Part shown: in pieces, positions 1 through 38,985 of the stretch | How positions within the stretch are numbered: the stretch's first letter is position 1 | How the letters are laid out: each line of letters begins with the position of its first letter | Assembly: GCA_003697125.1 (NCBI GenBank) | Contig: RFGB01000037.1 | Span: forward strand, 1 to 38,985 | Source of the DNA: Alphaproteobacteria bacterium | GTDB taxonomy: Bacteria; Pseudomonadota; Alphaproteobacteria; Rhodobacterales; Rhodobacteraceae | Direction: 5' to 3' | Length of the DNA: 38,985 nt | Notes under the pieces: model-generated | Told to the model about the DNA's origin: nothing | What the model saw: the letters and a program-made list of their open reading frames with translations, nothing else | Databases searched by the model: none | Made by a program: the position numbers and the translations under genes

Positions 1-1
1 C

Positions 2-1084
<1,083 letters not shown>

Positions 1085-1095
1085 TCCGGGTGCCG

Positions 1096-1118
1096 CGGCG
1101 GGGCGAGTCGCCCCGCCG
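1096..1118. terminator. GC-rich perfect hairpin after mdh, no U-tract
   Basis: CGGCGGGGCGA-G-TCGCCCCGCCG, 11-bp arms, 12 nt after the mdh stop. Confidence 0.5.
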
Positions 1119-1125
1119 GAGGTCC

Positions 1126-1154
1126 GTGATCACATAGGATTTTCCTGTGATCAC
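1126..1154. promoter_or_regulatory. Paired inverted repeat upstream of sucC, candidate operator or hairpin
   Basis: GTGATCACA-TAGGATTTTCC-TGTGATCAC; each arm is itself near-palindromic (TGTGATCACA). Confidence 0.45.
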
Positions 1155-1282
1155 AAACTGTGGGATAGCTGCCGCATTCGGGAAGTTTTCATCTCTGGCC
1201 GATTGTATTCCCGCGGCCCGGTGCTAAGCACGGTGCCGCCCGGTGGCATGGCAACCGGAACGGACAGGGGCGGAGCCTCAGC

Positions 1283-2512
<1,230 letters not shown>

Positions 2513-2517
2513 GCCAC

Positions 2518-2880
2518 ATGCTGCGCCTGATCGCCGCCGCCCTGATCGCCGCCGCGCCTGCCGCGGCGCAGGAGGGGTGCCCCTGGGGCGGCGCGGTGCG
2601 CAGGGCCAACCAGCTGCATGTCGACATCTTCGTGAAGCGGTTCGACGATCCGGTGCTGTTCGCGCGCATCGACGGCCACCCGGCCTGCGACGTCACGGTC
2701 GAGGCGGTCCGCCAGGCCGCCCGCCGGCCGGACTGCGCGCTCTATGCCGACCGGCCCGATGCGCTGGGGATCGAGATGGCGCTGCACTGCCTTCTGTCCG
2801 AGACCGGCGACCGGCCCGAGGCCGGCACCACCGTCTGGATCAGTTCGGCCGCCACCGCGGCGCTTCTGGGCGGAAACTAG
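2518..2880 (+). CDS. Small predicted secreted protein of unknown function between sucC and sucD
   Basis: 120 aa [25 protein letters not shown]..., signal-peptide-like N-terminus with AAAQ cleavage region; starts 5 nt after the sucC stop; contained in frame in the 1876..2880 ORF. Confidence 0.75.
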
Positions 2881-2930
2881 GCGGGCGGCAATCAGGCGCG
2901 CGACAGCGCGCGGAACGAGAGGACGAGAGG

Positions 2931-3818
2931 ATGGCCGTTCTGGTCGACGAGAACACCAAGGTGATCTGCCAGGGCCTGACCGGTGCCCAGGGCACCTTCC
3001 ATACCGAGCAGGCGATCGCCTACGGCACCAAGATGGTCGGCGGCGTCACCCCGGGCAAGGGCGGCACCGCCCATGTCGGACTGCCGGTCTTCGACACCGT
3101 GGCCGAGGCCCGCGCCGCCACCGGCGCCACCGCGACCGCGATCTATGTTCCCCCGCCCTTCGCGGCCGACGCGATCCTGGAGGCGATCGATGCCGGCATG
3201 GAACTGATCGTGTGCATCACCGAGGGCATCCCGGTGCTGGACATGATGCGGGTCAAGCGCGCGCTGCAGGGCACCCGCTCGATCCTGATCGGGCCGAACT
3301 GCCCCGGCGTGATCACGCCGGACGCCTGCAAGATCGGCATCATGCCCGGGCACATCCATCGCCGCGGCTCGGTCGGCGTGGTCTCGCGCTCGGGCACGCT
3401 GACCTATGAGGCGGTCGCCCAGACCACGGCGGCGGGCCTGGGCCAGTCGACCTGCGTCGGCATCGGCGGCGACCCGATCAAGGGCACCGAACATGTCGAC
3501 GTGCTGGAATGGTTCCTGGCCGATGACGAGACGCAGGCGATCATCATGATCGGCGAGATCGGCGGCACCGCCGAGGAGGAGGCCGCGCAGTTCCTGAAGG
3601 ACGAGGCGCGGCGCGGCCGCCGCAAGCCGGTCGCGGGCTTCATCGCCGGGCGCACCGCCCCCCCGGGCCGGCGCATGGGCCATGCCGGGGCGATCATCTC
3701 GGGTGGCAAGGGCGGCGCCGAGGACAAGATCGAGGCGATGCGCTCGGCCGGCATCGTGGTCGCCGACAGCCCCGCGGCGCTGGGCGAGGCGGTGCTGAAG
3801 GCGATCGAGGCGTTCTGA
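2931..3818 (+). CDS. sucD: Succinyl-CoA synthetase alpha subunit
   Basis: [65 protein letters not shown] active-site His motif. Start at 2931 (internal to ORF 2577..3818), preceded by GGACGAGAGG. Confidence 0.97.
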
Positions 3819-3885
3819 GGCCCGTCGCGGGCCTCGCCAGACCCGGCCCGCACGGGGCCGAAAGAGGGAGCGGGCCACCGGCCCG
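3818..3885. repeat. Three consecutive short hairpins in the sucD-sucA gap
   Basis: AGGCCCG-TCG-CGGGCCT (3818-3834), CGGCCC-GCACG-GGGCCG (3844-3860), CGGGCC-ACC-GGCCCG (3871-3885). Confidence 0.5.
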
Positions 3886-3887
3886 GC

Positions 3888-6839
3888 ATGGGCATGACCC
3901 AGCAGTCGCGCAACACGCAGTTCCACGCATCCTCCTTCCTGCAGGGGCACAACGCCCACTATGTCGAACAGCTCTATGCCCGCTATGCCGCCGATCCGCT
4001 GTCGGTGGACGAGAGCTGGCAGGAATTCTTCGCCGCGCTGGGCGACGACGCCGCGACGGTGCGCAGCGAGGCGTCCGGCCCGTCCTGGGCCCGGCGCGAC
4101 TGGCCGCCCACCCCGCGCGACGACCTGACCGCGGCGCTGGACGGCGACTGGGGCGAGGCTGTCGCCAGGGTCGAGAGCCGGGTGCGCGAGAAGGCCGCCC
4201 AGGGCGGGGTCAGCCCGACCGAGACACAGGTCCGCCAGGCGACGCTGGATTCGATCCGGGCGCTGATGCTGATCCGCGCCTATCGCATCCGCGGCCATCT
4301 GGTCGCCGATCTCGATCCGCTGGGCCTGCGCGAGAAGACCCCCCACCCCGAGCTGGACCCGGCCAGCTACGGCTTCACCGAGGCCGACATGGACCGGCCG
4401 ATCTTCATCGACAACGTGCTGGGCCTGCAGACCGCGACGCTGCGCGAGATCCTGGCGCTGGTCAAGCGCACCTATTGCGGCACCTTCGCGCTGCAGTTCA
4501 TGCACATTTCCGACCCCGAACAGGTCGCCTGGCTGAAGGAACGCATCGAGGGTTACGGCAAGGAGATCCAGTTCACCAAGCGCGGCCGCCGGGCCATCCT
4601 GAACAAGCTGGTCGAGGCCGAGGGTTTCGAGAAGTTCTGCCACGTCAAGTTCACCGGCACCAAGCGCTTCGGCCTCGACGGCGGCGAGGCGCTGATCCCG
4701 GCCATGGAACAGATCATCAAGCGCGGCGGCGCGCTGGGGGTGAAGGAAATCGTCATCGGCATGCCCCATCGCGGCCGGCTGAACGTGCTGGCCAATGTGA
4801 TGGGCAAGCCCTATCGCGCCATCTTCAACGAGTTCCAGGGCGGCAGCTTCAAGCCCGACGACGTGGACGGCTCGGGCGACGTGAAGTATCACCTCGGCGC
4901 CTCCTCGGACCGCGAATTCGACGGCAATGTCGTCCACCTGTCGCTGACCGCGAATCCCTCGCATCTGGAGGCGGTCAACCCGGTCGTGCTGGGCAAGGCG
5001 CGCGCCAAGCAGGAACAGCTGGGCGACACCGAGCGCAAGGCGGTCCTGCCGGTGCTGCTGCATGGCGATGCCGCCTTCGCCGGGCAGGGCGTCGTGGCCG
5101 AATGCTTCGGCCTGTCGGGCCTGCGCGGCCACCGCACCGGCGGCACCATCCATATCGTGGTGAACAACCAGATCGGCTTCACCACCGCACCACACAACTC
5201 GCGCTCCTCGCCCTATCCCACCGACATCGCGCTGATGGTCGAGGCGCCGATCTTCCACGTCAATGGCGACGATCCCGAGGCGGTGGTCCACGCCGCCAAG
5301 GTCGCCACCGAGTTCCGCCAGAAGTTCGGCAAGGATGTCGTCATCGACATGTTCTGCTATCGCCGCTTCGGCCACAACGAGGGTGACGAGCCCATGTTCA
5401 CCCAGCCGCTGATGTACAAGGCCATCAAGCGGCACAAGACGACGCTGCAGCTCTATACCGAACGTCTGGTCGAGGACGGGCTGATCCCCGCCGGCGAGAT
5501 CGAGGACATGAAGGCCGCCTTCCAGGCCCGGCTGAACGAGGAGTTCGAGGCCGCCAAGGATTACCGCCCCAACAAGGCCGACTGGCTGGACGGCCGCTGG
5601 GCTGGGCTTGGGCGCGAGGATGGCGAGTATCAGCGCGGCGAGACGGCGGTCCCCGAGGAGCGGCTGCGCCGCATCGGGCTGGCCCTGTCGACCATCCCCG
5701 ACGGGATCAAGGCCCACAAGACCGTTGCGCGCCTGATGGAGACGCGGCGGCAGATGATCGAGACCGGCCAGGGGATCGACTGGGCGATGGCCGAGGCGCT
5801 GGCCTTCGGATCGCTTCTGACCGAGGGCTTCCCGGTGCGCCTGTCGGGCCAGGATTCCACCCGCGGCACCTTCAGCCAGCGCCACGCGGCGATCATCGAC
5901 CAGGACACCGAGGAACGCTACTTCCCCCTCAACAATCTCGGGATGGATCAGGCGCAGTTCTTCGTCGTCGATTCCATGCTGTCGGAATATGCCGTGCTGG
6001 GCTTCGAATACGGCTATTCCCTGGCCGAGCCGAGGGCGCTGGTGCTGTGGGAGGCGCAGTTCGGCGATTTCGCCAATGGCGCCCAGATCATGATCGACCA
6101 GTTCATCAGCTCGGGCGAATCCAAGTGGCTGCGCATGTCCGGGCTGGTGATGCTCCTGCCCCATGGCTATGAGGGTCAGGGGCCCGAACATTCCTCGGCC
6201 AGGCTGGAACGCTATCTGCAACTGTGCGCCGAGGACAACCTGATCGTCGCCAACTGCACCACGCCCGCGAACTATTTCCACATCCTGCGCCGGCAGATGC
6301 ACCGCAACTTCCGCAAGCCGCTGGTGCTGATGACGCCCAAGTCGCTGCTGCGCCACAAGCTGTGCGTGTCGAGGCTGGCCGAGATGGCCGAGGGGTCGTC
6401 CTTCCACCGCGTGCTGTGGGACGATGCCGAGCTTGGCAATTCGGCGCTGAAGCTGCGCCCGGACGAGGAGATCCGCCGCGTGGTCATCTGCTCGGGCAAG
6501 GTCTATTACGACCTGCTCGAGAAGCGCGACGAGATGGGCGCCGACAACATCTATCTGCTGCGCCTGGAACAGTTCTACCCCTTCCCGGCCCTGTCGATGA
6601 CCAGGGAGCTCGCCCGCTTCAAGCAGGCCGAGATCGTCTGGTGCCAGGAGGAGCCGAAGAACCAGGGTGGCTGGACCTTCGTCGAGCCGAACATCGAATG
6701 GGTGCTGGGCCGCATCGGCGCGTCCTGCGCCCGCCCGCGCTATGTCGGCAGGCGCGCCGCCGCATCGCCGGCGACCGGCTTCGCCAGCAAGCACAAGGCC
6801 GAGCAGGAGGCGCTGGTCTCCGAGGCGCTGACGCTCTGA
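3888..6839 (+). CDS. sucA: 2-oxoglutarate dehydrogenase E1 component
   Basis: 983 aa; SSFLQGHNAHYVEQLYARYAADPLSVDESW; GMPHRGRLNVLANVMGKP; HGDAAFAGQGVVAE; EAQFGDFANGAQIMIDQFISSGESKW. Confidence 0.97.
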   Translation: MGMTQQSRNTQFHASSFLQGHNAHYVEQLYARYAADPLSVDESWQEFFAALGDDAATVRSEASGPSWARRDWPPTPRDDLTAALDGDWGEAVARVESRVREKAAQGGVSPTETQVRQATLDSIRALMLIRAYRIRGHLVADLDPLGLREKTPHPELDPASYGFTEADMDRPIFIDNVLGLQTATLREILALVKRTYCGTFALQFMHISDPEQVAWLKERIEGYGKEIQFTKRGRRAILNKLVEAEGFEKFCHVKFTGTKRFGLDGGEALIPAMEQIIKRGGALGVKEIVIGMPHRGRLNVLANVMGKPYRAIFNEFQGGSFKPDDVDGSGDVKYHLGASSDREFDGNVVHLSLTANPSHLEAVNPVVLGKARAKQEQLGDTERKAVLPVLLHGDAAFAGQGVVAECFGLSGLRGHRTGGTIHIVVNNQIGFTTAPHNSRSSPYPTDIALMVEAPIFHVNGDDPEAVVHAAKVATEFRQKFGKDVVIDMFCYRRFGHNEGDEPMFTQPLMYKAIKRHKTTLQLYTERLVEDGLIPAGEIEDMKAAFQARLNEEFEAAKDYRPNKADWLDGRWAGLGREDGEYQRGETAVPEERLRRIGLALSTIPDGIKAHKTVARLMETRRQMIETGQGIDWAMAEALAFGSLLTEGFPVRLSGQDSTRGTFSQRHAAIIDQDTEERYFPLNNLGMDQAQFFVVDSMLSEYAVLGFEYGYSLAEPRALVLWEAQFGDFANGAQIMIDQFISSGESKWLRMSGLVMLLPHGYEGQGPEHSSARLERYLQLCAEDNLIVANCTTPANYFHILRRQMHRNFRKPLVLMTPKSLLRHKLCVSRLAEMAEGSSFHRVLWDDAELGNSALKLRPDEEIRRVVICSGKVYYDLLEKRDEMGADNIYLLRLEQFYPFPALSMTRELARFKQAEIVWCQEEPKNQGGWTFVEPNIEWVLGRIGASCARPRYVGRRAAASPATGFASKHKAEQEALVSEALTL

Positions 6840-6851
6840 GAGGATGAGACA

Positions 6852-8441
6852 ATGAGCATCGAGGTTACCGTCCCGACCCTGGGCGAAAGCGTCACCGAGG
6901 CGACCGTCGCCACCTGGTTCAAGAAGCCCGGTGACCCGGTGGCCGTCGACGAGATGCTGTGCGAGCTGGAGACCGACAAGGTCACCGTCGAGGTGCCCAG
7001 CCCCGCCGCCGGAAAGCTGGCCGAGATCCTGGTGCCCGAGGGCGGCACGGTCGGCGTCGGCGCCGTGCTCGCCACCATCGAGACGGGGGCGGGCGCGAAG
7101 AAGGCCCCCGCGGCGCCGGCCGAGGCCGAGCCGGACGCCCCGGCAGGGAAGGCCCCGGCCCCGCGCGCCGAGGCCGGGGCGGCCGCATCGGGCGCCGCCG
7201 GGGATGGCGAGGCCGGGGGCACCGTCGAGGTGCCGGTGCCCGCGCTCGGCGAGAGCGTGACCGAGGCCACCGTCGCCAGCTGGTTCAAGAAGCCCGGCGA
7301 CGCGGTTGCCGCCGACGAGATCCTGTGCGAGCTGGAGACCGACAAGGTCACCGTCGAGGCGCGCAGCCCCGCCGCCGGCACGCTGGCCGAGATCCTGGTG
7401 CCCGAGGGCGGCACCGTCCAGGCGGGCGGCCGCCTGGCGCTGATCCGCACCGGCGCCGCAGCCGCCAAGGACGCCCCCGCCGCGGCCGCGGACGCCCCCG
7501 ACGGCGAGGGTGGCGCGGAGGCGGCCCCGGCCCGGGGCCAGCCGCGGCGCGATGTCGAGCACGCCCCCTCGGCGCGGGTGCTGATGGCCGAGAAGGGCCT
7601 GTCGCCCGACCAGGTGCAGGGAACCGGACGCGACGGGCGCATCATGAAGGAGGACGTGCTGAAGGCCGCCGCCCAGCCACCTTCCCAGCCCGAGGCACAG
7701 CCCGCCCGGACCCCGCGCGCCCCGGTTCCGGCCGAGGATGCGGCGCGCGAGGAGCGGGTGCGGATGACCCGGCTGCGCCAGACCATCGCCCGCCGGCTGA
7801 AGGACGCGCAGAACACCGCCGCGATCCTGACCACCTACAACGAGGCGGACATGTCCGCCATCATCGCGCTGCGCAACGAATACAAGGACATCTTCGAGAA
7901 GAAGCACGGCGTGAAGCTGGGCTTCATGTCCTTCTTCGTGAAGGCCTGCTGCCATGCGCTGAAGGAGGTTCCCGAGGTCAACGCCGAGATCGACGGCGAG
8001 GACATCGTCTACAAGAACTACTACCACATCGGCGTGGCGGTGGGCACGCCGCAGGGGCTGGTGGTGCCGGTGGTCCGCGACGCCGACCAGCTGTCCTTCG
8101 CCGCGATCGAGAAGCGCATCAGCGAGCTGGGCGCGCGCGGGCGCGACGGCAAGCTGACCCTGGCCGAGATGCAGGGCGGCACCTTCACCATCTCCAATGG
8201 CGGGGTCTACGGCTCGCTCATGTCCTCGCCGATCCTCAATCCGCCCCAGTCGGGCATCCTCGGCATGCACAAGATCCAGGAACGCCCGGTGGTGGTCGGC
8301 GGGCAGATCGTCATCCGCCCGATGATGTATCTCGCGCTCAGCTATGACCATCGCATCGTCGACGGCAAGGGCGCGGTCACCTTCCTCGTCCGCGTGAAGG
8401 AGTCGCTGGAGGATCCCCGGCGGCTGCTGATGGACCTCTAG
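6852..8441 (+). CDS. sucB: 2-oxoglutarate dehydrogenase E2 (dihydrolipoyl succinyltransferase) with two tandem lipoyl domains
   Basis: Two copies of [19 protein letters not shown]...[11 protein letters not shown]3-binding region [21 protein letters not shown]-terminal catalytic [18 protein letters not shown]. Confidence 0.96.
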
Positions 8442-8476
8442 GCGCGACCCGCCACGACCGGCTGAAAGGACAAGCT

Positions 8477-9859
8477 ATGGCTGACTTCGACGTGATCGTG
8501 ATCGGCGGCGGGCCGGGCGGCTATGTCTGCGCCATCCGCGCCGCGCAGCTGGGGCTGAAGGTGGCCTGCGTCGAAGGGCGCGGCAGCCTCGGCGGCACCT
8601 GCCTGAATGTCGGGTGCATCCCGTCGAAGGCGCTGCTGCATGCCACCGAACGGCTGCACGAGGCCCAGACCAGCTTCGCCACCCTGGGCATCGCCGGTTC
8701 GGTCAAGCCCGACTGGGCGCAGATGCAGCGCCACAAGGCGGCCACCGTCGAGGCCAATACCCGCGGGATCGAGTTCCTGTTCCGCAAGAACAAGGTGACC
8801 TGGATCAAGGGCTGGGCCGAGCTTGCCGGAGAGGGGCGGGTGCGGGTGGGAGAGGACACCCACACCGGCCGGCACATCGTCATCGCCACCGGCTCGGAGC
8901 CCGCGCCGCTGAAGGGTGTCGAGGTCGACGAGGAGCGCGTGGTCACCTCCACCGGCGCGCTGGCGCTGAAGAAGCCGCCCCGCCGCCTCGCGGTGATCGG
9001 CGCGGGCGTGATCGGGCTCGAGCTTGGCTCGGTCTTCAACCGCCTCGGCACCGAGGTGACGGTGCTCGAATATCTCGATCACGTCACCCCCGGCATGGAT
9101 GGCGAGGTGCAGAAGGCCTTCCGCCGCCTGCTGGAGAAGCAGGGGCTCAAATTCGTCCTGGGCGCGGCGGTGCAGGGGGTCGAGACGCAGAAGACCAAGC
9201 TGAAGCTGCACTGGACCAGCCGCAGCGACGGCGGGGAACATGCACTCGAGGCCGATGTGGTGCTGGTCGCCACCGGCAGGCGCCCCTATCTCGCCGGGCT
9301 GGGGGCCGAGAAGCTGGGCCTTGCCCTGACCGAGCGCGGCTTCATCCGCACCGATCACGGCCGCACCAGCATCGACGGCATCTGGGCGATCGGCGACGTG
9401 ACCGAAGGCCCGATGCTGGCCCACAAGGCCGAGGACGAGGGCATGGCGGTGGCCGAACGGATCGCCGGGCGCGCGGGCCATGTCAACTACGGCGTGATCC
9501 CCAGCGTGATCTACACCGCGCCCGAGGTCGCCGCGGTCGGCCAGACCGAGGAGGCGCTGCGCGAGGCGGGCCGCGCCTACAAGGTCGGCCGGTTCCAGTT
9601 CATGGCCAATGGCCGCGCCAAGGCCAACCTGGTCGCCGACGGCTTCGTGAAGATCCTGGCCGATGCCGAGACCGACCGCATCCTGGGCGCGCATGTCATC
9701 GGCCCGGCGGCGGGCGAGCTGATCCACGAGATCTGCGTCGCCATGGAGTTCGGCGCCGCGGCCGAGGATCTTGCCCGCACCTGCCACGCCCACCCCACCT
9801 ATTCCGAGGCGGTGCGGGAGGCGGCGCTGGCCTGCGGCGACGGCCCGATCCATTCCTGA
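8477..9859 (+). CDS. lpd: Dihydrolipoyl dehydrogenase (E3)
   Basis: [46 protein letters not shown] redox-active disulfide, C-terminal [15 protein letters not shown]. Confidence 0.97.
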
Positions 9860-9867
9860 GCCGGGCC

Positions 9868-11370
9868 TTGGGCGGGGCCAATTTCGCGCGCGAGGTGATC
9901 GACCGCGGCAGCGGCACCGCCCTGCTGCATGTTCCGCGCGACGGCCCCCCCGTCGCCATCGGCCATGACTGGCTGGCCGAACGCTCATCGGCCATCGCCG
10001 GCGGGCTGGCCGCGCTGGGCCTCGCCCCGGGCGACCGGGTGCTGGTGGCGATGGAACGCCACCCCGACTGGTTCGCGGTGATCTTCGGCTGCATGAAGGC
10101 CGGGCTGGTCGCCATGCCGGGAACCGTGCTGCTGACCGCCGACGACATCGCCTTCCGCCTCGCCGCGGCCGGGGCGCGGGCCGCGATCGTGGCGCCGCAG
10201 CTCTGCCCGAGGGTGCCCGAGCTTGCGGTGCGCATCGTGGCGGGCCCGGCCCGGCCGGGCTGGGTGGCGCTGGATAGCCTGAACGGCCCCGATCCCGGCA
10301 TCGCCACCGCGCCCGGCGACACGGCGCTGATCTACTTCACCTCGGGCACCACGGCGCGGCCCAAGATGGTGCCGCGCGACCATGCCTATGCCTTCGCCCA
10401 CGCCCACACCGCCCGGCACTGGATGGGCTGCGGCCCGGGCGACCTGCACTGGACGCTGACCGACACCGGCTGGGCCAAGGCGGCATGGGGCATGCTGTTC
10501 GCGCCGCTCCTGGCCGTAGCGACGGTGGTGGTGCACGAACCCGCCCACCCCTTCGATCCCGCCGCCCATCTGGAACTGCTGGCGCGGCTCGGGGTCACCG
10601 TGTTCTGCGCCCCGCCCACCGTCTACCGGATGTTCGCGCAGCTGCCGATCCCGCCCCTGCCCCGGCTCAGGCGCGCGCTGGGTTCGGGCGAGCCGCTGAA
10701 CCCCGAGGCCAATCGCGCCTGGACCGATGCCACCGGCATCCCCATCGCCGACGGCTACGGCCAGACCGAGGCGATCTGCCTGATCGGCAATCCCCCCGAC
10801 CACCCGCCGCGGATCGGGTCGATGGGCCTGCCGCTGCCCTGCTTCGACATCGACGTGGTCGATGCCGGGGGCCGGCGCCTGCCCGCCGGCGAGACCGGGC
10901 ATGTCGCGGTGCGGCTGACCGATCCCTGGCCGCCCGGCCTGTTCCGGGGCTATCTGACCCCCGAGGGCCCCGACCGGCGCGCCTTCCGCAATGGCTGGTA
11001 TTACACCGGCGACATGGCGCGTCGCGATGCCGACGGCTATTTCTGGTTCGTCGGGCGCGCCGACGACGTGATCCTCTCGGCGGGCTACCGGATCAGCCCC
11101 TTCGAGGTCGAGAGCATCCTTCTGGAACATCCCGCCGTGGTCGAGAGCGCGGTGGTGGCCGCGCCCGACCCGGTGCGGGGGCAGATCGTCGCCGCCCATG
11201 TCGTGCTGGCCCCGGGTCATGCCGCCGACGACGCGATGGCCGAGGCGCTGCGCGCCCATTGCCGCGCCCGCAGCCAGCCCTGGGCCTGCCCGCGCCGGAT
11301 CATCTTCGCCCCCTCGCTGCCCAAGACCGTCTCGGGAAAGATCCGCCGCGCCGCGCTGCGGGCGGGCTGA
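9868..11370 (+). CDS. AMP-forming acyl-CoA synthetase, medium-chain/ACSM-like
   Basis: In-frame part of ORF 8614..11370 after the lpd stop; LIYFTSGTTARPKMVPRDH, YGQTEAI, GWYYTGDMARRDADGYFWFVGRADDVILSAGYRISPFEVE, PKTVSGKIRR. Start is TTG 9868 (GTG 9895 is an alternative). Confidence 0.88.
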   Translation: MGGANFAREVIDRGSGTALLHVPRDGPPVAIGHDWLAERSSAIAGGLAALGLAPGDRVLVAMERHPDWFAVIFGCMKAGLVAMPGTVLLTADDIAFRLAAAGARAAIVAPQLCPRVPELAVRIVAGPARPGWVALDSLNGPDPGIATAPGDTALIYFTSGTTARPKMVPRDHAYAFAHAHTARHWMGCGPGDLHWTLTDTGWAKAAWGMLFAPLLAVATVVVHEPAHPFDPAAHLELLARLGVTVFCAPPTVYRMFAQLPIPPLPRLRRALGSGEPLNPEANRAWTDATGIPIADGYGQTEAICLIGNPPDHPPRIGSMGLPLPCFDIDVVDAGGRRLPAGETGHVAVRLTDPWPPGLFRGYLTPEGPDRRAFRNGWYYTGDMARRDADGYFWFVGRADDVILSAGYRISPFEVESILLEHPAVVESAVVAAPDPVRGQIVAAHVVLAPGHAADDAMAEALRAHCRARSQPWACPRRIIFAPSLPKTVSGKIRRAALRAG

Positions 11371-11383
11371 GCGGCCTCAGCCC
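11364..11383. terminator. Symmetric hairpin embedding both convergent stop codons
   Basis: GGGCTGAG-CGGC-CTCAGCCC; the TGA of 9868..11370(+) and the TCA (TGA) of 11377..12978(-) lie in opposite arms. Confidence 0.6.
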
Positions 11384-12978
11384 CGGGTCTTCAGCGCGCG
11401 GAAATCATGCAGGCCGGGGCGCGACAGCGGATCCTCGCCCGGTGCGAAGATCGCGTGCTTCTGCACCTTCTGGGTTCCGGTCACCGGCAGTTCGGGCAGG
11501 AACAGCACATAGCCCGGCGCCTTGAAATGGGCGAGCCTCGCGAAGGCGTGGTCGAACACCGCCCGCGCCAGCGCCGCGTCGGGAACCGCATCCCCGGCGG
11601 GCACGATGCAGGCCAGCACCTCCTCCTGCCGCATCGGGTCGGGCACCGCCACCACCGCCACCTGCGCCACCGCGTCCAGCTCCTGCAGGCAGGCCTCGAC
11701 CTCGGCCGCGGCGATGTTCTCGCCGGACCGGCGGATGATGTTGCGCCGCCGGTCGACGAAGAAGATCATCCCGCTCTCGTCCATGGTCACCGTGTCGCCG
11801 GTGTGGAACCAGCCGCCGCGCCAGGCCTCGGCCGTCGCCTCGGGCCGGTTCAGATAGCCCGAGAAGAAGCCGTGGCGCGGCGTGGCGGCGGAATGGCGCA
11901 GCACCATCTCGCCCGGGGTCCCGGGGGGCAGGTCGCGGTCCTGCTCGTCCACCACGCGGACCTCCAGCCCCGGAAAGGGCCGGCCGATGGCGCGGGTGTC
12001 GGGCAGGGTCGGCTCATGCGCGGCGGCCAGGATGCGGCACATCTCGGTCATGCCCCAGATCTCCACCAGCTCCAGGCCGAAGCGGCGCTCGAACGGGCGG
12101 TGCAGGCTGGGATCGACCCCGGCGCTGACCGCGAGCCGCGCGCCATGGTCGCGGTCGCGCGGATCGGGCGGCGCGGCCATCAGGGCCGGGACCACGATGC
12201 CCAGCGTGTGCAGCACGCCCGCCCCGGTGTCGCGCACATCCTGCCACCACCGGCTGCGCGAGAAGCGCGGCGGCTGGATCTGGCACCCCCCCGACAGCAT
12301 CATGGCCATGAAGGAGACGGTGGCGGCGTTGATGTGGTAGAGCGGCAGCGGGTTCATCAGCCGCTCGCCGGGCCGGATGGTCATCAGCCCGCCCACCGAC
12401 AGATAGCGCGCGCCGATCATCAGCTCGTATTCATGGCTGAGGATGCAGCCCTTCGGCCGGCCGGTGGTGCCCGAGGTGTAGAGAAGGCAGGATTCGCTTT
12501 GCGGGGTCAGCGCGGCGCGCGGGGCCTCGGGCGCGGGGGGCAGCGCATCGGCAAGGCCGTCGAGCAGCACCACCGGCAGCGCGCGCCCGGCCTCGGCAAG
12601 GCCCGCGCGCAGGTGATCGACATGCGCGGCATCGGTCACCGCCAGCACCGCGGCGCTGTCGGTCAGCTGGAAGGCCAGCTCGGCCGGGCGCAGGTCGGGG
12701 TTGATCGGCACCACCGACAGACCCACCGCGTTCAGCGCCAGCTTCAGGACCAGATGTTCCGGGCGGTTGCCCAGCGAGACCGCCACCCGCTGGCCCGGGG
12801 CATAGCCCGCCGCGGTCAGCGCCAGCGACCACTGCGTGACCGCCTCGGCGGCCCGGGCATAGGTGATCCGGCGCATCTCGCCCTCGCGCGGGGGGGTGAG
12901 CAGGAAGTCGGCCGGGCCGAAGCGCAGCGCGGCTTCCATGAAGGCCTCGCCGATGGTGCGCCCCGCGATCGGGATCAT
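11377..12978 (-). CDS. AMP-forming acyl-CoA synthetase/ligase
   Basis: 533 aa [109 protein letters not shown]. Confidence 0.9.
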
Positions 12979-14006
12979 TCCACCACCCTCCATTCCAGCG
13001 CGATGCCCGGGTCGAACAAAGTGACCGGCCCCGCCCCGGTGGCGCGGCGGCGCGGCGGCGTCCAGGGTGCGCCCTTTTCCAGCGTGATGCGCGCCTCGTT
13101 CGGCGGCAGGCGGTAGAAGGCCGCGCCGAAAAGGCTGGTGAACCCTTCCAGCCGGTCGAGCGCGCCCTCCTCCTCGAAGACATGCGCGAGACAGGCCAGC
13201 GCCACCGGGGCGGTATAGCAGCCCGCGCAGCCGCAGGCGGATTCCTTGGCCGCCGTGGGGTGGGGGGCGCTGTCGGTGCCGAGGAAGAAGCGCGGATCGC
13301 CCGAGACGGCCGCGGCGCGCAGCGCTGCGCGGTGGCTGGCGCGCTTGAGCACCGGCAGGCAGTAGTAGTGCGGCCGGATGCCGCCCGCCAGCAGGTCGTT
13401 GCGCGACAGCATCAGATGCTGGACGGTCAGCGTTCCCGCCATGCCTTCGGCCCCGCGCAAATAGGCCACCCCTTCCGCGGTCGTGATGTGTTCCAGCACC
13501 ACGCGCAGCCCCGGCAGCCGGCGGCGCAGCGGATCCAGCACCCGGTCGAGGAACACCGCCTCGCGGTCGAAGATGTCGACGGCCGGGTCGGTGACCTCGC
13601 CATGCACGCACAGCGGGATGTCGGCCTCGACCATCGCCTCCAGCACCGGCATGACGCGGTCGATGTCGCGCACCCCGGAGGCGGAATTCGTCGTCGCCCC
13701 CGCGGGATAGAGCTTGACCGCGGTCACCAGCCCCGACGCCGCCGCGGCGACGACATCGGCGGGATCGGTGGCCTCGGTCAGATACAGCGTCATGTGCGGC
13801 TCGGTGTCCTGGCCGGGCGGCATGGCGGCGAGGATTCGGGCGCGATAGGCCGCGGCCTCCGCCCCGGTCACCACCGGGGGCACCAGGTTCGGCATCACCA
13901 GGATGCGGCGGAAATGGCGGCTGTCGGGCAGCACGCCGGCCATCATCGCGCCATCGCGCAGATGGACATGCCAGTCATCGGGTCGGCGCAGGGCAAGACG
14001 GGTCAT
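12975..14006 (-). CDS. pyrC: Dihydroorotase (class II, PyrC type)
   Basis: 343 aa [29 protein letters not shown]; metal motif HVHLRDG; carbamylated Lys region [42 protein letters not shown]. Stop overlaps the next start (ATGA). Confidence 0.95.
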
Positions 14007-14050
14007 CGGCGCATCCTCCGCCCCCTGCCTAGCCCAGCCGCCGCGGCGTG

Positions 14051-14082
14051 AAAAGCCGGGGCCCGGCTGTCCGGACCCCGGC
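14051..14082 (-). terminator. Rho-independent terminator of the 1716-aa gene
   Basis: Minus strand GCCGGGGTCCGG-ACAG-CCGGGCCCCGGC-TTTT, 12-bp stem with one G.T pair, then TTTT. Confidence 0.8.
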
Positions 14083-14085
14083 ACG

Positions 14086-14103
14086 CGGGCGGCGCGCCGC
14101 CCG
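14086..14103. repeat. 18-bp perfect palindrome just downstream of the 1716-aa gene
   Basis: CGGGCGGCGCGCCGCCCG. Confidence 0.6.
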
Positions 14104-14107
14104 ACCG

Positions 14108-17100
14108 TCAGACGAAGTTCAGCACATCGGCCGCCTGCAGCGCATACAGCGCCGAGGATTCGTCGAAGATGTAGAACTTCCCGTCCGGGTCATAGGGGGT
14201 GACGCTGTCGGTGGTCACCGATTCCAGCGTCTCGACCGAGGCCCAGTTGCCCGTCGCCTCCAGCGGCGCGTTGAAGCGGCCATGCACGTCGCCGCCGAAC
14301 TGGGACTGGAAGGCCGCAATGGTGGCCGCGGCGCCGGCGGTGGCGAACTGGCCGTCGGACAGCAGCACGATCTGGTTGTCGTCGGACAGGTCCGCGCCGA
14401 TGTCGGTGAACCACGCCAGCGCCTCGGCCAGCCCGGCATTCACGTCCGAATCGCCGGCGCCACCCTGCTGGAACACCAGGCCCTGGCCGGCGCCCCAGGC
14501 CTGGAGGCTGGCGTCCCCCGTCCAGTTCACCGCCGCGATCGCCGCGTCGTCGAAGCCGATCAGCCCCACCTTCAGCTGATACCCCGCCGCGGCGGCGGCC
14601 GCCTCGAAATTGGCGATCGCCTGCGACACCGCGTAATAGGCGAGGTCGAAGCTGGAATTCGCCACGCCGTCGCCGTTGATGTCGCCCACCGGCAGGCCGG
14701 ACAGGTTGTCGACCATCATCGAGGAGGAGACATCGACCACGAAGGCGACATTGATGGTGGGGCCGCCCCCTTCCCCGCCCCCGCCGGGGCCGTCCTCGCC
14801 GATCACGTCGATGGTGACATCGGCCAGCGACTGCGCCCCGTGCGCGTCGGCGATGACATAGCTCAGCTGCACGGTGTCCTTCTCGCCCGCGTTCAGGCTG
14901 GCGAAATCCCCGCCCGGGGTGAACAGGAAGGAGCCGTCGCTGGCCACGCTCAGCGTGCCGGTGCGCCCGCCGGCCGAGGTGACGGTCCAGCTGTCGCCGA
15001 TCGCGCCGAGGCTGGTGCCCCCCTGGCGCACCTCGACCACATGGATCGAATCGCCATTGGGGTCGCTGTCCACCCCCGCGCCGGTGTCGTCGGTGATCAG
15101 GTTGCCGGCCAGGGTCGCCGATTCGGCCACGTCATAGTCGTTGTCGGTGGCCTGGGGCGGGTCGTTCAACCCGTCGATCACGATCTTCAGCTGCGCGGTG
15201 GCGGTGGCGCCATGGCTGTCGGCGATCTGGTAGTCGACCGTGAATTCCGCCACGTCGAAGCGGCCCATTGCCCCGAAGCCCGCCCCGGGAGTGAAGCTGT
15301 AGGCGCCGTTGGCCGCCACCGTCAGCGTGCCCGACAGCGCGACCCCCTGGGCGCTGGTGGTCGACAGCGCGATCTGGCTGCCCGGGGCCATGCCGCCCGC
15401 GGCGATCACCGCGATCGGGTCCTGGGCATAGCCGTCATGGTTGGGATCGCTGTCATTGGCCAGCACATTGCCGAGGATCAGCGTGGCGGCCTCGGTGGTG
15501 CGGTTGGTGTCGTCGCGCGCCACCGGCGCCTCGTTCAGCCCGGTCAGGGTGACGGAGAGCGTCGCGTCGTCGGTCGCCCCCCAAGCGTCGGCGATCCGGT
15601 AGCCGACCGAGAAGACCACGGTCTCGCCCTCGGCCATCGCGGTCATGCCCGCGCCGGGCACCAGGCTGTAGCTGCCATCGGCCGCGACCGTCAGGGTGGC
15701 GCCGACCGTGCGGCCCAGCGAGGTGGTCGCCGACAGCGCCAGCGCCGTTCCCGCCGCCTGCCCGCCGGCGGCGATCACCGAGATCGCGTCGCCATTGGGA
15801 TCGGAGTCGTTGGCCAGCACATTGCCGGTGACCGCCGCGGCGGCCTCGGTGTCGAAGGCCGCGTCATCCTCGGCCGCGGGCGGCTCGTTCAGCCCGTTCA
15901 CCTGGACCGTCACCGTGGCGGCGGACTGGTCGCCATCGTCATCCTCGATGGTATAGGCGATCTGGAAGCTGCGCGATTCGCCCTGGCCAAGGGCGCGGAA
16001 TCCCGCGCCGGGCGTCACGGTCAGCGTTCCGTCGGGCTGCAGGGTGAAGCTGGCATCCAGCCCGTCATCCGTGGTCAGGGTGAAGGGGGTGCCGTCGGCG
16101 CTGCCGCCATCCACCGCGACGATGCGGATCGCGCCGTCCCCGGCGGTGTCGTTCGCCAGGATGTTCAGGCTGGCCTCGGTCGCCTCGTCGGTCACCAGAA
16201 GATCGTCGGCCGCCACCGGCAGAAGGTCGACCCCCTCTCCGTTGATGACCACATCGACGAAGGCGGTGTCGCTGACCGTCTCGCCGGCCACGGTCTGCTG
16301 GAAGGTCATCCCGGCGATGGCGCCCGAGCCCTGCAGCGTGACGGTCATCGTCTTCACCCCGGCCACGCCCACCGCCATGTCGGCCATGCCGCCATTGGCG
16401 GTGACGGGGCCGGTCATCTCGGCGATCAGGTTGCCCGATTCGTCATAGAAGCGCAGCAGGGGGCTCGGCTCCTCGGTATCGAGGAAGGTCATCTGCTCGA
16501 CCGTGGCCGGGCTGTCGAAGGTGAAGGTGAAGGTGCCCCCGCAGGCATTGTCGTCGGGGTCGGAGGAGTCGAAATCCTCGGTGATGATCAGCACCCCGCC
16601 CTGGCCGGGCTGGTGCAGATCCCAGTCCCCGCCGGTGGGATGGTCCGCGTCGAAGATCATCGCGGCATTCTCGCCCGAATGACCGGCGCGGACCGCCGAG
16701 ATCGTCACCCCCTCGATCTGGTTCGAGACGATGGTCCCCGCGGCGAGATCGGGGCCGTCGAAATCGACGACGCGGGTCTGCGTGGTCTGGGTCGAGGCGG
16801 TGACGGTATAGGCCAGGCGGAAGCTGTCGGTCTGGCCGTCCTCGAGGTCGAGGAAGCTGTCCCCGCCGTCGAAGGTGAAGCTGCCATCGGCGTTCACCGT
16901 GACGGTTCCGGTGCGCCCGCCGGCGGTGGTGACGGTGAAGCTCTCGCCCACGGGCGCCGTGATCTGGCCATCCGCACCGACCACCGCCAGCGCGGTCACG
17001 CTCAGCGCGCCGGGGGCGGCCGGCAGGCCGTTCAGCAGGTCATCGGCGATGATGTTGTCGGCGATGTCCTCGGCCTCGCCCACCGAATAGCCATTGTCCA

Positions 17101-19258
17101 GGGCGTCGACCCGGATCGATTCGCCCAGCACGGTGACGGTGACGGTGGCGCTGTCGGTCAGCACCCCCGCGACCGGCGTGGCGCTGCCGCCCAGCTTCAG
17201 CGAGCCGCAGCGCGCGCCGCCCTCGGGCCCGACGCTGGTCACGCGCAGGCCGAAATCCTTTCCCGCGAGCAGGTCGAGCGTCAGCGCCTGGCTGGCATGG
17301 CTCAGCGTGAAGCTGGTCTGGCGGATGTCGTCGGGGCTCGCCCCGGGGGTGCCGAATTCGACCCCGACATCGAAGGCGCCGAAGCCGCCATTCATGTTGG
17401 CGCCATTGCCCAGGCTGATGACCCCATTGGCCGACGCCTGTACCTCGGTCACGTCCGCGCCCGAGATCGTCAGCCCCGGCAGCAGCGATTCGTCGGCGAT
17501 GTGGAAGAACAGCGCGCGCAGATCGCCGATCGCGCCGCCGTCGTTCAGCACCTCGACATCGAACTGCAGGCTGCCATTGACCTCGGTCACCGTGGCGCGG
17601 GCATCGAAGCCGCCCGCGCCCGAGAAGCGCACCACCAGCCCGCCGCCGGCATCGTCGGGGGCCTCGATGGTGTAGTCGAAGCTGACCTGGGCCGACTGCC
17701 CTTCGGTCAGCGCGTCGAAATCGCCATCGGCGTCGAAGTCGAAGCTGCCATCGGCATTCAGCTTCACCCGCCCGCCGCCGGCCAGGTCGACCCACTGCCC
17801 GATGCCGGCGGCCTCTCCGTTGATCCGCACCACGGTGCCGGCGGCCAGCGCGGGCAGGCTGTCATTGTCCAGCACATTGCCGTCGGTATCGCCGGCGCCT
17901 TCGCTCTCCAGCACGGTGATGGCGTCATCCACCGCATCCAGGGCCAGCCCCTCGCCATCGATCACCACGGTGACCACCGCGGTGTCGGAGACCCCGTCGG
18001 CGGTGACGGTGTATTCCAGCTGGAAGCTGTCGCTCTGCCCCTCGCGCAGGTCGCGGAAGGATTCGCCGCCATCGAAGGTGAAGCTGCCATCGGCATTCAC
18101 GGTCACCGTGGCGGTGCGCCCGCCCGAGGTGATGACGGTGAAGGCCTGCCCCACCGCGCCGGCGCCGGCATTCTCGGCCCCAAGCGCCGAGACGGCGGTG
18201 ACCTGCAGATCCGCGGCCCCGAGGATGCCGCCCTTCAGGTCATTGGCGATGATGTTGTCGGCGACCTGCGCATCCTCGCCCAGCCGGTAGGTGTCATCGA
18301 CGGCGTCGACGGTGATCGGCACCGGATCGCCGCCGCCCGCGGGCTGGGCGGTGATCACCACATTGTCGATGGCGATCTTCTCGGCGCAGCTGGAGAAGTC
18401 GGAGACGATGCGCAGCTGCGCGGCGGTGACGCCCTGGGGCAGGGCATAGCTGAGCCCGGACAGCCCGCCGCCGGTGATGGTCTGGCCGGTGATCGATCCG
18501 GTCAGCGTGCGGCCCCAGCCGGTGAACATGTCCAGAAGATGGACATTGCCGTCCTGGTCCACGATCTCGATGCGCAGCATGTCGCCGTAGCGGGTGCCCC
18601 AGGCCTCGAAGCTTCCCCCGGCTATCTTGGCGTCGAGCGTGAGGCTGGCGCCGTCGGTGCCGGTCAGATCGACGGTGGCGAAGACCAGCTTGCCCTCGCG
18701 CCCGCCCTGGAATTCGGCCTGGCCGTTCTTGCCCTTGACGCGCACCGCATCGACGATGTCAGGGGAATCCTCCAGGTTGCGACCGACCGAGAACGCCTCC
18801 TCGAGGAGCACGGCGCTGCCGCCCGCGGGGCCCGCATCACCCTCGGACAGGGTCGCGGTGCGGGTGAACTCGATCTTGTCGATGCGGACATATTCGTTGC
18901 CGTCCTTGTAGGCGCGCAGCTGGATCTCGGCGCCCTGGGGGATGCGGATCCCGTCCAGCGTGAATTCGCTGAAGCCGCCATTGTTCGAGCCGGCACCGTC
19001 ATCATCCTTATCGAGGATGATCGAACCGACCACCTGCCCGTCGATCAGCAGCTCGATGACCGACTGGCCGTCATTCTCGTCCTGGACGAAGATCGAGACG
19101 GTGAAATAGCCGCCATCCTCCAGCATGCTGCCGGTCAGGCTGCCGGTCTCGCCACGGATCTTCACCAGCTGGCCACCCGAGGCCTGGCTGCCGTTCACGA
19201 CCATGAAATTGTCGAGAACCAGATCCTCGGCTTCATAGACGATCGTCTGACTGGTCAT
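14108..19258 (-). CDS. Large putative secreted/adhesin-like protein: CBM-like N-terminus, multiple cadherin/VCBS-like Ig repeats, C-terminal VWA domain
   Basis: 1716 aa; N-term [14 protein letters not shown]...[27 protein letters not shown] resembles a CBM6/35/36 jelly-roll; repeated (V)AADD/[14 protein letters not shown]...[19 protein letters not shown] units; [19 protein letters not shown] and [11 protein letters not shown]; no N-terminal signal peptide seen; acidic composition; C-terminus ...ADVLNFV. Confidence 0.85.
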
Positions 19259-19546
19259 CGCGCCCTACACTCCAAAGCCACGCACCAAATGCCCGCACCC
19301 ACGGAACCCGGCGCGGGTGGCATCCCCTGTGAACGAACCGGATGCCCGGTCCAGCTACGCCACGGCACGCTACTGCCCCTGACAATGCCCGCGACAAGGC
19401 GGGCGCCACCCGTCCCGGCCCAGGCCGGCGCCGCGACCGGAACCGGCCCGGCAGGGCTGCCCGATCGCCACGGCCGGACACTGCCGGGCTCCTGTGGCAG
19501 GAAAAGGGCGGTTTGCCGAAACATTGTGGCCGGGCGGGGCGCGCCC

Positions 19547-20317
19547 TCAGGCCGAAAGGAACCGGTCGACCGCGGCGATCACCTCGCCCGGACGTTCGGC
19601 ATGCAGCCAGTGGCCGGCGCCGGGGATCACCTCGATTCGCGCGGCGGGGAACAGGGCATGGATCCGGTGGTGATGTTCGGGCCGCAGATAGTCGGACTCA
19701 CCCCCGGCAAGGAACAGCGCCGGGCCGTCGAACCGGCGGTCGATCTCGGGCCAGCCGGTCAGTTCCGGCATCGCGCGCTCCAGCGCCTCGAGATTGAGCG
19801 CCCAGCGCGCCCCGCCCGCGTCGATGATCAGGCTCTGCAGCAGGAAGGCGCGCAGCGCCCGGTCGGGAATGTCGCGGGCAAGGCGCCGATCCGCCTCGGC
19901 CCGATCGGCCAGCCCGGCCAGGTCCAGCCGGCGCAGCGCCGCGATCAGCGGCGCGTGGCTGTGCCGGTAGGCCACCGGCGCGATGTCGGCCACCACCAGC
20001 CGGCGCAGCATCGCCGGCCGGGTCAGGGCAAGCAGCATCGCCGCCTTGCCGCCCATCGAATGGCCCATCAGATCGGCGCGCCCGCCCAGCCCGGCGATGG
20101 TCGCGGCAAGATCCTCGGCAAGGTCGCGGTAGCGATGGTCGGGGTGGTGGAAGCTGCCACCGTGGTTGCGCATGTCCACGGTGACGACATGGCGCGCGGC
20201 CGACAGCGCGCGGGCGACCGCCCGCCAGTTGCGCCCGGCCCCGAACAGCCCGTGGGCGATCACGAGCGGCGTGCCGCCCGCCCCGGCCCCGAATTCCTGT
20301 CGGCTGAGTTCCGCCAT
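19547..20317 (-). CDS. Alpha/beta-fold hydrolase (YbfF-like)
   Basis: 256 aa MAELSRQEFGAGAGGTPLVIAHGLFGAGRNWRAVARAL; nucleophile GHSMGGKAAM; VVADIAPVAY; terminal GAGHWLHAERP. Confidence 0.9.
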   Translation of the reverse strand: MAELSRQEFGAGAGGTPLVIAHGLFGAGRNWRAVARALSAARHVVTVDMRNHGGSFHHPDHRYRDLAEDLAATIAGLGGRADLMGHSMGGKAAMLLALTRPAMLRRLVVADIAPVAYRHSHAPLIAALRRLDLAGLADRAEADRRLARDIPDRALRAFLLQSLIIDAGGARWALNLEALERAMPELTGWPEIDRRFDGPALFLAGGESDYLRPEHHHRIHALFPAARIEVIPGAGHWLHAERPGEVIAAVDRFLSA

Positions 20318-20395
20318 CCCCGCTTCCCGTTTCACCCCGCCTGCGCCGCGTGCTAGCCTGCGCCGCGACGCGGGCGGGATCAAGGGACCGGAGAG

Positions 20396-22381
20396 GTGAC
20401 ACGCAGGGCCTGGATTCTCCTGGCGGCGCTGGGGGTGGCGGCGGTGCTGCTGCTGATCGCGGGCTTCGGCGCCCAGGGCTGGAAGGGTCAGCTGGCGCTG
20501 GCCGGCATCGCCATCGCCGCGGCGGGCCTGTGGGCCGGGCGGACGGTGATCGGCGACTTGTGGCTGCTGCGCATCTCGCGGGCGGAATTCGGCGTCTCGG
20601 ACCTGCAGGCGAACTACACCCGCACCTATGCCTGGATGGCCAACCAGCTGGGGCATTTCACCCTGGGGCTGGGGACCGCGCTGGCCTATCTGTGGCTGGT
20701 GGAGGGGCTGCAGGAGGCGCTGGGCCACCTGACCGCGCCCCCGGCGGGGGCGGCGCTGACCGGCCCGGTGGCGGCCGCGGCGGTCACGGGGCTGGCGGCG
20801 GCGGTGATGTGGCGGCGGCTGTCCGGGCTTTGCCCGGCGCCGCTCGATGCGGCCGAGGGCGCCGTTCCCGCCACCGCGCCGCTGCGGCGCGCCACGGCCT
20901 TCTTCACCGTGATGCTGCTGCTCGGGGCGGTGGCGGCCACCTGGCCGACGGCGCAGGTGGCGCGGGCCGCGGGCCTTGTCTTCGCCGTGGCGGTGGCGCT
21001 GGCGGCGCTGGATCAGGCCCGCCGCCGGGGGGATGCCGGCGCCGCCCGGCCGCACCAGCCCGGCGGCTGCCGGGGGCTGTGGCTGATCGTGCTCGCCGCC
21101 GCGCTCGGCGCCTTCGCGGTCTGGTTCTTCGCCATCGCCATGCTCGCCCCGGGGGGCGCGTGGGCCGACCCCGACCGGCTGGCCGGCATCATCACCGGCA
21201 TGGGCGCGGCCTTCGTCTCGCTGGCGGTCTGGGGCACCAAGGAATTCGGCAATGACCAGCGCGGCATCCTGACCGAGCTTCAGCGCGCCCGGACGCTCCG
21301 CGGCCCGGACTGCCCCGCGCGCGAGGCCGGGCTGCGCCTGCGCGAGGAGGGGCTGTGGGACAGCATTGCCGACGGCTTCTTCTATGTCACCGGGGCGGTG
21401 CTGGCGGTGGGGATCATCGCCTCGCCCCCGCGGCTGGGCGACGGCTTCGTGCAGAGCGGCTGGGAGCTGGGCGCGGTCGCCTTCTTCACCGCGATGATGC
21501 TGCTCCTCGGCCGGCGCTATGCCTATCGCGCCCGCGCCATCGACCTGACCGGCGTGCCCTATGCCTGCCGGCTGGGGCTGGTGGAGGTGCCGGTGACCGT
21601 GGTCGCGGGGCGCGACCGGCTGACCCCCCGCCAGGATCTGTGCGACCTCGATGCGCTGGGGCTGGCGATGTCGGCGCTGGACCGCAACGCCGCGCCGCTG
21701 CCGCCGATCGTCGTCTTCGGCCGGCGCGGGGCCGGAAAGTCGCCCCTGGTGATCGCGCTGGCCTGCGAGGCGGGGCTGTCGCCGCTGCCGGTCAGCCTGT
21801 GCGCGCGGTTTCCCGACGGCGCCCCCGAACGGATCCGGGTGCGGTATGCCGCCTATGACCGCGCCCGGCTGGACGAGGCCGCCGACCCGGTGGCGATCCG
21901 CCATGCCTATCGTAGCGGGATCGACAACCCGCTGCTGGTCGACGGCCAGCTGCTGTGGGACCTGGCGCGGGCCGATGTCGCGGTGATCGACAACATCCCA
22001 TGGCGGGCGCTGGGCTTCGCGGAAGGCGCCATGCGGCCCGTCCCGCGGCTCGCGCGGCTGATCGCGGCGCTGTCGCGTTCGGCCTGCTGCACGATCTGGG
22101 CCATTGACCCGCCGCCCGAGCCCGCCGGGGACGGGTCGGAGCGGGTGCAGGACGCGACGCTTCAGCGCGCGGCCGAGGCCTTCGCGGCGCATCTGGCCGC
22201 CGCCACCCCCGGGCCGCGGCGCGATCCCGAGGCAATCCTGGTGCGGGTCGAGGACAGCCGCGCCCGGCGCTGCGCAATGCTCGAGGCGCTGTGGCGGGCG
22301 ATCGACCGGCCGGATTCGCCGCCGCGGCGCCACGATGCCGTCTGCCCGCCCGCCGCCGGAAGCCGGGCCGATCCGCAGTGA
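20396..22381 (+). CDS. Polytopic membrane protein with C-terminal P-loop NTPase-like domain, unknown function
   Basis: 661 aa from GTG; about 8-10 hydrophobic segments, then IVVFGRRGAGKSPLVIALACEAG (Walker A) and ADVAVIDNIPW (possible Walker B-like). Confidence 0.75.
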   Translation: MTRRAWILLAALGVAAVLLLIAGFGAQGWKGQLALAGIAIAAAGLWAGRTVIGDLWLLRISRAEFGVSDLQANYTRTYAWMANQLGHFTLGLGTALAYLWLVEGLQEALGHLTAPPAGAALTGPVAAAAVTGLAAAVMWRRLSGLCPAPLDAAEGAVPATAPLRRATAFFTVMLLLGAVAATWPTAQVARAAGLVFAVAVALAALDQARRRGDAGAARPHQPGGCRGLWLIVLAAALGAFAVWFFAIAMLAPGGAWADPDRLAGIITGMGAAFVSLAVWGTKEFGNDQRGILTELQRARTLRGPDCPAREAGLRLREEGLWDSIADGFFYVTGAVLAVGIIASPPRLGDGFVQSGWELGAVAFFTAMMLLLGRRYAYRARAIDLTGVPYACRLGLVEVPVTVVAGRDRLTPRQDLCDLDALGLAMSALDRNAAPLPPIVVFGRRGAGKSPLVIALACEAGLSPLPVSLCARFPDGAPERIRVRYAAYDRARLDEAADPVAIRHAYRSGIDNPLLVDGQLLWDLARADVAVIDNIPWRALGFAEGAMRPVPRLARLIAALSRSACCTIWAIDPPPEPAGDGSERVQDATLQRAAEAFAAHLAAATPGPRRDPEAILVRVEDSRARRCAMLEALWRAIDRPDSPPRRHDAVCPPAAGSRADPQ

Positions 22382-24261
22382 CCGCCCCGCCGCCCCGCAT
22401 CGCCCGTGCCCCGCGCCGGGCGCAGGTCCGGCTGCGCATCCTGTGCACCACCGACCTGCATGCCCATGTCCTGGGGCACGACTATGCCACCGGCGAACCC
22501 GATCCCGCCGGCGGGCTGGCGCGGGCGGCCAGCCTGATCGACGCGCTGCGCGCCGAGGCGCCGGGGGCGATCCTGCTCGACAATGGCGACCATCTGACCG
22601 GCGCGCCGCTGGGCGACCATCCCGGCCCGGGGCCACATCCGGTGATCGCCGCGATGAACCTGATCGGCTATGACGCGGGAACCCCGGGCAATCACGATCT
22701 CGACCATGGCCCGGGATTTCTCGCCCGCGCCTGCGCGGCGGCGGCCTTTCCGCTGGTCTCGGCCAACCTCGCCCGCCGCGCGGGGCCCGATCCGCTCGGC
22801 GATGCGCTGCTTCTGCCCCCCTTCGTCATCATCGAGCGGGCGCTGCCCGATGCGGCCGGCCGGATGCACCCGGTCCGCATCGGGGTGATCGGTTTCCTGC
22901 CGCCGCAGACCCTGATCTGGAACCGCAGGCATCTGGACGATGGCTGGGCGGTGCGCGACATCGCCGAGGCCGCCCGCGCCTGGGTGCCGCGGATGCGCGA
23001 AGCGGGCGCCGATCTGGTGGTGGCGCTGTGCCATTCCGGCATCGACCCCGGCCCGGCCCGGCCGGGGATGGAGAATGCCGCCGGCCGGCTTGCCGCCATG
23101 CCCGGCATCGATGCGGTGGTGGCCGGCCATCAGCACCTGCTGTTCCCCGGCCCCGATTTCGCCGCCGGCGCGGGGATCGATCCCCGCGCCGGGCGCATCC
23201 ATGGCCGCCCGGTGGTGATGGCGGGATGCCGGGGAACCCATGTCGGGGTGATCGACCTTTCGCTTTGCCGCGATTCTCGGGGCTGGCGGGTGACGGGGGC
23301 CAGGGTCTCGAACCGCCCGGTGGCGCGCCGCAGCCGCGGCCGGATCGAACCCCTGTTCGCCGAGCGGCGCGACATCGTCGCGGCCACCGCCGCCGCCCAT
23401 GCCGCGACACTGGCCCGCGCCCGGCGGCGGGTGGGCTTCACCGCCACCGCGCTCAGCACCCATTTCGCCCTGGTGGCCGACTGCGCCGCGCTGCAGCTGA
23501 TCGCGGATGCGCAGATCCGGTATCTGCGCAGGGCGCTGCGCGGGACCGCGCAGGCGGGACTGCCGATTCTTGCGGCGGTGGCACCGGCGCGCGCCGGCGG
23601 CCGCGGGGGGCCGGCGCATTACACCGACATCCCGCCCGGCCCGCTGACCGCGGGGCACATCGCCAGCCTGTGCCCGTTCCACAACACGGTCTGGGCGCTG
23701 GAAATCCACGGCGCCATGCTGGCCGAATGGCTGGAGATGTCGGCCGGGCTGTTCCACCGCATCGCGCCGGGGGCATGCGATGCGCAGCTGATCGATCCGG
23801 CGCGGCCCGCCTTCGGCTTCGACATCATCAAGGGGATGGAATATCGCATCGACCTCGCCCGCCCCCCGCGCTATGGCCCCGACGGCAGCCTGCTCCACCC
23901 CGGCAGCCGGCGCATCGCCGGGCTGGGATTCGCCGGCCGGCCGGTCACGCCCGGGCAGCGCTTCGTGATCGCCACCTCGGACTATCGCGCCGCGGGCGGC
24001 GGCAACTTCCCGGGCACCGGCCCGGCCGCGGTCGTCCACCGCGGGGGCGAATCGATCCGCGATCTGGTCGCGGACCATGTCCGCGCGCTTGGCCGGCTGG
24101 AGGTCCGGCCGGCGGGCAACTGGGGCTTCGTGCCGATGCCGGGCACCACGGTCCTGTTCGAGACCAGCCCCCGGGCCGATCCCGCCACCATCGGCGGGCT
24201 GGCGGTCGAACGCGCCGGCAGGGGCGCGGGGGGGTTCGCGCGCTTCCGCCTCCGGCTGTGA
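22378..24261 (+). CDS. 5'-nucleotidase / 2',3'-cyclic-nucleotide phosphodiesterase family (calcineurin-like metallophosphoesterase)
   Basis: 627 aa; LRILCTTDLHAHVLGHDY, LLDNGDHLTG, GTPGNHDLDHG, VALCHSGID, VVAGHQHLLFPG; C-terminal 5'-nucleotidase domain. GTG start overlaps the previous stop (GTGA). Confidence 0.9.
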   Translation: MTAPPPRIARAPRRAQVRLRILCTTDLHAHVLGHDYATGEPDPAGGLARAASLIDALRAEAPGAILLDNGDHLTGAPLGDHPGPGPHPVIAAMNLIGYDAGTPGNHDLDHGPGFLARACAAAAFPLVSANLARRAGPDPLGDALLLPPFVIIERALPDAAGRMHPVRIGVIGFLPPQTLIWNRRHLDDGWAVRDIAEAARAWVPRMREAGADLVVALCHSGIDPGPARPGMENAAGRLAAMPGIDAVVAGHQHLLFPGPDFAAGAGIDPRAGRIHGRPVVMAGCRGTHVGVIDLSLCRDSRGWRVTGARVSNRPVARRSRGRIEPLFAERRDIVAATAAAHAATLARARRRVGFTATALSTHFALVADCAALQLIADAQIRYLRRALRGTAQAGLPILAAVAPARAGGRGGPAHYTDIPPGPLTAGHIASLCPFHNTVWALEIHGAMLAEWLEMSAGLFHRIAPGACDAQLIDPARPAFGFDIIKGMEYRIDLARPPRYGPDGSLLHPGSRRIAGLGFAGRPVTPGQRFVIATSDYRAAGGGNFPGTGPAAVVHRGGESIRDLVADHVRALGRLEVRPAGNWGFVPMPGTTVLFETSPRADPATIGGLAVERAGRGAGGFARFRLRL

Positions 24262-24343
24262 CCCCGCCCCCGGGGTGCGGCTTGCAAATCCGCCGCCGGC
24301 GGGTCTATAGCGTCGGCGTTCCCAGCCCCCCGAGGATCCCGCG

Positions 24344-24907
24344 ATGCCCAAGATCTACGGCAACGAAATCCGGCCCGGCAACATCATCGAACATGACGGC
24401 GGCCTGTGGGTCGCGGTCAGGACCAGCCATGTCAAGCCGGGCAAGGGCGGTGCCTTCGCCCAGGTCGAACTCAAGAACATCCGCGACGGGCGCAAGCTGA
24501 ACGAGCGCTTCCGCTCGGAAGACAAGGTCGAGCGCGTGCGGCTCGAGCAGAAGGACCAGCAATTCCTTTACGAGAGCAACGGGATGCTGGTGTTCATGGA
24601 TACCGAGACCTTCGAGCAGGTGGAGCTTCCCGCCGACATCCTCGGCGACCGGCGCCCGTTTCTGCAGGACGGCATGACCGTGCAGATCGAATACTACGAG
24701 AGCGAGGCGCTGAGCGTGACGCTTCCCGAGAAGGTCGTCTGCACCGTCGCCGAGACCGAGCCGGTCGTGAAGGGCCAGACCGCCGCCAACAGCTACAAGC
24801 CCGCGGTTCTGGACAACGGCGTGCGCATCACCGTGCCGCCCTTCATCGGTCCCGGCGAATCGATCGTCGTCAATACCGAAACCCTCGAATACGTCGAACG
24901 CGCCTGA
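24344..24907 (+). CDS. efp: Translation elongation factor P
   Basis: 187 aa [49 protein letters not shown]; ...[12 protein letters not shown]. Confidence 0.97.
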
Positions 24908-24934
24908 CCGGCGCGTGACCGCCATGGAGCCCCG

Positions 24935-25747
24935 ATGTCCACGGCCTCGCCCACGCTCAACGTGATGATCCGCGCCGTGCGCCGCGCCGCCCGCGCGCTG
25001 GTGCGCGACTTCGGCGAGGTCGAGAACCTCCAGGTGTCGATGAAGTCGGCCGGCGACTTCGTCTCGAAGGCCGACATCCGCGCCGAGCAGATCCTGCGCG
25101 AGGAGCTTCTGGGCGCGCGTCCGGCCTATGGCTGGCTGGGCGAGGAGGGCGGCGAGACCCCCGGGCGCGACCCCACCCGGCGCTGGATCGTCGACCCGCT
25201 GGACGGAACCAGCAACTTCCTGCACGGCATCCCGCACTGGGCGATCTCGGTGGCGCTGGAACACAAGGGCGAGATCGTCGCCGGCGTGGTCTACGACCCG
25301 GCCAAGGACGAGATGTTCACCGCCGAGAAGGGCGCGGGCGCCTGGCTGAACGACCGCCGCATCCGCGCAAGCGGCCGGCGCGACCTGATCGAATGCCTGT
25401 TCGCCACCGGCGTGCCCTTCGCCGCCAGCGCCGACCTGCCCTCCACGCTCGCCGATCTCGCCAGGCTGATGCCGCACTGCGCCGGGGTGCGGCGCTTCGG
25501 TTCCGCGGCGCTCGATCTCGCCTGGGTCGCGGCCGGGCGCTATGACGGCTTCTGGGAACGCGGCCTGAACCGCTGGGATATCGCGGCGGGCCTCCTGCTC
25601 GTGCAGGAGGCGGGAGGCCTCAGCGCCAGCCTCACCGGCCAGCCGGTCCTCGCCTCGGGCGCCGTCGTCGCCGCAAATCCGCAGGTCTTCGACCGGCTGC
25701 GCGCCATCCTGCTTGCCGCCGAACCCAGCCGGGCCACCCGCGGCTGA
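24935..25747 (+). CDS. suhB: Inositol monophosphatase family protein (SuhB-like)
   Basis: 270 aa; YGWLGEEGGETPG, WIVDPLDGTSNFLHGIPHWAISVAL, WDIAAGLLLVQEAGG. Confidence 0.92.
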   Translation: MSTASPTLNVMIRAVRRAARALVRDFGEVENLQVSMKSAGDFVSKADIRAEQILREELLGARPAYGWLGEEGGETPGRDPTRRWIVDPLDGTSNFLHGIPHWAISVALEHKGEIVAGVVYDPAKDEMFTAEKGAGAWLNDRRIRASGRRDLIECLFATGVPFAASADLPSTLADLARLMPHCAGVRRFGSAALDLAWVAAGRYDGFWERGLNRWDIAAGLLLVQEAGGLSASLTGQPVLASGAVVAANPQVFDRLRAILLAAEPSRATRG

Positions 25748-25869
25748 TCCCGGGCGCCGCCCCACGGGCAGGCCGCGGCCGGGCGGGGCCCATGGGGGCC
25801 GCGCGAAGGCCCGACCCGGGCGGCGGCGGCGACGGGGCGGGCGGGGGCCACGCCCGGCCGCGGCGCCGG

Positions 25870-26685
25870 TCACAGGCGTTCCAGAACCTCGATGCGCGCG
25901 GCGCCCGCGGTCAGCGGGCCGTCGGCACGGTCGAAGCGCAGCTGGGCGATGCCGCGCCCGCCCAGCGCCGAGCAGATCCGCCCCGCCGCCCGGTCGCCGG
26001 CCATCACCGGGCTTCCCGCCGCCGGCGTGTCGCCATGGATCGCCACCCGCGCCAGCCCCCGGCGCAGCTCGGCCCGGTGCTTCATCCGCGCGGTGACCTC
26101 CTGGCCGACATAGCAGCCCTTGCGGAAATCCACCCCCCGGAACCGCTCGAACCCCGCCTCGAGAATGTAGCTCTCGCCGGGAATCAGCTCGCTGCCGCGC
26201 GCGGGCACGCCCAGCCCGATGCGCAGCGCCTCATAGGCCGCGGCCGGGGCCGGATCGCCGCCCAGCGCCGCATGCACCGCCGCGGGATCGGCGGCATAGA
26301 TCCGCAGACCCAGATCGGGATGGCGCGGATCGGCCACCGCCAGCGCGCCATCCGCCGCCGGCCAGTCCCCGCCCGGCCAGGCCAGCACCACCGACAGGCC
26401 CGCCGGGGCGATGGTCACATCGCGCCGCAGCCGGTACATCCCCAGCCGCGCGGCCAGCTGATCGGCCCCGTCGGAGGCGACGTCGAGCAGCACCGCATCC
26501 CCCGCATCGACAAGGATGAAGTCGAACAGATATTTGCCCTGCGGCGTCAGCAGCGCGGCATAGAGCGCCCGGTCCGGACCGAGGCGGCCCACGTCATTGG
26601 TCACGATGCCCTGCAGGAAGGGCCGCACATCCGCACCGGTCAGCCGCAGCACCGTCCGGGTGTCATCGGTCAGCAGGTTCCCCAT
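25870..26685 (-). CDS. ygfZ: Folate-binding / YgfZ-family (GcvT-like) Fe-S maintenance protein
   Basis: 271 aa MGNLLTDDTRTVLRLTGADVRPFLQGIVTNDV; signature FRKGCYVGQEVTARMKHR. Confidence 0.92.
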   Translation of the reverse strand: MGNLLTDDTRTVLRLTGADVRPFLQGIVTNDVGRLGPDRALYAALLTPQGKYLFDFILVDAGDAVLLDVASDGADQLAARLGMYRLRRDVTIAPAGLSVVLAWPGGDWPAADGALAVADPRHPDLGLRIYAADPAAVHAALGGDPAPAAAYEALRIGLGVPARGSELIPGESYILEAGFERFRGVDFRKGCYVGQEVTARMKHRAELRRGLARVAIHGDTPAAGSPVMAGDRAAGRICSALGGRGIAQLRFDRADGPLTAGAARIEVLERL

Positions 26686-26841
26686 CGCCGCCCCCGGGGC
26701 AAATCCCCTCGCCTCGCACCGGCCCGACAGGTATACAGGGGATGAGCCCCATTCAAGCGCAGCCGCCGAGATGACCGCCCGAACCCCGCCTTGCGCGCAG
26801 CCCACGCGGTTCGCCACTGCCCTGACGGAGGGGGCGGTCCG

Positions 26842-27453
26842 TTGACCGGCCGCCAGCGGCGGATCGTCCTGGTGCTCGCCGACATGCGCGCCGGCCGGGC
26901 CATGCCCGCGCTGGCCCGCGATATCGGCCCGGTCGCCGCGGCATGGTGGTATCGCCACCAGATCGCCGCCCTCCTGCGCCGCATCGGCGGCGACCCGCGC
27001 TGGGAAACCTGGCTGGCCATGCCCGGCAGGCAGGCCTGGCCGCGCCTGCCCGGCCTGCCGCGGATCGATCCCGGCCCCGGCGATCCGGGCCGGCGTCTTG
27101 CGCGGATCTTCCGCGACATGCCGCCCGGGCCGGTGCTGGCCATCCTGCCCGATGCGCCGGGCATCCGGCCCGCGCATCTGGCCGAAGCCTTCGCGATGCT
27201 GGGCCGGATGGAGGCGGTGTTCGGCCCCACGCCCGACGGCGGTTTCTGGCTGGCCGGGCTGGCCCGCGGCCGCCGGCCGGCCCCGGCCGGGCTGTTCGCC
27301 GGGGTGCGATGGAACACGCCCCACGCGCTGGCCGACAGCATCCGGGGCCTGAATGCCAGGCGGATCGGCTTCGCCGCGCCGCTGGCCCGGGTGACCCGCG
27401 CCCGGGACCTGGCGACGCTGCGGCGCGACCCGTCGGCGCTGCCCTTCCCCTGA
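26842..27453 (+). CDS. DUF2064 / GT-A-like TIGR04282-type protein
   Basis: VLAILPDAPGIRPAHLAEAFAMLGRMEAVFGPTPDGGFWLAGLARG, FAGVRWNTPHALADSI; TTG 26842 preceded by GGAGGG (ATG 26791 is an alternative). Confidence 0.75.
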   Translation: MTGRQRRIVLVLADMRAGRAMPALARDIGPVAAAWWYRHQIAALLRRIGGDPRWETWLAMPGRQAWPRLPGLPRIDPGPGDPGRRLARIFRDMPPGPVLAILPDAPGIRPAHLAEAFAMLGRMEAVFGPTPDGGFWLAGLARGRRPAPAGLFAGVRWNTPHALADSIRGLNARRIGFAAPLARVTRARDLATLRRDPSALPFP

Positions 27454-27474
27454 TCCGGCCCGCCGCGCCCGGCC

Positions 27475-27495
27475 GGGCCGGCGCCTAGCCGGCCC
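27475..27495. terminator. GC-rich hairpin with a stop codon in its loop at a convergent gene end
   Basis: GGGCCGGC-GCCTA-GCCGGCCC; loop overlaps the TAG stop of the minus-strand gene 27485..28642. Confidence 0.5.
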
Positions 27496-28642
27496 CGGAC
27501 GCGGGCCGCCGCGTGCCGGCGGCGGCGCGCAGCGGGCAGGCCGCCCACAGCTCGGCGGCCACCTCGGCACGGCGTTCGGCCAGCGCCAGAAGCCGCCCCA
27601 GCATGCGCGGGCCGCGCCCGCCATGGGCGATCACCAGCGCGGGTTCGGCCCCGGCGCCGGTCGGGGCCGCGTCCAGCGCCCGGGCGAGCGCATCGGACCG
27701 GCCGGGCGCGGCCTCGGCCAGCACGTCCCGCGCCATGGCGGCGACCGCACCGCGCCCCGCGCGCAGCGCCGCACCCAGATCCGCCCAGCCCTCGGGCCAG
27801 GCCGCGGCCGGCGCTCCGGCGCCGTCAGCCCCCCGCCGCCGGATCCCGGCGCACAGATCCGCGAAGCCCAGAAGCAGGGGAATGTTGCCCTCGGGCGGGG
27901 CGGTGCGGAAATGCGCATCCGCCTCGGCCGCGCCGCGCACCAGCTCGGCCCGGGCATCGGCGCCGATCGCCAGCGCCAGCGCCGGGTCGAGACAGGCGCC
28001 GATCGCCGCCCCCGCCGGGCCGTCGGCCAGCGGCAGGATGGCATCCCGGCCCAGCCCCAGCGCCAGGGCGGCCTCGGGCGCGCGGGTGGAGATGAGGAGC
28101 GCCGGCCCCGCCCGTCCCGGCGATGGCGGGAGCCGGCCCGCGAGCATCGCCAGGGCCGCGAGGGTCGGCGCGCTCCACTCCGCGGCATGGATGAGCGCGC
28201 GCGTCCGCGCCGGATCGAGCCGGGCGAGCAGCGCCTCCAGCCGGGCAATCTCGCCCGGCGCGACGAGATGCACCCGGCCGCCCGCCGGCGGCAGGGCGGC
28301 GAGGATCATCCGCATCGCCCGATGGGCGGCATCCGCGGCGACGATGACGAGATCGTCAGCCGGCCCGCCGGCGCCCGGCGCCGCGGGCGGGACCGGCGGC
28401 GCCACCGCCGGCAGACCGGGCGCGGTCGCGCGGCGCGCGAAGACCCCGGTCGAGATCGCCAGCCGGTTCAGGATCGCCATCGCCCCGCCGCCGAGCCCGG
28501 CGCCGTCAAGCCCGACGGCCAGGTCGCCGCCTGCCCAGCGCACCCGAAGCGGCGCGCGCCGGGGTCCGGCCCCGCCCGTGCCGTGCCGCCATCCGGCGAC
28601 GGCCAGCCATTCCAGATCCAGCCACTGCTCGCGCATCCGCAT
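27485..28642 (-). CDS. Highly divergent glucose-6-phosphate-isomerase-like (SIS fold) protein, probable pseudoenzyme
   Basis: 385 aa MRMREQWLDLEWLAVAGWRHG...; segments GRVHLVAPGEIARLEALLARLDPARTRALIHAAEWSAPTLAALAML and RGAAEADAHFRTAPPEGNIPLLLGFADL align by eye with Pgi VHFVSNVDG..L..LDPETTLFIVASKTFTT and GA.AMD.HF...P.EKNLPVLLAL. Confidence 0.65.
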   Translation of the reverse strand: MRMREQWLDLEWLAVAGWRHGTGGAGPRRAPLRVRWAGGDLAVGLDGAGLGGGAMAILNRLAISTGVFARRATAPGLPAVAPPVPPAAPGAGGPADDLVIVAADAAHRAMRMILAALPPAGGRVHLVAPGEIARLEALLARLDPARTRALIHAAEWSAPTLAALAMLAGRLPPSPGRAGPALLISTRAPEAALALGLGRDAILPLADGPAGAAIGACLDPALALAIGADARAELVRGAAEADAHFRTAPPEGNIPLLLGFADLCAGIRRRGADGAGAPAAAWPEGWADLGAALRAGRGAVAAMARDVLAEAAPGRSDALARALDAAPTGAGAEPALVIAHGGRGPRMLGRLLALAERRAEVAAELWAACPLRAAAGTRRPASGAG

Positions 28643-28747
28643 CACGCCACGCTCCGCCCGCGGGGCGGCCGGCCGCGCCGGCCCCCGATCCTCCGGCCAT
28701 CCCGATGCTGCGCGCGACATGCCCCCGCGTCCACCGCGAAATGCCGA

Positions 28748-28757
28748 CAATGCATTG
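28748..28757. promoter_or_regulatory. AT-rich palindrome in the divergent promoter region, candidate operator
   Basis: Perfect palindrome CAATGCATTG between divergent genes 27485..28642(-) and 28820..29293(+). Confidence 0.3.
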
Positions 28758-28819
28758 CAACGCCGCGCGATCCCGGCTTTGCTCGACCCATCCCACGGCC
28801 TTGCGAGGAGGGGCACCGG

Positions 28820-29293
28820 ATGCAGGACGCGATCACGCTGGCCGCGCTGGCCCAGCGCATCGGCGAGGAGGTCGGCTGCTCGGACTGGATCACCATCGAT
28901 CAGCCGCTGATCGACAGCTTCGCGCGGCTGACCGGGGATGACTACTTCATCCACACCGACCCCGCCCGCGCCAGGGCCGAGGCGCCCTTCGGCGGCACCG
29001 TCGCCCATGGCTTCCTGACGCTGTCGCTGCTGACGCCGATGGCCTATCGCGCCCTGCCGCCGGTGGCCGGGCGGCGGCTGCAGGTCAATTACGGCTTCAA
29101 CCGGGTGCGCTTCGTCGCGCCGGTGCCCGCGGGCAGGCGCATCCGCGGCCGCTTCATGCTGCTGGCCTGCGACCGCGCCCCGGGCGAGGCGACGCTGACC
29201 TGGCAGGTGACCGTCGAGATCGAGGCCGCCCCGCGCCCGGCGCTGGTGGCGGACTGGCTGCACCGGCTGTGGGGCGATCTGGAGGCGGGCTGA
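28820..29293 (+). CDS. MaoC-family (R)-hydratase/dehydratase (hotdog fold)
   Basis: 157 aa; ITIDQPLIDSFARLTGDDYFIHTDPARARAEAPFGGTVAHGFLTLSLL (D..xxH and AHGF hydratase motif). Confidence 0.93.
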   Translation: MQDAITLAALAQRIGEEVGCSDWITIDQPLIDSFARLTGDDYFIHTDPARARAEAPFGGTVAHGFLTLSLLTPMAYRALPPVAGRRLQVNYGFNRVRFVAPVPAGRRIRGRFMLLACDRAPGEATLTWQVTVEIEAAPRPALVADWLHRLWGDLEAG

Positions 29294-29366
29294 CCCGCGC
29301 GGGCCGCCTTGCACGCCGGCCGGGCGCTTGTCATCCTCGGGGCCGGGCAAGCTCAGGGAGGCTTCG

Positions 29367-30599
<1,233 letters not shown>

Positions 30600-30603
30600 G
30601 ACG

Positions 30604-31317
30604 ATGGCAGGCCACCGCCTGACCCTGTTCACCCCCGCGACCTGGGCGGCCTTCCGCGACCATGGCGCCACGGTCGCGGGCTTCCGGCCCACCCATGCCG
30701 GGCGGGCGGGCGCGATCCGGCCCGGCGATCTGTTCCTGTGCTATCTGGTGAAGCTGTCGCGCTGGTGCGGCGTGCTGGAAGTGGCGTCCGATGTCTTCCA
30801 GGACGACAGCCCGATCTTCTGCGACCCCGACCCCTTCACGCTGCGCTTCCACGTCCGGCCGCTGGTGGTGCTCGACCCCGAACGCGCGATCCCCATCCAG
30901 GCGCCGCGGATATGGACCCGCCTGAGCTTCACCCGCGACCAGACCCCGGGCAGTTCGCTGGGCTGGACGGGACATCTGCGCGCCTCGCTCACCGACATCA
31001 CCCCCGGGGATGGCGCGGTGATCCGCGAGGCGCTGGAAGCGCAGGCGGCGAACCCGCAGCCCTGCCCCCTGACCGCGCGGGATCGCCGCTTCCTGCGCCG
31101 CGCCCCGACCCTGCGCACCGCGAAGGGCGAGATCAGCGTGGAAATCCCCGGGGATACCCGCGAGGAGGAAGCCCCGCCCGCCGCCGCCACGCCCGGAGAA
31201 CGGGAGTCGACCCGGATACAGGCCACCCTGGCCAGGATCGGCGCGACGATGGGCTTTCGCATCTGGGTGCCCCGCAACGACCGCGCCCCGCGCCTGCTCC
31301 CACCCCAGCCCGAGTGA
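30604..31317 (+). CDS. EVE/PUA-like domain protein with an apparently truncated C-terminal module
   Basis: 237 aa MAGHRLTLFTPATWAAFRDHGATVAGFRPTHAGRAGAIRPGDLFLCYLVKLSRWCGVLEVAS; C-term ESTRIQATLARIGATMGFRIWVPRNDRAPRLL then stop. Confidence 0.7.
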   Translation: MAGHRLTLFTPATWAAFRDHGATVAGFRPTHAGRAGAIRPGDLFLCYLVKLSRWCGVLEVASDVFQDDSPIFCDPDPFTLRFHVRPLVVLDPERAIPIQAPRIWTRLSFTRDQTPGSSLGWTGHLRASLTDITPGDGAVIREALEAQAANPQPCPLTARDRRFLRRAPTLRTAKGEISVEIPGDTREEEAPPAAATPGERESTRIQATLARIGATMGFRIWVPRNDRAPRLLPPQPE

Positions 31318-31325
31318 CCGCAGCG

Positions 31326-32360
31326 ATGCCCGATTCACCCGCCGCGCTTCTGCCCCTCGACCGCCTCGAGCCATGGCTTGCCGCCCACATACCCGGCTTC
31401 CGCGGCCCGGTCACGGCCGAGAAGACCCCGGTCGGCCAGTCGAACCCGACCTTCGTGCTGACCGCGCCCTCGGGTCGCTATGTGCTGCGGCGAAAGCCGC
31501 CCGGACAGCTCCTCAAATCCGCCCATGCGGTCGATCGCGAATTCCGCGTCATCTCGGCCCTGGCGGACAGCGAGGTGCCGGTGCCGCGTGCGCTGGCGCT
31601 GTGCGAGGATGAGGGGGTGATCGGGGCGATGTTCTATGTGATGGCGCATGTCCCGGGGCGCACCTTCCTCGACCCCCGCCTGCCCGGGCTGTCGCCCGAT
31701 GCGCGCGCCGCGGCCTATGACGACATGAACCGCTGCCTTGCCGCGCTGCATTCGGTCGATGTCGCCCGGGCGGGCCTGTCGGATTTCGGGCCGCCGGGCA
31801 GCTATTTCGCCCGCCAGGTCGCGCGCTGGGCGAAGCAGTATCGCGCCAGCCAGACCGAGGAGATCCCCGAGATGGACCGGGTGATCGCCTGGCTGGAGGC
31901 CAATCTGCCCGGCGACGATGACGAGACCACGCTGGTGCATGGCGACTGGCGCATCGACAATCTGCGCTATGCGCCCGATGCCCCGCGGGTGGCCGCGGTG
32001 CTGGACTGGGAACTGTCGACGCTGGGCCATCCGCTGGCCGATCTCGGCTATCAGCTGATGCAGTGGCGCATGCCGCCGGGCGAGCCGGGCCGGGGCCTGG
32101 AGGGGGTGGACCGCGCCGCGCTGGGGATTCCCTCGGACGAGGCCTATGTCGAGGCCTATGCCCGCCGCCGCGGCCTGACCGAGCTGCCCGACATGACCTA
32201 TTGCCTCGCCTTCGCCTTCTTCCGCATGGCGGCGATCCTGCAGGGGGTCAAGAAGCGCGCGCTGGACGGTAATGCCTCGAACCCCGAGGCGGGGCTCAGG
32301 CTGGGCAGCTTCGTGCCCGAATTCGCCCGCCGCGCCGCCCGGGTGATCGAATCGGCTTGA
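31326..32360 (+). CDS. Phosphotransferase (APH/ACAD10-11 kinase-domain family)
   Basis: 344 aa; GQSNPTFVLTAPSGRYVLRRKPPGQLLKSAHAVDREFRV, LVHGDWRIDNLRY, VAAVLDWELSTLGHPLADLGY. Confidence 0.93.
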   Translation: MPDSPAALLPLDRLEPWLAAHIPGFRGPVTAEKTPVGQSNPTFVLTAPSGRYVLRRKPPGQLLKSAHAVDREFRVISALADSEVPVPRALALCEDEGVIGAMFYVMAHVPGRTFLDPRLPGLSPDARAAAYDDMNRCLAALHSVDVARAGLSDFGPPGSYFARQVARWAKQYRASQTEEIPEMDRVIAWLEANLPGDDDETTLVHGDWRIDNLRYAPDAPRVAAVLDWELSTLGHPLADLGYQLMQWRMPPGEPGRGLEGVDRAALGIPSDEAYVEAYARRRGLTELPDMTYCLAFAFFRMAAILQGVKKRALDGNASNPEAGLRLGSFVPEFARRAARVIESA

Positions 32361-32390
32361 CCGCCGGCGCAGTCATGCCAGCATCGGGGC

Positions 32391-32951
32391 ATGATCCGCC
32401 TGATCCGTCCGGCCGCGATGCTTCTGGGCCTGTGCGCGGCGCTGGCCCCGGTGGGCGGGCTTGCCGGCTGCCCGCCCGCCGCCGACCGCGGGGCGGAACG
32501 GGCGGAGCTTCTGGCCGGGCTTGCCGCCGCGCCCGACGAGGAATCGGCCCGGGCGCTGGCCGACCGGCTGTGGCGGCTGTGGACCACCGCGCCCGATCCC
32601 CTCTCGCAGGAATGGCTCGACGAGGGCATGGACCGCATCCGCATGGCGGATTATGCGATGGCCGAGCGGATCCTGACCGAGCTGATCGCTTGGTGTCCCG
32701 GTTTCGCCGAAGCCTGGAACCAGCGCGCCTTTGCCCGCTTCCTGAAGGGCGACATGGAAGGGTCGCTGGCCGATATCGCGCGAACGCTGGCGCTGGAGCC
32801 GGCGCATTTCGGGGCGCTGTCGGGCAGGTTCCACGTGCTGATGGCGCTGGGTCGGCCGGCCGAGGCGCGCGCGGCGCTGCGCGCGGCGCTGGGCATCCAT
32901 CCCTGGCTGGTCGAACGCCATCTGCTCGCCCCGCCGGGGCGCGAGCTGTAA
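32391..32951 (+). CDS. TPR-like putative lipoprotein
   Basis: 186 aa; N-terminal hydrophobic segment with lipobox-like LAGC; TPR-like AFARFLKGDMEGSLADIARTLALEPAHFGALSGRFHVLMALGRPAEARAALRAAL. Confidence 0.8.
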   Translation: MIRLIRPAAMLLGLCAALAPVGGLAGCPPAADRGAERAELLAGLAAAPDEESARALADRLWRLWTTAPDPLSQEWLDEGMDRIRMADYAMAERILTELIAWCPGFAEAWNQRAFARFLKGDMEGSLADIARTLALEPAHFGALSGRFHVLMALGRPAEARAALRAALGIHPWLVERHLLAPPGREL

Positions 32952-32958
32952 GCGCCCC
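32936..32958. terminator. Hairpin with a stop codon in its loop at a convergent gene end
   Basis: GGGGCGC-GAGCTGTAA-GCGCCCC; loop contains the TAA stop of 32391..32951. Confidence 0.5.
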
Positions 32959-33420
32959 TCAGCCGGCGAGACCGGCCAGCGTCTCGGCCAGCGCGCGGGT
33001 GTCGGCAAGCGTGCGGCGCAGGCTGTCCAGCCGTGCCGCCGGGTCGGGATCCTCGGCGCGGGCGGTGGTCACCGCCTCGACCCGGGCGGCCAGCTCGGGC
33101 GGGATCGGGCGGCCCTTGCGCTCGATCTCGTAGCGCAGCCGCAGCAGATCGCGCCGCGCATCGGCAAGCTCGCGGTCCAGCCGGGCGATCTCGGCCTCGA
33201 CGCGCGCGGTCTCCTCGGCCAGGGCGGCCTTCTCGCCCTCCAGCCTGCCGGTCTCCTCGCGCCCGGCGCTCACCCGCGCCTCGCGCTCGGCGATGCGCTT
33301 CTCGTAGGTGCCGTCCGAGATGTTCTTCAGCCCCGAGACGAAGCCGCCATCGCCCGGCCGTTCCGAGGTGGCGCAGGCGGCCAGAAGCAGGCCGACGATC
33401 GCGCATGCACGCATGGTCAC
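32959..33420 (-). CDS. Coiled-coil putative lipoprotein
   Basis: 153 aa from GTG (ATG 33414 is an alternative); M(TM)RACAIVGLLLAACATSERP lipobox LAAC; Glu/Arg-rich heptads; GTGA overlap with the upstream gene's stop. Confidence 0.8.
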   Translation of the reverse strand: MTMRACAIVGLLLAACATSERPGDGGFVSGLKNISDGTYEKRIAEREARVSAGREETGRLEGEKAALAEETARVEAEIARLDRELADARRDLLRLRYEIERKGRPIPPELAARVEAVTTARAEDPDPAARLDSLRRTLADTRALAETLAGLAG

Positions 33421-34085
33421 AGCTCCCGCGCCAGAAGTTCGGCGATCTCGCGCATCGCCCCGATGCGCGCGCGCAGGCGCTCCAGCCCGGGATCCAGCGG
33501 CGCGGTATCGCCGGCCGAGGCCTCGACCACCAGCAGCGTGCGCGCCTCGCCGAAGAACGCCTCGCGGCGGCTGGCGGCCTCGATCGCGCCCTCCATCTCG
33601 GCAAGGCTGCGCCGGGTGCGCGCGCGCTGGCGCTCCAGCGCCGCGGCATCGCGCCGCGCGGCGGCCAGGGCGGCGCGGCGCTCCTCCAGCACCTTCTGCA
33701 TGTCGGCGATGGTGGCGGTCAGCGCGGCGTTGGTCGCCTCGATGTCGCGCGCCACCGCCTCCAGGACCTCCTCGCGCGTGGCATATTCCCGTTGCAGCTG
33801 GGCGACATAGGCCCCCGCCCCGGCGCCCAGCAGCCGGCCGATCTGGGCGCCGCGGAAGGCGCCTTCGGTTCCGCCCAGAAGCCCGCCCACCACCGCGCCC
33901 AGCCCGAAGCCGGCCAGCGCGCCCTCGCCCACGGTCGCCTGCAGCGCCTCGGACTTCTCGCGCATCGCCCGCTCGGCCTCGGTGTCGGGCTCCCAGGTCA
34001 GGAAGCCGCCCTGGGTGCAGCCGCCGGCAAGCCCGGCCGCGATCAGCAGGGCAGTCAGGCGCCTGGCAGGAAGTCGGACAGCCAT
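33417..34085 (-). CDS. Glycine-zipper / coiled-coil putative lipoprotein
   Basis: 222 aa; LLIAAGLAGGCTQGG lipobox; GEGALAGFGLGAVVGGLLGGTEGAFRGAQIGRLLGAGAGAY glycine zipper; long coiled coil. Confidence 0.85.
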   Translation of the reverse strand: MAVRLPARRLTALLIAAGLAGGCTQGGFLTWEPDTEAERAMREKSEALQATVGEGALAGFGLGAVVGGLLGGTEGAFRGAQIGRLLGAGAGAYVAQLQREYATREEVLEAVARDIEATNAALTATIADMQKVLEERRAALAAARRDAAALERQRARTRRSLAEMEGAIEAASRREAFFGEARTLLVVEASAGDTAPLDPGLERLRARIGAMREIAELLAREL

Positions 34086-35671
34086 GTCAGGGTTCCTCTC
34101 GTGCCGTCATTGGCGGCCATCCGCACATGCTTCAGATACAGGCGGATGTCGCGTTCGGCCTCCTCGCCGAGGCCGGAAAGCCCGCGCGCGGCCTGATCGT
34201 CGATCCCCAGAAGGGCGGGGGTCATCAGCGCGTCGAAATGCCGGCCGGCGGTCTCGATCAGCTCGGCGTAATATTCGCGCGACTGGTCCAGCCGGGCCAG
34301 GACCTTGAACTGCGCGGCCTCGATGGCCTGAAGATCGGCCCGGGCCGGATCCAGCATGGCGCGCGCCCGGGGATCCTTCGCCGCCATGGCCTCGATCTCG
34401 GCATAGGTGGCGCGGGCGACCTCCAGCGCCTTGTCGATGCTGGCCAGGGCGACGATGTCCGTGCGGATGCGCTGGCCGAGCCGGGTGCCGAGGAAGACGT
34501 TGACGCGGGCCGCCTCGAGATAGAGCTGCCGCCCGTCGAAAGCGGCGGGGTCGCCGGACTGTGCGACATAGGCCTCGAGCCCGCGCTTGAGCTGCGCCTC
34601 TCCCGGCAGGCCGGGAAGTCGGGGCAGATAGCCCAGGGTCTGCAAGGCGGCATAGAGGCGGGCGTGGTCCTGCGCGGCGACGAATGCGGCGGCGTCGAAG
34701 CCCTGCGGCGGGCGGGGCCCGGCGGGCTCGCGCGCGAACCGGGCCAGCCTGCGTTCGGCGAAGTCGCGAAACAGCCCGTCGGGGAACTCCTCCAGATAGG
34801 CGCGATAGGGCCCGGGCTCCAGCGAACCCGACACCTCGCGCCAGCGGGCGACGTCGCGGTCGATCAGCGCGGCGAGGTTCTGCGGCGTGGGCTGGGTGTT
34901 CAGGTAATGCTCGCCCAGAACCGATTCCTCGACCCAGGGCACCTGCTGGCCGCCGGTCTTCAGCACCACCTGCTGGCGCACGCGGCCGAACATCAGCCGG
35001 ATCTCCAGCCCCGGGGTGGCGATGTGCTGCAGGAGCGCGGCGGTGAACACGCTGTTGTCGCCCGCCCCGTCATAGGCCACCGCGCCGGGATCGGTGGCAT
35101 AGGCGATCAGCAGGCCCGCCCCGCCCGAGCTGCGCCTGAGGCCGGGGCCATCGACGAAGCCGGCGCCCGCCCGGGTCAGCGGATTGTCGCGGCAGGCGTC
35201 GAGGATGATCACCCCCAGCTCGGGCCGGGCGGAACGGATCGCCGCCTGAACCTCGGACAGCGTCACCGCCGCGGCCTCGACCGCGCTGCGGCTCAGCTCG
35301 GCCAGGTCGCTGCCCAGCAGATAGTTCTCGCCCCCCGCCTGAACGCCATGGCCGGCATAGAAGAACAGCGCGATCTCGGCCCGGTCGGCCGCGGCGCGGA
35401 ACGCCTCCAGCGCCGCGCGCATGCCGGCGGCGTCGCGATCCTCGGCCCGGATCACCCGGAAGCCCAGACCGCCCAGCGCGGCGTCGAGCGCGCGGACATC
35501 GTTGACCGGATTCTTCAGCTGGAACTGGCTGTTGCGGTAATTCGCATTGCCGATCAGCAGCGCCACCCGCCCCGCCGCCTGGGCCGATGCCGCCAGCGCC
35601 AGGGCCACCAGCAGCGCCGCCAGCGCAAGGCCGGCAATGCGACGCGGCTGCTGGCGGGGGGCGGGGCGCAT
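34055..35671 (-). CDS. Exported caspase-like (peptidase C14) protein with long C-terminal helical region
   Basis: 538 aa; signal peptide ...LALAALLVALALAASAQAAG; RVALLIGNANY, FFYAGHGVQ (His), VIILDACRDNP (Cys). Confidence 0.92.
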   Translation of the reverse strand: MRPAPRQQPRRIAGLALAALLVALALAASAQAAGRVALLIGNANYRNSQFQLKNPVNDVRALDAALGGLGFRVIRAEDRDAAGMRAALEAFRAAADRAEIALFFYAGHGVQAGGENYLLGSDLAELSRSAVEAAAVTLSEVQAAIRSARPELGVIILDACRDNPLTRAGAGFVDGPGLRRSSGGAGLLIAYATDPGAVAYDGAGDNSVFTAALLQHIATPGLEIRLMFGRVRQQVVLKTGGQQVPWVEESVLGEHYLNTQPTPQNLAALIDRDVARWREVSGSLEPGPYRAYLEEFPDGLFRDFAERRLARFAREPAGPRPPQGFDAAAFVAAQDHARLYAALQTLGYLPRLPGLPGEAQLKRGLEAYVAQSGDPAAFDGRQLYLEAARVNVFLGTRLGQRIRTDIVALASIDKALEVARATYAEIEAMAAKDPRARAMLDPARADLQAIEAAQFKVLARLDQSREYYAELIETAGRHFDALMTPALLGIDDQAARGLSGLGEEAERDIRLYLKHVRMAANDGTRGTLTWLSDFLPGA

Positions 35672-36954
35672 CAGAACCGGTAGCCGAAATTCACCCGCAG
35701 GCCCTGATAATCCGAGCCCGAGGCGAAGGTGTAGGTGAGGCCGAGGCGGACCGAATCCCAGGTGAAGCCGTTGACCGAGTTCACCGTCCCGAACGAGATG
35801 GCGATGTCGGTGACGTTCTCGGCATAGAGATCGCTGCCGAAATAGCGTGTGTTGACGACCGAGGCTTCCCAGGTCGTGCCCTGCCCGAACAGCTTGAAGT
35901 CGAGCGGTCCGGACACAGCGATCCCGTTGCGCAGCACGACATTGTGCAGGTCGTAGTCGAAGCGGCTGCCGTCATAGCTGATCGGGAAGGTCTGGATATA
36001 GGCGACCGAATTGCCGATGGCGAAGTTCAGCTCGCCCGCGGTGAAGCGGTAATTCGAGGTGAGCGACACCGCCCCCAGCCCCGCCACCGTGCCCAGGTCG
36101 AACGACCCGACCAGCCCGCCCCGGATCGCCGGCGTCAGCGTCCAGTTGTCATAGAGCGGCAGCCGCACCCCCAGCCCCAGCGATCCGGAATAGGAATCCG
36201 CCCCCTCGAGGCGCACATAGGTGAAGGGTGCATCCACGATCACCGCATAGCGCGGATCGTCCAGCGGCATGGCATAGTTCAGCGGCAGGTCATAGACCTC
36301 GGCGTCGCGCCCCGCGGCCGAGAAGCGCCCGAAGCGGGCATTGATCGCGAAGCTGGCGCGGCTGCGGTCATAGCCGTCGCTGGCCGAGGCAACCTGGCTC
36401 GGCTCGGGCCCCACCGTGGTGCCCATGATGAAGTCGGCCTCGACCATCTTCGACATCAGGCTGTTCGGCGACCCGGCCACCGGGTCGAAGGGGGTGATGC
36501 GCACCGCCTCGCGCAACAGGCGCGTCGCCAGCGCATCCTCGTTGCGGCGCAGGAAGCGCTCCAGCGCATCCTCGTTCTGGGCGCGGGTGGCGTCGGGGGC
36601 GTCGAAGACCTCGACGAAGTCGATCGACGGGATGATGAACTCCACCCGCGACCCGGCGGTGGGATAGCTGACCACCGCATCGACGCCGCGGAAATTGACA
36701 TCGACCCGGGCCACCGATTTCGGGGTATAGGCGGGGTTGATCCGCTCATAGCCCGACCGGCGCAGGCTGTCGATCAGCGCATCGACATCGGGGAACCGGT
36801 CCGACCCGGTGATCGCCTCGTCATCCGTGAATACCGTGACCGTGGTGGTCAGAAGCCCGTCCGCGGCGCTGGCCGGGGACATCGCGAGGGCCGGAGCCAG
36901 CCCTGCCGCGGCCAGTGCGGCCCGCAGCCTGCGCAGAGGCGACCTTGTGAGCAT
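35671..36954 (-). CDS. Predicted outer-membrane beta-barrel protein
   Basis: 427 aa; signal peptide MLTRSPLRRLRAALAAAGLAPALAMSPASAAD; alternating aromatic beta-strands in the C-terminal half; terminal ...QGLRVNFGYRF. Confidence 0.85.
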   Translation of the reverse strand: MLTRSPLRRLRAALAAAGLAPALAMSPASAADGLLTTTVTVFTDDEAITGSDRFPDVDALIDSLRRSGYERINPAYTPKSVARVDVNFRGVDAVVSYPTAGSRVEFIIPSIDFVEVFDAPDATRAQNEDALERFLRRNEDALATRLLREAVRITPFDPVAGSPNSLMSKMVEADFIMGTTVGPEPSQVASASDGYDRSRASFAINARFGRFSAAGRDAEVYDLPLNYAMPLDDPRYAVIVDAPFTYVRLEGADSYSGSLGLGVRLPLYDNWTLTPAIRGGLVGSFDLGTVAGLGAVSLTSNYRFTAGELNFAIGNSVAYIQTFPISYDGSRFDYDLHNVVLRNGIAVSGPLDFKLFGQGTTWEASVVNTRYFGSDLYAENVTDIAISFGTVNSVNGFTWDSVRLGLTYTFASGSDYQGLRVNFGYRF

Positions 36955-37058
36955 CGGCCCTCCCAACCCGCAGCGTTTCCTGCCTGTCCTGCCCCTGCGA
37001 CGATCAGGCATATCGCCCCGAAACGCAAGCCTTTCGCGCCGGCGCTTCGGCCCGCGGA

Positions 37059-37868
37059 TCAGATCTGCCCCAGCCGGCGCCACTGCTCCAGCTTCTCCCG
37101 GCTCACCTCGAAATGCATCGAATCCTCGCGCGCGAAGCCCGCCCCCCAGTACCAGCCCTCCTTCTGGAAGAAGTCGGCCAGGAGCGTCAGCCCCAGCTGG
37201 GTCTTGCCGTCGCCCAGCGTGTCCAGCACCCCGTCGATGTTGAGGTCCACCGCCAGCCCGTAGGCATGGGCCGAGGCGGAATCGTGGCTGCCGCGCACCT
37301 TGCGCACGCACAGCGATCCCGAACCCTGGATGCGGGCATAGAGCGCGGGCTCGTAGACCTGGACATTGCGGAACACCTGCCTTAGCGAGGCGATGGCCGG
37401 GCGCAGCATGTGCACTTTGATCGGCCCGACATCCTCCAGCGACAGGAGCTCGAGAAGCTTCGGGTTGGTCATCGGCTGGCATTCGTCGGTCAGATCCTCG
37501 CGCGGCAGGCCGAGCAGCTCCTCGAGAAACTCCGCCGAGGCGTGGGTGAGACCCGCATTGACCGAGCGGCGGCCGGCGATCAGCACCACCTTGGCGAAGC
37601 TGTCCGCAAGGCTGTCGGTCGCGGCCGGCGGGTCGGGCTGATCCTGGCGCATGGCCGGCGCCGGTCCGTCCCGGGCCAGCCGCGCCTCCAGCCCGGCCAC
37701 CCGCGCGGCCAGGCTGTCGACCTCGGCCTGAAGCCGCGCAAGCTCGGCGGCGCTGGCCGGCGGCTCGGCCGGCGCGGCGGGGCGCAGCGACCGCGCGGCC
37801 AGATACCAGCCCAGCGGCGCGGTCAGCGCCGCCACCGCCACCAGCGCGATCAGGATGCCCTGCCGCAT
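37059..37868 (-). CDS. Membrane-anchored M15-like (D-Ala-D-Ala carboxypeptidase / LAS-type) peptidase
   Basis: 269 aa; N-terminal TM then coiled coil; SASAHAYGLAVDLNIDG and WYWGAGFAREDSMHFEVS match HxxxxAxD ... ExxHxE/S-type zinc motifs. Confidence 0.82.
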   Translation of the reverse strand: MRQGILIALVAVAALTAPLGWYLAARSLRPAAPAEPPASAAELARLQAEVDSLAARVAGLEARLARDGPAPAMRQDQPDPPAATDSLADSFAKVVLIAGRRSVNAGLTHASAEFLEELLGLPREDLTDECQPMTNPKLLELLSLEDVGPIKVHMLRPAIASLRQVFRNVQVYEPALYARIQGSGSLCVRKVRGSHDSASAHAYGLAVDLNIDGVLDTLGDGKTQLGLTLLADFFQKEGWYWGAGFAREDSMHFEVSREKLEQWRRLGQI

Positions 37869-38087
37869 GCGCGCTTCCCGTTCCGGACCTGCCGCATGGC
37901 CATGGGCCCGAGCCTAGCCCGGACGCCGGGGCGCTGTCGAGCGGTTCCGCCCGCCGCCCGGCCACGGCCGGGACGGGGTGCGAAGACGGCTTCCGCTGGC
38001 GCGCGACCTGCTGCTATCCTCGCCGCCGCGAACGGGGCGGGGCCGGACCGGGCGCGGGCTCACGCGCGGCAAAGCGGGAGGACGGCA

Positions 38088-38985
38088 TTGGCGGCAGATC
38101 AACCGGGGGGCACCCTCAGGCCCGGCGAGATTCTCAACAACACCTATGTCATCGAGGAGCTGGTCGCGGTGGGCGGCACCGGCGAGGTCTACCGCGCGCG
38201 CAACCGCGCCTCGGACCGCGAGATCGCGGTGAAGATCCTGCGGCGGGAATTTGCCGGCAACGAGACCTTCCTCGACCTGATGCGGCGCGAGGCCTCGGTC
38301 CTGCACGAGGTGCAGGACGACGCGGTGGTGCGCTACTACGACATCCTGCAATCCGATGCCCATGGCGGCTTCGTGTTCCTGGTGATGGAATTCATCCGCG
38401 GCGAGTCGCTGGCCGAGCGGATGCGCCGCGGCCCGCTGGACGAGGAGACCTGCCTGACCATCGCCCGGCGCATCGCCCGCGGGCTGAAGGCCAGCCATGA
38501 CAAGAAGGCCTATCACCGCGACCTTTCGCCCGACAACGTGATCTTGCGCAATGGCGACCCGGCGCAGGCGGTGCTGATCGATTTCGGCATCGCCAAGGAT
38601 GTCAGCGAGGATGCGCGCACCGTGATCGGCGGCGGATTCGCCGGCAAGTATCAGTATGCCGCGCCCGAGCAGCTGGACGGCCGGGCCGACGGACGCTCGG
38701 ACCTCTACGCCCTGGGCATGACCCTGATCGGGGCGTTCCGCGGCCGGGCGCCCCATGCGGGGGCCAGCTATCTCGACATCATCCGCGCCAAGGCCGAGAA
38801 GCCCGACATCGCCGACCTTCCCGACCGGCTGCGCGCGCTGGTCGACCGGCTGGTGGAACCCGACCCCGACCGCCGCCTGCAGACGCCTGCCGAGGTGCTG
38901 GCCTTCCTCGACAGCATCGCCGGCGGCGCCGCCCCGCCCGGCCCGCCGCCGCCCGCGCAGCGGCGGACCGCCGCGCCCGGTCCCG
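38088..38985 (+). CDS. Serine/threonine protein kinase, 3' end outside window
   Basis: Read by hand from TTG 38088 (SD GGGAGGA): LAADQPGGTLRPGEILNNTYVIEELVAVGGTGEVYRARNRASDREIAVKILRREF...VMEFIRGESLAERM...HRDLSPDNVILRNGD...LIDFGIAKDVS...YAAPEQLDGRADGRSDLYALGMTLIGAFRG; then a Pro-rich segment at the window edge. Confidence 0.9.
   Translation, partial: MAADQPGGTLRPGEILNNTYVIEELVAVGGTGEVYRARNRASDREIAVKILRREFAGNETFLDLMRREASVLHEVQDDAVVRYYDILQSDAHGGFVFLVMEFIRGESLAERMRRGPLDEETCLTIARRIARGLKASHDKKAYHRDLSPDNVILRNGDPAQAVLIDFGIAKDVSEDARTVIGGGFAGKYQYAAPEQLDGRADGRSDLYALGMTLIGAFRGRAPHAGASYLDIIRAKAEKPDIADLPDRLRALVDRLVEPDPDRRLQTPAEVLAFLDSIAGGAAPPGPPPPAQRRTAAPGP

Follow-up and report, generated by a model that had tools for sequence, protein, structure and literature searches.

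What is the role of a caspase that is predicted to be exported and is encoded next to an outer-membrane (OM) barrel, a peptidoglycan peptidase, two lipoproteins, and a protein kinase? These genes lie at the right-hand end of the window, i.e., the whole 38,985-nt stretch of Rhodobacteraceae DNA analyzed here, which is one contig (C126) of a genome that also includes contigs C26 and C75. A preliminary description had proposed that they constitute a free-standing system for envelope stress, lysis, or release. Its inventory of parts was accurate: the open reading frames, the overlaps of the barrel and caspase genes (1 nt), the caspase and lipoprotein 1 genes (31 nt), and the two lipoprotein genes (4 nt, GTGA), as well as the caspase motifs YAGHG and DACRDNP, were all found in the sequence as given. 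What it overlooked was that the kinase gene is truncated and that the locus continues on another contig as a type VI secretion system (T6SS), the bacterial "nano-crossbow."

The kinase gene (38088-38985, forward strand, TTG start) is represented in the window by its N-terminal 299 codons. The last 26 bases of C126 turned out to be identical to the first 26 of C26 on the same strand, a 26-mer occurring nowhere else in the genome, and the kinase frame runs unbroken across this joint, without an internal stop, to base 1285 of C26. The joined protein of 718 amino acids (aa) has a kinase domain at residues 21-266 (Pkinase, PF00069, 1.5e-37), a single transmembrane (TM) segment, and a periplasmic region in which residues 431-460 are BON-like and Pfam recognizes a DUF4384 domain (596-679); the topology, as read from the sequence, is the N-terminal kinase, one TM segment, and periplasmic C terminus of PpkA. 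PADLOC offered the defense genes PD-T4-6 and MAD6 as identities for this protein, which we rejected as generic kinase homology. Downstream of the kinase, C26 encodes an OmpA-domain protein, TssA, TssB, TssC, Hcp, ImpE, TssE, TssF, TssG, ClpV, VgrG, and an FHA protein, while C75 encodes TssL, TssM, TagF, and the phosphatase PppA. An overlap between the ends of C26 and C75 was sought and none was found, so the T6SS is distributed over three contigs, with C126 and C26 the only joined pair. On sequence evidence, the kinase is a transmembrane PpkA-like kinase heading a T6SS cluster in which FHA, PppA, and TagF are encoded as well, and the core tss genes adjoin those of the window through a unique 26-nt joint. 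Since this cluster begins with the kinase gene, the window genes are its divergent arm rather than a new envelope system, and it is very probable that they belong to the T6SS as its envelope and regulatory arm.

A divergent intergenic region (37869-38087) separates the kinase gene from the five remaining genes, all on the reverse strand. The first of these (37059-37868) encodes a protein with an M15_4 peptidase domain (PF13539, 7e-11), the motifs SxHxxGxAxD and DxxHFE, one N-terminal TM anchor, and a coiled coil. The presence of PF13539 and a membrane anchor within a T6SS cluster makes it a TagX-like putative peptidoglycan hydrolase. The next gene (35671-36954) encodes a protein with an N-terminal alpha/beta domain and the C-terminal end YRF, in which the Pfam search detected no family and whose sequence gave only noise against the PDB. 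Its AlphaFold2 model, of low confidence (pLDDT 68), has about 12 long strands, and the best PDB matches in Foldseek were all OM barrels, with no particular barrel family pinpointed. This barrel is a rare clade-specific add-on, present in 3 genomes of a 298-genome family sample and absent from 295.

The caspase gene (34055-35671) encodes a signal peptide, a p20 domain with H108 and C160, and a C-terminal region of helices that closes with a long helical hairpin (380-478). Its assignment to the C14 caspases/paracaspases by the p20 fold and the His-Cys dyad follows from the Pfam match (PF00656, 3.6e-38), an alignment of 26 orthologues, and the AlphaFold2 model (pLDDT 85), for which the best Foldseek match was MALT1. 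The signal peptide and the intact dyad, both pointed out in the preliminary description, were kept in 26/26 orthologues, H108 and C160 being invariant, and we predict that the caspase is exported with its catalytic dyad intact. It was also rightly said there to differ from known caspase defense modules: it adjoins a peptidoglycan peptidase and a kinase, the PADLOC caspase model matched it weakly and over the p20 domain only (1.1e-9), and PADLOC found with it none of the partner genes of the caspase anti-phage modules.

Both lipoproteins have a lipobox, conserved in 22/22 lipoprotein 1 and 23/23 lipoprotein 2 sequences of the alignments, and neither matched a Pfam family. Lipoprotein 2 (32959-33420 with a GTG start or 32959-33414 with an ATG start) has a coiled coil and the conserved motif DPAxGGFFxGVSGIxxGxYDxRI. 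Lipoprotein 1 (33417-34085) combines a glycine zipper with a coiled coil. The TagQ model NF041250 matched 20 of the 22 lipoprotein 1 proteins (best value, 3.2e-10), the matches lying far below the 300-bit cut-off of the model. In hhalign lipoprotein 1 matched TagQ with an E value of 4e-10, yet zipper lipoproteins match the TagQ model broadly; its match to TagQ (7e-9) was closer than that of a generic glycine-zipper lipoprotein (3.6e-5). A strong TagQ-family assignment was downgraded because the model, in a control search, gave matches in 241 of 399 Pseudomonadota genomes, mostly below its cut-off. The likeness lies in the lipobox, the glycine zipper, and the start of the coiled coil, and lipoprotein 1 appears to be distantly TagQ-like.

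The preliminary description had regarded the genes from the barrel to lipoprotein 2 as one coupled unit and called for a survey of gene neighborhoods. The survey bore this out for the caspase and the two lipoproteins, which form a conserved triad at 26 loci, mostly in the same gene order, but not for the barrel, which is not generally conserved. The kinase and the M15 protein recur beside the triad in other genomes, and so do T6SS genes. The caspase accompanies M15, PpkA, an OmpA-domain protein, PppA, TagF, and TssM at three loci (L038, L113, L114) and TssA/B/C at two (L112, L034), and full-length orthologues of the kinase (34-48% over about 700 aa) adjoin six other loci of this caspase type (type A). 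The triad and the T6SS cluster are separate in many Ruegeria genomes and in some others, where neither a kinase nor an M15 gene occurs within 10 kb of the triad. That separation counts against the T6SS reading and, with the matching envelope locations of the barrel, M15, caspase, and lipoprotein products, would suit a free-standing system of envelope stress, lysis, or release, which we nonetheless regard as very improbable. Against it speak the contiguity of the kinase with the T6SS cluster, the near absence of the barrel from the family, and the genomic distribution of the caspase. Full-length caspase-A orthologues came from 27 distinct genomes, every one of which carried tssC: 12/12 in the family sample, versus 60/286 of the others (p = 2e-8, a value that, like the other co-occurrence p-value given here, overstates independence since the species are related), and 20/20 in a separate orthologue set, five genomes being shared. 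Against the association, one genome (G243) had a caspase A with a truncated C terminus and lacked tssC. The full-length triad was thus found only in T6SS-bearing genomes, as judged from their sequences. There was no sign of programmed lysis or regulated release either, and no lysis gene, such as one for a holin, was recognized in the operon. The earlier interpretation as a whole is partly supported.

A class-wide search for caspase A matched only the window's own genome, so this type seems confined to the family. Caspases as such are common there, with matches (E of about 1e-20 or better) in about 50 of 150 genomes, and could have landed beside the T6SS by chance. Such a reading was already disfavored by the presence of tssC in all the genomes with full-length caspase A, and further data make it extremely improbable. 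Different exported caspases lay within 12 kb of tssC at 15/36 T6SS loci (0.5 expected; at most 5 loci in any of 100,000 simulations), and a second caspase type occupied a conserved position, lying 7-9 kb from tssC and oriented divergently from tssA. In a contingency table of caspase versus T6SS, the proportions were 29/34 versus 21/116 (Fisher, p = 9e-13). The recurrence of an exported caspase beside the T6SS in many marine and related bacteria suggests a protease role in control or servicing of the weapon.

The associations used for the signaling reading also speak for a servicing one. As a servicing enzyme, the OM-tethered protease of the triad would clear or recycle spent or misassembled periplasmic parts (TssJ-L-M, the TagX-like enzyme) for rebuilding. 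At some T6SS loci with an exported caspase the head arm contains no kinase and instead encodes ExbB/ExbD and BON/DUF4384 proteins, so PpkA is not a constant partner, the constant ones being a DUF4384/BON protein and an OmpA-domain protein. In the window and the six other loci, however, the neighbor of the caspase is PpkA, mostly with an OmpA-domain protein, i.e., regulatory genes, and caspases are mostly enzymes of limited proteolysis rather than degradation; we consider servicing unlikely. Even less probable is a protease that protects the producer from within the periplasm, either destroying incoming effectors or processing the cell's own. The caspase is exported and T6SS linked, and polymorphic toxins are known to include caspase-like peptidases, both as processing peptidases and as toxin domains (PMC3482391), but the processing versions are domains within toxin polypeptides, whereas the window caspase is a stand-alone protein in a fixed arrangement with its pair of lipoproteins, beside which no effector-immunity pair was recognized.

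T6SS membership, then, is well supported, and from it we infer a mechanism. The best explanation overall, of moderate confidence, is that within the T6SS arm an OM-tethered periplasmic protease substitutes for TagQRST and acts upstream of PpkA-Fha. Both lipoproteins would reside in the OM and tether the periplasmic caspase, probably by coiled-coil contacts to the helical hairpin at its C terminus. Envelope damage or T6SS assembly would release or activate the caspase, which would cut a periplasmic target, most likely either the kinase itself, in its BON/DUF4384 region, or a protein that restrains the kinase. PpkA would then phosphorylate Fha and promote T6SS assembly, PppA and TagF would reverse this activation, and the M15 enzyme would open the cell wall for the T6SS membrane complex. 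The step in which the caspase signals to PpkA is tentative, and the full proposal that the tethered caspase is the firing trigger, sensing damage and switching on PpkA-Fha by limited proteolysis, is more doubtful still. If true, it would make retaliation a proteolytic decision and give Rhodobacteraceae a counterpart of TagQRST that works by proteolysis. A search of the open-access literature, with subscription papers and preprints outside its scope, found no paper in which control of a T6SS was tied to a bacterial homologue of caspases. The conserved exported caspase is a concrete, testable candidate both for attack sensing and PpkA activation in T6SS bacteria without TagQRST and for a role of exported bacterial caspases.

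Among known systems, the H1-T6SS of Pseudomonas aeruginosa, in which OM damage is sensed via TagQRST-PpkA (PMC11881912), resembles the locus in having a transmembrane PpkA-type kinase, a PP2C phosphatase, TagF, and an FHA protein with the T6SS, along with a lipoprotein bearing a glycine zipper. The window locus differs in its additional caspase and second lipoprotein and in the BON-like/DUF4384 periplasmic part of its kinase. No gene for TagR (FGE) or the TagS/TagT ABC transporter was found among those identified in the window arm, on C26, or in the T6SS segment of C75, and it is a guess that the triad takes over the function that TagQRST has in P. aeruginosa. The M15 protein shares with TagX, a membrane-anchored L,D-endopeptidase of the Acinetobacter T6SS (PF13539; PMC5061870), the peptidase domain, the membrane anchor, and the linkage to a T6SS, while TagX has two TM segments and the predicted M15 enzyme a single N-terminal one and a coiled coil. 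TssW of Acidovorax citrulli, likened here by its description only, is an exported OM protein on the PpkA-Fha axis, encoded beside ppkA and fha, with no caspase mentioned (PMC12607579). With the caspase defense modules of PADLOC the window caspase shares the weakly matching p20 domain, but it is predicted to be periplasmic and stands without their sensor and effector partners. With the bacterial C14 orthocaspases and paracaspases it shares the p20 fold and the His-Cys dyad, MALT1 being the nearest solved fold, and it is set apart from them by its predicted export, its family-specific helical C-terminal region, and its linkage to a T6SS.

Re-reading of the sequence confirmed the open reading frames and overlaps of the preliminary description. 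A Pfam search assigned the caspase (PF00656, 3.6e-38), the M15_4 peptidase (PF13539, 7e-11), and the protein kinase (PF00069, 1.5e-37) to families and gave no convincing family match for the barrel, lipoprotein 1, or lipoprotein 2. The source genome (3.5 Mb) is divided into 315 contigs, and the window is one of them (C126) in full; the kinase is therefore ended by the contig edge and not by a stop codon. The window ends in the 26 bases with which contig C26 opens, and this 26-mer is present genome-wide in exactly two copies, at these two ends and on the same strand. Joining the contigs yields a single 718-aa open frame, with a kinase domain (residues 21 to 266), then one hydrophobic segment, and then a BON-like stretch and DUF4384. 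Behind it on C26 follow genes for an OmpA-domain protein, TssA, TssB, TssC, Hcp, ImpE, TssE, TssF, TssG, ClpV, a 398-aa protein, an ion channel, VgrG, a DUF6931 protein, and an FHA protein, while contig C75 carries those for TssL, TssM, TagF, and a PP2C phosphatase (PppA). The junction and the T6SS genes on C26 thus place the module, which had been proposed as a system of its own, in a T6SS cluster as its divergent arm; the forward genes of the cluster begin with a PpkA-like kinase.

Within this cluster (L121), the 398-aa protein (13129-14325, plus strand) had no Pfam match; NCBIfam gave it only a weak likeness (E 0.001, far under the cut-off) to a subunit of an alpha-pore-forming protein. The adjacent Ion_trans channel-like gene (L121:14383-15276, plus strand) has a homologue of 57% identity adjoining clpV in genome G138 (L187:9259-10107, minus strand). 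Many of the compared T6SS islands, as seen from second TssC matches, contain a giant TssB-TssC fusion, which in G138 (L187:4278-9266, minus strand; 1662 aa, with PF05591 at 10-157 and PF05943 at 1307-1589) is placed between the ion-channel gene and vgrG; the TssC search gave no second match in the window genome. The window itself also encodes a 1716-aa protein (14108-19258, minus strand) in which cadherin-like repeats and bacterial Ig repeats are joined by a VWA-like stretch close to the C-terminus. A TPR-repeat protein (32391-32951, plus strand), with a hydrophobic segment at its N-terminus, is convergent with lipoprotein 2 and was not found beside the caspase at the other caspase loci.

The caspase has full-length orthologues (39-65% identity) at 25 further loci, hosted by Rhodobacteraceae or by metagenome bins filed with that family or only as Alphaproteobacteria. 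Of the 26 loci in all, 22 have lipoprotein 1 after the caspase and 22 to 24 have lipoprotein 2, with order and strand unchanged wherever they are present. Export is predicted throughout, as a hydrophobic N-terminal segment lies immediately ahead of RVALL in each of the 26 caspases, and the catalytic His and Cys are intact in every one; a lipobox is present in 22/22 lipoprotein 1 and 23/23 lipoprotein 2 sequences examined. The kinase is near six other caspase loci (34-48% identity over ~700 aa) and the M15 gene near five, while the barrel occurs in only 3 of 298 family genomes, directly upstream of the caspase in all three. Core T6SS genes lie in the flanks of six loci (L034, L038, L043, L112, L113, and L114). 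At L044, L050, and L051 (some Ruegeria), the triad of caspase and two lipoproteins adjoins two further caspases, a protein with an OmpA domain, and a very large protein from a cluster in which the member L118:10068-14339 has a TPS secretion domain.

The caspase co-occurs with the T6SS. In the sample of 298 family genomes, 72 of which have TssC, a profile built on the C-terminal region of the caspase gave full matches in 12 (261-367 bits) and a partial match in one (159 bits), followed by a tail at ~50 bits. TssC was present in 12/12 full-match genomes versus 60/286 others (Fisher p = 1.9e-8); the genome with the partial match (G243) gave no TssC match. TssC was also found in 20/20 genomes behind a second set of caspase-orthologue loci, making 27/27 distinct genomes, since five were common to both sets by coordinates. 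Among the first 150 genomes, a caspase lay within 12 kb of TssC at 15 of 36 TssC loci (0.5 expected) and was present in 29/34 genomes with TssC versus 21/116 without. The species are related, which inflates the apparent strength of these tests; the direction of the association is nonetheless clear.

In the AlphaFold2 model of the caspase (mean pLDDT 85), a p20 domain is followed by a helical C-terminal region that includes a hairpin with helices of ~50 residues. Its closest solved folds are the MALT1 paracaspase and then caspase-7, which suggests that it may cleave after Arg or Lys. The M15 protein has the metal motifs SxHxxGxAxD and DxxHFE and an N-terminal membrane segment; PF13539 and a membrane anchor are likewise found in TagX, a T6SS peptidoglycan L,D-endopeptidase (PMC5061870). 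The NCBIfam TagQ model matched 20 of 22 lipoprotein 1 members (best 3.2e-10, far under the model cut-off), and in profile comparisons lipoprotein 1 gave an E of 4e-10 against six TagQ proteins above the cut-off and 7e-9 against a single TagQ, versus 3.6e-5 against a generic glycine-zipper lipoprotein. The TagQ model matches 241 of 399 Pseudomonadota genomes but exceeds its cut-off in just 6, so this likeness is suggestive only. The barrel model (pLDDT 68, about 12 long strands) best matched TamA, autotransporters, and other outer membrane barrels.

A second exported caspase type, with a different C-terminal region, adjoins the T6SS at L125-L136, in head arms divergent from TssA, and lies 7-9 kb from TssC in the ten genomes looked at. 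In L129, the domains identify its companions as an OmpA/YceI-domain protein, a BON/DUF4384 protein, one ExbB, and two ExbD, and the other loci have genes of similar size; the grouping looks as though this caspase came with a proton-driven envelope motor. That one caspase type stands with ExbB/ExbD and not with a kinase adds weight to the main rival explanation, by which the triad would service the T6SS machine. The aligned C-terminal regions of this type contain a conserved CxxCH (consensus TCSNCHEW), a putative c-type haem site. A short repeat of the caspase C-terminal region, W....s.....F..YL..FP.G.F...A, is present, often in two copies, in ~560-aa proteins of roughly 150 genomes and in this type too; it is probably a general helical repeat.

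A search of the open literature found no paper in which a bacterial homologue of caspases is tied to the control of a T6SS, and a 2012 survey of prokaryotic caspase homologues named secretion once, among the less common operon functions (PMC3501461). We regard the locus as a T6SS envelope and regulation arm that contains an exported caspase. The reading we prefer to servicing is that the triad would be an outer-membrane-tethered protease working upstream of PpkA, because it adjoins PpkA in a genome that also has PppA, TagF, and Fha, and neither an FGE-domain TagR nor TagST was seen in the T6SS segments read (C26, the T6SS part of C75, and the window arm). The triad would be located at the outer membrane with the caspase tethered, damage would activate the caspase, and its target may be the periplasmic region of the kinase or a protein restraining the kinase. 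In Agrobacterium, PpkA is present and TagQRST is absent (PMC3953482). In Pseudomonas aeruginosa, TagQRST passes outer membrane damage to PpkA, which phosphorylates Fha, and T6SS assembly starts (PMC11881912); the window genome likewise has PpkA, PppA, TagF, and Fha, and the position beside PpkA is occupied by the caspase and its two lipoproteins.
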